56,095 bases of DNA, taken from assembly GCA_946638615.1 (NCBI GenBank), contig CAMPBO010000004.1, positions 1 through 56,095 on the forward strand, read 5' to 3'. A program made the translations under genes and the position numbers. How positions within the stretch are numbered: position 1 is the first letter of the stretch; each line of letters opens with the position of its first letter. Shown one piece after another: positions 1-56,095 of this stretch. The stretch comes from an uncultured Candidatus Saccharibacteria bacterium. Lineage in GTDB: Bacteria > Patescibacteriota > Saccharimonadia > Saccharimonadales > Saccharimonadaceae. Under the pieces are notes generated by a model. The model was not told the DNA's origin, ran no database searches, and saw only the letters and a program-made list of their open reading frames with translations.

Positions 1-2
1 TA

Positions 3-707
3 GATTTAATAGCCAAAAAAGACATTCTAAGCTCTACTAACACTAATGCTAGTGACACTGCTCTAAATTACTTAAAGAATGGTGGTGGTACTACAACTGA
101 CCAATATCCTACGGCAGGAATTACTGATTGGACTATTTCTTACAGCTTTTCTGTTCCACTAATAGCCACTAGTGGTACCTGTTATAATACTGAATGTGCT
201 AATGATCCTACTATTGGCAACTGGACCAAAGACAGTGTAGTAGGAACTATAGCAAACAGCAAAGGCTACAACAAAATAGGTATCTATTATAACTACTGTG
301 CTGCCAGTGCTGGTACTTATTGTTGGGGTGATGGTACAGACGCTATTGGTAGTCCTGAGACTGACCCTAACCCTGATACTTTACTAGACGTCCAAGAAGA
401 CATTTGTCCCAAAGGCTGGCGAATGCCTACTAGTGACACTGGCAGTGCTCCTTATGGCGAATATCGTAATTTGTATCTTGCTTATTCTTTTAACTACACT
501 GATTTCCGCAAGGCTTTATCTACCCCTCTCTCAGGACTCTATGTCCGTGATTCGGCCCGGATTCAGGGTAGCTACGGCGCCTTTTGGTCTTCTACTTGGG
601 GCAATGTCGATTATATGAGAGAACTTAACATGGGTACTAGTGGCACCAACCCTAGCGACATCAGTACCAGGTTTTACGGATTTAGTGTACGTTGTATAGT
701 TAAATAG
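3..707 (+). CDS. FISUMP-domain surface protein, 5'-truncated by the window edge
   Basis: The reading frame is open from the first complete codon of the window to the TAG at 705-707, so this is the C-terminal end (about 234 residues) of a longer protein; the ORF track shows only the part after an internal Met at 423. The sequence has the hallmarks of the Fibrobacter succinogenes major paralogous (FISUMP) domain: YYNYCAASAGTYC, then DICPKGWRMPT, then a Trp/Gly-rich stretch (GAFWSSTWG) and the closing FYGFSVRCIVK. These domains are typical of exported proteins and are common in Saccharibacteria. Composition is rich in Thr, Ser, Asn and Cys, as expected for an extracellular disulfide-bonded fold. 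The signal peptide and N-terminal domains lie outside the window, so the binding role is unknown. Confidence 0.85.
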   Translation, partial: DLIAKKDILSSTNTNASDTALNYLKNGGGTTTDQYPTAGITDWTISYSFSVPLIATSGTCYNTECANDPTIGNWTKDSVVGTIANSKGYNKIGIYYNYCAASAGTYCWGDGTDAIGSPETDPNPDTLLDVQEDICPKGWRMPTSDTGSAPYGEYRNLYLAYSFNYTDFRKALSTPLSGLYVRDSARIQGSYGAFWSSTWGNVDYMRELNMGTSGTNPSDISTRFYGFSVRCIVK

Positions 708-784
708 TTTCGTTTTATTCTCCTTTGTAACGGTACTATTTATCTCTGCCTATCCCAGTTGCGCTAGAAATACAGCTTGTGTGT

Positions 785-828
785 CTAAAATTCGCGAGCA
801 AAAAAGTAACCTAAGGTTGCGAATTTAG
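785..828. repeat. nested inverted repeat upstream of sbcB
   Basis: AAATTCGC (788-795) pairs with GCGAATTT (819-826), and the loop contains a second small palindrome, AACCTAAGGTT. There is no T-tract after the stem, so it is a weak terminator for the FISUMP gene at best; it could be an operator or an RNA structure. The rest of the 149-nt gap holds only a possible extended -10 (tatgctataa, about 836-845) for the exonuclease gene. Confidence 0.35.
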
Positions 829-856
829 ATGGAGTATGCTATAAGAAGTTTAAGTA

Positions 857-2266
857 ATGAAAAATAATACGTTTTTCTTTTATGATTTGGAGACGTCGGG
901 ACTTAATCCGCGAGCAGATAGAATAATGCAGTTTGCGGGTCAGAGAACGACGATAGATTTGGAACCAGTTGGTGAACCAGTGAATATTTTAGTGAAGATA
1001 ACAGACGATGCTTTGCCGAGCCCTAGTGCTATCATGGTGACGAAAATCACACCACAACAAACTTTAACGGATGGAATGAGCGAGGCGGAGTTTTGCCGAT
1101 ATATAATGGAGGAGATTTTTGTGCCAGGGACGATTGCGGTTGGGTATAACACGGTGCGATTTGATGATGAATTCATGCGGGCTTTGCTTTGGCGGAATTT
1201 TTATGATGCGTATGAGTGGGAATGGAAAGATGGGCGAAGTCGATGGGATGTGCTTGACGTAGTGAGATTAACACGGGCTTTAAGACCAGAGGGGATTAAT
1301 TGGCCGTTTACTGAAGATGGTCGGGCGACAAATCGCCTAGAATTATTGACAAAATTAAATGGGGTGTCACATGAGCACGCCCACGATGCGTTGTCGGATG
1401 TGTTTGCGACGATTGCGGTAGCGAAGATGATTCGAGAAAAACAACCGAAACTTTTTAATTATCTGTTTAAGATGCGAAATAAAAATGAAATAAAGAAATT
1501 GATAAATCTAGACAATAAACAACCCTTTGTTTATGCTTCAGGGCGGTATCCGAGCGAGTTTAATAAGACCACGATAGCTTTTCCACTGACGAGTGGGCGA
1601 AATGGCAATGTATTAGTTTATGATTTGCATTATAATTTGGAAGAAATTTGGCAGATGACATCTTCGGAGAGGGGCCATCGCGAGAACCGAGCGGGGGAAG
1701 AGAAGGCTACAGGGCTCGTCCGCGGATTTTTTCCAATTGTAAAGGAGCTATGCTTTAATAAATGCCCGGCGGTGGCACCAATGAGTGTGCTTGATAATGG
1801 TGGGTGGGAGAAGATTGGGCTCGATAAAATAAAGGTCGAAAAAAACTTAGAGATTTTATTAAAGCATCCAGAATTTGCCGAAAGAATGCGTGAAGATATT
1901 GAAGATAAACCAGAATTTCCTAGGGCAGCAGAGCCTGAGGCGGCACTTTATGATGGTTTTTTAAACGAGTCAGATCGAGTGAAAGTGTCAGCAGTCAGAA
2001 ATGCTGAGCCCGATAGACTGGTGGATTTTCACCCAGATTTTCATGATGAAAGATTAGCTCCACTTTTGTTACACTATAAAGGTCGGAATTATCCAGAAAC
2101 TTTATCTGAGTCTGAATCTGTAGAATATGAAACTTATCGACGAGAACGTTTGGAATGTCAAGCCCCGAAGTTCTTGGCGGAGCTAGAGCGAGTTTATAGA
2201 CAAGATGAATATATCGGTGAAGAATTGAAACTTTATTTTGAATCTTTGTTTGACACAGATGATTAA
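857..2266 (+). CDS. sbcB: Exodeoxyribonuclease I
   Basis: 469 residues, the usual length of bacterial ExoI, a 3'-5' single-strand DNA exonuclease of the DEDDh superfamily that acts in mismatch repair and recombination. Visible motifs are FYDLETSGLNP near residue 10 (metal-binding D and E of motif ExoI), VGYNTVRFDDEFMR near residue 95 (motif II), and HEHAHDALSDVFATI near residue 175 (motif III with the general-base His and the last Asp). The C-terminal half matches the SH3-like and helical parts of ExoI (LVYDLHYNLEEIW; LLLHYKGRNYPETL near the end). The start is the first ATG after the FISUMP gene; no strong Shine-Dalgarno is visible. It is followed closely by ldh, but ldh has its own promoter. 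Confidence 0.93.
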   Translation: MKNNTFFFYDLETSGLNPRADRIMQFAGQRTTIDLEPVGEPVNILVKITDDALPSPSAIMVTKITPQQTLTDGMSEAEFCRYIMEEIFVPGTIAVGYNTVRFDDEFMRALLWRNFYDAYEWEWKDGRSRWDVLDVVRLTRALRPEGINWPFTEDGRATNRLELLTKLNGVSHEHAHDALSDVFATIAVAKMIREKQPKLFNYLFKMRNKNEIKKLINLDNKQPFVYASGRYPSEFNKTTIAFPLTSGRNGNVLVYDLHYNLEEIWQMTSSERGHRENRAGEEKATGLVRGFFPIVKELCFNKCPAVAPMSVLDNGGWEKIGLDKIKVEKNLEILLKHPEFAERMREDIEDKPEFPRAAEPEAALYDGFLNESDRVKVSAVRNAEPDRLVDFHPDFHDERLAPLLLHYKGRNYPETLSESESVEYETYRRERLECQAPKFLAELERVYRQDEYIGEELKLYFESLFDTDD

Positions 2267-2280
2267 ACTTATGCTAAAAT
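2250..2280 (+). promoter_or_regulatory. Promoter of ldh (extended -10)
   Basis: TGCTAAAAT at 2272-2280 is an extended -10. A TTGACA lies at 2250-2255 inside the end of sbcB, but at a 19-nt spacing, so the extended -10 probably does most of the work. A short leader with aagggtgg precedes the ATG at 2300. Confidence 0.55.
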
Positions 2281-2299
2281 AGTATTAAGAAAGGGTGGT

Positions 2300-3214
2300 A
2301 TGGATAATAATAAAGTTATGATTGTGGGGACTGGTAATGTAGGGGCAAGTATTGCCTTTGCTTTGATGAATCAACGAACCGCAGTGAATGAAATTATACT
2401 TACTGATATTATTGCGAAAGATGCTGAAGGTGAAGCGATGGATCTTCGGGATGCACTCGCAGTGGCGCCAAGTTATGTTAAGATTAGTAACGGAACCTAT
2501 AAAGATGCTAAAGATTGCGATGTGGTGGTGGTTACAGCGGGGGCGGCGCAGAAGCCTGGTGAATCGCGAATGGATTTGCTCAAAAAAAATGTGAATATTC
2601 TAAAGGGCATGATAGAACAAATTATGGCAAGTGGTTTTGACGGGATATTTCTCGTAGTAACAAACCCGATGGATGTTTTGACATATTATACGGCGAAATT
2701 TTCGGGGCTTCCGACTGAGAGAGTGATTGGTTCGGGTACGGTACTCGATTCGGCGAGACTTAGAGCGAGGATTGCGGATTATCTAAATGTTAATCCTAAG
2801 TCGGTGCATGCCTATCAAATTGGTGAACATGGTGATACCGAACTTACGGTTTGGTCGCGAGCAGATTTGGGTGGACAAAAGATTTCTGAAATGTTGCCAG
2901 AAGAAACAAGAAAGGGGATTTCGGATTTTGTACGCAACGAGGCATATGCGATTATCGAAAAGAAAGGTGCGACCTATTACGGAATAGCAACCTGCGTGGC
3001 TCAGATTTTGAACTGTATTTTAAATGATGAGATGCGAGTGCTTTCAGTATCATCATATGATCCGTTTTCAGGAGTGTGTTTTGGTTTTCCGTCGGTAGTG
3101 GGGCGAGAAGGCATAATTCGACGATTGGATATAAAATTATCCGAAAACGAAGGTATAGAACTGCAAAAGTCAATAAACGCTATCAAAAAAGCAATAGATT
3201 CTGTTAAAATATAA
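2300..3214 (+). CDS. ldh: L-lactate dehydrogenase
   Basis: 304 residues. NAD-dependent reduction of pyruvate to L-lactate, the end step of homolactic fermentation. The Rossmann motif GTGNVG lies at residues 11-16. The substrate-specificity loop reads GAAQKPGESR, with Gln where malate dehydrogenases carry Arg, which favours lactate over malate. The catalytic His is in IGEHGDTE and the substrate-binding Arg region is SGTVLDSARLR. Its own promoter and a good ribosome site (aagggtgg) precede the start. DUF2207 follows after 2 nt, so the two are probably co-transcribed, though no functional link is evident. Confidence 0.95.
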   Translation: MDNNKVMIVGTGNVGASIAFALMNQRTAVNEIILTDIIAKDAEGEAMDLRDALAVAPSYVKISNGTYKDAKDCDVVVVTAGAAQKPGESRMDLLKKNVNILKGMIEQIMASGFDGIFLVVTNPMDVLTYYTAKFSGLPTERVIGSGTVLDSARLRARIADYLNVNPKSVHAYQIGEHGDTELTVWSRADLGGQKISEMLPEETRKGISDFVRNEAYAIIEKKGATYYGIATCVAQILNCILNDEMRVLSVSSYDPFSGVCFGFPSVVGREGIIRRLDIKLSENEGIELQKSINAIKKAIDSVKI

Positions 3215-3216
3215 CT

Positions 3217-5079
3217 ATGAAAAAAATCAAAATAATAATTGGATTTATTGTAATGACAATAAATTTGCTTATTGTGATACCAGCTTTTGCAGACATAAAT
3301 GATTTTTATTACAAAGATTTTACTGGGGATTATTTCGTATCAAAAGATAACGAAGGTATTTCTCGTATGAAAGTTCGTGAAAGCCTTACGGCAGTTTTCC
3401 CTAATTTTATGCAAAATAAAGGGATCTGTCGATGGATCCCATTTACTAATCAAGATGGGGGAAATTTAGTCTTGCCGACTTTGTCCTGGAGCGATATTAG
3501 GTTAACGCGCAATGGTATAACGGAACCAATTTATAGTATCGAACGCGAAAAAGATTTTTATAGCGTGTGCACAGGGACTGATGACTATATACTGGGAGAG
3601 CAAACGTATGTGTTTGAATATGAATTTACCAAAGTAATAACCGAATTTGATATTGATGGACAAAAAATTCAGGAACTTTATTGGGATGCAAATGGAAACG
3701 GTTTTTTACAGGGTTTCAACTCAGTAAAAGCTAGGGTGCATTTTGAAAATTCAGAAATTCTTACGGATAATAATAAATGCTTTGTAGGTAAATATGGTGA
3801 AGATGGACAAAATAGATGTACAATTACAAAAATTTCAGATGGATTGGAATTTTCGGCTAAAGGGTTAACGCCGTATGAAAGTCTAACTTTTTATATAGAA
3901 GTGAAGGCAGGGAGTTTTGTGGTGCCAGGGCCAGAAGAAAATTATTTCTATATTATAGCAATAATAATAACTGGAGGATTTTGTTTACTTAGTATATTAT
4001 TAGCAATACGAAAATATTTGAACTTTCGTGAGAAAGCAAAGCAATATAAGTCAATTTTTGTAAAACCCGAATATCAACCAAATGATAAATATAGCTTGCC
4101 AGAAATGACAGAAATTTATCTTGGTAAGAAAAAAGACGTAAAAGTAGGAATGTTACTTGAATTAATAGTTAAGAAAAAAATTGAGTTAAGAAAGAGTAGG
4201 AAGTGGAGCTTTGTAGTAAAGGATTTAGATGGAGTGCGTCAGGAATATATTGATCTTTTGAGTATTTTGAACGATGGAATGCCAGTTAAAATAAATGACG
4301 AAATAAAAATCGAAAGGCACACCGCGAGCGGTCGTTTAATAAATTTAAAAAAATCAATGGATAAAAAAATTGCGAACGACTTATGGGGCGATGGATTAGT
4401 GGAAAAAGATTATAAACTTGGTAATATTCGTGAAATTAAAATAGTAAATATAATTGCGACTTCAATAATATTCTCACTAATAATTTGGATATTATGGATT
4501 TTTATAGTTGATTTCATTTATGATGTTATGCTAGATAATGGCTTTACGGGTAAAATGGTATTTTCAGAAGAAAGTTCATTTATATCTATACCTATATTTT
4601 TCGTAACAACCTTTGTTTGCATACTATTCTTTAGCTTATCGACAAGATATAAATGGCACACTTTAAAAGGAATGGAGGCTTCACGTTATATGGAAGGATT
4701 AAAGCTGTATATCGAAATGGCGGAAACAGAAAGAATAAAAATGCTTCAGAGCTTGAAGGGGGTAAGTACTTCGGCGGATGGAATTGTGAAAATTTATGAA
4801 AAATTATTGCCATATGCAGCAATATTTGGTCTAGAAGAAAGCTGGATAAACGAAATGAAAAAATATTGTGAAGTTTCTAATATCGAGGAACCAGACTATT
4901 TGTTGGTAGGATTTGCGGTGCACGATATAGTAAGAAGCGTACACAACGCGAGCTCATACATAACAGCTTCTTCTGTAATGGCTAATTCTGGAGGTAGTTT
5001 TTCTTCTGGGTTTTCTGGCGGGGGAGGTGGAGGATTTTCTGGCGGGGGAGGCGGCGGAGGCGGTGGTTGCGGTCGATAA
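3217..5079 (+). CDS. DUF2207 family membrane protein with Gly-rich tail
   Basis: 620 residues. An N-terminal signal peptide (MKKIKIIIGF... ending AFA/D, about residue 25) is followed by an exported beta-rich DUF2207 domain to about residue 240. Then come a transmembrane helix near 245-268, a cytoplasmic stretch, a pair of helices near 410-440 and 450-475, and a cytoplasmic region. The C-terminus is almost pure Gly/Ser/Phe (SGGGGGGFSGGGG type) and ends GGCGR. This layout, including the poly-Gly end, is characteristic of the widespread but functionally undefined DUF2207/YciQ-like proteins. It begins 2 nt after ldh. The 129-nt gap after it contains only the promoter of the next gene. Confidence 0.85.
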   Translation: MKKIKIIIGFIVMTINLLIVIPAFADINDFYYKDFTGDYFVSKDNEGISRMKVRESLTAVFPNFMQNKGICRWIPFTNQDGGNLVLPTLSWSDIRLTRNGITEPIYSIEREKDFYSVCTGTDDYILGEQTYVFEYEFTKVITEFDIDGQKIQELYWDANGNGFLQGFNSVKARVHFENSEILTDNNKCFVGKYGEDGQNRCTITKISDGLEFSAKGLTPYESLTFYIEVKAGSFVVPGPEENYFYIIAIIITGGFCLLSILLAIRKYLNFREKAKQYKSIFVKPEYQPNDKYSLPEMTEIYLGKKKDVKVGMLLELIVKKKIELRKSRKWSFVVKDLDGVRQEYIDLLSILNDGMPVKINDEIKIERHTASGRLINLKKSMDKKIANDLWGDGLVEKDYKLGNIREIKIVNIIATSIIFSLIIWILWIFIVDFIYDVMLDNGFTGKMVFSEESSFISIPIFFVTTFVCILFFSLSTRYKWHTLKGMEASRYMEGLKLYIEMAETERIKMLQSLKGVSTSADGIVKIYEKLLPYAAIFGLEESWINEMKKYCEVSNIEEPDYLLVGFAVHDIVRSVHNASSYITASSVMANSGGSFSSGFSGGGGGGFSGGGGGGGGGCGR

Positions 5080-5163
5080 TATTGGAAATAGATGACACCT
5101 TAGAACCAACTATGCTGACTATATACTATAAAACTTGTTTTTTTGAGATAAAAGCGTTAGAAT

Positions 5164-5169
5164 TATAAT
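5164..5169 (+). promoter_or_regulatory. -10 element for the Pro/Thr-rich gene
   Basis: TATAAT at 5164-5169 sits about 40 nt before the ATG. A TTGAGA at 5143-5148 is only 15 nt away, so the -35 is weak. The leader carries aaaggaag as ribosome site. Confidence 0.5.
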
Positions 5170-5208
5170 AAGTAAAATTTTAGAATTTAAATTAGTAAAG
5201 GAAGCAAA

Positions 5209-6381
5209 ATGGATCCAACGCTTAATCCAATAACAAACTCAACGCCTACTCCAGGCTCAACCCCTACCCCTATCCCTACTCCTACTCCTACTCCTGCGTC
5301 AGTACCTGTTTCTGCCTATAATCCTACTGTTGAGTCGGCTTCAAATTCCATATCGACTCCTATTATTAATCCTAACACTGCTTCATTCTCTACTACTGCT
5401 TCGAATTTGACTACTTCAGATTCAACTCCTGCTTCACCTAATACTACTGCTCCGAATTTGACTACTCCAAATTCAATCCCTGCCCAATCTAATATGTCGA
5501 TGAATACTTCTTCTTTTGCTGCAACTCCAAATAACGCTATGCCAAATGAACCAATCCCTACTCCAATAAATCCAATTTATCAGCCGACTAAAGATGGAGT
5601 AAGAGCCACTGATCCGATTATGATGCCAGAACCTGTGCCAGAGCCAGATCCAATTGAGGAAGAGTTAAAAGCTCCTATGAAAGCGGCTGATCCTGTGCCT
5701 GGTTCGATTGGTTCGGCCATTTCGGGAGCTTCGGTTGCTACTGGTGTAACCTCTGCAACTACAAACGCAACTCCTAGTGTTACATTTAATGATCCAATGA
5801 CCCAACCTGAACCTACTTCTTCGATGCAAGGAACAGATCTGACGGCAAAAAAGAAAACTAACAAAGTGACTCTAATAGTACTCTCTATCGTTGCCACAGT
5901 TGTTGTGGTTATGTTGGTTATAATACTTATAATACAATTAATTGGCAGTAACGGAGCCAGCTCTTCTAGTAATAATTCGAATACGCAAAGTAATTCTAAT
6001 TCCTCAAATAGTACTAAGCCAAATACGACACCAATAGTCCCACTTACAAGTACATTAAGTTGTGTGCGTAATATGACGACGGATGAACTAGTAGAAATAA
6101 ATGACGCGATAACTGGTACGATAAGTGTGAGTGTTGAGTTTGATTCAAATAATACATTGACTAATATTTCTCTAGTTAAATCAGTGGTTTTTAGCGATAA
6201 TGGAAGTACTTCCAATGAGCCAGTCGAGATGGATGTTCATGAATCGACTTTTGACGACTTACAGTCGGATAGTGCGGTACTATATGATTTACCTACGAAT
6301 ACAGACGGTAGCATAAAATTATTATTGAACGACATTCAATCCAATTACGAAGAACTTGATTTTACTTGCGAAGTATTATAA
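5209..6381 (+). CDS. Pro/Thr/Ser-rich single-pass membrane protein, function unknown
   Basis: 390 residues. Residues 1-215 are low complexity and rich in Pro, Thr, Ser and Asn, beginning with a run of TPTP/PTP repeats. A basic cluster (KKKTNK) precedes one strongly hydrophobic helix near residues 219-243. A Ser/Asn-rich linker follows, then a C-terminal domain of about 110 residues with an SCVRNMTTDEL start and a Cys near the very end (LDFTCEVL). There is no N-terminal signal peptide; the positive cluster before the helix predicts an N-in, C-out topology, so the disordered half would be cytoplasmic. I do not recognise the C-terminal domain. The ribosome site aaaggaag supports the start. metG begins 9 nt after the stop. 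Confidence 0.75.
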   Translation: MDPTLNPITNSTPTPGSTPTPIPTPTPTPASVPVSAYNPTVESASNSISTPIINPNTASFSTTASNLTTSDSTPASPNTTAPNLTTPNSIPAQSNMSMNTSSFAATPNNAMPNEPIPTPINPIYQPTKDGVRATDPIMMPEPVPEPDPIEEELKAPMKAADPVPGSIGSAISGASVATGVTSATTNATPSVTFNDPMTQPEPTSSMQGTDLTAKKKTNKVTLIVLSIVATVVVVMLVIILIIQLIGSNGASSSSNNSNTQSNSNSSNSTKPNTTPIVPLTSTLSCVRNMTTDELVEINDAITGTISVSVEFDSNNTLTNISLVKSVVFSDNGSTSNEPVEMDVHESTFDDLQSDSAVLYDLPTNTDGSIKLLLNDIQSNYEELDFTCEVL

Positions 6382-6390
6382 AATATTTTT

Positions 6391-7806
6391 ATGACAAAAA
6401 GATACATCACTACGGCTATTCCGTACATGAATGGACTTCCTCATATTGGTCACGCGATGGATTATTGTTTGGCTGATGTGTGTGCAAGATATTATCGTTT
6501 GCTTGGTGATGAAGTAAGGCTTCAAGCTGGTACCGATGAGCATGGCGGTAAAATTTTCCAAAAAGCTGCAGATTTACATATTCCAGTACAAGAATATGTA
6601 AACAATAACACAAATTTATTTAAAGAATTTATCGCGAAGTTAAATATTTCGTATACTGATTTTGTGCGAACAACGGATGAGGCCCATGTGAGACGTTGCC
6701 AAAAAATTTGGGAAAAATTACAAGACCATATTTATCTTGCAAGCTATAAGGGTTGGTATTGTACTGGTTGCGAAAGATTTGTTACCGATAAAGAAGTCGA
6801 AGAAAATCATGGTGTCTGCCCTGATCATCAAAAGCCTTATGAGAGAGTAGAAGAAGAAAACTATTATTTAAAAATTTCTGACTTCAAAGAACAAATAAAG
6901 GAATTAATTTTAAACGACAAACTTTTGATTTTACCTGAGTTTAGAAAAAAAGAGATGTTGCAATTACTTAGTGAATCTCCAGACGTTTCAATTTCGCGTC
7001 CAAAAGCTCAACTTTCTTGGGGTGTACCAGTTCCAAATGATGATACACAAGTAATGTATGTGTGGATTGATGCACTATCAAATTATCTTACGGTACTTGG
7101 TTATCCAGAAAAGGATATATCGGAGTGGTGGCCAGCGACAGCTCAATTTGTCGGAAAAGATATTTTGAGATTTCATGCAATTATCTGGCCAGCAATGCTA
7201 CTTGGATTAGGACTTCCTTTGCCGAGAACTATTTCTTCGCATGGGATGATTTTATCGAATGGACAAAAAATGTCAAAATCAATTGGTAATGTAATTGACC
7301 CGATAGAAGTAATTGATAGATATGGTTTAGATGCGTTTAGGTATTATTTCTTGCGTCATATTGATACTTTTGCGGACTCAGATTTTACTTGGACTAAATT
7401 TGAAGATGCCTACAATAATGAGCTTGCAAACGATTTGGGAAATTTAGTACAAAGGCTTGCAACTCTTGCCGAAAAGAATGGCATAACAATAGAAGCTATT
7501 ACGGAGACTAACTTAGCTAGTGGATACAGAGAATTGATGGAAAAATATGAATTTACAAGAGCATTTGACTATATTTGGGAGAAAGTACAAGGTTTAAATC
7601 GTAAGATTGACGAAGAAAAACCGTGGGCTTTGGCTAAAAACGGCGAAAAAGAAAAGTTGGAAATTTGTTTGACGAATTTGATTCAAAAGCTCTTAGAAGT
7701 TAATTTGATGTTGTCGCCATTTTTACCAGATACTACCAATAAAATTGCGAATATTTTTAGCGGACAAGTTTTGTCACCCAAAATACCATTGTTCCCAAAA
7801 AAATAA
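6391..7806 (+). CDS. metG: Methionyl-tRNA synthetase
   Basis: 471 residues, a class I synthetase that charges tRNA-Met. The HIGH motif is PHIGHAMDY near residue 18, the metal knuckle is YCTGC with CPDH further on (one C-x2-C plus a C-x2-H), and the KMSKS motif is GQKMSKSIGNV near residue 293. The protein stops after the anticodon-binding helical domain; the C-terminal EMAP/dimerisation domain found in many longer MetRS is absent, as in short bacterial forms. It starts 9 nt after the upstream gene with no strong ribosome site and is closed by a clear hairpin terminator. Confidence 0.96.
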   Translation: MTKRYITTAIPYMNGLPHIGHAMDYCLADVCARYYRLLGDEVRLQAGTDEHGGKIFQKAADLHIPVQEYVNNNTNLFKEFIAKLNISYTDFVRTTDEAHVRRCQKIWEKLQDHIYLASYKGWYCTGCERFVTDKEVEENHGVCPDHQKPYERVEEENYYLKISDFKEQIKELILNDKLLILPEFRKKEMLQLLSESPDVSISRPKAQLSWGVPVPNDDTQVMYVWIDALSNYLTVLGYPEKDISEWWPATAQFVGKDILRFHAIIWPAMLLGLGLPLPRTISSHGMILSNGQKMSKSIGNVIDPIEVIDRYGLDAFRYYFLRHIDTFADSDFTWTKFEDAYNNELANDLGNLVQRLATLAEKNGITIEAITETNLASGYRELMEKYEFTRAFDYIWEKVQGLNRKIDEEKPWALAKNGEKEKLEICLTNLIQKLLEVNLMLSPFLPDTTNKIANIFSGQVLSPKIPLFPKK

Positions 7807-7840
7807 AAAAGATAACTCCTTAAAGGAGTTATCTTTTTGT
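7806..7840. terminator. Bidirectional terminator between metG and the MIP-like gene
   Basis: AAAAAGATAACTCCTT / AAGGAGTTATCTTTTT forms a long stem flanked by A-tract and T-tract, so it can end transcription from both converging sides. Confidence 0.9.
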
Positions 7841-7851
7841 TAGGCTATTAA

Positions 7852-8775
7852 TTATTCCTCATTTGAAAGTTTGGAAGTGAAGTCGGAAAGATAGAATCCG
7901 ATTACGCCACCAATCATTGGGAATAATGCGTAAATTGATAATGCTTGGCAAATACCACCAAGGATTTCACCAAAATTTTCACCAGCGGTTGGGAAAATTT
8001 GTAGCATTAAAGCAACAGCTGGATTCATTACAAAATTATTGCTAATGCTTAAAAATCCAGCAGAAGCAACATAACCTATCAAATAAGCAAGTGCGACACC
8101 GCCAGCTGCTACGGCTGCAAAAGTGAATACACTGCGTTTGTATTTGAGAGCACGTGCAAAGGCAAAGGCAATGATAATTGCGCCAAGTAACTCAACCATA
8201 ACGATTGGCCAAAAACCACCTTCAGTAACGGCTGCCATTTCTGGTAGGTCAATTGCTGTTTCGCCACCAGCCAAATGAAAACCATTCAAAATCATCCAAC
8301 CAAGCCAAGCACCGATAACTTCTGCAATAATATACATTACGCCTCGAATAACCGAAATACGACGGCTAGCCATCATACCAACAGTGACAAGAGGGTTGAG
8401 CAAGGCGCCCGAGAACGCATAAACTGCAATTAGAATTGCAATTACCGCGAACATGTTGTTGATTATATTATACACTCCGCCTTGGAAAGGTAAGATCGCA
8501 AAAATCAACATGGTTAATAGGAGCGTACCAATAACTTCGCCTATTAAAGCTCCGTAGAATTTTGGATTCTTGAAAATCGTCACGATGCTTTCTTTTTCTT
8601 CATATTTACGTGCGAAAAATCCGCTAAAATAGGATTTTTTCGTTGATGTCTTTTCCACCGTTTTAGTTTTAGGAGCCTCGAGTTCTGACTTTGTGGCAGT
8701 TTTCGTGGCAGTTTTGGATTTTGTCGACGTAGTCTTCGTAGATTTGGTCGACGTTTTCGACTTCTTAGTCGCCAT
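7852..8775 (-). CDS. MIP/aquaporin-family channel with Lys/Thr-rich N-terminal tail
   Basis: 307 residues on the minus strand. Residues 1-60 are a cytoplasmic tail of alternating Lys, Thr and Ser. Six hydrophobic helices follow (about 75-295). Two half-helix loops carry the family's NPA boxes: the first is degenerate (GALLNPLVTVG near residue 127) and the second intact (NFVMNPAVAL near 255). The Arg that normally follows the second NPA and forms the aromatic/Arg filter is Val here, so water, glycerol or another small solute could be the substrate; this cannot be decided from sequence. A strong aaaggagg site precedes the ATG, and the promoter is the minus-strand half of the mirror-image pair at 8803-8835. 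Confidence 0.8.
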   Translation of the reverse strand: MATKKSKTSTKSTKTTSTKSKTATKTATKSELEAPKTKTVEKTSTKKSYFSGFFARKYEEKESIVTIFKNPKFYGALIGEVIGTLLLTMLIFAILPFQGGVYNIINNMFAVIAILIAVYAFSGALLNPLVTVGMMASRRISVIRGVMYIIAEVIGAWLGWMILNGFHLAGGETAIDLPEMAAVTEGGFWPIVMVELLGAIIIAFAFARALKYKRSVFTFAAVAAGGVALAYLIGYVASAGFLSISNNFVMNPAVALMLQIFPTAGENFGEILGGICQALSIYALFPMIGGVIGFYLSDFTSKLSNEE

Positions 8776-8802
8776 TTTTCTCCTCCTTTAATAATAATAT
8801 CT

Positions 8803-8835
8803 TTATTATAGCATAAATTTTATATGCTATAATAA
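8803..8835. promoter_or_regulatory. Mirror-image divergent promoter pair
   Basis: TTATTATAGCATA (8803-8815) and TATGCTATAATAA (8823-8835) are a perfect 13-bp inverted repeat around 7 nt. Each arm is an extended -10 (TGCTATAAT) that fires away from the centre: the left arm toward the MIP-like gene, the right arm toward the small protein at 8864. Confidence 0.8.
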
Positions 8836-8863
8836 AAAAGTTAATAATTTATTTAGGAAAAAA

Positions 8864-9097
8864 ATGGGTGTAATTGTAAATAAAGAAAATAGTAAAGATA
8901 AATTATCTAGACGAATTAATGCAGATCTTCGGACAAAGATGGCTGAAGGAGTGGGTGTAATTGACGGTGAAACTCCTGACTTGGTTGATGAATCGGAATA
9001 TGTGAAGGATTTTAAAAAAACTAGCAAGTTTGGCTGGGTATGGGTTGTTTTAATTGTGTTAGCAATACTTTCTTTGATTTCGATCGCCTTCTTTTGA
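8864..9097 (+). CDS. Small C-terminally anchored membrane protein, unknown
   Basis: 77 residues. Residues 1-53 are charged and hydrophilic; residues 55-76 are a single hydrophobic helix (WVWVVLIVLAILSLISIAFF) that runs to the C-terminus, so this is a tail-anchored protein with the bulk in the cytoplasm. There are no cysteines and no recognisable domain. The promoter is the plus-strand arm of the mirror pair and the ribosome site is weak (tagga). It precedes the large membrane protein at 9127, which has its own -10, so a partnership is possible but not shown. Confidence 0.65.
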   Translation: MGVIVNKENSKDKLSRRINADLRTKMAEGVGVIDGETPDLVDESEYVKDFKKTSKFGWVWVVLIVLAILSLISIAFF

Positions 9098-9114
9098 ATT
9101 TAGCATAAGTATGA

Positions 9115-9120
9115 TAATAT
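9115..9120 (+). promoter_or_regulatory. -10 element abutting the start of the 1018-aa gene
   Basis: TGATAATAT with the hexamer TAATAT at 9115-9120, only 6 nt before the ATG at 9127. Transcription would start at or within a base of the start codon, predicting a leaderless mRNA. Confidence 0.6.
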
Positions 9121-9126
9121 AGGTGT

Positions 9127-12100
9127 ATGGATGATGGGCTAAAAAAAAATGACCCTTATCGTGGGATGCAGTCTGGCGTAGATGAAATAAAGCCTGGTTT
9201 TTTGCATAATAATAAATCGGCAGAACGCAAAGAAACTGAATCTAAAGGAGCGGCTAGTGATTTAAAATCAGCAGAGAATACTGCTGGAGCCGAAGTGCCT
9301 ACACGATTTGAAACTGGGCTTACTGATATTAGACGAAATGAGGAAGATGCAGGAGGACTTTATTCAGGTGTAGGACGTAAATCTGAAAAAAGAAAGCAGA
9401 GGGGTTTCAAGTGGATTCTAAAAAAACGTGGACCAATTATAGCAATACTAATGCTGATTTTTGGCACTGGCGGAATTATGGGGGCAACGCAATTATTCCA
9501 ACCGTTTAGTTTATTGGCGCAATTTCAAGAAACTTTCAATTCGATGCATACTTCGGCAAATATGCGATCAGATACGTTTTTTAGAATGCAGATGGATACG
9601 GGACGATATAAAAATCCGATTCAAAACAAATGGTCTGTTTTCAGTGGTGAGACTTTTAAAATAACTTCTAGCCAACGAACTAGACTAGCAGCTCAAGGGA
9701 TAGAGTACGACGGCAATTATGATGGTACTGGTATGCGAGTGCTTAAATTTGATGATGGTACTGGAAAAATTCAAATTGTAACAGCCGATGCTGATACTGC
9801 TAATAAAATAGGTAACGGTGCGGTAGAGTTTAGAAAAATTTACGCAGAAAATGCGGATTTTTTCAATGGTTATAATAAGGGCTCAATGACTTGGCGAGGA
9901 GCAATTACGAATTGGTTCGGAACGATGACGGCGAAATTTTTAAGTAGTAATAAAATTACGCGAAATATGTTCAAAGATTTCCAGAAAAAAGTGGCCGAAT
10001 CAAACGATGGTAATACGCGACGAGTAGCACAGGAAATTATGGCGCGGGGTACGGAAGAAATTAGTGAGGGAGGAATGAAAGTGATTGGCGCCGAAGAGGA
10101 AAAAATAGAAGGCGAGGACGGTAAATTAAAAGGCACGGGCAAATATAATACAAACGAAAATGCGCCAGAGCCTACTAAATCTAGACGAATGGACTTCCAG
10201 ACTGCCAGTGCTGAAAATGGTTATAGTACGGTTGCGAACAAATTAAATGACATTGGAGGAAAGGTACAAAAAGGGGCAAACGTTGCTTGTACGATTATGA
10301 ATACGATGGGAGCCATCAGCTTGTTAGTCACGGCAAGTGAGGCATTACAGATTATTAATTTAACTACGGCATATTTTGAAACAATTGATAAGGTGAAAGC
10401 TGGATATGGCGATGATGCACCAATTCATGTTCTAACTAATGCTTTAAACACGAATACCGTTAACACTAATGCCACATTGGTTTTTAAAGAAAAAGCAGGC
10501 ACGGCTGGTGATGATACGGGTCTGGAAACGGATTATATTAAAACTAATAAAACTGCTATGCAAGCTAGTGGAATTACGGCGTTGTATGGTGGTGGGGCAA
10601 TAAACCCGAACGACCCGAGTGTGCTAAGTTTTAACCCAACGGCGATGATTAATAAAGTGGTTGGTGGTATTGGAGTTAGCATGGACGCATTCAAAGGTTG
10701 TGCTTTGACAAAAATTGTTTCAAACGCCATAACAACAACCACTGATGCTTTGAGTATTGCGGCTTGTCTTGCGGGCGTGTTGGGCGCTACAGTGACGTTC
10801 GGTGCTACGATAGTAGCTGGATGTGGCGAATTGGCTTTTAAGACTTTAAAAGGAATTGGTTGGGGAATCATAATTGGAGTTACAGTTGCGACGGTTATTT
10901 CTACCATTACGCCTGTCGTTGCCAATATGTTGTCGCGTGATTTGATTTCAGAACTTGGTGGCGAAGATTTGGGTAATGCGTTAGCTTCGGGTGCAAACAT
11001 GTATCTTGGTAATACACATCGTTGGAATGGTGGGTCGTTATCGAATTATAAGCAATATAAGGATTTTGCGATCGCCCAGAATCAAGTGATTGCGGAAAAT
11101 GCGAAATATGAGCGACAAACAAAAAGCCCGTTTGACCCCACGTCAAAATATACATTTATGGGAACTTTGCTTACGCAGATGATGAGCTTTTTATCAGTTC
11201 ATTCTTTGATGAGCACGATTTCAGCTACTAGTTCGGTTGTCTCGTCTTCAATTGTGGCGATGAGTCCGACAGCTGCCGCATATGATATTTCTAAAGATTT
11301 ACCAAATTTAGAAGATTATGAAAAAACTTGTCCATACCTTGCTTCTATTGGGGCAGTGGGAGATGCATATTGTAATCCTTATGCTATTACTGATATGTCT
11401 ACGATGGATTATGACCCAGGCGAAGATGTGATTGCCAAGCTAGCATCGGAGGGAAATTTTCTAGACGAGACGAAAGATTTTACTAATAGTAATGGTGAAG
11501 TTGTAAGCAATGTAATTATAAATGGTAATTCTGATTTAGCAAAATATATTTTGTTTTGCGATAATCGTACTTCAGCGTTTGGGATTGCTGATCAAAATAT
11601 TGTAAACGAAGTGAGTAGTTGGGGGTCGATTGATACGGGTTCGAGTTTTGTCAACAGTATGGTCAATTCAGCAATTGGCGCGGTGCCAGTTATAGGCGAT
11701 GTGATTGACGTTGTCAGTAACCAGATATCATTGGAGAATGTAGGCTATGTGAGTGGCGAATCCTGTGTGGCTGGGAATAACGTGGACGCGGCGTCCTCGC
11801 CAAACTGGGAAAAAGCAAAATATTATCAACGCTTTATCGAGGATCAATCTCTGGCTGAATCGATGGGCGTAATCGAAGAGTCAGCGGTGACAGCATACTT
11901 AAATGATTATTACGAAAAAAATCCTTTGGATAATTCTTACGAGGGGATGTTGGCGCGATATTCTGGGCTTGATAAAGAGACGGTGATTGCTTTACTTGAT
12001 TTGATTGACTACGGTAATTACATTGCTTCCTATCATCCAGAAGAAAGGTATGCTTTTGGCGCGCCAGCGGTAAAAATTGAAGAAGAAATGAATTTTAATA

Positions 12101-12183
12101 GTGAGAATATTGCTGGAAATTATTATGTCCTACTAGACAAAATCATTTTTTTCGATGTACGAAACCGTAGTTTTGCAGTATAA
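9127..12183 (+). CDS. Large multi-pass membrane protein, function unknown
   Basis: 1018 residues. The first 100 are hydrophilic and end in a strongly basic patch (KSEKRKQRGFKWILKKRG) directly before a hydrophobic helix at about 103-124. Further hydrophobic stretches are near 386-410, 543-572, 577-601 and 680-713, separated by large hydrophilic segments. Several Cys lie in the second half (TCPYLAS, DAYCNP, GESCVAGN), suggesting exposed disulfide-bonded parts. A run of Gly/Ala-rich helices around 540-600 is reminiscent of polytopic channel subunits of secretion systems, but I cannot match it to VirB6 or any family. It ends 7 nt before pheS, whose -10 overlaps its stop codon. Confidence 0.75.
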   Translation: MDDGLKKNDPYRGMQSGVDEIKPGFLHNNKSAERKETESKGAASDLKSAENTAGAEVPTRFETGLTDIRRNEEDAGGLYSGVGRKSEKRKQRGFKWILKKRGPIIAILMLIFGTGGIMGATQLFQPFSLLAQFQETFNSMHTSANMRSDTFFRMQMDTGRYKNPIQNKWSVFSGETFKITSSQRTRLAAQGIEYDGNYDGTGMRVLKFDDGTGKIQIVTADADTANKIGNGAVEFRKIYAENADFFNGYNKGSMTWRGAITNWFGTMTAKFLSSNKITRNMFKDFQKKVAESNDGNTRRVAQEIMARGTEEISEGGMKVIGAEEEKIEGEDGKLKGTGKYNTNENAPEPTKSRRMDFQTASAENGYSTVANKLNDIGGKVQKGANVACTIMNTMGAISLLVTASEALQIINLTTAYFETIDKVKAGYGDDAPIHVLTNALNTNTVNTNATLVFKEKAGTAGDDTGLETDYIKTNKTAMQASGITALYGGGAINPNDPSVLSFNPTAMINKVVGGIGVSMDAFKGCALTKIVSNAITTTTDALSIAACLAGVLGATVTFGATIVAGCGELAFKTLKGIGWGIIIGVTVATVISTITPVVANMLSRDLISELGGEDLGNALASGANMYLGNTHRWNGGSLSNYKQYKDFAIAQNQVIAENAKYERQTKSPFDPTSKYTFMGTLLTQMMSFLSVHSLMSTISATSSVVSSSIVAMSPTAAAYDISKDLPNLEDYEKTCPYLASIGAVGDAYCNPYAITDMSTMDYDPGEDVIAKLASEGNFLDETKDFTNSNGEVVSNVIINGNSDLAKYILFCDNRTSAFGIADQNIVNEVSSWGSIDTGSSFVNSMVNSAIGAVPVIGDVIDVVSNQISLENVGYVSGESCVAGNNVDAASSPNWEKAKYYQRFIEDQSLAESMGVIEESAVTAYLNDYYEKNPLDNSYEGMLARYSGLDKETVIALLDLIDYGNYIASYHPEERYAFGAPAVKIEEEMNFNSENIAGNYYVLLDKIIFFDVRNRSFAV

Positions 12184-12184
12184 T
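12179..12184 (+). promoter_or_regulatory. -10 element for pheS overlapping the upstream stop codon
   Basis: TATAAT at 12179-12184 contains the TAA stop of the preceding gene and lies 6 nt before the pheS ATG at 12191, predicting a leaderless transcript. It is also the main argument for choosing 12191 as start. Confidence 0.6.
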
Positions 12185-12190
12185 ATAGGC

Positions 12191-13147
12191 ATGCAAGATC
12201 TTCAGAAACTAAAAGATGAATTAAAAGCAATAAATGGTGAATATGCTGGGATTCGTGATGTTCCAGTGGAAGAGCGGGCGGAATTTGGTCGTAAGCTAAA
12301 TGAAAAAAAGCAATCTATTCTTGCGAAAATCGCAGAAGTTGAGCAAGCAGCAATTGATGAAATGGTCGAGCCAATTGATGTGACGGCTTGGTCAGGAGTA
12401 AATGAACTGATACCAGAATTTTATTCGGTTACGGCGGGTTCAAAACACCCTTTAATGACAGAACTTGATCGAGTAATTGATATCTATCAAATGATGGGTT
12501 TTGATGTGATAGAATCACGGCAACTTGACGATGAATTTCATATGTTTGATTCTTTGAATTTTCCAAAAGAGCATCCAGCGCGGGACGGCTACGATACTTT
12601 TAGAACCGAGGAAGGATTAATCCCGCCAGCGCATACTTCAACGATGCAGCATCGGGTATTAAAGAATTTCAAGTCGAATTTAGATGAGGGTAAAGCGATT
12701 GCGGTAGTGGTTCCTGGTCGAGTGTTTAGAAATGAAGATGTGGATGCGACGCACGAGCATACATTTTATCAGTGTGAGGGGGTGTATGTTTCGGAAACTT
12801 GTACGCTTGGTGATATGTTGGGGATTTTGCGGGAATTTTTCGAGAAGTACTATGAGCAAAAATTAAATATTCGGACTCAACCAGGGTATTTTCCATTCAC
12901 TGAACCAAGTCTAGAATTTATGATCGAAAAGCCAAAGGCTCTCGGCGGGAAGAAAGGTGATTTTTTGGAAATGCTTGGATGTGGGATGATTCATCCAAAT
13001 GTGTTAAAGATGGCTGGAATTGATCCTGTGAAGTATCATGGGTTTGCTTGGGGCGGTGGAATTGACCGTCTAGTTATGCTAAGATACGGGCTAGAAGATG
13101 TGAGAAACTTTGAATCGGGTAATCTTAATTTCTTGAGGGAGTTTTAA
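12191..13147 (+). CDS. pheS: Phenylalanyl-tRNA synthetase alpha subunit
   Basis: 318 residues from the start chosen here; the ORF track begins 12 codons earlier at 12155, but that part lies inside the upstream gene and across the -10 element. It is the class II catalytic subunit of the alpha2beta2 enzyme that charges tRNA-Phe. Motif 2 is in HTSTMQHRVL and GRVFRNEDVDATHEHTF, motif 3 is GFAWGGGIDRLVMLRYG near the C-terminus. The N-terminal coiled coil (about residues 1-75) that grips the tRNA is present. pheT begins at the next base after the stop, so the two subunits are translated together. Confidence 0.95.
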   Translation: MQDLQKLKDELKAINGEYAGIRDVPVEERAEFGRKLNEKKQSILAKIAEVEQAAIDEMVEPIDVTAWSGVNELIPEFYSVTAGSKHPLMTELDRVIDIYQMMGFDVIESRQLDDEFHMFDSLNFPKEHPARDGYDTFRTEEGLIPPAHTSTMQHRVLKNFKSNLDEGKAIAVVVPGRVFRNEDVDATHEHTFYQCEGVYVSETCTLGDMLGILREFFEKYYEQKLNIRTQPGYFPFTEPSLEFMIEKPKALGGKKGDFLEMLGCGMIHPNVLKMAGIDPVKYHGFAWGGGIDRLVMLRYGLEDVRNFESGNLNFLREF

Positions 13148-15556
13148 ATGAAAATTTCGCTGAATTGGTTAAAAAAATACGTTAATGTTCCAGAAGAAAT
13201 TTCAAATGAAGAATTGATTCGTTTGATAGGCGCGCGTTTAGTTGAAGTTGAGGGCGTAATTGATGAAACACATAAGTACGATAATGTATATGTAGTACGG
13301 GTAGAAAGTGCTGAGAAGATTCCAGATACACACCTAACGCTTTGCCAAATTAATGATGGCGGTACGGAACTTATACAAGTGGTTTGTGGGGCACCAAATG
13401 TACGCGAAGGGATGCTTGCGGTTTGGATAAAACCTGGTGCAATTGTGCCAGCATCGGTTCATGAAGATGCGCCGTTTGTGATTGGTAAGCGTAAAATGCT
13501 CGGCAAATATGATTCTTGTGGTATGCTTGCTGGTGCAGATGAGTTGGATTTTGGCGGTAAGCATGATAAGATTGCGGAAATTAATCCAGAAATTGCAAAA
13601 CCAGGCGACTTATTAGCAGATGTGTTTGGGCTTAATGATTTGATTTTGGAGATCGAGAATAAATCTTTAACACATCGACCAGACACTTTTGGAATTATTG
13701 GTTTTGCGAGGGAAGTAGCAGGAATTTTGGGCAAAAAATTTAATGAGCCTGAATTTTTATTTAAAGAAGAAGTTTTCCCGGAAGGATTTTTGATTGAAAC
13801 AAAAGAAGGTCTTTCTAGTGTCAGTTCGAACTTAGAGATTGAAATAAAGGACGCTTCAATCTGTCCACGTTATACTGCGGCGGTGATTAAAGTAAATGAG
13901 GCTACAGAAGAAGACAAATATCTTTCTGAAGTGAAAATTTTACTTGCAAAATCAGGGATGCAAACAGTATCAAAAATAGTTGATGTAACAAACTATCTAA
14001 TGCTTTTGACTGGCCAGCCGTTACACGCTTTTGACTACGATAAGTTTTTGAGTGTAGGCGACAGTGGTTCTCCGAAGGTTGTAGTTCGTAATGCTAAAGA
14101 CGGTGAGAAAATTGAACTACTAGACGGAGAACAGATAATTTGTAATCCAAGCGACATTTTAATTACAGCTAATAATGTTCCAGTCGCAATGGCTGGAGCG
14201 ATGGGCGGAAAAAATACAGAAATCGATGAAAACACTAAAAATATTTTACTAGAATCGGCGACTTTTAGTTTGTATAATTTACGTAAAACTCAAATGGCAC
14301 ACGGGATTTTTACTGAAGCGATTACGAGATTTACGAAAGGTGTACCAGCAGGGGGAACTTTTAATGTTTTGGCAGAGGCGGTTCGTGAAATTAATGGCAA
14401 GCCATTGGAACTTTGTGATAAATTCTTAAACGTTAAACCTGTCGATGCCATAAAAATTACAACAGACGAAATAAATGATTTGCTTGGAACGGGGTACGAT
14501 AAAGAATTAATAGTGAAGACCTTAGAGAATGTTGGGTTTATGATAACTTTTGTTGACTCAAAGCAAATAATTGTCGAAACTCCATTTTGGCGAACTGATA
14601 CTCATATTAAAGAAGATATTATTGAGGAAGTAGGACGGTTGCTCGGATATGACAATATCAAACCGACTTTACCTTTGCATGCTACAGCAAATAAAAATGC
14701 GCTGTTTACGCTAAAAAGTGAACTTCGTGATAAGCTATCAAAACTTGGTGCAAATGAACTTTTGACTTATAGTTTTGTTAGTGAAAATTTGCTTAAGAGG
14801 GCTAATCAAGATTTAAAGAACTCATACAAAATCGTAAACTCAATTAGTCCAGAATTACAATACGTACGTCAATCAATTATACCTAACCTGCTCGATAAAA
14901 CTTTCTTGAATGAAAAATTACCAGTTGAAAAATTTGCAATTTTTGAAATGAATAAAGTTTATCAAAAAAATTGGGGTTTAGATGAAGAGGCTGTACCAAT
15001 TGAGAAAATACATCTTGGTTTCGTGGTGGCAGAACGAAAAAATTGCGAAACGGCATATTATAAAGCTAAGAAATACATTAATAAAATATTTGAAGATTAT
15101 GGAATTGAGGTAATTTATTCTCCGCTAAAAATAAAAACTGCCGAAACTATGCCATTTGAGCCAAAGCGTTCAGCTGAAATAAGAATAAAAGCTCAACCAG
15201 ACGTATTGATAGGTGTTGTAGGTGAATTTAAAAAATCCGTGAAGAATAGCTTTAAACTGGCAGACTATTTGGCTGGTTTTGAGATTGATCTTGAAACACT
15301 TTTGGCGAACAAATCTCATGAACACAAAATAACGGTTACAAAGAAAGAAAAGCGAGATTTAACTGTTGTTACCGAAGGCTCTTACGATGATGTTAAAAAC
15401 AAAATTGAAAAGATACTATCCGATAATGGTGTCTTTGCTAAAATTATTCCAGGAGCGATATATCTGCCAGAAAATTCCACCAAAAAACATATTACTGTCC
15501 ATCTAGAGTTTACCAATTACAATGAAGATGTAATGCAGAAACTTGAAAATTTGTAA
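13148..15556 (+). CDS. pheT: Phenylalanyl-tRNA synthetase beta subunit
   Basis: 802 residues, the normal length. Domains in order: N-terminal segment beginning MKISLNWLKKYV, the EMAP/OB-fold tRNA-binding insertion (about 40-150, with the ICxAPNVR-like VVCGAPNVREG), the B3/B4 editing domain (about 200-400), the B5 domain (near 410-480), the catalytic-like domain (HIKEDIIEEVGRLLGYDNI) and the C-terminal ferredoxin-like anticodon-binding domain (KREKRDLTVV-type start near 735). It starts directly after pheS with gagggag as ribosome site. The stop codon lies within the -35 of the ftsE promoter. Confidence 0.95.
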   Translation: MKISLNWLKKYVNVPEEISNEELIRLIGARLVEVEGVIDETHKYDNVYVVRVESAEKIPDTHLTLCQINDGGTELIQVVCGAPNVREGMLAVWIKPGAIVPASVHEDAPFVIGKRKMLGKYDSCGMLAGADELDFGGKHDKIAEINPEIAKPGDLLADVFGLNDLILEIENKSLTHRPDTFGIIGFAREVAGILGKKFNEPEFLFKEEVFPEGFLIETKEGLSSVSSNLEIEIKDASICPRYTAAVIKVNEATEEDKYLSEVKILLAKSGMQTVSKIVDVTNYLMLLTGQPLHAFDYDKFLSVGDSGSPKVVVRNAKDGEKIELLDGEQIICNPSDILITANNVPVAMAGAMGGKNTEIDENTKNILLESATFSLYNLRKTQMAHGIFTEAITRFTKGVPAGGTFNVLAEAVREINGKPLELCDKFLNVKPVDAIKITTDEINDLLGTGYDKELIVKTLENVGFMITFVDSKQIIVETPFWRTDTHIKEDIIEEVGRLLGYDNIKPTLPLHATANKNALFTLKSELRDKLSKLGANELLTYSFVSENLLKRANQDLKNSYKIVNSISPELQYVRQSIIPNLLDKTFLNEKLPVEKFAIFEMNKVYQKNWGLDEEAVPIEKIHLGFVVAERKNCETAYYKAKKYINKIFEDYGIEVIYSPLKIKTAETMPFEPKRSAEIRIKAQPDVLIGVVGEFKKSVKNSFKLADYLAGFEIDLETLLANKSHEHKITVTKKEKRDLTVVTEGSYDDVKNKIEKILSDNGVFAKIIPGAIYLPENSTKKHITVHLEFTNYNEDVMQKLENL

Positions 15557-15579
15557 TAATAAAACGTTTATGTTAGAAT
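15551..15579 (+). promoter_or_regulatory. Promoter of ftsE
   Basis: TTGTAA (15551-15556, overlapping the pheT stop), 17-nt spacer, extended -10 TGTTAGAAT with the hexamer at 15574-15579. Only 7 nt separate it from the ftsE ATG, so a leaderless mRNA is predicted. Confidence 0.65.
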
Positions 15580-15586
15580 TAGAGTT

Positions 15587-16345
15587 ATGATATTGCTCGA
15601 TTCTGTCATAAAAAAATATCCTGGAGACAATGAGCCAGCGCTTGATTCGGTATCGCTACATATTGAACCAAATGAATTTGTATTTTTAGTAGGAAAATCT
15701 GGTGCTGGTAAATCTACGCTTATTAAAATGATAACTAAGGAAGAAATTCCTGATTCTGGTAAAATTATTGTTGGCGGTATAGACCTTGATTACGTAAAAA
15801 AACGTGATATTCCTGGGTATCGAAGAAGGCTAGGGGTTGTTTTTCAAGATTTTAAATTGTTACCTAGACGAACAGTATATGAAAATGTTGCTTTCGCACT
15901 TGAAATTGCTGGCATGAGCGGTAAAGAAATTCGTAAAACGGTGCCAAAAGTACTTGAGTTAGTAGATCTACTAGATCAGGCAAAAAAATTCCCAGATCAA
16001 TTGTCGGGTGGTCAGCAACAACGAGTGTCGATTGCACGTTCGGTGGCAAGACAGCCGAAGATTTTGATTGCCGATGAGCCGACTGCTAATCTAGATAAGT
16101 TGACTACCGAGGAAATTATTGGGCTTCTAAAAAAGATTAATGATTTCGGGACAACTATACTTGTCACGACGCATAACGAAAATATAGTAAATACTTTGCA
16201 AAAGCGCGTAGTTACTTTAAAAGATGGCAAGATAGTGAATGATCAAAAAAGCCATGGCATCTATGAGCTAAGCGGAGCGAAAATTCCTGTACGTAGAGTG
16301 CAAACTCCAGGTCATGCTTTGAAACAGAAAAGAAGGGTAGCTTAA
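15587..16345 (+). CDS. ftsE: Cell-division ATP-binding protein FtsE
   Basis: 252 residues, ABC ATPase that pairs with FtsX at the division septum and transmits ATP hydrolysis through the membrane to a periplasmic or extracellular hydrolase. Walker A is GKSGAGKST near residue 37, the Q-loop is VVFQDFKLL, the signature is LSGGQQQR near residue 140 and Walker B is ILIADEPTANLD, followed by the H-loop TTHN. A basic tail of about 30 residues extends past the usual FtsE end. The TAA stop overlaps the ftsX ATG (TAATG), implying coupled translation. Confidence 0.95.
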   Translation: MILLDSVIKKYPGDNEPALDSVSLHIEPNEFVFLVGKSGAGKSTLIKMITKEEIPDSGKIIVGGIDLDYVKKRDIPGYRRRLGVVFQDFKLLPRRTVYENVAFALEIAGMSGKEIRKTVPKVLELVDLLDQAKKFPDQLSGGQQQRVSIARSVARQPKILIADEPTANLDKLTTEEIIGLLKKINDFGTTILVTTHNENIVNTLQKRVVTLKDGKIVNDQKSHGIYELSGAKIPVRRVQTPGHALKQKRRVA

Positions 16346-17376
16346 TGATGAAAGACAAAATAACAAATAACGAAAAAATAAAAAAGATTTCTAAAGCGAG
16401 TCTAAAAAAAATACGCAAGAATCAGAAGCGTAATGTGGCCAGAGAAAAAACCCGAATCGTTAAATACGGAATTCGAAGTTTTTCTAGAAACATTTGGCTT
16501 TCGACAGCAGCAACAGTGGTGATGGCATTTACACTAATTATTTTATTTGTAACAATTGTTGCAAGCGTAATTTTAACAAATACTGCCGAGATGATGAAAG
16601 ATAAAATAGATATTACGATTTATTTAAAACCTGGGACTTCGGTAGAAACTTTGAAAGAATTAACCGAAACGATTTTAAAGGACCCGAATATTAAAAGTGT
16701 CGTAACTTCAACTTCGGAAGATGAGTATGCAAAGTTTTTGGAAGATAACGCAGGAAGCGAAGAGATTGTTAATGTTCTCGATGAAGAAATGACAGCATTA
16801 ATGATAAAAAAGATGCAGTCAACGATGAGGATTAAAGTCTATAATATAGATAACCTAGATAGTGTTAAAAACCTAGTAGCGACTGAAGATATTTTTGTCA
16901 AAAATATTGATAAAGATAAATCTCCAACTTATGACGTGAATCAAGCTGAAATTGCAACAATTACATCTTGGGCACGAATTGCGCGAACTGGAGGGATTGT
17001 ACTTGGTGCTGTTTTCTTGGTGGTATCGATTTTGATAATTTTTAGTACAATTCGGATGGCGATTTTTTCAAGACGTGAAGAAATCTATATGATGAAGCTG
17101 GTCGGGGCTGATAAAAGTTTTATTCGTGGGCCATTTTTGGTTGAAGCGGAAATTTGCGGTATGATTGCTGGAATTGTTGCTGCAACGGTTTCTTATTTCG
17201 GATTTGAGTTCTTGGCACCAAAGCTTAGTAGTTATGGTATTAATATGAGTTCGACCATTGAACTGATGCACTCAAATAAATTGATTTTAGTATATTTGGT
17301 GTTTATTTTGGCAGGTGTAATTATTGGTAGGATTTCGGCAAGGCTTGCCATTTCAAAATATTTGAATAAAGCTTAA
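16345..17376 (+). CDS. ftsX: Cell-division protein FtsX
   Basis: 343 residues. The N-terminal cytoplasmic tail is about 55 residues and strongly basic. The first transmembrane helix lies near 57-80, an extracellular loop of about 130 residues follows (PKIDITIYLKPGT... the FtsX ECD), and three further helices make up the FtsX/MacB permease fold (about 210-340), with the MKLVGADKSFIRGPF coupling motif. An alternative ATG lies one codon in (16348). The gene order ftsE-ftsX-CHAP hydrolase is the classical arrangement in which the FtsX loop activates a PcsB-type murein hydrolase. Confidence 0.93.
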   Translation: MMKDKITNNEKIKKISKASLKKIRKNQKRNVAREKTRIVKYGIRSFSRNIWLSTAATVVMAFTLIILFVTIVASVILTNTAEMMKDKIDITIYLKPGTSVETLKELTETILKDPNIKSVVTSTSEDEYAKFLEDNAGSEEIVNVLDEEMTALMIKKMQSTMRIKVYNIDNLDSVKNLVATEDIFVKNIDKDKSPTYDVNQAEIATITSWARIARTGGIVLGAVFLVVSILIIFSTIRMAIFSRREEIYMMKLVGADKSFIRGPFLVEAEICGMIAGIVAATVSYFGFEFLAPKLSSYGINMSSTIELMHSNKLILVYLVFILAGVIIGRISARLAISKYLNKA

Positions 17377-17380
17377 GCTA

Positions 17381-17409
17381 TTGTTTTTTGGTTACGCTTA
17401 TACTATAAT
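17381..17409 (+). promoter_or_regulatory. Promoter of the CHAP hydrolase gene
   Basis: TTGTTT (17381-17386), 17-nt spacer, TATAAT (17404-17409). The short leader carries AAGGAG at 17417-17422. Confidence 0.65.
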
Positions 17410-17430
17410 CAGTATGAAGGAGTGTTTCCT

Positions 17431-18702
17431 ATGAATGAAAAAAAACAAAAATCTGGCAAAAGGGTGCAAATAGGACGACGCGTTATTTTGTTTTTGTTGT
17501 GTTTTCTTAGCGGATCCATTGTATTAACAGCTGGTTTAATAGACGAGAAAAATGCGGAAGGATACGTAAATGAACGGGCTTGCAATATGGATCCTGCTTG
17601 TGTTGCGGCACGTGAAGCAGCCGAAGCGGCCAAAGCCGATGCGGATAAGGCGGCTGGAGCAGCAAGTCATTATCAGCAACAGGTTAATGCATTGAATGTT
17701 CAAATCGCTAATCTTGAACTTGATATTGCTAATACAGAAGCACAAATAAAAGACCTAAATAACCAAATCGATGAAGTCGAAGAGAAGCTAAAGACAGAAC
17801 AGGATGCATTGGCAGAAATTCTTATAAATATGCATTTTGAAAGCGATGTTGAACCTATTACTATATTGGCTGGCGCAAATTCAATTTCAGATTTGGCAGA
17901 GAGAGCAACTCGCAATGATGTTGCAAAACAACAGATTAGTGCAGTTGCAACTAAAATAAAAGCCCTGAAGGAGGAGTTGAAAGCAAATAGAGCGGAAGTA
18001 GAAAAACTTTTAGCTGAACAACGGTCGACTAAAGAGGGTCTATCATCCTTAAAATCAGAACAGCAAGCTCTAATTTTTAAATATCAAAATGATGCGGCGG
18101 CTTATGAGGCTAAAGCTAAGGCGGAAATGCAACGACAACAAGAATTAGCCCAACAGGTAATTGATGCGAACCCTGGGTTGTTTGGTGGCGATGCTTATAA
18201 CGGTGATGATCCGTATGCTCCGTGGTTGAAACGTACCTATGGAAAAACTTGCCCAACTTCAAACTGGTATTCGGGTAGCTATGCTTTGACTGGTATAGGT
18301 TGGTATTCATGTGAATGTACTAGTTATGTAGCTTATAGGTTCCAGCAAGCTTATGGTCGAATGATCCCGATGTGGCACAATGCTGCATATTGGAAGGGCT
18401 ACGCGGAGAAAAATTCAAATTATTATGTAGACAAAAACCCAACTGACGGTTCAATTGGTTGGACTGGTGTTGGTGAATTTGGCCATGTATTTTGGGTTGA
18501 GTATGTAAGCGGAGGGTATGTTTATATAACTGAATACAACAACTCTTCTGCTACAAAAAACTATCTAAAAAGTGCACTCGGTTATATTCCAGCCGATGAA
18601 TATTATGGTGGCACTAAATATGCTTATTGGTGGCGATTTGGCTCAAGAAAAGTTTCACTGGCTGAAGCTAGGAATAATTTTTGGTTTATTCATTTGAAAT
18701 AA
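17431..18702 (+). CDS. PcsB-like coiled-coil CHAP-domain peptidoglycan hydrolase
   Basis: 423 residues from the ATG at 17431, chosen because AAGGAG lies 8 nt upstream; the track start at 17422 is a GTG inside the ribosome site. Residues 10-40 form a signal anchor. Residues 55-250 are a long Ala/Gln/Glu-rich coiled coil, as in PcsB and RipC, which binds FtsX. Residues 260-420 are a CHAP amidase/endopeptidase domain with the catalytic Cys in YSCECTSYVAYRF and the His in EFGHVFWVEYV. It presumably cleaves septal peptidoglycan under FtsEX control; the neighbouring ftsEX genes support this strongly. Confidence 0.9.
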   Translation: MNEKKQKSGKRVQIGRRVILFLLCFLSGSIVLTAGLIDEKNAEGYVNERACNMDPACVAAREAAEAAKADADKAAGAASHYQQQVNALNVQIANLELDIANTEAQIKDLNNQIDEVEEKLKTEQDALAEILINMHFESDVEPITILAGANSISDLAERATRNDVAKQQISAVATKIKALKEELKANRAEVEKLLAEQRSTKEGLSSLKSEQQALIFKYQNDAAAYEAKAKAEMQRQQELAQQVIDANPGLFGGDAYNGDDPYAPWLKRTYGKTCPTSNWYSGSYALTGIGWYSCECTSYVAYRFQQAYGRMIPMWHNAAYWKGYAEKNSNYYVDKNPTDGSIGWTGVGEFGHVFWVEYVSGGYVYITEYNNSSATKNYLKSALGYIPADEYYGGTKYAYWWRFGSRKVSLAEARNNFWFIHLK

Positions 18703-18709
18703 TTTATGG

Positions 18710-18715
18710 TAAAAT
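18710..18715 (+). promoter_or_regulatory. -10 element of the ctpA-like gene
   Basis: TGGTAAAAT with the hexamer at 18710-18715, 6 nt before the ATG at 18722; leaderless transcript predicted. Confidence 0.55.
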
Positions 18716-18721
18716 AAAATA

Positions 18722-19915
18722 ATGAATAAAAATAATTGGCAAGAGAAGAAAATTAATCTTGGTTCGGCTATTATTATGTCAGCTGTACTAGCAATAATAG
18801 GTGGAGTAATTGGGGCAAATTGGGAAAATTGGTTTAGTAATTTTGCCCCTTATCTTGGGTTTCAAAATCGAGCAACATCTATCGTTGATTGGTCACCACT
18901 CGATGAAGTTTACAATCAATTGGCTTCCTCATATAATGGCGAAATCTCAACAAGCGATATAATTGAGGGGGCCAAAAAAGGAATGGCGGAATCTTTGGGG
19001 GATATTTACACGACATATATGGGGGCAACTGAGGCGGCGGATTTTTATGATGATTTACATGGAAATGTTGGTTCAGGTATTGGTATTGAAATGGGGCTTC
19101 GTGACGGGTATGTAAGAGTGCTCAGAACTTTGCCTGATAATCCTGCTCGTGAAGCGGGGATTTTAGCTGGTGATATTTTGTATAAAGTCGATGATGAGGA
19201 AATTTATGCTTTATCGGTAGAAGAAATTGCTAAGAAAGTTCGCGGTGAAACTGGCTCGGAGATAATGGTAACAATCATAAGGGATGGAGCAGAGAAATCT
19301 TTCACGATGAAGCGCGAGGCGATAAATAATGTTTCGGTTTATGTGGAATATGAAGACAAAACGGCTATTATAACGGTAACAAGATTTGATAATGATACTG
19401 GAACAAAAGTACAAAAGATAGCGCAGGATTTTATAGGTAAGGGGATCAACAAAGTTATTTTAGATTTGCGAAGTAATGGTGGGGGTTATGTATCGGCGGC
19501 TCAAGATTTGATGAGTTTGTGGTTAGACGGAGAAAAAAGTTTAATCCAAAAATCTAAACATCTCGGCAATAGTATCTCGTCGACATCTTCTGGTAAGGCC
19601 ATTTTAAAAAATATAAAAACGATTGTGCTTGTAAATGGTACTACGGCTTCGGCGTCAGAAATCGTAGCTGGAGCTTTGCAAGATTATGGTAAAGCAACAA
19701 TTGTCGGTGAAAAAACTTATGGGAAAGGTGTGGTCCAAACCTTGTATCAACTTTCGGGAAATTCACTGCTTAAAGTCACAACAGCAGAATGGTATACTCC
19801 AAAAGAACGCTCTATTAATAAAGTTGGCATTACTCCAGATATCGAAGTTGAAAGAAGTTATGAAGATATTAATGCGATGCGCGATCCACAAATGGATAAG
19901 GCAAAGGAAATATAG
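18722..19915 (+). CDS. ctpA: S41 family C-terminal processing protease (CtpA-like)
   Basis: 397 residues. One N-terminal membrane anchor (about 15-35), then a PDZ domain (about 110-195: GSGIGIEMG... PAREAGILAGD), then the tail-specific protease core with ILDLRSNGGGYV, the catalytic Ser region TTASASEIVAGAL and the Lys region GEKTYGKG, ending with the typical YTPKERSINKVGITPDI. Such Ser/Lys proteases trim C-termini of exported proteins and often control murein hydrolases, which fits its place after the CHAP hydrolase. The stop overlaps the GTG start of the next gene (TAGTG). Confidence 0.93.
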   Translation: MNKNNWQEKKINLGSAIIMSAVLAIIGGVIGANWENWFSNFAPYLGFQNRATSIVDWSPLDEVYNQLASSYNGEISTSDIIEGAKKGMAESLGDIYTTYMGATEAADFYDDLHGNVGSGIGIEMGLRDGYVRVLRTLPDNPAREAGILAGDILYKVDDEEIYALSVEEIAKKVRGETGSEIMVTIIRDGAEKSFTMKREAINNVSVYVEYEDKTAIITVTRFDNDTGTKVQKIAQDFIGKGINKVILDLRSNGGGYVSAAQDLMSLWLDGEKSLIQKSKHLGNSISSTSSGKAILKNIKTIVLVNGTTASASEIVAGALQDYGKATIVGEKTYGKGVVQTLYQLSGNSLLKVTTAEWYTPKERSINKVGITPDIEVERSYEDINAMRDPQMDKAKEI

Positions 19916-21183
19916 TGAAAATTGTTATTGCTACTGCGGTTTATTATCCGATGATAAACGGAGTGGCAGTATTTTCGCATAATTTGGCGGTAGGTTTAGC
20001 TAAACGTGGGCACGAGGTTATGGTAATTTGTCCATCGCAAACTGGTAAAAATTATTCCCGAATGGAAGATGGAGTAAAAGTGCAGCGCCTAAAATCAATC
20101 GATATAAAAATTTACCCCGATCAAATAAATGGTGTACCCCCCAAAAAACATTTTTTAGGGGTGGATTTACCTCATCTTTATTACAAAAATGGGCTAAAAG
20201 TATCGGTTTTTCCGGCTCGTGAAGTGCGCAAAGCACTCGATGGTTTTAAACCAGATGTTGTGCATGTGCAAGTATCTGATCCAATAGGTTTATCTGTGGT
20301 GTCGTATGCGCGTAAAAAAGGAATTCCAATTGTAACGACCGAGCATAATCAGCCGGAAGTTATTACTGAACCATTGAAATTGCCTGGGGCGGTGCGTAAA
20401 CCTGTTAACGCTTTACTGAGCGCTTATTTTAGAAATCGCCAAAGCAAAAGTGATTTCGTAACAATGCCGACAAAACAAGCGATTGATAATCTGATTTTAT
20501 CGCATGGCAAAGAATTTAAAGTTCCCGTAGCAGCGATTTCAAATGGAGTAGATTTATCTAATTTTAAGCCTAGTAAGGCTTCACCTGAAATTTACGATAA
20601 ATACGGTATTTCTAAAAATGTGCCGATAGTGCTTTATGTGGGAAGGATAGATCCAGAAAAAAAAGTTGGTCTTGTAATTGAGGCATTCAAGAAAGCACGT
20701 AAGGATTTGCCGACAGCAGAGCTTGTGGTAGTGGGTGATGGCGTGGATAAGATGCGTTTGCAAAAACTGGCTGCTGATTTGAGTCTTGGCTCTTCGGTGA
20801 AGTTTTTGGGGCGAGTGATGCCACCTGATCTCTATGAGTTGTATAGGATTGGCGATGTTTTTGTGACGGCTTCAGAAATTGAAACACAGGGAATTGTACT
20901 AATAGAGGCGGCGGCAACAGGATTACCGCTCGTTGCTGTTGATGCGGGAGCAGTTGCAGAAATATGTGTTGATGGTGTGAATGGCTATTTATGCCAACCT
21001 GGCGACATTAACGAAATGGGTGAGGCGTTAGTGCGAATATTGTCTAACCAAAAAAATCGCCAAAAAATGGCGAAAGAGTCGATTCTTCTAGCTCAAAACC
21101 ATGACCTTGAACGGACATTAGATAAATTTATTAACATTTACAAAAAAATACAAAATAAAAGTCATGAAAAAGGGGATTCTTAA
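19915..21183 (+). CDS. GT4 family glycosyltransferase
   Basis: 422 residues with a GTG start overlapping the ctpA stop by one base. The GT-B fold is clear: N-terminal acceptor domain starting MKIVIATAVYYPMINGVAVF with a Gly-rich loop, His in VHVQVSDPIG, and C-terminal nucleotide-sugar domain with LYVGRIDPEKKVG, VVGDGVDK and the E-x7-E region SEIETQGIVLIEAAATGLP. The closest functional classes are membrane-associated transferases that glycosylate diacylglycerol or phosphatidylinositol (PimB/PimC, MGS-like), but the acceptor cannot be read from the sequence. It converges with the gene at 21180, and the two stop codons overlap inside a hairpin. Confidence 0.88.
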   Translation: MKIVIATAVYYPMINGVAVFSHNLAVGLAKRGHEVMVICPSQTGKNYSRMEDGVKVQRLKSIDIKIYPDQINGVPPKKHFLGVDLPHLYYKNGLKVSVFPAREVRKALDGFKPDVVHVQVSDPIGLSVVSYARKKGIPIVTTEHNQPEVITEPLKLPGAVRKPVNALLSAYFRNRQSKSDFVTMPTKQAIDNLILSHGKEFKVPVAAISNGVDLSNFKPSKASPEIYDKYGISKNVPIVLYVGRIDPEKKVGLVIEAFKKARKDLPTAELVVVGDGVDKMRLQKLAADLSLGSSVKFLGRVMPPDLYELYRIGDVFVTASEIETQGIVLIEAAATGLPLVAVDAGAVAEICVDGVNGYLCQPGDINEMGEALVRILSNQKNRQKMAKESILLAQNHDLERTLDKFINIYKKIQNKSHEKGDS

Positions 21184-21193
21184 AAGAATCCCC
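21167..21193 (-). terminator. Terminator overlapping two converging stop codons
   Basis: GGGGATTCTT/AAGAATCCCC (21172-21193) followed on the minus strand by TTTTT. The U-run serves the minus-strand gene; the plus side has no T-tract. The stops of both genes lie in the loop. Confidence 0.8.
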
Positions 21194-21680
21194 CGTCCCT
21201 CCAAGCCTGTACTCTTTTTTCACGACCGGCCTGATAATACTTCTTGGCCTGGTTTGCTTTTTCTTTGGAACTTTTTTCAAGTTCCGAAATCTCGCAGGCC
21301 AGCGAGAGGTAATCGGCTCGCTTATTTTCTACAAGATCCATCGGGATTTCGCGTCCGAGAGATCCTAAGATGTAAGCGAAAAGTAATCCGCTTACCAAGT
21401 AGCACGCACAAGCACTAATGGTCCCTGCAATGGTTACTGTGGGGCCATGGTTTTGCAATACGAGATGTACCATTAGATACACCCCTATAGCAAACCCCCC
21501 AAGGGTATTTACTATTGTGCTGTAGGGCACAATCTTTTTGAGAAACTTAATCTTCCGATATAAGTTTCTCTTTTTTACCGCTTTTTCGCGGATTTCGTGA
21601 GTGATTTCGCAAGCCTCTCGGCGGCATTTTTCGGCTCTTTCGAAAAACTCGTCCGTTTGGTCAAACAGGCTAATGATCAT
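21180..21680 (-). CDS. Hypothetical two-helix membrane protein
   Basis: 166 residues if the ATG at 21680 is used; it is preceded by aagggggt, whereas the track start at 21725 lies in the promoter. Residues 1-45 are a charged helical segment (EFFERAEKCRREACEI), residues about 55-75 and 85-110 are two hydrophobic helices joined by a short loop, and the remaining 55 residues are again charged and probably coiled-coil (ISELEKSSKEKANQAKKYY). No family is recognised. It has a near-perfect promoter and its own terminator, so it is a single-gene, strongly expressed unit. Several codons are GC-richer than those of the neighbours, which may point to recent acquisition. Confidence 0.75.
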   Translation of the reverse strand: MIISLFDQTDEFFERAEKCRREACEITHEIREKAVKKRNLYRKIKFLKKIVPYSTIVNTLGGFAIGVYLMVHLVLQNHGPTVTIAGTISACACYLVSGLLFAYILGSLGREIPMDLVENKRADYLSLACEISELEKSSKEKANQAKKYYQAGREKRVQAWRDGGFF

Positions 21681-21724
21681 TTTCTTTACCCCCTTATGAT
21701 TTTTTAAAGGTGCTTCTACTGTCA

Positions 21725-21753
21725 ATTATAGCATACTTTTATTATATTGTCAA
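21725..21753 (-). promoter_or_regulatory. Consensus sigma-70-type promoter
   Basis: On the minus strand: TTGACA (21748-21753), 17-nt spacer ending TGC, TATAAT (21725-21730). This is a full match to both hexamers plus the extended -10, the best promoter in the window. Confidence 0.9.
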
Positions 21754-21841
21754 TGATGATTATGATTAAAAGTCTTAATGAAAGGTGCAAACAAAAATAT
21801 TTTGACGGGGACAGAGATGTTGTGGTTCGAGACAATTATGA

Positions 21842-21847
21842 TATAAT
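21842..21847 (+). promoter_or_regulatory. -10 element of leuS
   Basis: TGATATAAT with the hexamer at 21842-21847, 7 nt before the ATG at 21855; leaderless transcript predicted. It rules out the longer ORF start at 21747. Confidence 0.6.
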
Positions 21848-21854
21848 ATGCCTT

Positions 21855-24134
21855 ATGGATAGATACGAACCGCTAAAAATTGAAGAAAAATGGCAAAATA
21901 TTTGGGAAAAAGAGAAACCTTTCCACGCTGTCGAGAAAGAAGGTGCACCGAAGATGTTTCTTGCGGAGATGTTCCCTTATCCATCAGGAGCAGGACTACA
22001 TGTGGGCCATGTGCGGAACTTTACAATTGTGGATGTGTTAACGCGGTTTTATGAGCAACAGAGACTAAATGTTCTTCGGCCGTTTGGATACGATACTTTT
22101 GGCTTGCCAGCAGAAAATTATGCCATTAAAACTGGTACGGCGCCACAAGACGTGACAAGGGTCAACATTGCAAATTTTAGAAAACAAGCCAAACGGTTGG
22201 GATATGCAATTGACTGGGATAGAGAGATTAATACATCAGATCCAGAATATTACAAATGGACACAATGGTGTTTTCTGCAACTATACAAAAAAGGGTTAGC
22301 GTATCAAAAAGAATCATACCAATGGTGGTGTCCAGAAGATCAAACAGTTTTAGCTAATGAGCAGGTTGAGGGTGGAAAATGTTGGCGCTGCGGGCATGAA
22401 GTCGAAAAGAAAAAAATGAAACAGTGGTTTTTTAAGATTACAGAGTACGCGGATGAATTGCTTAAAGATATTGATGCGCTTGAATGGCCAGAAAAAATTA
22501 AAACGATGCAACGAAATTGGATTGGACGTTCGGCGGGAGCGGAGATTGATTTTGAAGTAATGAATGGGCGCAGAATCACTGTTTTTACTACTCGACCAGA
22601 CACAATTTATGGAGCGACGTTTTTAGTGTTAGCTCCAGAGTATCAAGGGCTAGATTTTATAGTTTCAGATGATGCCAGAGAAACTGTAAATAAATACAAA
22701 GCTGATGCCTTAAAAAAATCAGAAATTGAAAGACAAGAAAATAGGGAAAAGACAGGGGTATTTACGGGGGCTTATGCAATTAATCCAGCAACGAAAGAAA
22801 AAATTCCGATTTATGTGGCAGATTATGTACTTGCTGGCTATGGTACAGGTGCGATTATGGCAGTGCCAGCGTATGATGAGCGTGATCGTGAATTTGCTGA
22901 AAAATTTGATTTGCCAATAGTTGAAGCGGAGTTGTGTGACCGTGATTTATTTGGTACTCCAAAAATCACTTACAAAATGCGCGATTGGCTAATCAGCCGT
23001 CAACGTTATTGGGGTTGTCCAATTCCAATTGCTTACGACAAAGATGGTAATCCGTACCCTATTCCTGAGGAACAATTACCTGTTTTAATCCCAGAAGTAG
23101 AAGATTATAAACCAGATCATACTGGGCGTTCAGCTCTTGCAAAAGCAGAAAATTGGTTAAAAGTCGAGATTCCAGTGAAAGACCCGAAGACTGGTGAAAT
23201 TCATATGGAAGAAATGACGCGAGAGACTGATACTCTTGATGGATATGCTTGCTCTTCATGGTATTTATGGCGTTATGCTTCACCGCGAGATAATAAACAC
23301 GCTTGGAATCCAGAAGCGATTAAATATTGGGAGCCAATTGATTATTATTGTGGTGGCGATCATGCGGTGGCACATTTACTTTATATCCGTTTTTGGTGCA
23401 AATTCTTTGCGGATGAAGGGTATTTACCGTTTAGAGAACCAATTAAGCGGTTGCTTTATAATGGTTATATCAATGCACCAGATGGGAAGAAAATGTCTAA
23501 GTCTAAAGGCAATGTGATTGATCCACTAGATGTAATAAACGACGGCTATGGGGCAGACACGCTTAGAACTTACGAGATGTTTATTGGTCCATATGATCAG
23601 GATGCGGCTTGGGATCCACGGTCGGTTGGTGGCGTATATCGCTTCTTGAATCGCTGCTACAATCTGTTAAATAACATTATAGATACGGACAACGTAGTGG
23701 TTCGAAACAAAACAATTAAAAAAGTAACAGAAGATATCCATCGTTATAATTTCAATACTGCTGTAGCGGCGTTGATGGAATATGTAAACGAACTCTATAA
23801 AAATGGTGCCAATAAAACTGACCTGATTGTACTCGCGAAATTATTAAAACCTTTTGCCCCACATCTAGCGTCTGAGATGCTAGAAAAATTAGACTCTGAT
23901 GACGAGTGGCCAAAATGGAATGATAAATATTTGATAAGCGATACAGTTGAGATAATAGTACAAGTAAATGGCAAGTTGCGTAGTAAAATATCTATCTCGC
24001 AAGACCATTTGGAGAACGAAGAGATGATAATTGATTTGGCACTTAACGATGAAAAAATCAAAAAATATATTTCTAGCGGTGTCAAGAAAACAATCTTTGT
24101 TAAAAAAGCTAAATTAGTGAATATTGTTATATAG
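21855..24134 (+). CDS. leuS: Leucyl-tRNA synthetase
   Basis: 759 residues from the start at 21855; the 36 extra residues of the track ORF span the promoter. Class I synthetase: HIGH region YPSGAGLHVGHVRNF, zinc-like knuckle WWCPEDQ...CWRCG, CP1 editing domain with TTRPDTIYGA and GTGAIMAVPAYDERD, and KMSKS as KKMSKSKGNVIDP. The protein is short for LeuRS (usually 800-870): after VPAYDERDREFAEKFDLPIV the sequence passes almost directly to TYKMRDWLISRQRYWG, so the segment of about 50 residues normally linking editing and catalytic domains (the G-x-x-NSG part) is missing. A methyltransferase gene follows without a gap. Confidence 0.95.
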   Translation: MDRYEPLKIEEKWQNIWEKEKPFHAVEKEGAPKMFLAEMFPYPSGAGLHVGHVRNFTIVDVLTRFYEQQRLNVLRPFGYDTFGLPAENYAIKTGTAPQDVTRVNIANFRKQAKRLGYAIDWDREINTSDPEYYKWTQWCFLQLYKKGLAYQKESYQWWCPEDQTVLANEQVEGGKCWRCGHEVEKKKMKQWFFKITEYADELLKDIDALEWPEKIKTMQRNWIGRSAGAEIDFEVMNGRRITVFTTRPDTIYGATFLVLAPEYQGLDFIVSDDARETVNKYKADALKKSEIERQENREKTGVFTGAYAINPATKEKIPIYVADYVLAGYGTGAIMAVPAYDERDREFAEKFDLPIVEAELCDRDLFGTPKITYKMRDWLISRQRYWGCPIPIAYDKDGNPYPIPEEQLPVLIPEVEDYKPDHTGRSALAKAENWLKVEIPVKDPKTGEIHMEEMTRETDTLDGYACSSWYLWRYASPRDNKHAWNPEAIKYWEPIDYYCGGDHAVAHLLYIRFWCKFFADEGYLPFREPIKRLLYNGYINAPDGKKMSKSKGNVIDPLDVINDGYGADTLRTYEMFIGPYDQDAAWDPRSVGGVYRFLNRCYNLLNNIIDTDNVVVRNKTIKKVTEDIHRYNFNTAVAALMEYVNELYKNGANKTDLIVLAKLLKPFAPHLASEMLEKLDSDDEWPKWNDKYLISDTVEIIVQVNGKLRSKISISQDHLENEEMIIDLALNDEKIKKYISSGVKKTIFVKKAKLVNIVI

Positions 24135-24638
24135 ATGCAGTTAATTTTAGTTCTTCACAACATTAGATCAGTCTATAATGTAGGTGCGATTATTCGAACT
24201 GCAGAAGGTTTTGGCGTTTCAAAGATTATTTTATCTGGGTATACGCCAAGAGTACACGACATTAATTTATTGCCTCATTTAAGAATGAAGCTAGATAAAG
24301 AAATCCACAAAACTGCGCTGGGAGCGGAGGATATGCTGGATATTTATTCGTCTGGTGATATATTTTGCGATTTGAAAAAACTAAAAGCACAGGGGTGGGA
24401 AATTGTGGGGCTTGAAAATAATATAAATAATTCAAAGCTTATACAGATAAATAGCCCTAGCTTAAAAGCTGATTTATCAGATAAAATCGTTTTAATTTTA
24501 GGTGAAGAGGTTAATGGTATAGATTATTCATTTTATGATTTAATTGATCAGTTTTTAGAAATACCAATGCGTGGGCAAAAAGAATCTTTTAACGTGTCGG
24601 TAGCTGCGGGCATTGCAATATATGCATTAACTAATTAG
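24135..24638 (+). CDS. SpoU/TrmH-family RNA 2'-O-methyltransferase
   Basis: 167 residues, a stand-alone SPOUT domain. Motif 1 is HNIRSVYNVGAIIRTAEG with the catalytic Arg, motif 2 is VLILGEEVNGI, and motif 3 is IPMRGQKESFNVSVAAGIAIY, which forms the trefoil knot that binds S-adenosylmethionine. It lacks the N-terminal L30e-like substrate domain of RlmB, so the target could be a tRNA (TrmL/TrmH) or rRNA. It begins at the base after the leuS stop and is probably translated with it. The 214 nt that follow contain no convincing gene. Confidence 0.88.
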   Translation: MQLILVLHNIRSVYNVGAIIRTAEGFGVSKIILSGYTPRVHDINLLPHLRMKLDKEIHKTALGAEDMLDIYSSGDIFCDLKKLKAQGWEIVGLENNINNSKLIQINSPSLKADLSDKIVLILGEEVNGIDYSFYDLIDQFLEIPMRGQKESFNVSVAAGIAIYALTN

Positions 24639-24837
24639 TTTATCTTGGATAATGGTGTCCTGTTTGAGCAAAAATCAAATAATTTTTTACAGAGTCAGTA
24701 TAATTTTATTGCATATGACCAAAAGATATATGAAGACTTTATCCTAGCTTTTGTGGATTATGTTAAAGTTTTAGCTGCTTTTTATTGTGGTGTGCCGATT
24801 AGTGCAGCTTTATTTATCATTTATGGTGATGGCGACG

Positions 24838-24846
24838 TGCTATAAT
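24838..24846 (+). promoter_or_regulatory. Extended -10 promoter of the glutaredoxin gene
   Basis: TGCTATAAT at 24838-24846, a perfect extended -10, 6 nt before the ATG at 24853; leaderless transcript predicted. Confidence 0.7.
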
Positions 24847-24852
24847 TGATCT

Positions 24853-25050
24853 ATGATTAAAGTATATACTACGCCAACCTGTGCTTATTGCCATGCTTTA
24901 ATGGAGTGGCTGGATGAGCGGGGTGTGGAATATGTTGAAGTGGACGCGACAAAAGAGCCTAATATTTCTGCTGTGCCAGTTACGGAAATAAATGGCAAAA
25001 GAATTGTTGGATTTGACCGTCCTGCTATCAAAAGAGCCTTGCGAAGATAA
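24853..25050 (+). CDS. Glutaredoxin/NrdH-like thiol reductase
   Basis: 65 residues, a minimal thioredoxin fold. The redox motif CAYC lies at residues 11-14 after the first strand (MIKVYTTPT), the cis-Pro is in SAVPVTEI and the conserved GFD loop (IVGFDRPAIKRAL) near the end is typical of NrdH-type glutaredoxins. It likely supplies electrons to an oxidised enzyme, possibly the ribonucleotide reductase encoded at 47 kb; this link is inference, since the genes are not adjacent. Confidence 0.85.
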   Translation: MIKVYTTPTCAYCHALMEWLDERGVEYVEVDATKEPNISAVPVTEINGKRIVGFDRPAIKRALRR

Positions 25051-25058
25051 TATTTTCG

Positions 25059-25067
25059 TGGTAGAAT
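25059..25067 (+). promoter_or_regulatory. Extended -10 promoter of rpmF-nusB
   Basis: TGGTAGAAT at 25059-25067, about 36 nt before the rpmF ATG, whose ribosome site aaaggag lies at 25092-25098. Confidence 0.5.
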
Positions 25068-25102
25068 GAGTTAAATTTATATTATTTTATTAAAGGAGTA
25101 AA

Positions 25103-25261
25103 ATGCCTGAACCGAAGAAACAAAGTAGCCCGCGTAAAACTGGGCTTAGAAGGAGTCATCTTAGGCTTGAGCTAGCTCGGAGAGTTAATAAAATTTCTCC
25201 TATTAAAGCTTTTGAGACCAAGAAAAAGACCCCAAATTTAAAAGTTAAAACTACTAAATAA
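25103..25261 (+). CDS. rpmF: Ribosomal protein bL32, zinc-free form
   Basis: 52 residues, too short for the ORF track. The N-terminus MPEPKKQSSPRKTGLRRSH matches the conserved L32 start (P-K-x-K-x-S-x-x-R-x-x-x-R-R-S-H). The two Cys pairs that bind zinc in many L32 proteins are absent; the protein contains no Cys at all. aaaggag lies 4 nt before the ATG. It leads nusB by 24 nt, giving a small operon of translation and transcription factors. Confidence 0.88.
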   Translation: MPEPKKQSSPRKTGLRRSHLRLELARRVNKISPIKAFETKKKTPNLKVKTTK

Positions 25262-25285
25262 TAAGGTAAAGAGAAGATTTAAAAT

Positions 25286-25783
25286 ATGGCTAGTAATCGA
25301 CATTTAGGTAGAGTAATTGTTTTGCAGAGTCTCTATGAATACGAATTGAGAACTCAGGCAAAAGATCCTGGCGTCGATCTAAACATTATCATTGCTAAAA
25401 ATATTGAACCTTATGAAAAGGCTTTGGGCGATACGGAGTTTGTTTATAATTTAGCACGTAAGGTAGCCGATAATTTTGTTACACTTGACGCTGCGCTTGC
25501 TCCGATGGCTCCTGAATGGCCAATAAGTTCGATCGCGGCAATTGATCGAAATGTTTTAAGGATGGGGCTATATGAGCTTTCGGAATGTAGAGACACTATT
25601 CCACCAAAAGTGGCAATCAATGAAGCTGTTGAGCTCGCAAAAGCTTTCGGCTCGGATAATTCTTCTAAATTCGTGAACGGTGTGCTAGGAACAGCTTATA
25701 GAGAGCTCGGAATCGCCGAAGAGAATAACAATGAATCAAATAACAAACCCGCAAGTGAGGCAAAAGAACAAAGCGGTAACTGA
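25286..25783 (+). CDS. nusB: Transcription antitermination factor NusB
   Basis: 165 residues. The start [18 protein letters not shown] and the central [50 protein letters not shown] are diagnostic for NusB, the all-helical RNA-binding factor that joins NusE (S10) on the boxA of rRNA leaders. A Ser/Asn/Glu-rich tail of about 25 residues follows; its coding sequence overlaps the start of the next gene in another frame. Confidence 0.94.
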
Positions 25784-26333
25784 GCCGCTCACAAAAAGAA
25801 GTTTGAAGGTTCCAGAAGCTTTACCGTCGGAGCCAGTTAAAGAGTCTACATTTGATCGGATAAAATCAGCGGTTTTTCGTAAAAAAACAGCTATTCAATC
25901 TATCGTAAGGGAACCGACTTCTGGGGGTATTATTTTTAGATTTACAAAAGATCATAAAGACATTGAAATTCTTCTGATCCAAGATTCAAAAGAACGTTGG
26001 ACGATACCAAAAGGGCATATTGAGCCAGGCGAAACCGCCAAAATGACTGCAAGACGAGAGATTGAAGAAGAAACTGGACTTAAAAACGTATCAATTTTGG
26101 CTTGGCTGGGTAAAATTCATTTTAAATATCGACGAATAGATAAACTTGTTTTGATGACAACTCAAATATATTTAGTTCAATCATTAGACGATCAAGAAAA
26201 GCCTGAGGGCGAGAAATGGATGAAAGGGATAAAATGGTTTTCATTTACTGATGCTTTAAATGTGATTGAATATGAGGATATCGAAAAATTAATGCTTCTA
26301 GCTAAGAAAAAAATTCGAGCTGGAGATTTTTAA
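25731..26333 (+). CDS. NUDIX hydrolase
   Basis: 200 residues. The Nudix box is complete: [23 protein letters not shown] matches G-x5-E-x7-REUxEExGU near residue 95. The domain begins at SGGIIFRF (about residue 64), so residues 1-60 form a basic extension whose first codons overlap nusB by 53 nt; a later start is possible. The Ile-Pro-Lys-Gly-His layout resembles diadenosine polyphosphate (Ap4A)/MutT-like enzymes, but the substrate is not determined. rnc follows after 8 nt with a strong aaaggagg that overlaps this gene's end. Confidence 0.88.
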
Positions 26334-26341
26334 AAGGAGGA

Positions 26342-27049
26342 ATGGTGGATACTACTTCATATCAGAATTTTGCAAAAGAAAAATTAGGTTTTGCATTCCA
26401 TAACATAAATTTACTAGTGACGGCTTTGACGCATCGAAGTTATGTGAACGAACACAAGACGACACATGAGCATAACGAAAGATTGGAATTTTTAGGAGAC
26501 GCAGTGCTAGAGCTAGTTTCTTCAGATTTTTTGTATCGAAATTACGACGAACCTGAAGGAATTATGACGGCACTTCGTGCAGCATTAGTACGAACAGAAT
26601 CCATCGGCGAAGCTGGTCGCGAGTTAGGATATGAACCGCTAGTAAGGTTATCTAAGGGAGAACAAAATGGCTCAGAGAGGGCTCATGATGTAATTTTGGC
26701 GGATTGTTTTGAGGCGGTAATTGGGGCGATTTATCTGGATCAGGGTTATGAAACTGCGCGAGAATTTATTGCAAAACATATTTTGGTAAAAATTGACGAA
26801 ATTTTGGAAGAAGGCTCTTGGCGAGATCCGAAATCTTATGTACAGGAGTTGGCGCAAAAAATTGATGGAATTACGCCTGTTTATCGGACACTAAAGGAAG
26901 AGGGGCCTGACCACGATAAAATTTTTACGGTCGGAATATATGTAGGAGATACTTTAAAAGGCGTTGGAACGGGACATTCTAAACAAGAAGCTCAAACCGC
27001 AGCAGCACGTGAAGGGGTAAAAAAATACCGTGCTGGAGGTGCAAAGTAA
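26342..27049 (+). CDS. rnc: Ribonuclease III
   Basis: 235 residues, the usual length. The catalytic signature HNERLEFLGDAVLEL lies near residue 43, the second metal-binding region is DCFEAVIGAIYLDQG near residue 120, and a C-terminal double-strand RNA-binding domain runs from about 158 (DPKSYVQELAQ) to the end (SKQEAQTAAAREGVKKY). It processes rRNA precursors and other duplex RNA. aaaggagg stands directly before the ATG. Confidence 0.96.
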   Translation: MVDTTSYQNFAKEKLGFAFHNINLLVTALTHRSYVNEHKTTHEHNERLEFLGDAVLELVSSDFLYRNYDEPEGIMTALRAALVRTESIGEAGRELGYEPLVRLSKGEQNGSERAHDVILADCFEAVIGAIYLDQGYETAREFIAKHILVKIDEILEEGSWRDPKSYVQELAQKIDGITPVYRTLKEEGPDHDKIFTVGIYVGDTLKGVGTGHSKQEAQTAAAREGVKKYRAGGAK

Positions 27050-27057
27050 ACATCGTA

Positions 27058-27086
27058 TTGACTTTTTAGCGTAGGTGTGTTATAAT
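27058..27086 (+). promoter_or_regulatory. Near-consensus promoter
   Basis: TTGACT (27058-27063), 17-nt spacer, TATAAT (27081-27086). It drives the hypothetical gene at 27127 alone. Confidence 0.85.
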
Positions 27087-27126
27087 AAAAGTATAAGTAT
27101 TTTACTGAAAAAAAGGGGGGTTAAAA

Positions 27127-27717
27127 ATGACTTATGCAAATTACAATTGTAGCGATCATGATGGCTTTCGGTTTGAAGAAGCCGATGACCCGAGGACATG
27201 GAATGGTTCTATAATTTCGGATTGCATGGTTGGTGATCAACGGTATGAATCCCTTGCATCCCTTGCACTCTACCAAAAAAATTTTTCCAAGGTAGATGAA
27301 TATTGGGAAAAATTCAGGTCTTTTCTCAAGGCTTGCGGTAGAATAAGCTACTGTTGGACGATGGAGAAAAAACTTTTGCACCCTGATTATTCTGGGGCGA
27401 AAAGAGTGGCTGCCGAATATGGGCACGATTTGGAATATTATCGTACCCAGAAGAAAGCCAATATAAGGGTGGCAAAGGTCCTGTTTAGTAATTTTTTAAA
27501 GTATGCCCCAAAAGTTAGTCTCACGATCCAGATTGATCGTGATGGCTTTAATGATCTCCTGAAAGGCATGATTGCGAATAAGGATAGACGTAATTATGTC
27601 TACCATTTAGTGGCAAAAAGTAAATCGGATGGTGTTTTATTAACGCCATCCGAAATTGAGGCACGATATCAGGATTGCCTCAAAAAGCGTTGCATTAAAA
27701 AAAGACTCTCCTCGTGA
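27127..27717 (+). CDS. Hypothetical protein, single-gene unit
   Basis: 196 residues, soluble, no signal peptide or hydrophobic helix. Seven Cys are scattered (YNCSD, SDCMVG, KACGR, SYCWT, DCLKKRC), without a clear zinc pattern. The middle is rich in aromatic and basic residues (YQKNFSKVDEYWEKFRSFLK). No family is recognised. It has a near-consensus promoter, a G-rich ribosome site (aagggggg), and a terminator hairpin that contains its stop codon. This is the same build as the gene at 21180, and its composition is likewise a little GC-richer than its neighbours, so both may be accessory genes. Confidence 0.75.
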   Translation: MTYANYNCSDHDGFRFEEADDPRTWNGSIISDCMVGDQRYESLASLALYQKNFSKVDEYWEKFRSFLKACGRISYCWTMEKKLLHPDYSGAKRVAAEYGHDLEYYRTQKKANIRVAKVLFSNFLKYAPKVSLTIQIDRDGFNDLLKGMIANKDRRNYVYHLVAKSKSDGVLLTPSEIEARYQDCLKKRCIKKRLSS

Positions 27718-27735
27718 GGGTCTTTTCTTTTTCTT
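27698..27735 (+). terminator. Terminator enclosing the stop codon of the hypothetical gene
   Basis: AAAAGACTCTC (27700-27710) / GAGGGTCTTTT (27716-27726) with one G-U pair, followed by a T-rich tract. The TGA at 27715-27717 lies in the loop and stem. Confidence 0.88.
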
Positions 27736-27742
27736 TAAAATA

Positions 27743-27751
27743 TGATAAAAT
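27743..27751 (+). promoter_or_regulatory. Extended -10 promoter of rpsP
   Basis: TGATAAAAT at 27743-27751; the leader carries aaggag before the ATG at 27779. Confidence 0.55.
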
Positions 27752-27778
27752 GATGAGGTTAATAAATTAAGGAGAAAA

Positions 27779-28162
27779 ATGCTAGCGATTCGCATGCAAC
27801 GTAATGGCCGGTCACATTATCCAACGTACCGGATAGTCGTCCAGGAAGCGCAGCGCCACCCTCTTTCGGGTCGTGTTGTGGCTGAGGTCGGCAATTACAA
27901 CCCAGCTACCAAGGCTCTTACTTTAGATAAAGAGACGGTGAAAAAATATCTTAAAAATGGTGCTCAGCCGTCTAGCCGAGTGGCATTTATCTTAGAAAAA
28001 AATGGTGTAGAGTTGCCAAAATGGGTCAAAATTATACCTAAAAAATCCGCTCAAGCCAAACACGCGGACAAATTACGCAAGAATCAGCCAAAAGAGGAAA
28101 CTCTAGCGGAAGAGCCTACAACAGGGGAAACTTCAGCGGAAGAAACTCCAAACGAAGCATAA
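27779..28162 (+). CDS. rpsP: Ribosomal protein bS16
   Basis: 127 residues. The first 80 match S16 throughout (MLAIRMQRNGRSHYPTYRIVV, VAEVGNYNPATK, YLKNGAQPSSRVAFIL). The remaining 45 residues are a Lys-rich then Glu/Thr-rich tail (EETLAEEPTTGETSAEE) that standard S16 lacks; such tails are common in this lineage's small proteins. It is closed by a hairpin terminator, with the khpA promoter overlapping its T-tract. Confidence 0.94.
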   Translation: MLAIRMQRNGRSHYPTYRIVVQEAQRHPLSGRVVAEVGNYNPATKALTLDKETVKKYLKNGAQPSSRVAFILEKNGVELPKWVKIIPKKSAQAKHADKLRKNQPKEETLAEEPTTGETSAEETPNEA

Positions 28163-28163
28163 G

Positions 28164-28192
28164 AAAATAGTCCCACTAAGGGACTATTTTTT
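28164..28192 (+). terminator. Terminator of rpsP
   Basis: AAAATAGTCCC / GGGACTATTTT with a 5-nt loop and a T-tract. Confidence 0.9.
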
Positions 28193-28193
28193 G

Positions 28194-28202
28194 TGCTATA
28201 AT
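28194..28202 (+). promoter_or_regulatory. Extended -10 promoter of khpA
   Basis: TGCTATAAT, perfect extended -10, directly behind the rpsP terminator. The 28-nt leader has ggaga before the ATG. Confidence 0.7.
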
Positions 28203-28231
28203 TGTTATGTAACAACTAAAATGGAGAAAAT

Positions 28232-28636
28232 ATGGCTACTATCGACCAACAATTTGTAGAATATATCGTAAAAACGCTAGTTAATAATCCCGATAAGGTG
28301 TTAGTTGAACGTAAGATTGATGAAAAAGGTGTGCTTTTATCTCTTACTGTGGATCCAGAGGATGTTGGACGTGTAATTGGAAAGCGTGGTGTGACGGCTC
28401 AAGCAATTCGAGTATTACTACGTGCGCTCGGAACCAAACAAGACGCAAGATACAACTTAAAAATAGTCAACACCGATGAAGGCGAGGCGATTAAGACTAA
28501 TGCTCAAGCCCCTAACGAGACTACCTTTAAGACTGAAGACACTTCTCTATCAGAAGAAAAATCTGAGGAAGGCACTTCTGAATTGGCGGAAAAAACTCGC
28601 GCCGAACTTGCTGATCTTGATGATTTAGATATATAA
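28232..28636 (+). CDS. khpA: KH-domain RNA-binding protein KhpA
   Basis: 134 residues. Residues 1-78 form a type II KH domain with the GxxG loop in VGRVIGKRGVTAQAIRVLLRA, matching KhpA, a small RNA-binding partner of KhpB/EloR that influences cell elongation and division and is typically encoded next to rpsP, as here. The last 50 residues are an acidic, Ser/Thr-rich tail absent from standard KhpA. It has its own promoter and terminator. Confidence 0.9.
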   Translation: MATIDQQFVEYIVKTLVNNPDKVLVERKIDEKGVLLSLTVDPEDVGRVIGKRGVTAQAIRVLLRALGTKQDARYNLKIVNTDEGEAIKTNAQAPNETTFKTEDTSLSEEKSEEGTSELAEKTRAELADLDDLDI

Positions 28637-28658
28637 CGCTTAATATTAGGGGGAATTT

Positions 28659-28687
28659 AATCAGTTCCAAAATGGGGCTGATTTTTT
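28659..28687 (+). terminator. Terminator of khpA
   Basis: AATCAGTTCC / GGGGCTGATT (10 bp with two G-U pairs) followed by TTTTT. Confidence 0.85.
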
Positions 28688-28697
28688 ATAAAAAGTA

Positions 28698-28726
28698 TTG
28701 ACTTTTGAGTATGGGGCCTGTATAAT
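28698..28726 (+). promoter_or_regulatory. Near-consensus promoter of the small RNA upstream of rpoB
   Basis: TTGACT (28698-28703), 17-nt spacer ending TG, TATAAT (28721-28726); start predicted near 28732. Confidence 0.85.
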
Positions 28727-28731
28727 TAAAC

Positions 28732-28825
28732 ATAAGCTAACTAACTGCGAGTCGGCTTGAAAAATAAGTTGAGAGCTTATCTATGTTCAAAAAATCGTCT
28801 TCCGTTGGGACGATTTTTTGATGAA
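28732..28825 (+). ncRNA. Candidate small RNA (or attenuated leader) between khpA and rpoB
   Basis: A strong promoter is followed at the expected distance by ATAAGCT (28732-28738) pairing with AGCTTAT (28774-28780), and then by a perfect 11-bp terminator hairpin, AAAAAATCGTC / GACGATTTTTT (28789-28819), with a T-run. The predicted transcript is about 90 nt with two stems and a 35-nt loop. A second promoter lies downstream, so rpoB does not depend on read-through. It contains a 12-codon reading frame (ATG at 28783, MFKKSSSVGTIF) that runs through the terminator, so a peptide-controlled attenuator is the main alternative. I do not recognise an RNA family. Confidence 0.55.
28789..28819 (+). terminator. 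Intrinsic terminator of the candidate small RNA
   Basis: AAAAAATCGTC / GACGATTTTTT, 11-bp perfect stem with a T-run as its 3' arm. Confidence 0.9.
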
Positions 28826-28831
28826 AAAGTA

Positions 28832-28860
28832 TTGTATTTTGACAACAAACATGATATCAT
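28832..28860 (+). promoter_or_regulatory. Promoter of rpoB-rpoC
   Basis: TTGTAT (28832-28837), 17-nt spacer, extended -10 TGATATCAT with the hexamer at 28855-28860. Confidence 0.65.
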
Positions 28861-28866
28861 TCTTCA

Positions 28867-28980
28867 CAAGAAGTAGTGTGCCCTCTTTTTTGTAATCTTA
28901 TGGAAGTAGCGAATCTAGGGGTGAAAGTTGGGCAGTAATCTTCGGCGCTGAAAGATTAATAACACTAATAAAGAGGTAGA
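28867..28980 (+). promoter_or_regulatory. Structured leader of rpoB
   Basis: The roughly 110-nt leader contains CCTCTTT (28882-28888), which is exactly complementary to AAAGAGG (28970-28976), the rpoB ribosome-binding site, and an internal hairpin TAATCTT / AAGATTA (28936-28958). Pairing of the first two would hide the ribosome site, so translational control is plausible. I do not recognise a known riboswitch or r-protein leader. Confidence 0.45.
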
Positions 28981-31900
28981 ATGACTACAAAACCAAGTTC
29001 TAGTGAAAGGGTTTTTTTCACTGAAGGCGACCAAGCTCTTCCTATCCCGGATCTAACGGCACATCAAAAGGATTCGTGGGAAGATTTTGTCAAAAATGGA
29101 CTGCGGGAAGTTTTTGCCGAGCTTAATCCAATCGACGATTATACTGGACAAAAATTATCGCTAAGATTCAAAGATTATTATTTTAAAGAGCCAAAAGAAT
29201 CCGAAAAGGATGCAAAATACAATTTGGCAACTTATGAGGCTCCACTTCATGTGTTAGTTGAGTTGGAAAACAAAACCACTGGCGAAAAGAAAGAGCAGGA
29301 CATCTATTTTGGTGATTATCCATGGATGACCGATCGTGCTACTTTTATCATTAATGGTACCGAGAGAGTGATTGTCTCTCAACTGATTCGCTCAGCTGGC
29401 GTGTTCTTCAATGCCGAAACTATCGGCTTAAAACGTTATTATGGCGCCAAAGTAATACCTGGCCGTGGTGCTTGGCTTGAATTTGAAACTGCCGCTAATG
29501 GTGCAATTTATGTCAAAATTGATCGAAGACGAAAAGTCCCAGTAACAACATTCTTACGAGCATTAGGAATGTCAAAATCAGAAATAAAAGAAAAATTCGA
29601 ACAAATCGATACTGGTGAGAAAAATTACATTGATGCAACATTTGAGAAAGATACGACGTCTAGTCAAGGTGAAGCACTTCTTGAGGTTTATCGACGGCTG
29701 CGTCCAGGAGATTTGGCAACAGTAGAAAACGCTAAATCGATGATCGAGCGAACGTTCTTTGATCCAAAACGCTATGATTATTCAAATGTCGGACGTTTTA
29801 AAATAAATAGTCGTCTCCATTTTGATACACCAAACGATCCAGCTCATCGAACTTTACAAATGGATGATGTCATCGCAATTGTTTCTGAAATTATTAGGCT
29901 TAACAACACACAAGAAGCTCCAGACGATATTGATTCTTTGTCTAATCGTCGAGTTAAATTAGTGGGCGAATTAGTTCAAAGACAATTCCGTTTAGGTATG
30001 TTAAGACTTCAACGCAATATTCTTGATCGTATGTCAATGGCTAATCTCGAAGAAGTCACTCCGTCTCAACTTCTTAACTCGCGCCCAGTGGTAGCAGCTG
30101 TAAAAGAATTTTTCGCTACTTCACAGCTTTCGCAGTTAATGGATGAAGTAAACCCATTTTCGGAGCTTGCACATAAAAGGCGTTTGTCTTCGATGGGTCC
30201 AGGTGGTCTTACTCGTGAACGAGCTGGGTTTGATGTTCGTGATGCTCACCCAACTCATTATGGACGTATTTGTACGGTAGAAACCCCAGAAGGTGGTAAC
30301 GTGGGTCTTGTACTTAATTTTGCGACATATGCACGCATAAACGAATATGGCTTCATCGAAGCTCCTTATCGGGTAGTTAAAAATGGTAAAGTTACTGACG
30401 AGGTCGTCTATATGGACGCCGATACAGAAAATGATAAAGTTATCGCCGATGCTTCCGTAAAACTTGATAAAGACGGTAAATTTGTTGAAGATTGGGTTTC
30501 AGCACGTGTTCATGGTACTCCAGCTCAGGTGGAAGTTAAGAAAGTCACACATATTGATGCGGCACATAAAGAAATTTTGGGCGTTTCGGCAAGTTTAATT
30601 CCATTTGTAGAAAAAAACCGTGTTGACCGTTCGCTCATGGCCTGTGCAATGCAGAAACAAGCAGTGCCACTGCTCCATCAGGATAATCCTATAGTTGGTA
30701 CTGGAATTGAACGTGAAGTCGCTAAAAATACTTCACAATTAATTACCGCTTCCCACAATGGAACAGTTAAAAAAGCCGATGGCGAATCAGTCATAGTTAC
30801 TTACGATAAAGGTGGCGATGTCGAATACAAGTTGCAACACTTTGAAAAGACCAATGATGATCGTTGCTATAACCAAAGATGTATCGTAGTACGTGGTCAA
30901 AAAGTAAAGAAAGGCGACACCTTGATTGAAGGCGCTTCCATTAATGATGGCGAACTTGCTCTCGGTAGAGATTTATTAGTTGCATTTATGCCTTGGCGTG
31001 GCTATAACATGGACGATGCGATTGTAATTTCAAATCGTCTAGTAGAGGATGATACTTTAACTTCGATTAACATTAAAGATTTTGACGTGGAAGTCCGCGA
31101 GACCAAACTTGGACCCGAACAAGTAACCCGAGATATTCCTAATGTTTCAGAACATTCGCTTCGCCATCTTGGTGAAGACGGTATAGTTACCGTTGGCGCA
31201 GAAGTCAAAAACGGTGATATTTTAGTAGGTAAAATTACTCCTAAAGGTGAGCAAGAGCTTAGCTCAGAAGAAAGATTGCTTCGCGCAATTTTTGGCGAAA
31301 AAGCGAAGGACGTTCGTGATACTTCTGTGAGAATGAATGGTTCATCTACTGGTAAAGTAGTCGATGTGCGTGTTTACACTCGTGAGCAAGGTCACGAATT
31401 AAAAGCTGGCGTACTCATGCAGATTAAAATTTTCGTTGCAGAAATGCGAAAAATCGGCGTAGGCGATAAGCTCGCAGGGCGACATGGTAACAAGGGTGTT
31501 GTTTCTCGTGTGCTTCCAGTCGAGGATATGCCATTTATGGCTGATGGAACCCCAATTGATGTAGTTCTGTCACCGATGGGCGTACCTTCTCGTATGAATT
31601 TAGGACAACTTTTTGAAACACATCTTGGCATGGCAGCTCGTGCTCTTGGTTACAAAGTTGCAACTCCTTCATTTAATGGTGTCCCTGATGATATAATTTC
31701 AGATGAACTTGAAAAAGCTGGGTTTGCTCGTGATGGTCGTGTACAACTTTATGACGGTTTGACTGGGGAGCCATTTAATGAAAGAACTTCTGTTGGCGTG
31801 ATGCATATGCTTAAACTTCACCATATGGTCGAAGATAAAATTCATGCTCGTTCAACGGGGCCTTACACAATGGTTACTCAACAACCTCTTGGTGGTAAAG

Positions 31901-32358
31901 CTCAAAACGGTGGTCAGCGTTTCGGGGAAATGGAAGTCTGGGCACTCGAGGCTTATGGTGCGGCAACAACTTTGCAAGAAATGCTCACTATTAAGTCCGA
32001 TGATGTTTATGGACGCGCCAAGGCCTACGAGGCAATTATTAAACACGAGCCAATCGAAGGTCCGAAATTGCCAGAAGGTTTCAATGTTCTTGTTAAGGAA
32101 CTTCAAGGTCTTGGTCTTAAGGTTGATCTTTTGGACCATGGTGAGGCCACTGATGCTGGCGATGTAATTGAAAAAACATCTCGTGAAATTGAAAAAACCA
32201 AAGATGATCAATCCATCTATGATCAACATAAAAAAGATACCGAGCCACAGATTCTCGATCTTGATGATTCTGAGGCTGAAGCTATGATGGCGGAAGAAGG
32301 TATCGAAATAACGGAGGGCGATGATGATGGTACAATCGACCTCGGAGAGGAATTCTAA
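28981..32358 (+). CDS. rpoB: RNA polymerase beta subunit
   Basis: 1125 residues. All core segments are present: TDRATFIINGTERVIVSQL, the rifampicin pocket SQLSQLMDEVNPFSELAHKRR.. with the residues that usually confer sensitivity (Asp, His, Ser) unchanged, GRICTVETPEGGNVGL, the catalytic-site regions GYNMDDAIVIS and KITPKGEQELSSEERLL, GDKLAGRHGNKG and the C-terminal GGKAQNGGQRFGEMEVWALEAYGAA. ETPEGGN differs from the almost universal ETPEGPN. An acidic tail of about 60 residues follows the normal end. The ribosome site aagagg stands 5 nt before the ATG. It is not preceded by rplJ-rplL, the usual neighbours. Confidence 0.97.
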   Translation: MTTKPSSSERVFFTEGDQALPIPDLTAHQKDSWEDFVKNGLREVFAELNPIDDYTGQKLSLRFKDYYFKEPKESEKDAKYNLATYEAPLHVLVELENKTTGEKKEQDIYFGDYPWMTDRATFIINGTERVIVSQLIRSAGVFFNAETIGLKRYYGAKVIPGRGAWLEFETAANGAIYVKIDRRRKVPVTTFLRALGMSKSEIKEKFEQIDTGEKNYIDATFEKDTTSSQGEALLEVYRRLRPGDLATVENAKSMIERTFFDPKRYDYSNVGRFKINSRLHFDTPNDPAHRTLQMDDVIAIVSEIIRLNNTQEAPDDIDSLSNRRVKLVGELVQRQFRLGMLRLQRNILDRMSMANLEEVTPSQLLNSRPVVAAVKEFFATSQLSQLMDEVNPFSELAHKRRLSSMGPGGLTRERAGFDVRDAHPTHYGRICTVETPEGGNVGLVLNFATYARINEYGFIEAPYRVVKNGKVTDEVVYMDADTENDKVIADASVKLDKDGKFVEDWVSARVHGTPAQVEVKKVTHIDAAHKEILGVSASLIPFVEKNRVDRSLMACAMQKQAVPLLHQDNPIVGTGIEREVAKNTSQLITASHNGTVKKADGESVIVTYDKGGDVEYKLQHFEKTNDDRCYNQRCIVVRGQKVKKGDTLIEGASINDGELALGRDLLVAFMPWRGYNMDDAIVISNRLVEDDTLTSINIKDFDVEVRETKLGPEQVTRDIPNVSEHSLRHLGEDGIVTVGAEVKNGDILVGKITPKGEQELSSEERLLRAIFGEKAKDVRDTSVRMNGSSTGKVVDVRVYTREQGHELKAGVLMQIKIFVAEMRKIGVGDKLAGRHGNKGVVSRVLPVEDMPFMADGTPIDVVLSPMGVPSRMNLGQLFETHLGMAARALGYKVATPSFNGVPDDIISDELEKAGFARDGRVQLYDGLTGEPFNERTSVGVMHMLKLHHMVEDKIHARSTGPYTMVTQQPLGGKAQNGGQRFGEMEVWALEAYGAATTLQEMLTIKSDDVYGRAKAYEAIIKHEPIEGPKLPEGFNVLVKELQGLGLKVDLLDHGEATDAGDVIEKTSREIEKTKDDQSIYDQHKKDTEPQILDLDDSEAEAMMAEEGIEITEGDDDGTIDLGEEF

Positions 32359-32359
32359 G

Positions 32360-35300
32360 ATGGCGTGGATGGACAATTTCATTAGTGCTTCGGACTTCGA
32401 TTCAATTAGGCTAACGGTAGCAAGCCGGGATGACATTTTGAATTGGAGTTACGGTGAAGTCACAAAACCAGAAACAATCAATTATCGCACTCAAAAACCA
32501 GAACGAGATGGTTTGTTCTGCGAAAGGATTTTTGGTCCAACTAAGGATATAAACCCACACGATTCAAAGCTAAAAGGTGTAAGAAGCCGTGAGGCTGCGG
32601 TTGATAAGGAAGGTAACCTTGTTACTAAATCAATTACAAGGCGTGAACGTATGGGTCATATTGCTTTAGCTGCTCCAGTTGCTCACATTTGGTTTATGCG
32701 CGGAATTCCTTCAGCTTTGAGTCTACTTCTTGATGTTACCGTCAAAAACATTGAGAAAGTAGTCTATTTTGCAACATATCTCATTGTTGACGCTAAAACT
32801 GAAGAGATAAATAAGACTCTAGAGTCCTTAGAAGGGCAAGTTTCTGCCGCAAGGGATGCTATCAAAATTAGATACGAGAAAGACGCAAAAGTAGAAGGTG
32901 CTAATGTAAAAGCTTTAGCTGAAGCTCAGACCAAAGAACTCGAAGAGCTAGAGTCGGATTATCTTATGCGTAAGTCTGTTCTGGAATCATTTAAGAAAGG
33001 TGGCGTCATTTCAGAAGTTGATTACCGAAATCTCCCTGAAGAATACGAAGATTTAATTACTGTAGAAATGGGTGCTGCAGCAATTAAAAAGATGCTTGAT
33101 GAAATAGATTTAGATAAATTAATTAGTGATTTGCATAAAGAAGCTGAAGAAGCTAAAGGGCAAAAAGAGAAGAAAATTCAAAAACGTTTGAAAACTCTCG
33201 AAGGCATGCAGGCCGCTGGAATTAAACCAGAAGACTTAGTTTTGACTGTTATCCCAGTAATTCCACCAGATCTTCGACCAATGATTGCGTTGCCTGGTGG
33301 TCGATTCGCGACTTCAGACTTAAACGATTTATATCGTCGAGTAATTAATCGTAATAATCGCTTAAAGAAACTCATTGATTTAAATGCCCCTGAAGTAATT
33401 TGCCGAAATGAAATGAGAATGCTCCAGGAAGCTGTCGATGCGCTAATCGATAATTCCGCAGCACATGGTTCTAGGGGTGCTAATTCTACAAATGGCAGAC
33501 GTAAATTAAAATCGCTTTCCGATTTATTGAAGGGCAAGCAGGGGCGATTCCGCCAAAACTTACTTGGTAAACGCGTGGACTATTCGGGACGTTCAGTAAT
33601 TGTTGTAGGCCCAGAACTAAAATTAAATGAATGTGGTTTGCCAAAACAAATGGCTCTTGAACTTTTCAAACCATTCGTTATTTCGTGGCTTATCGGCAAC
33701 GAATACGCCAACAATATTAGAGCCGCCTCACGATTGATAGAGGCTAAAGAAACGGTAGTTTGGGATGCATTGGATGAAGTTATCAAGGGCAAGTATGTGC
33801 TCCTTAACCGTGCACCTTCACTCCATCGCTTATCAGTACAAGCATTCCAACCAAGATTAATTGAAGGTAAAGCAATTAAGCTTCACCCTCTTGTCGCGTC
33901 TGGTTTTAATGCTGACTATGATGGTGATCAAATGGCTGTTCACCTTCCATTGTCAGATGCAGCACAGGCAGAGGCAAGAGAATTAATGTCAGCTTCAAAA
34001 AACTTATTAAAACCTGCAGATGGTTCTCCGGTATTGGCTATTTATCAAGATGTTGTGCTCGGTGCATACTATTTAACATATGACAAGCCTGGTACTGATC
34101 AGGGTAACCCGAAAGCTTTCTCATCAGTTTACGAAGCTGAAATGGCTTATGATCAAGGTATTATTGCCCTACAAACCCCTATTCGTGTGTTTGCAAAAAA
34201 AGAAATTCGTAATACTACTCTTGGGCGAGTGATTTTTAATGAAATTCTTCCTAAAGAATATCCGTATGATAACTCTGTCCAAACCAAAAAACATTTGTCT
34301 AAAGTGATGGCGGATATTTTCGATCTTTATGGTGCAGATGTCATGGTTAAAACTGCAGATGCCTTAAAAGATCTAGCCTTTGAATATGAAACTATCGCTT
34401 CAATTTCAACCGCAAAAGACGATTATCCAACTTACAACGAAATTGATGATTTTATTGCTGAGGGTGATGCTAAAACAGCATTGATTCAACAACAATTTGA
34501 CGATGGTCTAGTGACTGAAGAAGAACGTTATAAATTAACGATTGCTAACTGGCGAGATATTGATAAAAAAATATCGGATTTTCTTTCAAGCAAACTTTCT
34601 GAAATGGATACCGATATTGCCGTAATGGTAAACTCGGGCGCTCGTGGTAATATTTCAAATATTAAACTAGCTTCGGCCGAAATTGGTATTATGGTGGACA
34701 TCAATAATAATGAAATTGAGTTGCCAGTTAAATCTTCATACAAAAAAGGCCTTAACACCTTGGAATCGTTTATTGCAACACGAGGCGCTCGTCAGGGTCA
34801 AGTTTCAACTGCTCTACGTACGGCTGATTCTGGATATTTGACTCGTCGTCTAGTCGACGTGTCTCAAGACGTCTTTACAACAGATGAAGATGCGGTAGAC
34901 CCTGGGTTTACAGTATATCGTAACGAAACCGAGCTTTCGGGTATCGGTTTTGCGGCTCGGCTTTCTGGCCGCTATACCGCTGAAGCTGTTCCTGGCTATC
35001 TTGAAGCTGATGAGCTTATCACTAAAGAAATGGCTGAGCAATTAGAATCTGATGAAAAAATCAATTCTGTAAAAATTCAATCCGTTTTGTCAACGACTGC
35101 TGTCAATGGTATCCCACGTAAAGCTTATGGCGTAGATATGTCAACTCGTGAGCTCGTAGCCGCGAACGAACCAGTCGGTGTAATTGCGGCACAATCGCTT
35201 GGCGAACCAGGTACGCAGCTGACGCTTGATACAAAACATGGTTCTGGTGTGGCGGGTTCTGGTGCAATTGCTAGAGGTCTTCCTCGTGTAGAAGAGCTTC

Positions 35301-36193
35301 TTGAAGCACGTACCCCTAAAGGTCAAGCTTATGTTTCGCCAGTTGATGGTTCAGTCGAGATTTGGGAAGATAACAACCATTATATTATTCAAATTACACC
35401 ACAAGCTGGTGCAATCGAACGATTTAGCTTAGATGATCGCAAACCTGCAGTGAAGGATGGTGAGAGCGTAAAATCTGGTTCGGTCCTTGTAAAAAAGAGC
35501 GGTGATAAAGCCGCAATTAAAGCTCCGCATGATGGAATTGTTCAACTTGTAAAAGATGCTATCATCCTAGTCGCATCGGCAACAGCTCCTGTTAGAATCG
35601 AAATCCCTGGTGATGCCGAACTGGTCGTAAAAAATAATGATATAGTTACGGCTGGAGACAGATTGACAACTGGTTCTCTAAACTTGCAAGATCTTTTGAA
35701 ATACAAGGGCATTGAAGCAACAGAGCGTTACATCATGAATGATGTTTTAAATGTTTATGCGGCACAAGGTCATGAAATTTCTCCAAAACATCTTGAGATT
35801 TTGGTACGCCAAATGTTCTCTAGAGTTCAGATTAACGAACCTGGCGATTCAGAGTTTGTTTCTGGAGATATCGTTTCAAAAGCCGCTGTGACAATTGCAA
35901 ATAAAGAGCTTGAAGCTGCTGGGAAAAACCCTGCTACGTTCACCAATCTGCTACTTGGTATTACGAAGGTGTCGATTTTCTCCGATTCATTTCTTTCGGC
36001 GGCATCTTTCCAGGATACCACACGAGTACTTATCAATGCAGCCATTAATGGTCGAGTGGATAGATTACGCGGTCTAAAGGAGAATGTGATTATTGGTCGT
36101 AAAATACCAGTAGGAACAGGAGTCGCTCCATTGGAAGATTTTGAGATGTCTGATTCAAAAATACCAACAGAAGAAGATCTCGAAAACCTGTAA
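32360..36193 (+). CDS. rpoC: RNA polymerase beta' subunit lacking both zinc sites
   Basis: 1277 residues from the ATG at 32360, one base after the rpoB stop and behind ggagagg; the track start at 32321 is inside rpoB. The catalytic NADYDGD lies at residues 517-523 with its Mg-binding Asp intact, as are LLGKRVDYSGRSVIVVGP, the bridge/trigger region (TADSGYLTRRLVDVSQD, GEPGTQLT) and the C-terminal LKENVIIGRKIPVGTG. The N-terminal zinc ribbon, normally C-x-C ... C-x2-C after IFGP, is replaced by a Cys-free KDINPHDSKLKGVRSREAAV. The second zinc site is also gone (EDAVDPG for EDCG; STTAVNGIPRKAYG for CESRFGVCAKCYG). A terminator follows directly. Confidence 0.97.
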   Translation: MAWMDNFISASDFDSIRLTVASRDDILNWSYGEVTKPETINYRTQKPERDGLFCERIFGPTKDINPHDSKLKGVRSREAAVDKEGNLVTKSITRRERMGHIALAAPVAHIWFMRGIPSALSLLLDVTVKNIEKVVYFATYLIVDAKTEEINKTLESLEGQVSAARDAIKIRYEKDAKVEGANVKALAEAQTKELEELESDYLMRKSVLESFKKGGVISEVDYRNLPEEYEDLITVEMGAAAIKKMLDEIDLDKLISDLHKEAEEAKGQKEKKIQKRLKTLEGMQAAGIKPEDLVLTVIPVIPPDLRPMIALPGGRFATSDLNDLYRRVINRNNRLKKLIDLNAPEVICRNEMRMLQEAVDALIDNSAAHGSRGANSTNGRRKLKSLSDLLKGKQGRFRQNLLGKRVDYSGRSVIVVGPELKLNECGLPKQMALELFKPFVISWLIGNEYANNIRAASRLIEAKETVVWDALDEVIKGKYVLLNRAPSLHRLSVQAFQPRLIEGKAIKLHPLVASGFNADYDGDQMAVHLPLSDAAQAEARELMSASKNLLKPADGSPVLAIYQDVVLGAYYLTYDKPGTDQGNPKAFSSVYEAEMAYDQGIIALQTPIRVFAKKEIRNTTLGRVIFNEILPKEYPYDNSVQTKKHLSKVMADIFDLYGADVMVKTADALKDLAFEYETIASISTAKDDYPTYNEIDDFIAEGDAKTALIQQQFDDGLVTEEERYKLTIANWRDIDKKISDFLSSKLSEMDTDIAVMVNSGARGNISNIKLASAEIGIMVDINNNEIELPVKSSYKKGLNTLESFIATRGARQGQVSTALRTADSGYLTRRLVDVSQDVFTTDEDAVDPGFTVYRNETELSGIGFAARLSGRYTAEAVPGYLEADELITKEMAEQLESDEKINSVKIQSVLSTTAVNGIPRKAYGVDMSTRELVAANEPVGVIAAQSLGEPGTQLTLDTKHGSGVAGSGAIARGLPRVEELLEARTPKGQAYVSPVDGSVEIWEDNNHYIIQITPQAGAIERFSLDDRKPAVKDGESVKSGSVLVKKSGDKAAIKAPHDGIVQLVKDAIILVASATAPVRIEIPGDAELVVKNNDIVTAGDRLTTGSLNLQDLLKYKGIEATERYIMNDVLNVYAAQGHEISPKHLEILVRQMFSRVQINEPGDSEFVSGDIVSKAAVTIANKELEAAGKNPATFTNLLLGITKVSIFSDSFLSAASFQDTTRVLINAAINGRVDRLRGLKENVIIGRKIPVGTGVAPLEDFEMSDSKIPTEEDLENL

Positions 36194-36222
36194 AAGAAAG
36201 GGCTTAAAGCCCTTTCTTTTTA
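36194..36222 (+). terminator. Terminator of rpoBC
   Basis: AAGAAAGGGCTT / AAGCCCTTTCTT starting at the base after the rpoC stop, followed by a T-run. Confidence 0.92.
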
Positions 36223-36232
36223 ATGATAAGTG

Positions 36233-36241
36233 TGATATATT
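36233..36241 (+). promoter_or_regulatory. Extended -10 promoter of secY
   Basis: TGATATATT at 36233-36241, 23 nt before the ATG; the leader has gtgagg as ribosome site. Confidence 0.45.
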
Positions 36242-36264
36242 GTATGTAGTTATTGTGAGGTTTT

Positions 36265-37698
36265 ATGCATTTTAAGACGATTTTCAAATCCCTAAAAAAT
36301 AAAGACATGCTAAGGCGTGTACTGGTGATTTTTGGCATTATTATAGCCTATCGTTTTTTAGCACAAATTCCCGTACCGATGGGCGATGCTGGAACGTTTA
36401 AAGAAGCTGTCTCTAATTTATTGGAAAAATCTGATTTCTCAAATTTTCTTAATTTGATTTCTGGGGGAGGATTAGCTTCGTTTAGTATTATTTTAGTCGG
36501 TCTTTCACCATATATTACTGGTTCTATTATTATCCAACTTTTGACCAAAGCTATACCTTCGCTCGAAGAATTATCAAATGATGGTGAGACTGGTCGTCGC
36601 AAAATTAACCAATGGACTAGAATTTTAACAATCCCACTTGCCATCGTGCAATCTGTTGCTTATATTTTTATTCTTTATCAATCTACTATATCAGCTAATA
36701 TTGCTACTGATTTTACACCTACGGTTGGCGATTGGGCTCTTTCGATTACCGCAATGACGGCAGGGTCATTAATCTTAATGTGGATGGGTGAACTAATTAC
36801 TGAGCAAGGAATAGGGAATGGTATTTCGACTTTGATTTTTGCATCTATTATCTCTCAGCTACCAGCTACAATGGCCTCGCTTGGTTCTGCACTTTCTGAC
36901 ACCAGTCAGGGTTCACTAAGCTTATTCGGATGGCTTAATCTTTCTGTAAATCCTACAGTCTTTTGGATTATATTAGGTTTTGCCATTGCGATGCTCGTCG
37001 TAATTTATTTCTTGGTTAAAATAAATGAAGCACAACGTATTATCACTATTAATTACGCTAAACGAGTGCATGGTAATTCTTCTTACGGTGGGATTAAATC
37101 TATTTTGCCTATTAAGTTGATTGCTGCTGGTGTAATTCCAGTGATTTTCGCAACAGCCTTCTTATCTTTGCCGGCTTTAATTGGCCAAGTAATTACAACT
37201 ATGAATCCTGAAAACGAATTTGGAACAACCTTAGTGACAATTTTTTCGGCGCCATCAGCTAATAATTTTGCTTCTATATACCCAGATGGGATTACGGGGC
37301 AATGGTTTATTTATCCAGCACTTTATTTTATCTTGGTATTCATGTTCACATACTTTTATACGTCAATTATTTTCAATACCAAGGAGATTGCTGACAACTT
37401 ACAAAAACAAGGCGGTTTTATAGAAGGAGTAAGGCCAGGTATTGCAACATCTAAATACTTAAGTAAAGTTGTAAATCGCTTAGATTTATTTGGGGCTTTG
37501 GCTTTGGGGATTATCGCCATGTTGCCATTTATTACTGATTACATTTTTATCGTTGTAACTGGCGCCCCAATTGGTCTTTCTATTTCAGGTACAGGTCTTC
37601 TTATCGTGGTTACAGTAGCATTAGAGAATCTTAGGTCGGTGGATTCTAGAGCTCTTATGATAACTTATGATGATTTTGGCAATGAGCTTAAAAATTAA
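36265..37698 (+). CDS. secY: Preprotein translocase subunit SecY
   Basis: 477 residues with ten hydrophobic helices. Recognisable parts are the N-terminal RRVLVIFGIIIAYRFLAQIPVP, the plug region after it, YITGSIIIQLLTKAIP, GELITEQGIGNGIS (family signature) and the C-terminal RPGIATSKYLSKVVNRL. It forms the membrane channel of the Sec system. It is separated from the spc operon, lies between rpoC and a sortase, and the usual adk and map genes that follow secY in many bacteria are absent here. The 3' end overlaps the sortase gene. Confidence 0.95.
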   Translation: MHFKTIFKSLKNKDMLRRVLVIFGIIIAYRFLAQIPVPMGDAGTFKEAVSNLLEKSDFSNFLNLISGGGLASFSIILVGLSPYITGSIIIQLLTKAIPSLEELSNDGETGRRKINQWTRILTIPLAIVQSVAYIFILYQSTISANIATDFTPTVGDWALSITAMTAGSLILMWMGELITEQGIGNGISTLIFASIISQLPATMASLGSALSDTSQGSLSLFGWLNLSVNPTVFWIILGFAIAMLVVIYFLVKINEAQRIITINYAKRVHGNSSYGGIKSILPIKLIAAGVIPVIFATAFLSLPALIGQVITTMNPENEFGTTLVTIFSAPSANNFASIYPDGITGQWFIYPALYFILVFMFTYFYTSIIFNTKEIADNLQKQGGFIEGVRPGIATSKYLSKVVNRLDLFGALALGIIAMLPFITDYIFIVVTGAPIGLSISGTGLLIVVTVALENLRSVDSRALMITYDDFGNELKN

Positions 37699-38368
37699 AA
37701 GTTGGCGAAGCATTACTAAATGGTGTATTTGGGGAATACTGGGAATCACGTTGTTGATTTTTCTTATTCGTGTATTAGTATTTGAGCATAACTACTATTC
37801 TGAAAAAGAAGGTAGCGAAAGAGCCGTTGCAATAGAAACAGAAAATATTCAAGAAGAACTTATCGAAGTTAAACCAGCGACGAAGGAAATAGAAGAATAC
37901 ACTGTCGCCCTTGATTACCCACGTTATCTTTCTATTCCCAAGCTTAACGTGGAAAAAGCACGCGTTTTACCGATGGGTGTTAATTCACGCGGTGAATTAG
38001 CCACTCCAAATAATATTTTTGATGTTGGTTGGTATGAGGCTTCAGGCAAACCTGGTCAAGGTGGAACGATGATTATTGATGGGCACAATGGTGGTCCACA
38101 TGTATTTGGAGTATTTAAAAATCTCCCTGACTTAATGGCTGGAGACATTATAGAAGTTGAACGTGGTGATGGTATAGTTTTCCATTATAGCGTAGTTGAA
38201 AACAATGCGGTTTCGCTTTCTGATTCGGATGGCTATATGAAAATTGCTGCTAAATCTCCGATTGCTAAAAAAGAATCGATAACCTTAATCTCTTGTACTG
38301 GCGAGTGGTCACAACAGCAAAAAACCTATCTTTCTCGACAATTTACGAGAGCAATTCTTGTTGACTAA
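37682..38368 (+). CDS. Sortase (cysteine transpeptidase)
   Basis: 228 residues from the ATG at 37682, five codons inside the track ORF and overlapping secY by 17 nt; earlier in-frame ATGs are also possible. One N-terminal helix (about 15-35) anchors it. The sortase barrel starts near LSIPKLNVEKARVLP and carries the full catalytic set: His135 in DGHNGG, Cys205 in ITLISCTGEW and Arg219 in YLSRQFTR. It belongs to the class D/E/F-like group rather than SrtA or SrtB. It would attach Sec-exported proteins to the cell wall or polymerise pili. The coupling to secY is unusual and suggests co-production of export and anchoring machinery. Confidence 0.88.
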   Translation: MSLKIKSWRSITKWCIWGILGITLLIFLIRVLVFEHNYYSEKEGSERAVAIETENIQEELIEVKPATKEIEEYTVALDYPRYLSIPKLNVEKARVLPMGVNSRGELATPNNIFDVGWYEASGKPGQGGTMIIDGHNGGPHVFGVFKNLPDLMAGDIIEVERGDGIVFHYSVVENNAVSLSDSDGYMKIAAKSPIAKKESITLISCTGEWSQQQKTYLSRQFTRAILVD

Positions 38369-38389
38369 TCTTTTTTTGTGTGCTATACT
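38361..38389 (+). promoter_or_regulatory. Promoter of infA and the alpha operon
   Basis: TTGACT (38361-38366, overlapping the sortase stop), 17-nt spacer, extended -10 TGCTATACT with the hexamer at 38384-38389. Only about 7 nt of leader would precede the infA ATG. Confidence 0.75.
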
Positions 38390-38402
38390 GGATTTGTAAT
38401 TT

Positions 38403-38627
38403 ATGGCTAGTCAAAAGGAAGTGATTAAGCTCACTGGTAGCGTTGTTGAAGCGTTGCCGAATACCCAGTTTCGGGTTGAACTCGAGAATGGTCATATTAT
38501 TGTTGCCCACATGAGTGGGAAGATGCGAAAAAACTATATTCGTCTCGTCCCGGGCGACAGAGTTGAAGTTGAGTTAACCCCATACGATCTTACAAAGGGT
38601 AGAATCAGCTTTCGGCTCAAAGATTAA
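38403..38627 (+). CDS. infA: Translation initiation factor IF-1
   Basis: 74 residues, a single OB fold. [54 protein letters not shown] is the canonical IF-1 sequence. It blocks the A site during initiation. It heads the run infA-rpmJ-rpsM-rpsK-rpsD-rpoA-rplQ, the conserved order of the alpha operon. No Shine-Dalgarno is seen; a leaderless or near-leaderless start is likely. Confidence 0.96.
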
Positions 38628-38656
38628 TAATTAACAGGAAAGGATAATTTTAACAC

Positions 38657-38773
38657 ATGAAAGTACGTGCTAGTGTTAAGAAAATCTCGCCTGATGATAT
38701 CATCGTACGCCGAAAAGGTGTGCTACGTGTCATCAATAAGAAAAAACCTAAGAATAAGCAAAGGCAGGGTTAA
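38657..38773 (+). CDS. rpmJ: Ribosomal protein bL36, zinc-free form
   Basis: 38 residues, below the ORF-track cutoff. [21 protein letters not shown] and the end KNKQRQG match L36 throughout. The zinc ligands (C-x2-C, Cys and His in the standard protein) are replaced by Ser/Asp, Asn and Lys, so it cannot bind zinc. It stands between infA and rpsM, its conserved place, 3 nt before rpsM. Confidence 0.93.
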
Positions 38774-38776
38774 AAC

Positions 38777-39163
38777 ATGGCTAGAATAGCTAGTGTTGTG
38801 ATTCCTTCCGAAAAACAAGTATGGGTTGCCCTTACTTATGTTTACGGAATTGGCTCCACAACTTCAAAAGCCATCCTTGCGGAGGCTAAAATCGAGCCTA
38901 CCACTCGGGTGAAAGATCTCACCGAGGCTGACGAACAAAAAATCAACGACATTATTTCCGCGAAATATCATGTTGAAGGTGATTTGAGGCGCCTCGTGAG
39001 CAACAATATTAAACGTTTAAAGGATATCAATTCCTATAAAGGTATCCGCCACAAGGCTAAATTACCAGTCAACGGCCAACGTACTCGTACGAATGCACGT
39101 ACTCGTAAGGGTAAGGCGATCGCGGTCGGTGGGGCACAACCTAAAGCAGCGAGCAAAACCTAA
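38777..39163 (+). CDS. rpsM: Ribosomal protein uS13
   Basis: 128 residues, full length. [26 protein letters not shown] and [27 protein letters not shown] are the family signatures; S13 sits in the head of the 30S subunit and touches the P-site tRNA and the 50S subunit. It starts 3 nt after rpmJ and is followed by rpsK with a 10-nt gap. Confidence 0.96.
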
Positions 39164-39173
39164 GGAGTAAAAT

Positions 39174-39608
39174 ATGGCAGATGAAATTAAAAACACTGCA
39201 GACGGAATTGTTGAAACGACTCCTTCGAAGACTAAGTCTTCTAAGAAAGCTAAGCGTGTCGTTAATTCTGGCGCAGTACATATCCAATCAACTTTTAATA
39301 ATACTATTATTAGCGTTACCGATCGAAATGGTGGTGTTTTAACCGCTTCATCAGCTGGGGCAAATGGTTTTCGTGGATCGAAAAAAGGTACTGCTTTTGC
39401 TGCTGGCGTAGCTGCTGAAAAGGCCCTTGAAGCTGCAAAGAAAAACCATTCACTCAATTCGGTCGATGTTTATGTATCTGGCATTGGCCTAGGTCGTGAT
39501 GCGGCAATTAGAGCTATTTCTACGGTCGGAATTAAAATTGATAGTATCACCGATGTCACCCCAATTGCACACGGTGGTGTGCGACCAAAGGGAGAAAGGA
39601 AACCATAA
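39174..39608 (+). CDS. rpsK: Ribosomal protein uS11
   Basis: 144 residues. The core from VVNSGAVHIQSTFNNTIISVTD to VYVSGIGLGRDAAIRAI is standard. A 25-residue Lys/Thr/Ser extension precedes it. The C-terminus is unusual: the nearly universal HNGCRPPKRRRV end, whose Asn is modified to isoaspartate in E. coli, reads AHGGVRPKGERKP here, so both the Asn-Gly pair and the Cys are lost. ATG of rpsD overlaps the stop (TAATG). Confidence 0.95.
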   Translation: MADEIKNTADGIVETTPSKTKSSKKAKRVVNSGAVHIQSTFNNTIISVTDRNGGVLTASSAGANGFRGSKKGTAFAAGVAAEKALEAAKKNHSLNSVDVYVSGIGLGRDAAIRAISTVGIKIDSITDVTPIAHGGVRPKGERKP

Positions 39609-40225
39609 TGGCTCGAGATAATTCTCCAATAGTAAAACAAAGTCGTCGTGAAGGTTATGCATTGGCCCCAAAAGCACACAAAGTGATGGCTAAAAAATCT
39701 GGCATACCTGGTGAACATGGCGATAAACGAGCACGAGGTGGTAGTTTGTATCTAACTCAACTTCGTGAAAAACAAAAAGTTCGTCGTATGTACGGATTAC
39801 TAGAAAAACAATTCGCAAAATTGATGAAAGAAGCTCAAAAATCAGAGGGCTTGACTGGTGAGTTACTTCTTGAGTACTTGGAACGTAGGGCGGATAATGT
39901 TGTTTATCGTGCTGGTTTTGCGCTCACGCGCAGACAAGCAAGACAACTTGTTTCTCATGGCCACTTCCTTTTAAATGGTCGTAGAGTAGATATTCCTTCA
40001 ATTCGTTTGAACCCAGGCGATGTCTTAGAGGTTCGACCAAAATCGGCTAAATCAGAATATTTTAAAAATCTTTCAAATATTATTGGGGCATCTAGTGCTA
40101 CACCACTTTCTTGGCTAAAGGTCGATGCAAAGAAAATGAAAATTGAAGTTACTGGATTACCAAAACGCGAAGAAGCGGAAACTGGCATAAATGAACAATT
40201 AATTGTTGAGTATTACTCACGCTAA
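39608..40225 (+). CDS. rpsD: Ribosomal protein uS4, zinc-free form
   Basis: 205 residues. The N-terminus is the Cys-free type (no C-x-C-x-C knuckle after MARDNSPIVKQSRREG), then REKQKVRRMYGLLEKQF and the S4 RNA-binding domain with LERRADNVVYRAGFALTRRQARQLVSHGHFLLNGRRV. It nucleates 30S assembly and often regulates its own operon. The start overlaps the rpsK stop. Confidence 0.96.
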   Translation: MARDNSPIVKQSRREGYALAPKAHKVMAKKSGIPGEHGDKRARGGSLYLTQLREKQKVRRMYGLLEKQFAKLMKEAQKSEGLTGELLLEYLERRADNVVYRAGFALTRRQARQLVSHGHFLLNGRRVDIPSIRLNPGDVLEVRPKSAKSEYFKNLSNIIGASSATPLSWLKVDAKKMKIEVTGLPKREEAETGINEQLIVEYYSR

Positions 40226-40238
40226 GGAGAAATAGAAT

Positions 40239-41189
40239 ATGACAACCAAAAATATTCATGAAGCAGCTCTTGCTGAAGTTAAGGAACTAGACAAAAATAG
40301 TGCCGAATTTGTCATTAGACCACTTTATTATGGCTATGGTAATACTCTTGGTAATTCTTTGAGGCGTGTTCTGCTTTCAAGTGTAAAAGGTGCAGCTATT
40401 ACTGCTTTCTCGATTGAAGGTTCGAATCATGAATATACCGCTATTCAAGGTGTAAAAGAAGACGTCGTCGATATTATGTTAAATTTAAAAAACATTCGTT
40501 TTCGTTGCCACACCGATGCTCCAGTTGAGCTAAGCTTAGAAATCCGAGGAGATAAGCAATCAGAAAAAAATGGCGAAAAAAGGGTTATAGCTGGCGACAT
40601 TAAACTCCCAGCTGAAGTCGAAATCGCTAACCCGAATCAAGTAATTTGCCATATCGATGATCCGAAAAAAGTTCTTAAAATGAATTTCATCGTCGAAACT
40701 GGAAGAGGCTACCTCACAATTGAGCAAGCAAGCGAAGATAGAATCCATAGCGATATGATAGCGGTGGACGCCGTCTTTACGCCGGTTCTTAGAGTAAGAT
40801 ATAAGGTTGAAAATACACGTGTTGGTCAAGATACTAATCTACAACAGCTCACTTTGACTATCGATACCGATGGTACTATTACGCCAAAGGAAGCTTTTGA
40901 AGAGGCTGCAGCAATCTTAGTAAATCAATATACTGCTCTTGCGGGGTCAACTAGAGTAGAATCAGCACCTACTCCAGGCATGCACAGAGATGAAGATGAT
41001 TCAGGACTGATGCTACCGATAGAAGAGCTTGATCTTTCTGCTCGAACAGCAAATGCATTATTAAATAACGATATCCGTACGATCCGCGATTTAGTAATGT
41101 TGTCTGAAAGCGATTTAAAAGATCTTAAAGGCTTTGGTTCAAAAGCGCTTGATGAAGTAAAAGAAAAGTTAACGGAGTTAAATATTTAA
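40239..41189 (+). CDS. rpoA: RNA polymerase alpha subunit
   Basis: 316 residues. The N-terminal dimerisation domain has RPLYYGYGNTLGNSLRRVLLSSVKGAAIT, and the C-terminal domain (about 250-316) has LDLSARTANALLNNDIRTIRDL, retaining the Arg and Asn that contact UP elements and activators. A short acidic linker joins them. Ribosome site aaggaga. rplQ follows after one base. Confidence 0.97.
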   Translation: MTTKNIHEAALAEVKELDKNSAEFVIRPLYYGYGNTLGNSLRRVLLSSVKGAAITAFSIEGSNHEYTAIQGVKEDVVDIMLNLKNIRFRCHTDAPVELSLEIRGDKQSEKNGEKRVIAGDIKLPAEVEIANPNQVICHIDDPKKVLKMNFIVETGRGYLTIEQASEDRIHSDMIAVDAVFTPVLRVRYKVENTRVGQDTNLQQLTLTIDTDGTITPKEAFEEAAAILVNQYTALAGSTRVESAPTPGMHRDEDDSGLMLPIEELDLSARTANALLNNDIRTIRDLVMLSESDLKDLKGFGSKALDEVKEKLTELNI

Positions 41190-41190
41190 T

Positions 41191-41616
41191 ATGCACGCCC
41201 ATGGAAAAAAAGGCCGTAAATTTGGCCGAGAAACCGATCAGAGGGGCGCATTAATGCGTGGGCTGATGTGCTCCCTAGTTAAATATCAAACAATAACTAC
41301 CACTTTGGCTCGGGCTAAAGAAACTCGTCGATTGATGGAAAAATTAGTAACGATGGCAAAGAAGGGTGATTTACACAATCGTAGACTAATCATTGCTAGA
41401 TTAGGTGACCTTGAGTCAGCTACTTTATTAATTGATGTAATTGCTCCTCAGATCAAAAGAGATTCTGGATATCTTAGAATCGAAAGAGCTAGCAATCGTA
41501 AAGGCGACAACTCAGAGATGGGGACAATTAGCTTTGTAGACGAAATTAGCCTTGAGCCACAAAGTGTCGAAAAAAAGCCTACGACAAAAATGACTGCAAA
41601 AAAGGAGGCTAAATAA
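41191..41616 (+). CDS. rplQ: Ribosomal protein bL17
   Basis: 141 residues; the first 115 match L17 (KFGRETDQRGALMRGLMCSLVKYQTITTTLARAKETRRLMEKL), with a Lys/Thr-rich tail of about 20 residues. The stop overlaps the ATG of rplM (TAATG). Confidence 0.95.
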   Translation: MHAHGKKGRKFGRETDQRGALMRGLMCSLVKYQTITTTLARAKETRRLMEKLVTMAKKGDLHNRRLIIARLGDLESATLLIDVIAPQIKRDSGYLRIERASNRKGDNSEMGTISFVDEISLEPQSVEKKPTTKMTAKKEAK

Positions 41617-42041
41617 TGAAAACTTATAGTCAGAAAGGCGCAGAAATCAGTCGAGAATGGTGGTTGATTGATGCCTCAAGCATGCCTTTAGGAAAACTTG
41701 CTGTTATAATCGCAGATAAGCTGATGGGGAAATCAAAGGTAACCTATACCCCACATATCGATAATGGAGATTATGTTATTGTTGTCAATGCAAAAAATTT
41801 AATCGTAACTGGCGACAAAATGACTCAAAAGAAATACTATAGGCATAGTGGTTTTCCTGGTGGAATTAAAGAACTTAAGCTCGAAGAAGTAATTGAAAAA
41901 GATGCTTCACGAGCAATTCGCGAAGCTGTAAAAGGAATGTTGCCTAAGAATAAGCTATCAGATGTTCGTTTGACTAGATTGAAAATTTTTGAAGGGTTAG
42001 AGCATGCTCATGCTGCACAGAATCCAAAGGAGATTAAGTAA
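41616..42041 (+). CDS. rplM: Ribosomal protein uL13
   Basis: 141 residues. WWLIDASSMPLGKLAVIIADKLMGK, DYVIVVNAKNLIVTGDKMTQKKYYRHSGFPGG and the AVKGMLPKNKL motif are those of L13. It overlaps both neighbours by one base (TAATG at each junction), so rplQ-rplM-rpsI are translated in a coupled way. Confidence 0.96.
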   Translation: MKTYSQKGAEISREWWLIDASSMPLGKLAVIIADKLMGKSKVTYTPHIDNGDYVIVVNAKNLIVTGDKMTQKKYYRHSGFPGGIKELKLEEVIEKDASRAIREAVKGMLPKNKLSDVRLTRLKIFEGLEHAHAAQNPKEIK

Positions 42042-42442
42042 TGGTCGCTACAAAGAAATATACTTATGGATTAGGTCGTCGTAAATCGGCAACCGCAACG
42101 GTTCGACTTTATAAGGGTAAAGGTGATATCACAATTAATAACAAACCTGCCCTTGAATATCTATCTAATAATAAAACTTATCTTGCAGAGATTACGGATC
42201 CTCTAGCTTTAGCAGAAAGACAAAAAGATTACGATATTACTATTATAGCTAAGGGTGGTGGACTCGCTGGACAAGTGGATGCAATTAAACTTGCTATCTC
42301 TAAGGCTTTAACTGCCGAGGCCATTGATCTTCGTCCTGTTCTTAAAAAAGCTGGAATGATGAAACGCGATCCACGCGAAAAAGAACGCAAAAAATACGGC
42401 CTTCGTTCAGCCCGTAAGAAAGAGCAATTCAGTAAGCGTTAA
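42041..42442 (+). CDS. rpsI: Ribosomal protein uS9
   Basis: 133 residues. YGLGRRKSATATVRLYKGKGDITINNKP at the start and the basic C-terminal tail ending ARKKEQFSKR, whose last Lys-Arg reaches the P-site tRNA, are diagnostic. It is the last gene of the operon and is followed by a strong terminator. Confidence 0.97.
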   Translation: MVATKKYTYGLGRRKSATATVRLYKGKGDITINNKPALEYLSNNKTYLAEITDPLALAERQKDYDITIIAKGGGLAGQVDAIKLAISKALTAEAIDLRPVLKKAGMMKRDPREKERKKYGLRSARKKEQFSKR

Positions 42443-42463
42443 TCTACTAATTCGCTTAAAAAT

Positions 42464-42489
42464 AAAAATCCCCTTTAAGGGGATTTTTA
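42464..42489 (+). terminator. Terminator of the ribosomal protein operon
   Basis: AAAAATCCCC / GGGGATTTTT with a 5-nt loop. Confidence 0.92.
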
Positions 42490-42523
42490 TGAGTCTAATT
42501 AAAAATTTACGAAGATCTAAATG

Positions 42524-42599
42524 TGGTGGAGTGCAGGAGACTCGAACTCCTCACCTCGACAATGCGAATGTCGCGCTCTACCAGATGAGCTAGCACCCC
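42524..42599 (-). tRNA. tRNA-Ala (anticodon CGC)
   Basis: On the minus strand the sequence folds as a full cloverleaf of 76 nt including an encoded CCA. The acceptor stem GGGGTGC / GCACTCC contains the G3-U70 wobble that is the identity element of tRNA-Ala. The anticodon loop is TTCGCAT, giving CGC and reading GCG codons. T-loop TTCGAGT is normal. Confidence 0.95.
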
Positions 42600-42607
42600 G
42601 TCTTTTG

Positions 42608-42636
42608 ATTATAACACTGTTTGAATAATAAAACAA
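42608..42636 (-). promoter_or_regulatory. Promoter of tRNA-Ala
   Basis: On the minus strand TTGTTT (42631-42636), 17-nt spacer, extended -10 TGTTATAAT with the hexamer at 42608-42613, 8 nt before the mature tRNA end. Confidence 0.7.
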
Positions 42637-42645
42637 TTTTACAGA

Positions 42646-43314
42646 TTAAAAAGTACGGATTTTATCTAGTGGGAACAAACGTAATACAACTGGCCCAACA
42701 ATACGACAAAAAGGTATTGTCCCTAACCCATTTCGTGAATCCCAAGAAGAAGAACCCTCACGATTATCTCCAGAGACGAACAATTCACCATTTGGAACGA
42801 TTAGGTCGACCTCTCCAGAAGTATATTCTTTAGGACCATCAGTTTCTGAAATACGCCAGTCATTATCATATATAAAACCTTCGGGATGTTCATTGTTGTA
42901 AATTGTCATGATGCCATCTTTTACCACGACGCGTTCGCCCGGAAAAGCAATCACACGTTTAATGATATATTGGTCATTAATATTTGAAGGTACCGAACAT
43001 GTCATAGGATTAGAAACGCCCGCCGTTTTATATTCTTTGACTTTTTCTTCGTCTTCATTAAGAAAAACAATTATTTGCCCACGCTCAGGAATATATTCTT
43101 GACCAAGAAAATGCGACCACGACACAGCAGCTCGATTAACAATAACTCTGTCATCATCGTGCAGCGTGTTTTCCATACTCCCACCGACAACATTATATGA
43201 ACGATAAACGAAAGTGTTTAAAAATAAGGTACCTAAAACAATCGCACCAATAAATCCTCCTAGGCTCAAAAAATCTTTTAATAGAGGGTGCTTTTGAAAA
43301 AATTTTGGTTCCAT
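42646..43314 (-). CDS. lepB: Signal peptidase I
   Basis: 222 residues. One N-terminal transmembrane helix (about 15-37) is followed by the catalytic Ser in GGSMENTLHDDDRV, the catalytic Lys in YIIKRVIAFPGE and box E, FVSGDNREGSSSWDSRNGLG. The enzyme cleaves signal peptides of Sec-exported proteins outside the membrane. A Cys-containing insertion (TAGVSNPMTCSVPS) stands before the Lys box. The -10 lies 8 nt before the ATG, so the mRNA is probably leaderless. Confidence 0.95.
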   Translation of the reverse strand: MEPKFFQKHPLLKDFLSLGGFIGAIVLGTLFLNTFVYRSYNVVGGSMENTLHDDDRVIVNRAAVSWSHFLGQEYIPERGQIIVFLNEDEEKVKEYKTAGVSNPMTCSVPSNINDQYIIKRVIAFPGERVVVKDGIMTIYNNEHPEGFIYDNDWRISETDGPKEYTSGEVDLIVPNGELFVSGDNREGSSSWDSRNGLGTIPFCRIVGPVVLRLFPLDKIRTF

Positions 43315-43320
43315 ATTTAT

Positions 43321-43366
43321 TTATTATAGCATTTTTAAGCTTAATTTAAAATATTTGCTATAATAT
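43321..43366. promoter_or_regulatory. Divergent extended -10 pair (lepB and 43374 gene)
   Basis: Minus-strand TGCTATAAT (43323-43331) and plus-strand TGCTATAAT (43356-43364) face away from each other. Both sit 8-9 nt before their start codons. Confidence 0.75.
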
Positions 43367-43373
43367 ATATATT

Positions 43374-44156
43374 ATGGTTGATTATGTTTTAGCACGTAAA
43401 TCTCGTAATATCGCAAGTACACTAGTACACGTTCTTCTTAATTTATTATTAGGAGTGGGGGCTGTACTGATCACAGTATTGTCGGGCAACCCTGCGCCAG
43501 GGATTTTACTAGTCCTGGTATCAAAATGGCGAATTTTTGCTGTTAGAGCTAGATACTTCTTTTTAAACCTAAAAGCCAATCTAGTTGACATAATTGTAGG
43601 TGTTAGTATTGTGCTTTTAGCTTATTATGCTGGTTCGGCTTTTTTGCCAATTGATTTTATACTAATGATTATATATTCGATATGGTTATTAATTATAAAA
43701 CCTCTTTCGTCAGAAAATGCTGCTTTAGCTCAATCTTTAATTGCTGTTTTTTTAGGTATGTCTGCGTCAGTGTTTTTATCTGCCAATTTGAATGCTTTAG
43801 TAATTGTGCTTTTGGCCTTTTTGATTGGTTATGCGGCCAGTCGGCACATATTGATTCAGGGGAGTGACAAGGATTTTACTTTAACTACTTTTGTTTGCGG
43901 GTTGATTTTTGCAGAAATAGCATGGCTGTGCCATTCTTGGGCAATTATATATACTTTTGGCTCGACTGGGATTAGAATTCCTCAACTTGCAATAATTTTA
44001 ACAATTTTTGCGTTTATGTATAATTATGCGCGACAAGCAATGATAAGATACCAAGATGATTTCAGGTTCAAACATATCTTAGGCCCCATAATTTTCGGTG
44101 CCGTGCTTGTTAGTATTATTATAATTTGGTTTAGCAATCCAATTTTCAATATATAA
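43374..44156 (+). CDS. Polytopic membrane protein, function unknown
   Basis: 260 residues with about eight hydrophobic helices covering almost the whole length (near 15-45, 65-80, 85-105, 115-135, 140-155, 168-190, 200-220 and 232-255) and short loops. The only charged clusters are the N-terminus (DYVLARKSRN), KWRIFAVRARYFFLNLK and YARQAMIRYQDDFRFKH. I recognise no family. It stands 10 nt before the HtrA protease gene, which has a strong ribosome site, so the two are probably co-transcribed. Confidence 0.72.
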   Translation: MVDYVLARKSRNIASTLVHVLLNLLLGVGAVLITVLSGNPAPGILLVLVSKWRIFAVRARYFFLNLKANLVDIIVGVSIVLLAYYAGSAFLPIDFILMIIYSIWLLIIKPLSSENAALAQSLIAVFLGMSASVFLSANLNALVIVLLAFLIGYAASRHILIQGSDKDFTLTTFVCGLIFAEIAWLCHSWAIIYTFGSTGIRIPQLAIILTIFAFMYNYARQAMIRYQDDFRFKHILGPIIFGAVLVSIIIIWFSNPIFNI

Positions 44157-44166
44157 AGGAGAAAAA

Positions 44167-45303
44167 ATGAAAAAAGAAAAAAACAATAATGAATTTAAAT
44201 TAGCAATCTGCTTATCTTCTATAGCCGTTTTATTTAGTGGTGTAGGTTTGATTTTGGGTTGGATTGGATATGATAAATCATCGACTCCGATTACTTTTCT
44301 AGGCAGTGGTCTGGACGGTAATTCAGCAAATTTTACAGAAGGCTCAATTGCTGATATCGCAGAAAATGTCTCGAAAAGTGTTGTCTCCATTGTAACATCC
44401 ATCAAAGCAACAAATTTATTTGGTCAAAGTTATGATTCTGAAGCTGCTGGTACTGGCGTAATCGCAACTAGTGATGGAATAATTATCACAAATAAGCATG
44501 TGATAAATGGAGCAGACAACATAACGGTTGTCTTAAATGACGGAACTGCCTATGACGAAGTCGAATTAGTCGCAACTGATCCATTAAATGACATTGCTTT
44601 TCTTAAAATTAAAGACGTTTCAGATTTAGCAGCGGCAACATTGGGTGATTCTAAAACGATAACAGTTGGTCAACAAGTAATTGCAATCGGCAATGCTTTA
44701 GGACAATACCAAAATACTGTAACGGCGGGCATAATTTCAGGTGTTGGACGCTCTGTGACGGCGGTAGATAGCACTGGTCGTAATTCTGAAACGCTTTCTG
44801 ATATGATTCAGACAGATGCTGCTATTAATTCTGGGAATTCAGGTGGCCCACTTGTTAATGCGGCTGGTGAAGTTATCGGTATTAATACTGCTACATCCAC
44901 GACAGCAGAAAACATGGGTTTTGCTATTCCAATTTCGAGCGTAAAAGGAATGTTAAAACAATTGATTGAAACTGGTGAAGCTTCCAGGGCATATTTAGGT
45001 GTTTATAGTATCGAAATTACACCCGAGGTAGCAAAAGCCTATAATTTGCCAATTACAACTGGAGCCTATCTGTATAGCTCTTCTAATTATTCAGCAATCG
45101 TGAGCAACTCTCCAGCAAGTAAAGCTGGTCTTAAAGATAAGGATATTGTTGTAGCTATTAATGGGGTCAAAATAGGTACAGCTGGGTCTCTTTCTTCGAT
45201 TATTGGGGAATATAAAGCTGGTGACACGGTACAACTTGTTGTTGTGCGCGAAGGGAAGGAAATAGCTATCAACGTTAAGCTTGAGGGTTATAAAAACCAA
45301 TAA
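44167..45303 (+). CDS. HtrA/DegP-like serine protease with one PDZ domain
   Basis: 378 residues. One N-terminal anchor helix (about 15-35) tethers it outside the membrane. The trypsin-like domain has the complete triad: His111 in TNKHVINGA, Asp142 in DPLNDIAFLK and Ser225 in NSGNSGGPLV. A single PDZ domain follows (about 275-370: YLGVYSIEI... SPASKAGLKDKDIVVAING). It is an envelope quality-control protease. Ribosome site aaaggagaa. Its last 29 nt overlap the convergent prmC gene, with no terminator between them. Confidence 0.94.
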   Translation: MKKEKNNNEFKLAICLSSIAVLFSGVGLILGWIGYDKSSTPITFLGSGLDGNSANFTEGSIADIAENVSKSVVSIVTSIKATNLFGQSYDSEAAGTGVIATSDGIIITNKHVINGADNITVVLNDGTAYDEVELVATDPLNDIAFLKIKDVSDLAAATLGDSKTITVGQQVIAIGNALGQYQNTVTAGIISGVGRSVTAVDSTGRNSETLSDMIQTDAAINSGNSGGPLVNAAGEVIGINTATSTTAENMGFAIPISSVKGMLKQLIETGEASRAYLGVYSIEITPEVAKAYNLPITTGAYLYSSSNYSAIVSNSPASKAGLKDKDIVVAINGVKIGTAGSLSSIIGEYKAGDTVQLVVVREGKEIAINVKLEGYKNQ

Positions 45304-45943
45304 CAAAACCCCTAGTTTCGATGTGGTGATAATTATTTTGTAAAGCAAAATCTATAATCCTGGCGTGTTGACAAGGGTCAGATTCAAGGAAGAGATATTT
45401 AACTTTGTGCTCAAAAGCTTGCTCTATGAGTTTAAAAATCAATTCTAAGCCATGGTTATTCGCAAAAAGAGCACTAGGCGGTTCAGCGGCAAGCGATTTT
45501 AAATCTAACCATGACCAGTCGCGATCAACATAAGGTAAATTTGCGACAATTATATCGGGGGTAAACTTGACATTTTTAAGTAAATTTGATATAATAAAAT
45601 TTATAGAGACGCCATACTTAATGGCGTTTTTTTGTGCTATTTTAATCGCTGGACGAGAAATATCGATTGCTGATAAATTCGCTTCGGGAATCTCTAATTG
45701 AAGGGTGATCGCAACGCAACCAGAGCCCGTACCAACATCAAGAATTTTAAGGCCTTTTGGATCGATTTTAGCTGTAGAAGCCTTAACACCTGGAAGATAG
45801 GGTTTACCAACGAGGTTAAGGACAGCATCTATTATCTGTTCTGTCTCTGGACGAGGAATTAACACGCTAGGAGTCACCAAAAAATCACGTCCATAAAAAT
45901 CCTGTAAGCCTACTTTATATGCTTTGGGTAAGAGCGCGCTCAT
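45275..45943 (-). CDS. prmC: PrmC/HemK-like glutamine methyltransferase without N-terminal domain
   Basis: 222 residues, against about 280 in typical PrmC. It begins just before the catalytic domain ([20 protein letters not shown]); the roughly 70-residue helical domain that recognises the release factor is missing. S-adenosylmethionine site: [14 protein letters not shown]. The catalytic NPPY motif reads NLPY ([10 protein letters not shown]), which keeps the Asn and Tyr. It overlaps the end of prfA, whose product's GGQ glutamine is the expected substrate, so the assignment is supported by context. It also overlaps the convergent HtrA gene at its 3' end. Confidence 0.85.
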
Positions 45944-46958
45944 TTTTAGTTAGTTCATGTATTAAGTCGTCAATATCTCCGTTCATTGCGGTTGCAATAT
46001 TTGACCTTGAATAATGGATGCGGTGGTCAGTGATGCGATCTTGAGGAAAATTATATGTACGAATTTTTTCGCTACGATCACCTGTTCCGATTAGAGATTT
46101 GCGGGCTTCAGAAGCCTTTTCGCGTTCTTCTTCTTTTTTCTTTTCGAGAAGACGCGTACGTAATACGTTCATGGCTTTAACTCGGTTTTGTTGTTGAGAG
46201 CGTTCATCTTGCATTGCTACTACGATACCAGTGGGAAGATGTGTAATACGAACAGCCGAATCGGTTGTGTTAACACCTTGACCACCATGGCCACCAGAAC
46301 GATAAATATCTATACGCAAGTCTTCGGGCTTAATTTCAAGATCTTGCTCGGAAGCCTCTGGAAGAACTGCTACAGTCACTGTTGAAGTATGGATTCGTCC
46401 TTGAGACTCAGTAACTGGCACGCGTTGAACTCGATGCACGCCGCCTTCAAACTTGAGTAGACCATAGGCGTTCTCGCCACTGATTTTAAAAATAACTTCT
46501 TTAATGCCACCAGCTTCGTTCTGGTTTTCAGAAATAAGTTCAGCTTTTAGATTATGATTTTCGGCATATTTTTGATACATTCGATAAAGCTCACCGGCAA
46601 AAAGGCTCGCTTCATCGCCACCAGCGCCAGCTCGAATTTCAATCAAGGCCGGCTTGTCGTCAGCGGGATCATGCGGGATCAGCAACTCTTCTAACTCATC
46701 TTTTGCAGTTGCTATTTGAGATTTTAGATTTTCAATATCTTCTTTTGCGATTTCACCTAATTCAGGATCATTTATCAATAATTCAGCTTCTTTAAGACTG
46801 GCAGACATTCGTTTTATTTTTTGATTTAAATCGATTATCAAGCGAAGAACATTTGCGCGTTTCGACTTAGTAGCAAAATCTGGGTCGCTATAAGCGTCTG
46901 GCTTAGATAAAAACTTTTCAATATCTTGTAACTCTGTTTCGTATTTTTGTAAATCCAT
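45915..46958 (-). CDS. prfA: Peptide chain release factor 1
   Basis: 347 residues. The GGQ loop is [20 protein letters not shown], and the codon-recognition region [18 protein letters not shown] has the P-x-T motif of RF1, which reads UAA and UAG. The extended coiled-coil N-terminal domain is present. The -10 (TATAAT, 46969-46974 on the minus strand) lies 10 nt before the ATG, leaving almost no leader. Confidence 0.96.
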
Positions 46959-46977
46959 GATATAATTAATTATACCA
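46958..46977. promoter_or_regulatory. Overlapping opposed extended -10 elements (prfA / tRNA-Val)
   Basis: TATAATTAATTATA (46961-46974) is a perfect palindrome. The plus-strand TGATATAAT points toward tRNA-Val and the minus-strand TGGTATAAT toward prfA, so the two -10 elements are face to face with only 2 nt between the hexamers. Confidence 0.6.
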
Positions 46978-46983
46978 TAACAT

Positions 46984-47060
46984 GGGTTTTTAGCTCAGTT
47001 GGCTAGAGCGCGGCATTCACATTGCCGAGGTCAGAGGTTCGAGCCCTCTAAGACCCACCA
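46984..47060 (+). tRNA. tRNA-Val (anticodon CAC)
   Basis: 77 nt including an encoded CCA. Acceptor stem GGGTTTT / AAGACCC (one T-G pair), D-arm AGCTCAGTTGGCTAGAGC, anticodon stem CGGCA / TGCCG with loop TTCACAT (CAC, reads GUG), and T-arm AGAGGTTCGAGCCCTCT. Confidence 0.94.
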
Positions 47061-47195
47061 TTTTTTTTGTGAAGAATTCAAAAATTCAAAAGTAGGGCGT
47101 CGGATCTCGCTTCGCTCGGTGTGAGCCCTCTATAAGTTTATTAAACAATTTATAAATTATTCGTTGTAATTTTTACAAAAATTAGCATAAAAAGC

Positions 47196-47224
47196 TTGTA
47201 AATCCATATTTAGTGTTGTATACT
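47196..47224 (+). promoter_or_regulatory. Promoter of nrdD-nrdG
   Basis: TTGTAA (47196-47201), 17-nt spacer, TATACT (47219-47224). The 110-nt leader contains a hairpin AGCGA / TCGCT and ends with aaggagg. No clear NrdR box pair was found. The rest of the tRNA-nrdD gap has only a short GC-rich segment near 47093-47132. Confidence 0.6.
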
Positions 47225-47338
47225 TTTTGTAAGACGCTAAATGTAGGGTCAAAGCGAAAAATATCACCATCTCGCTGGAGGATTCTACAGAAGGTCATAT
47301 ACAAAACAACTAAAATACGCGAAGGAGGTATTTTGATT

Positions 47339-49534
47339 ATGTTCAAAAGGATAGTTAAGCGGGATGGAAAAATTGTAAAATTTAACCCTGACAAAATAAT
47401 CGATGCCATCACTAAAGCTGGACTTGCTACAGAAGAATTTAAGGCCGATCGCGCAAAAGCTCTTGCGCAAAAGGTTTTACAGAAAGCAGAAGAGAAAATT
47501 ACTGCACGTACTCCAAATGTTGAACAAATTCAAGATATCGTTGAAGAAGTTTTGATGGAATCTTCTTTCAAGCGCACCGCAAGAGCATACATACAATACA
47601 GGCAGGAACGCTCAAGAAGGCGCGAAGCTAAATCTGATTTAATGATGATTTATCGTACGATTTCTCATGCAGACGCAGCGGAAGACTCAGATGTAAAACG
47701 TTCGAACGCCAATGTTGATGGTGATTCGGCTATGGGAAAAATGCTTCAATTTGGAGCTGAGGGATCTAAAGTTTTCGCAAAGACCCTCTTAATTAGACCC
47801 GATATTGCCGCTGCACATGATTGTGGGGATATACATATTCACGATCTTGATTTTTATGCTACTGGCACATTAACATGCTGCCAGTCTGATCCATTCGTAT
47901 TATTTGAGAACGGTGGCTTCAATACTGGACATGGTCATCTCAGAACGCCAAATTCAATCAGTTCATATGGTGCGCTAGCAGCAATTATGCTTCAGGCTAA
48001 TCAAAATGAACAACACGGCGGACAATCTATTCCTAATTTTGATTACGCGATGGCTCCAGGTGTAGATAAATCATTCCGAAAGGCACTAAAAAGGAACCTG
48101 GATAAATACAATAAATTTACAGGTAAAAAACTCGCACTCGATGTAAAAGACGACATAAAATATGGTGACGACAAAAAATTAGAAAAAGCCAAATGGCCAA
48201 AGGAAATCATAGAAACTTCTAATGCGGACGTAGAAAAAGAAACTTTACAAGCCATGGAAGGTTTTGTCCACAATTTAAATACAATGCACTCTAGAGCGGG
48301 AGCTCAAGTGCCGTTTACTTCTATTAATTTTGGTACCGATACGACTCCTTCAGGACGGTTAGTTTCTAAAAGCTTACTTGAAGCAACCAGCAATGGACTT
48401 GGTAAAGGTGAAACCCCTATCTTTCCAATTTCAATTTTCAAGGTAAAAGAAGGCGTTAATTACAATCCAGAGGACCCAAATTATGATTTATTCAAGAAAT
48501 CTATGGAAGTATCAGCAAAAAGACTTTTTCCAAATTTTTGTTTTATTGATGCCCCGTATAATTTAAAATATTATAAAAAAGGTGATTATCGTACCGAGAT
48601 TGCCACAATGGGATGCCGAACGCGCGTATTCGCGTCGATTTTCCCTGAATCAGACGGCATTGTAACTGGACGCGGCAATTTATCTTTTACCACAATAAAT
48701 CTTGTTCGGATTGGTATCAAACATGGAATCTGCCTTGGTGAGCGCAAAGAAGCCGATTGGGAGGGATTTTATAGAGAGCTTGATGAAAAAATGGATCTAG
48801 TTAAAGACGAATTACTTGAAAGATTTGAATTTCAAGCGAATCAGCATGTAAGAAATTTTCCTTTCTTAATGGGTCAGGGCAACTGGTTTGGGTCTGAAAA
48901 ACTCGGTTGGAACGATACTCTCCGCGACGTCATCAAACATGGAACGCTGTCTATCGGTTTTATCGGTCTAGCTGAAACTTTGGTTGCTATGACTGGCAAA
49001 CATCATGGCGAAGACGAGGATTCAAGAGAATTGGGGTTAGATATAATCACTCATATGCGTGAAAAATGCGATGAGTATAGTAAAAAATATAAGTTGAATT
49101 TTTCGCTTCTAGCAACACCAGCGGAAGGGATTGCAGGGCGTTTTACAAAAATTGATAAAAAAGAGTACGGAATAATAAAAGGCGTTACGGATAGAGAATT
49201 CTACACTAATTCATTCCACGTCCCAGTATATTATCCGATTAGTGCTTTTGATAAGATTGAGATTGAGGCTCCTTATCACAACCTCTGCAATGCTGGACAC
49301 ATCACTTATATTGAGCTTGACGGCGATCCTTCACAAAATATTGCAGCATTTGAAGCCGTAATTCGTAAAATGCACGATGAAGGCATCGGTTACGGTTCGG
49401 TTAACCACCCTGTCGATCGTGATCCAATTTGTGGTTTTTCTGGTGTTATTACTGGCGACAGATGCCCACATTGTGGTCGGCTTGAAGGCGACGTTCCATT
49501 TGAGAAAATAAAAGATAATTTTGTAGGAAAATAA
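47339..49534 (+). CDS. nrdD: Anaerobic ribonucleoside-triphosphate reductase, lacking the C-terminal glycyl-radical motif
   Basis: 731 residues from the ATG behind aaggagg; the track ORF starts 42 codons earlier in the leader. An N-terminal ATP-cone (MFKRIVKRDGKIVKFNPDKI to about residue 95) provides allosteric control. The barrel has Cys180-Cys181 (LTCCQSDP) and the finger-loop Cys426 (MGCRTRV), expected to carry the thiyl radical. The end has the metal-binding ICGFSG and CPHCGR (Cys698, 709, 712). Family members then continue with an RRITGYL-type segment holding the radical Gly, plus about 20 residues; here the protein ends PFEKIKDNFVGK. No frame nearby encodes the missing segment. nrdG overlaps almost directly. 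Confidence 0.93.
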   Translation: MFKRIVKRDGKIVKFNPDKIIDAITKAGLATEEFKADRAKALAQKVLQKAEEKITARTPNVEQIQDIVEEVLMESSFKRTARAYIQYRQERSRRREAKSDLMMIYRTISHADAAEDSDVKRSNANVDGDSAMGKMLQFGAEGSKVFAKTLLIRPDIAAAHDCGDIHIHDLDFYATGTLTCCQSDPFVLFENGGFNTGHGHLRTPNSISSYGALAAIMLQANQNEQHGGQSIPNFDYAMAPGVDKSFRKALKRNLDKYNKFTGKKLALDVKDDIKYGDDKKLEKAKWPKEIIETSNADVEKETLQAMEGFVHNLNTMHSRAGAQVPFTSINFGTDTTPSGRLVSKSLLEATSNGLGKGETPIFPISIFKVKEGVNYNPEDPNYDLFKKSMEVSAKRLFPNFCFIDAPYNLKYYKKGDYRTEIATMGCRTRVFASIFPESDGIVTGRGNLSFTTINLVRIGIKHGICLGERKEADWEGFYRELDEKMDLVKDELLERFEFQANQHVRNFPFLMGQGNWFGSEKLGWNDTLRDVIKHGTLSIGFIGLAETLVAMTGKHHGEDEDSRELGLDIITHMREKCDEYSKKYKLNFSLLATPAEGIAGRFTKIDKKEYGIIKGVTDREFYTNSFHVPVYYPISAFDKIEIEAPYHNLCNAGHITYIELDGDPSQNIAAFEAVIRKMHDEGIGYGSVNHPVDRDPICGFSGVITGDRCPHCGRLEGDVPFEKIKDNFVGK

Positions 49535-50086
49535 ATGACAGATTGGCACAGAGTTTCACTTGAAAAAATTTCGAAAGAAGTGAATACTCCAGAGGGATAT
49601 ATCAGAATTTCTGCGCCTTTAGAACATGACAACATCGTAAACGGAGATGGGCTAAGGGCAGTGCTTTGGACACAAGGCTGCCCCAATCATTGTCCCGGTT
49701 GTCAGAATCCCGAAACTTGGGACTATGAGGCTGGAATGTTGATAGAGATTGATATTATCAAAAAAGAGTTGGCCAAATTTAAGGGTCAAACAGGATTAAC
49801 TTTTTGTGGCGGTGAGCCATTTGTGCAACCTAAAGCTTGTAAAGAAATTGCGGATTATGTACGAAAAGAACTTGGTTGGAATGTTTGGAGCTTTTCAGGA
49901 TTTACCTATGAAACAATTGTTGAGCATGGTGGAGCTGCCCTTGAGTTATTAAAATCGTTAGATGCCTTAATAGATGGGCCATTTATCTTGAGTCAGCGTG
50001 ACTTAAGTTTGCGATTTAGGGGCTCAAAAAACCAACGTTTGCTCCATTTAGAATATGGCACTGGTAAAATTTTGGCAATCGAGTGA
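49535..50086 (+). CDS. nrdG: Anaerobic ribonucleotide reductase activase (radical SAM)
   Basis: 183 residues, starting at the base after the nrdD stop. The iron-sulfur cluster motif C-x3-C-x2-C is TQGCPNHCPGCQNPETW, the glycine-rich S-adenosylmethionine site is LTFCGGEPFVQP, and IVNGDGLRAVLW is the usual lead-in. It generates the glycyl radical of NrdD. About 20 residues precede the normal start. Its complete active site contrasts with the missing acceptor motif in the adjacent nrdD. It ends with TGA, one of several UGA stops here. Confidence 0.94.
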   Translation: MTDWHRVSLEKISKEVNTPEGYIRISAPLEHDNIVNGDGLRAVLWTQGCPNHCPGCQNPETWDYEAGMLIEIDIIKKELAKFKGQTGLTFCGGEPFVQPKACKEIADYVRKELGWNVWSFSGFTYETIVEHGGAALELLKSLDALIDGPFILSQRDLSLRFRGSKNQRLLHLEYGTGKILAIE

Positions 50087-50091
50087 CCGTC

Positions 50092-50100
50092 TGTTATAAT
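50092..50100 (+). promoter_or_regulatory. Extended -10 promoter
   Basis: TGTTATAAT at 50092-50100, ahead of the surface-protein gene; leader with tggagg. Confidence 0.65.
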
Positions 50101-50122
50101 ATACATGTGAACTGGAGGTTTA

Positions 50123-50971
50123 ATGGAATATAATGCTTTTGCGATCATGCCAATGGGGCAGGTTTTTGATTTGGAACCTGGAAAAACATATTCTGGAAAA
50201 ATTACAGTTGTAAACCCAGCCGATGCGACAAGTAATTTTTACTACAAAAGTTCAATTGCTCCATATAGTGTAATTGGCGACGATTATACGGCGGACCTTA
50301 CTACCAAATATGACCGCTCTTTAATTACAGATTGGATTACTATTTCTAACCCTACTGGTGAAATATCTCCAAATAGTTCCAAAGATGTTATTTTTACGAT
50401 TACCGTTCCAGAAGATGCTCCAGCTGGCGGTCAGTATGCCGCAATCACGGTGTCTTCAGATAATCGACAGACTGAAAACGGTGCTATGGTGCAAAATGTT
50501 TTTGAGATGGCAAGTATAATATACGCAAGGGTAGCAGGCGAAATCACACATAAAGGCAATATCATTAAAAATGAAATACCTGGCTTTTCATCCGTAGCAC
50601 CAATATCCGTTGGAGCTGTTATCTCTAATGACGGAAACGTACACGAAAACGCCATTTTTTCTTTAAAAGTTTCCGATGTCTTTTCTGGTAAAGTAATTCT
50701 TCCCACCGATGAAGACAGTGGACGCTATAATGAGATTATTATGCCTGGTACTACTAGACAAATTGTGCGAAATATTAGCGATCTTCCAACAATGGGAATT
50801 ATTAGAGTTAGCCAAACAATATATTATAATGGTGAAACGTCTACAGTTGAAAAAGATATCTTAATTTGCCCAATTTGGTTTATTGCACTTTTAAGCCTCC
50901 TTATTATTTCAATAATTACCTCTATTATTATATTTTTTAAAAAACATGGAAAGAAACTCCATCATATATGA
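50123..50971 (+). CDS. Ig-like surface protein with C-terminal membrane anchor (DUF916-like)
   Basis: 282 residues. The first 110 resemble the DUF916-type bacterial surface domain: GQVFDLEPGKTYSGKITVVNPAD, then SPNSSKDVIFTITVPEDAPAGGQYAAI. A second beta-rich domain follows (about 130-240), then one hydrophobic helix (about 247-270) and a short basic end (KKHGKKLHH). That is the layout of an exported, membrane-anchored protein, yet there is no signal peptide: the protein starts MEYNAFAIMPMGQ and a stop codon lies in frame 12 nt upstream. Either export is unusual or the N-terminus has been lost. tggagg supports the start. The stop overlaps gpsA. Confidence 0.75.
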   Translation: MEYNAFAIMPMGQVFDLEPGKTYSGKITVVNPADATSNFYYKSSIAPYSVIGDDYTADLTTKYDRSLITDWITISNPTGEISPNSSKDVIFTITVPEDAPAGGQYAAITVSSDNRQTENGAMVQNVFEMASIIYARVAGEITHKGNIIKNEIPGFSSVAPISVGAVISNDGNVHENAIFSLKVSDVFSGKVILPTDEDSGRYNEIIMPGTTRQIVRNISDLPTMGIIRVSQTIYYNGETSTVEKDILICPIWFIALLSLLIISIITSIIIFFKKHGKKLHHI

Positions 50972-51747
50972 AAATCACAATTTTAGGCGCAGGAGCGTTT
51001 GGTACAGCTCTTGGCAAAATATTGACAGACAAAAATCATACTATTAACTACTATGACCCAAAATACAATAATGGGGCACTAAGTGAAACTTTGCGCGGAG
51101 CCGACATTATGGTTCTCGCAGTCCCATCAGAAGCTGTAGAGCAGCTTTTATTATATTTACCGAAAAATATACCCTTAGTCATTGCGACTAAAGGCTTATT
51201 GAATGAAAAAATACTACAGCCTTTTAGCGATTACGCCATAATATCTGGACCTGGTTTTGCTAAAGATATAAAATCCCAAAAAATGACCAGACTAACCTCT
51301 ACCGCTAACTGGGCGGCTGATTTGTTTACTACAGACTATCTTAATTTTGATGTAACTGACGACAAAAAAGGCGTCTTAATGTGTGGAGCCTTGAAAAATG
51401 TTTATGCAATTCTCGCGGGATTAAAAAATTTACAGCCTGGTTCAAAAGAGCACGATATTTTTTTAGATAAAGCATCTGAAGAGATTAAACTAATTTTGGC
51501 TAAGAATGGCGCCGATCCCAAAACGTTTGATTTAGCTTGTGGTATGGATGATCTTAAAATTACATGCAATTTTCCTTCAAGAAATTATGAATTTGGGCAA
51601 AAATTGCGAACTAATTTTGATTGTTGTCCCGAAAAGACAGTTGAAGGTATCTCAACACTAAAGAGAATACGACGAGGAGAAATTAACGTGCCTACTGAAG
51701 CCGCGTTTTTACGTGAGTTAATTGGTCTGGAGGGCTCATGGGCTTAA
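50968..51747 (+). CDS. gpsA: NAD(P)-dependent glycerol-3-phosphate dehydrogenase
   Basis: 259 residues; standard GpsA has about 330. The nucleotide-binding start MKITILGAGAFGTALGKIL, the IATKGL and ISGPGFAKDI motifs (PSFAxE region), the catalytic-Lys region CGALKNVYAILAGL and the C-terminal TVEGISTLKRI are all recognisable, so the shortening is due to smaller loops and helices. It supplies glycerol-3-phosphate for phospholipids. It overlaps the preceding gene by 4 nt (ATGA) and the next one by 10 nt. Confidence 0.88.
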   Translation: MKITILGAGAFGTALGKILTDKNHTINYYDPKYNNGALSETLRGADIMVLAVPSEAVEQLLLYLPKNIPLVIATKGLLNEKILQPFSDYAIISGPGFAKDIKSQKMTRLTSTANWAADLFTTDYLNFDVTDDKKGVLMCGALKNVYAILAGLKNLQPGSKEHDIFLDKASEEIKLILAKNGADPKTFDLACGMDDLKITCNFPSRNYEFGQKLRTNFDCCPEKTVEGISTLKRIRRGEINVPTEAAFLRELIGLEGSWA

Positions 51748-54700
51748 ATCAAAAGCAAAAAGAAGCAGTAGAATATTTAGATGGTCCGCTTTTGGTTTTG
51801 GCTGGCCCTGGGACGGGTAAAACGCAGCTACTTTCTCATAAAGTCGCATATATTTTAAAAAATACAGATACCAATCCTGAGAATATTTTATGCTTGACGT
51901 TTACTGAGACTGGCGCTTCAAATATGCGTGAAAGGCTAAAAAGCATTGTCGGAAATGATGGTCTAAGGGTAAATATTGGCACTTATCATGCCTTCGGGTC
52001 AGAAATTTTAGCACAATATAAAAACTATTCGGAAAATTACGAACGAAAGCTAGACTCAGCCGTTGATGAGGTGACGCAATTCAAAATTATAAAAGAACTT
52101 CAAGAAAAATTACCAGGAAACGATATTTTAAAAGGAGATAATATCAAAGATATAGTCAGCGTAATCTCATCGGCTAAATCTGCTGGTCTAAATGCTACGG
52201 ACTTAAAAAATATTGCAGAACAAAATTTGGAAGATTCAAAAATCTTGTCAGAAGTAATCTCGCCATTACTTAAGTCAGTGATTCCAAGGGTCTATAAAGA
52301 ATCTTACGAAAACGCATACTTGCCGATTTGGGAGATTCTAAAACAATATACTAAGGCAGGAACAATCATTAAAAATATTGAGCGTTCAATCGGTGGGCTG
52401 GCACGTGATTTAAAAGAGGCGATAATTAGTGCTGAAAGTACCGAAAAAATTAAACCTTTATCTGATTGGAAAGATAAATATTTTGAAAAAGACAATAACG
52501 GCAACTATCGCCTAAAAGACCGAATTGCCAATAAAAAACTTTTGAGTCTTGCTACAATAATGCGTAAATACGACAATTACCTTCATAAAAATGGGTTATA
52601 TGATTTTGATGATATGATTCAAGAATCCGCCAGAATTTTGCGTGAAGATGATGGGTTTCGAGCAACACTAACTGAGCGATATCAATTTATTATGTTAGAT
52701 GAGTTTCAGGATACCAATCCATCACAATTTGCTATTATTAAAGAGTTAACTGATTATGAAAAACCTTTAATCATGGCTGTAGGTGATGATGATCAGGCGA
52801 TTTATGAATTCCAAGGGGCGCTTTCAACCAATCTTATAGATTTTCAGAATCATTACAGTGCCAATGTGATTCCTCTAGTAGAAAATTATCGCAGTACGCA
52901 GGAGATTTTGGATTTTTCACGAGAGATTATTAATCAAGCGAACGATCGTTTTGCCGACAAAGAGCTGTTATCACACAAGGAGGCTCCGAAAGAATCGCAG
53001 ATTTATCGTCATGAATTTTTATCTTCCGAGATGGAATATGATTTTGTAGCCAGTAAAATTGCGGAACTCATTAAATCTGGCGTTAAACAAAGCGAAATTG
53101 CGATTATTTCTTACAAGACCAAATATTTTATGCCACTTTTGCCATTTCTTAAGGCTCATCCCGAAATAAAAATTGCTTATGAGAAGAAGGATGACTTATT
53201 TGAAGACGAAAAAATCCATGAAATATTGACTTTGGCTAGATTTATTTACGAACTTACTTACGAGAAAAAGTCAACGGTTTCGACTTTGGAAATTTTGGCA
53301 TACCCGTTTTTCAAATTACCAATGCTCGAAATTGTCAAAGCCGTAGGTGAAGCCCGAAGTAGCCGAAAACAAATTTTTGAGATACTTTTACATTCAGAAA
53401 ATCCAGAAATTTTAAAGGTGATGGAATTTTTCTCCTCATTAGTAGCAAAAGCTTTTAATGAACCTTTGGAATTGTTTTTAGATTACCTGATCGGCGCCAT
53501 GGAACTAAATGGCTACCGGTCACCATATCTTGAATATTACACAAAAACCGAGGGATATCAGGCGTTTAGCCTATATGAATCACTTTCGTCCTTAAGGGGG
53601 AAGCTTAGAAAGCATTTTGGCGAGAAAAAATTACGTCTTGCAGATTTGATTTCTCTAATTGATGATTACAAAGATGCAGAGATGCCTCTAAACCTAGTGA
53701 GTCCCTACAAAGAATCTGATGAGGCGGTGCAGATTTTGTCAGCGCATAAAGCTAAGGGGCTGGAATTTTCGTATGTTTTTATCATTTCAACCGATCATGT
53801 AGCTTGGGGTAAAGGTAAAGGGAATAACAACCTCTTAGCTCTACCCAAAAACTTAACCCAAATTCGTCATACTGGCACCACAGACGGCGAAAAACTAAGG
53901 ATTCTATATGTGGCATTAACTAGAGCAAAAGAGACTCTCTATATCACCAATTCACTACACGATTTTAACGAAAAATCACCCGCTCGACTAGAATATCTAG
54001 AAGAATATCAAGAGGGCGAGAAGGTGATTTCTCCGTTAATACCCACTAAAACAGTCCAAACACATTATGAAGGGAGCGCGTCTCAATATTCCGAAAACAA
54101 CCTTAAAAAATGGTTTTTGCCTTATGTGCAGGCGACTCCAGACATGCGAGCAATTTATAAAGAGCGAGCCTCAAACTGGCGGATGTCTGCATCGAGCCTG
54201 ACTTCTTTTGTCGATATAGTCTATGCTGGGCCGCAGGACTTTTTCAAAAATTACATTTTGCAAGCTCCACCCATGCCAGAAGACAAATCACTAGCCTATG
54301 GTGATTTGGTGCACAAAGTTTTTGAAGTGGTGACAAATCATAGAATCTCCGATACGGAGGCTTTGGATTTTTTCCTATCTGAGCTAGACAAAAAAGACCT
54401 ACCAGTCGAAACTATCAGAGAGCTTCGCGAACAAGGAACTGAAAATATCACCACGGCGCTAAAAGCTTTTGGTGAAATTTTGAGGAATGGTAAAGCCGAA
54501 GTGGACTTTGGTCCAGAAAAACTAAACATCTCTGGCGTACCAATCACTGGCAAAATTGACCATATTTCAATCGATGAAGCCAAAAAGACTATTGAAATCT
54601 ACGATTTTAAAACTGGCGGATATCATAAAGAGAAATGGCAATCACATACAACGCTTTATAAATATATGCTCCAACTTGAGTTTTATAAATTACTACTTAA

Positions 54701-54980
54701 TAATTCGCCAAAATATCGTTCATATACAGTCGAAAAGGCACATATTTTATTCGTGACGCCAGACAAAGATGGTGAAGTTTACGATAAAGTTTACGAGTTT
54801 AGTGTCGATGACGAAAAGAACTTAATTCAGCTGATGCAGGCAGTTTATAGTTTGGTTTCGACCCTTACGTTTATGAATGATGAGGAAATTTTTATACCAT
54901 CAGATAAAACACTTGGTATAAAAGATATTAAGCACTTCATTGAGCTCGTGCTTGCAAAAGGTGGCTCTAGTATACTATAA
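51738..54980 (+). CDS. UvrD/PcrA-like helicase fused to a PD-(D/E)XK nuclease
   Basis: 1080 residues. Superfamily 1 helicase motifs in order: Q-motif LNQKQKEAVEY, Walker A AGPGTGKT (residues about 22-29), Walker B MLDEFQDTNP, motif III GDDDQAIYEFQGA, motif IV VENYRS, motif V ILSAHKAKGLEF and motif VI LYVALTRAKETLYI. The last 250 residues form a RecB/AddB-type nuclease: YGDLVHKVFE, GKIDHISIDEAKKTIEIYDFKTGGY (catalytic Asp and D-F-K), and HTTLYKYMLQLEFYKLLL. The combination suggests a single-chain AddA-like helicase-nuclease for double-strand-break repair. No four-Cys iron-sulfur cluster is visible. Confidence 0.9.
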   Translation: MGLNQKQKEAVEYLDGPLLVLAGPGTGKTQLLSHKVAYILKNTDTNPENILCLTFTETGASNMRERLKSIVGNDGLRVNIGTYHAFGSEILAQYKNYSENYERKLDSAVDEVTQFKIIKELQEKLPGNDILKGDNIKDIVSVISSAKSAGLNATDLKNIAEQNLEDSKILSEVISPLLKSVIPRVYKESYENAYLPIWEILKQYTKAGTIIKNIERSIGGLARDLKEAIISAESTEKIKPLSDWKDKYFEKDNNGNYRLKDRIANKKLLSLATIMRKYDNYLHKNGLYDFDDMIQESARILREDDGFRATLTERYQFIMLDEFQDTNPSQFAIIKELTDYEKPLIMAVGDDDQAIYEFQGALSTNLIDFQNHYSANVIPLVENYRSTQEILDFSREIINQANDRFADKELLSHKEAPKESQIYRHEFLSSEMEYDFVASKIAELIKSGVKQSEIAIISYKTKYFMPLLPFLKAHPEIKIAYEKKDDLFEDEKIHEILTLARFIYELTYEKKSTVSTLEILAYPFFKLPMLEIVKAVGEARSSRKQIFEILLHSENPEILKVMEFFSSLVAKAFNEPLELFLDYLIGAMELNGYRSPYLEYYTKTEGYQAFSLYESLSSLRGKLRKHFGEKKLRLADLISLIDDYKDAEMPLNLVSPYKESDEAVQILSAHKAKGLEFSYVFIISTDHVAWGKGKGNNNLLALPKNLTQIRHTGTTDGEKLRILYVALTRAKETLYITNSLHDFNEKSPARLEYLEEYQEGEKVISPLIPTKTVQTHYEGSASQYSENNLKKWFLPYVQATPDMRAIYKERASNWRMSASSLTSFVDIVYAGPQDFFKNYILQAPPMPEDKSLAYGDLVHKVFEVVTNHRISDTEALDFFLSELDKKDLPVETIRELREQGTENITTALKAFGEILRNGKAEVDFGPEKLNISGVPITGKIDHISIDEAKKTIEIYDFKTGGYHKEKWQSHTTLYKYMLQLEFYKLLLNNSPKYRSYTVEKAHILFVTPDKDGEVYDKVYEFSVDDEKNLIQLMQAVYSLVSTLTFMNDEEIFIPSDKTLGIKDIKHFIELVLAKGGSSIL

Positions 54981-55035
54981 TACTAGCACAGAATCATATT
55001 ATGTGATTTAGTATTTTAGAAAGGTGGTGAGATGA

Positions 55036-55215
55036 GTGACCTGGAGTTGTCCTAAATGCGGTAAGCCGTTTTTGACGGAGCAAGACCGCGACAGGCATGT
55101 CGCAGAATGCGGTCTTGGCTATAAAGCCAAAAAATGCTACCACTGCGAAGGCACTGGCCGCGATGTGTATGGGCGAAAATGCACCTATTGTAACGGAAGC
55201 GGCAAACTACCCTAA
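55036..55215 (+). CDS. Small double zinc-finger protein
   Basis: 59 residues with a GTG start, below the ORF-track cutoff; aaggtgg lies 8 nt upstream. The N-terminal half is a C2HC-type finger (CPKCGKPF...RHVAEC). The C-terminal half has two C-x2-C-x-G-x-G units (CYHCEGTG and CTYCNGSG), exactly the repeat of the DnaJ zinc domain. No other domain is present. It could be a redox or chaperone-like accessory factor or an RNA/protein-binding adaptor; I cannot name it. The coding sequence is GC-richer than its surroundings, contains a nested inverted repeat, and is followed by a very strong terminator. Confidence 0.8.
   Translation: MTWSCPKCGKPFLTEQDRDRHVAECGLGYKAKKCYHCEGTGRDVYGRKCTYCNGSGKLP
55082..55116. 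repeat. Nested inverted repeat inside the zinc-finger gene
   Basis: AAGACCGC (55082-55089) pairs with GCGGTCTT (55109-55116), and GCGACA / TGTCGC (55088-55103) forms a second stem inside and overlapping it. The mRNA could fold strongly here. Confidence 0.6.
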
Positions 55216-55225
55216 CACCCCCTAT

Positions 55226-55263
55226 TGGCAAGATCTAGTTTCAAACTAGGTCTTGCCATTTTT
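55226..55263 (+). terminator. Strong terminator of the zinc-finger gene
   Basis: TGGCAAGATCTAGTTT / AAACTAGGTCTTGCCA, 16 bp with one G-U pair, followed by TTTTT. Confidence 0.93.
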
Positions 55264-55272
55264 ACTTTAGTG

Positions 55273-55281
55273 TGGTAAAAT
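55273..55281 (+). promoter_or_regulatory. Extended -10 promoter of rpmG
   Basis: TGGTAAAAT at 55273-55281, 10 nt before the ATG at 55292; a leader of only about 4 nt is predicted. Confidence 0.55.
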
Positions 55282-55291
55282 GAGTAGAGTT

Positions 55292-55501
55292 ATGGCAAAG
55301 AAGAATAATACTAAGCGCAAGTTGGTTGGACTCGTTTCGGAAGAATCGGGTGTTCGTGCTTATTACACTAAGAAAAACACCATGAATACTCCTGATAAGT
55401 TAAGCCTTAAGAAATACGATCCAGTACTTCGAAAACATGTCTTATTTGTGGAGACCAAGAAAAACCTCGGCCGAAACGAAGTAAAAGAGAAAAAACGCTA
55501 A
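55292..55501 (+). CDS. rpmG: Ribosomal protein bL33, zinc-free form
   Basis: 69 residues from the second in-frame ATG; the track start at 55280 overlaps the -10. The core [35 protein letters not shown] matches L33 (YxTxKNxxNTPxxLxLKKYxPxxxKHxxxxE). The zinc Cys pairs of the standard form are absent (SEESG and DPVLR). A basic tail of about 15 residues follows. It is a single gene with its own terminator. Confidence 0.92.
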
Positions 55502-55532
55502 AAATATCCCCTCCAAGAGGGGCTATTTTTTG
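55502..55532 (+). terminator. Terminator of rpmG
   Basis: CCCCTC / GAGGGG with flanking ATA/TAT pairing and a T-run, directly after the stop codon. Confidence 0.88.
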
Positions 55533-55574
55533 TTGTACTAATCAAGATTAAGATTCCGTTATGATGGATAAATT

Positions 55575-56095
55575 TTAATTAGAACTATTTTCATGCTGCA
55601 TCAAACGGTAGTTAAGGTCGTGTAAAATATTCATAAAAAACATGAAGCTTTCATATGGTGAAGCATAAGCTGAAAAATAGGCATGGACATCACCATCGTT
55701 CCAATATTTAGTACACATTGAATAGGGGTGGTCGGAAGTTGTAAGACGACGCCAATCCGAAATAAGCTCAGCATCATTAGTATCCAAAACTCGGTCTCGC
55801 ATATCGTACAAATCCTGCATAGCGGTTTTTTGCATAGAATTTGATAGCCAAGCGGACAAATCCCGTTCAGTGTCTGCCCAAGTAATAGTACTGGGCATAG
55901 AAATTTCATCTACTGGATACATTAAGTCACAGGCTTCGGATACAGTTACAAATTGATTTTCATACTCTGAAAGCCACGAAGTAATAAAAGTGTCAAAAAA
56001 ATCAAAAATGCCAGTGTCTGCCCATTGATGTTCGCCAAAAGTTTCAAAATCCATAAATAAATTAATCAGATTTCCACGCAAACAATCCATATTAA
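55575..56095 (-). CDS. Glycoside hydrolase family 57 protein, 3' part only
   Basis: The minus-strand frame is open to the window edge. About 172 residues are visible; the Met at 56090 is probably internal because the sequence starts in the middle of a conserved GH57 block, NLFMDFETFGEHQW, where the Asp is part of the catalytic region, followed by TGIFDFFDTF. The remainder (VTVSEACDLM, TERDLSAWLSNSMQK, DWRRLTTSDHPYSMCTKYW) matches the helical end of GH57 alpha-amylase-like enzymes. It would act on alpha-glucans, perhaps storage or scavenged glycogen. The protein stops soon after this block without the longer C-terminal domains of large amylopullulanases. Confidence 0.85.
   Translation of the reverse strand, partial: NMDCLRGNLINLFMDFETFGEHQWADTGIFDFFDTFITSWLSEYENQFVTVSEACDLMYPVDEISMPSTITWADTERDLSAWLSNSMQKTAMQDLYDMRDRVLDTNDAELISDWRRLTTSDHPYSMCTKYWNDGDVHAYFSAYASPYESFMFFMNILHDLNYRLMQHENSSN

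Follow-up and report, generated by a model that had tools for sequence, protein, structure and literature searches.

Extended -10 elements close to start codons predict many leaderless mRNAs in an uncultured Saccharibacteria genome

The window, by which we mean the whole 56,095-nt stretch of DNA analysed here, is contig C4 of the 541-kb assembly of a tiny symbiotic bacterium, in 26 contigs with an estimated completeness of 71%. Its GC content is 38.7%, and Ca. Nanosyncoccus alces is among the nearest named relatives of the source genome, which are Candidatus Saccharibacteria from gut and rumen. The window carries a small glutaredoxin-like gene, and ahead of this and of a series of other genes a -10-like hexamer stands within a few bases of the ATG. 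The sites are as follows, with the gap given throughout as the number of nucleotides that separate the -10 hexamer from the ATG:

24838..24855, plus strand: glutaredoxin-like gene 24853-25050 (PF00462, 9.1e-11), TGcTATAAT at 24838-24846, gap 6, predicted +1 at the A of the ATG
3202..3219, plus strand: 620-aa gene, ATG 3217, extended -10 TGtTAAAAT, gap 6
9112..9129, plus strand: 1018-aa ORF, ATG 9127, weak extended -10 TGaTAATAT, gap 6
12179..12193, plus strand: pheS, ATG 12191, -10 TATAAT without TG, gap 6, replacing a longer ORF start at 12155
15571..15589, plus strand: ftsE, ATG 15587, extended -10 TGtTAGAAT, gap 7
18707..18724, plus strand: ctpA (S41 peptidase), ATG 18722, extended -10 TGgTAAAAT, gap 6
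21839..21857, plus strand: leuS, ATG 21855, TGaTATAAT, gap 7, replacing a longer TTG-started ORF at 21747
43312..43331, minus strand: lepB (signal peptidase), ATG 43314, extended -10 TGcTATAAT, gap 8
43356..43376, plus strand: 260-aa gene, ATG 43374, extended -10 TGcTATAAT, gap 9
46956..46977, minus strand: prfA, ATG 46958, extended -10 TGgTATAAT, gap 10, predicted near-leaderless
55273..55294, plus strand: rpmG (L33), ATG 55292, extended -10 TGgTAAAAT, gap 10, predicted near-leaderless

An earlier note on this DNA had singled out ten of these genes, and the sequence bears it out: a -10-like hexamer at gaps 6-10 can be read ahead of the ATG in all ten, preceded by TGn in nine (pheS being the one without), with gaps inside the ranges that it gave, namely 6 (9127, 12191, 18722 and 24853), 7 (15587 and 21855) and 8-10 (43314, 43374, 46958 and 55292). 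The weakest hexamer of the ten, with four of six consensus bases, is that at 9127, whose ORF (9127-12183) lies directly ahead of pheS and has no Pfam match; the site at 3217, absent from the earlier list, makes a strong eleventh case. The claim that the pattern also corrects start codons holds for leuS, now placed at 21855, and for pheS, now at 12191, since the longer ORF is broken by an in-frame stop in 76 of 79 and 21 of 23 orthologues, respectively. Two spacers are of interest in their own right. The putative near-leaderless promoters of lepB and the 260-aa gene are divergent within a single 59-nt spacer (43315-43373), and the spacer between prfA (minus strand) and tRNA-Val (plus strand), at 46959-46983, holds the palindrome TATAATTAATTATA, a candidate -10 for both divergent genes that stands 17 nt ahead of tRNA-Val and 10 nt ahead of prfA.

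Is this arrangement more than one would expect by chance? It is, by a very wide margin, and the statistical weight here rests on histograms that need no gene calls and on control gaps among 240 called genes. The earlier note had proposed a motif search with a histogram of distances to start codons, and this search, run both on the source genome and on a larger set, gives a sharp peak at gaps 6-7. In 263 kb of the source genome (around half of it, sampled in stretches), and with no gene prediction involved, TATAAT stands six nucleotides before an ATG 38 times and seven nucleotides before it 20 times, against about 8 times at each other gap; GTG and TTG have no peak at gaps 6-7, permuted hexamers before ATG have no comparable one, and neither does the loose TAnnnT, a pattern too common in AT-rich DNA. 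The larger set comprises 1.8 Mb of Saccharibacteria DNA (the window, the source genome and 80 relatives), in which TGnTA(T/A/C)AAT was counted ahead of open ATG frames, giving none at gaps 4-5, 216 at gap 6, 117 at gap 7 and about 20 at each of gaps 8-10, followed by a trough and then a separate bump at 28-33 nt, which represents leadered genes. Here too the peak belongs to ATG only, with none at GTG or TTG. A start of transcription about 7 nt past the -10 would account for the zero at gaps 4-5: were the two any nearer, the mRNA would lose the A of its AUG. Of the 240 called genes, an in-frame ATG preceded by a strong -10 at gaps 6-7 is found in 54, where control gap pairs give 1-8, and the identical -10 score applied to annotated regions of E. 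coli as a negative control finds none at gaps 4-15 in 91 genes. By this gap test about 20% of called genes, or at least about a fifth, would be of the leaderless type.

The best reading of these sites, and one that we hold with high confidence, is that they mark leaderless or near-leaderless starts from extended -10 promoters, with 5' ends that we infer from spacing. That the mRNAs would begin at or within a few bases of the ATG, as the earlier note predicted, draws support from the sharp 6-nt edge, the ATG-only peak, the base at -1, the spacing at rnpB and conservation among orthologues. RNA polymerase usually prefers a pyrimidine at -1 and a purine at +1. T or C stands at -1 in 94% of leaderless-type genes vs 48% of Shine-Dalgarno genes, and 47 of 57 leaderless-type genes have TG at the extended -10 position, with T and R ahead of it (TRTG; R at -4, T at -5), although these figures are not independent, as the start codons were picked partly by their -10 and Shine-Dalgarno signals. 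Genes with gaps of 8-10 would have leaders of 2-4 nt, while gaps of 8-12 would give 2-6 nt, and some sites are found in co-directional genes, where leadered read-through transcripts may coexist. Could it be that polymerase mostly starts 1-5 nt ahead of the ATG, so that very short 5' UTRs are the rule? The gaps of 8-10 at prfA, rpmG, lepB and 43374 would suit such a start, as would the A often seen at -1 in ctpA orthologues with gap 6, but gap 6 dominates and gap-7 sites keep their -1 pyrimidine (105 of 117), as would be expected if transcription began with the A of the ATG itself. We therefore think short leaders unlikely as the general case, and near-leaderless mRNAs are in any event functionally grouped with leaderless ones.

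Orthologues tell much the same story. Across dozens of species the extended -10 of leuS, ftsE, ctpA and the glutaredoxin gene stays put as the remaining upstream sequence diverges, and in pheS the -10 is kept with more variable spacing. A -10 lies at gap 5-8 in 57 of 66 glutaredoxin orthologues (at exactly gap 6 in 55 of those 57) and in 49 of 50 ctpA orthologues, and no more than 12 nt from the ATG in all 46 ftsE orthologues. For leuS a near -10 is present in 73 of 79; none of these 73 has a Shine-Dalgarno site vs five of the six in which the -10 is distant or missing, an absence that is partly forced by overlap of the two signals. As judged from these upstream regions, leuS is a case in which a switch between two start modes is visible within one gene. 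No such element precedes the operon-internal neighbours pheT, ftsX and the gene at 25286, and pheT orthologues have GGAG-type Shine-Dalgarno sites instead. Two local variations were also seen. Many pheS orthologues (in L037, L023, L063, L036, L038 and L069) have in common TATAATATATATTATATATG at gap 11, which would give a short leader (about 5 nt) that is AT-rich and conserved. In the relatives L069, L016, L036 and L049 the extended -10 of the glutaredoxin gene lies within the SpoU methylase gene ahead of it, in the 3' end of the coding sequence (...GIAMYGIM..); in the window (24600-24852) the end of spoU has no extended -10, and the putative promoter is some 200 nt further down, adjoining the relocated glutaredoxin ATG.

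Does the element act in DNA or in RNA? RNase P RNA is not translated, and as a rule transcription starts at its 5' end. In all 30 same-family genomes a TATAAT-like hexamer stands just upstream of rnpB, its last base 4-9 nt (mode 7) from the 5' end of the gene, an end that is given by a covariance-model match and is accurate to within a few nucleotides. The -35 region of the 57 leaderless-type genes has no clear -35 element and a weak preference for T. In RpoD the residues for reading the -10 and extended -10 are conserved (WW..RQ..T and IPVHMxETINK), and the sole full-length copy found (324 aa, L010:11791-12765) is without the N-terminal region 1.1 of the E. coli protein. This evidence is indirect, comprising the rnpB spacing, the TGn, the -1 pyrimidine and the RpoD residues, and it points to a promoter recognised by sigma factor and not to a signal in RNA. 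The contrary idea is that the TATAAT-like stretch works in the mRNA, as an AT-rich ribosome-binding or standby signal of the non-canonical kind found in Bacteroidetes, with transcription starting further upstream. The sites are indeed AT-rich and sit where a ribosome-binding site would, but the identical element and spacing ahead of an RNA that is never translated, the TGn at a sigma-specific position together with the -1 pyrimidine, the sharp 6-nt edge and the finding of no other conserved promoter upstream of the near -10 in orthologues make that idea very improbable.

How widespread is the extended -10 next to an ATG? Counts of TGNTATAATN6ATG vs its counterpart with a 14-nt gap run, per genome, at 84 vs 4 in the same genus, 18 vs 1.6 in other genera of the family, 5.5 vs 0.9 in other families of the order and class and 6.4 vs 1.3 in the rest of the phylum (first 156 sampled genomes, 121 of them higher and 11 lower), and since this strict pattern is not GC-corrected, the counts show presence and not gene fractions. 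On these counts the predicted architecture is phylum-wide and strongest in this Saccharibacteria genus. The view that AT-rich composition, or the general placing of promoters ahead of genes, has produced the motif as a by-product has next to nothing left in its favour: TATAAT is common in a window of 38.7% GC, but the gap specificity already refutes the idea, with its 38 and 20 occurrences over a background of about 8 per gap, no comparable peak for permuted words or other codons, and 1005 vs 197 for N6 vs N14 in 156 genomes from other classes of the phylum. We lean, though not strongly, towards a wider picture in which leaderless initiation from extended -10 promoters is phylum-wide and probably ancestral in Patescibacteria, has been amplified in this genus to a major share of transcription units, and has repeatedly been exchanged with the Shine-Dalgarno mode in the same gene. 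As a separate observation, a reduced symbiont genome among the relatives carries a SAM riboswitch (L002:17701-17797, minus strand).

What might all this mean for translation? We envisage that housekeeping-sigma promoters of the form TRTGnTATAAT, with little or no -35, would be placed for RNA polymerase to start at the A of the ATG or 1-4 nt ahead of it, and that the resulting leaderless mRNAs would need no Shine-Dalgarno site for their translation, with 70S ribosomes presumably binding the 5'-terminal AUG. A leadered Shine-Dalgarno mode would operate in the same genome, mainly for operon-internal genes and also for some genes that lead transcription units. The coexistence of two start modes, which the earlier note had also put forward, is upheld by the peak at 28-33 nt, by the Shine-Dalgarno sites of leadered and operon-internal genes and by the intact anti-Shine-Dalgarno of relatives: the 16S rRNA 3' end, read from same-order genomes, is GGATTACCTCCTTT, and no 16S gene was found in the source genome or its sampled genus. 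IF3 is encoded in relatives, and bS1 in this order is a shorter protein of some 350-390 aa with roughly four domains (for example, G000:C13:4347-5357). With the anti-Shine-Dalgarno intact and both IF3 and bS1 present, both start modes can therefore operate. We saw no sign in relatives of a ribosome dedicated to leaderless mRNA, bS1 and IF3 being present; loss of either factor was considered as an explanation and rejected, as both are encoded there. The ribosomal route proposed here for leaderless messages is modelled on other bacteria (reviewed in PMC9031893).

Much of bacterial diversity falls within the Patescibacteria, a phylum whose gene expression has hardly been studied. If leaderless genes do make up a fifth of the total, starts will be misplaced by gene callers that look for Shine-Dalgarno sites, and very short promoters could suffice in expression cassettes for those few Saccharibacteria that can be cultured. 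The group would also offer a natural test bed for asking how a single ribosome copes with both start modes and how genes pass from one to the other. A search of the literature, with preprints and most subscription papers outside it, gave no account of leaderless genes in Patescibacteria, Saccharibacteria or candidate phyla. Leaderless genes with a -10 next to the ORF are thus known elsewhere and seem to be undescribed in Patescibacteria.

The closest known system is that of Deinococcus-Thermus, in which leaderless genes with a '-10-motif adjacent to ORF' have been described (PMC12340547). There, as here, a -10 directly ahead of the start codon serves as the promoter with no need of a -35, Shine-Dalgarno genes coexist and start codons have been corrected, the share being about 30% of ORFs; the difference is that bases 1, 2 and 6 of the hexamer are irreplaceable in those high-GC genomes, whereas the AT-rich Saccharibacteria have a full TATAAT with TRTGn. 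The domain-wide scan in that 2025 paper left out symbiotic and unclearly classified species, and Patescibacteria were therefore probably unsampled. Leaderless genes of this build are also known from Actinobacteria and others, and Zheng et al. 2011 (PMC3160421) likewise read a TA signal some 10-12 nt before the start as leaderless and saw TG ahead of the Pribnow box in low-GC genomes, but their low-GC Firmicutes average 4% leaderless genes where these were detected vs about 20% here, and TM7 and Candidatus taxa go unmentioned. The genomes analysed with GeneMarkS-2 and StartLink+ (PMC9581028) resemble this one in mixing leaderless and Shine-Dalgarno starts, in a paper that mentions neither candidate phyla nor Patescibacteria. 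Mycobacteria (PMC4633059) share the mixed mode as well, the difference being that their leaderless transcripts were proven by RNA-seq and ribosome profiling, whereas those of Saccharibacteria are predicted from DNA sequence.
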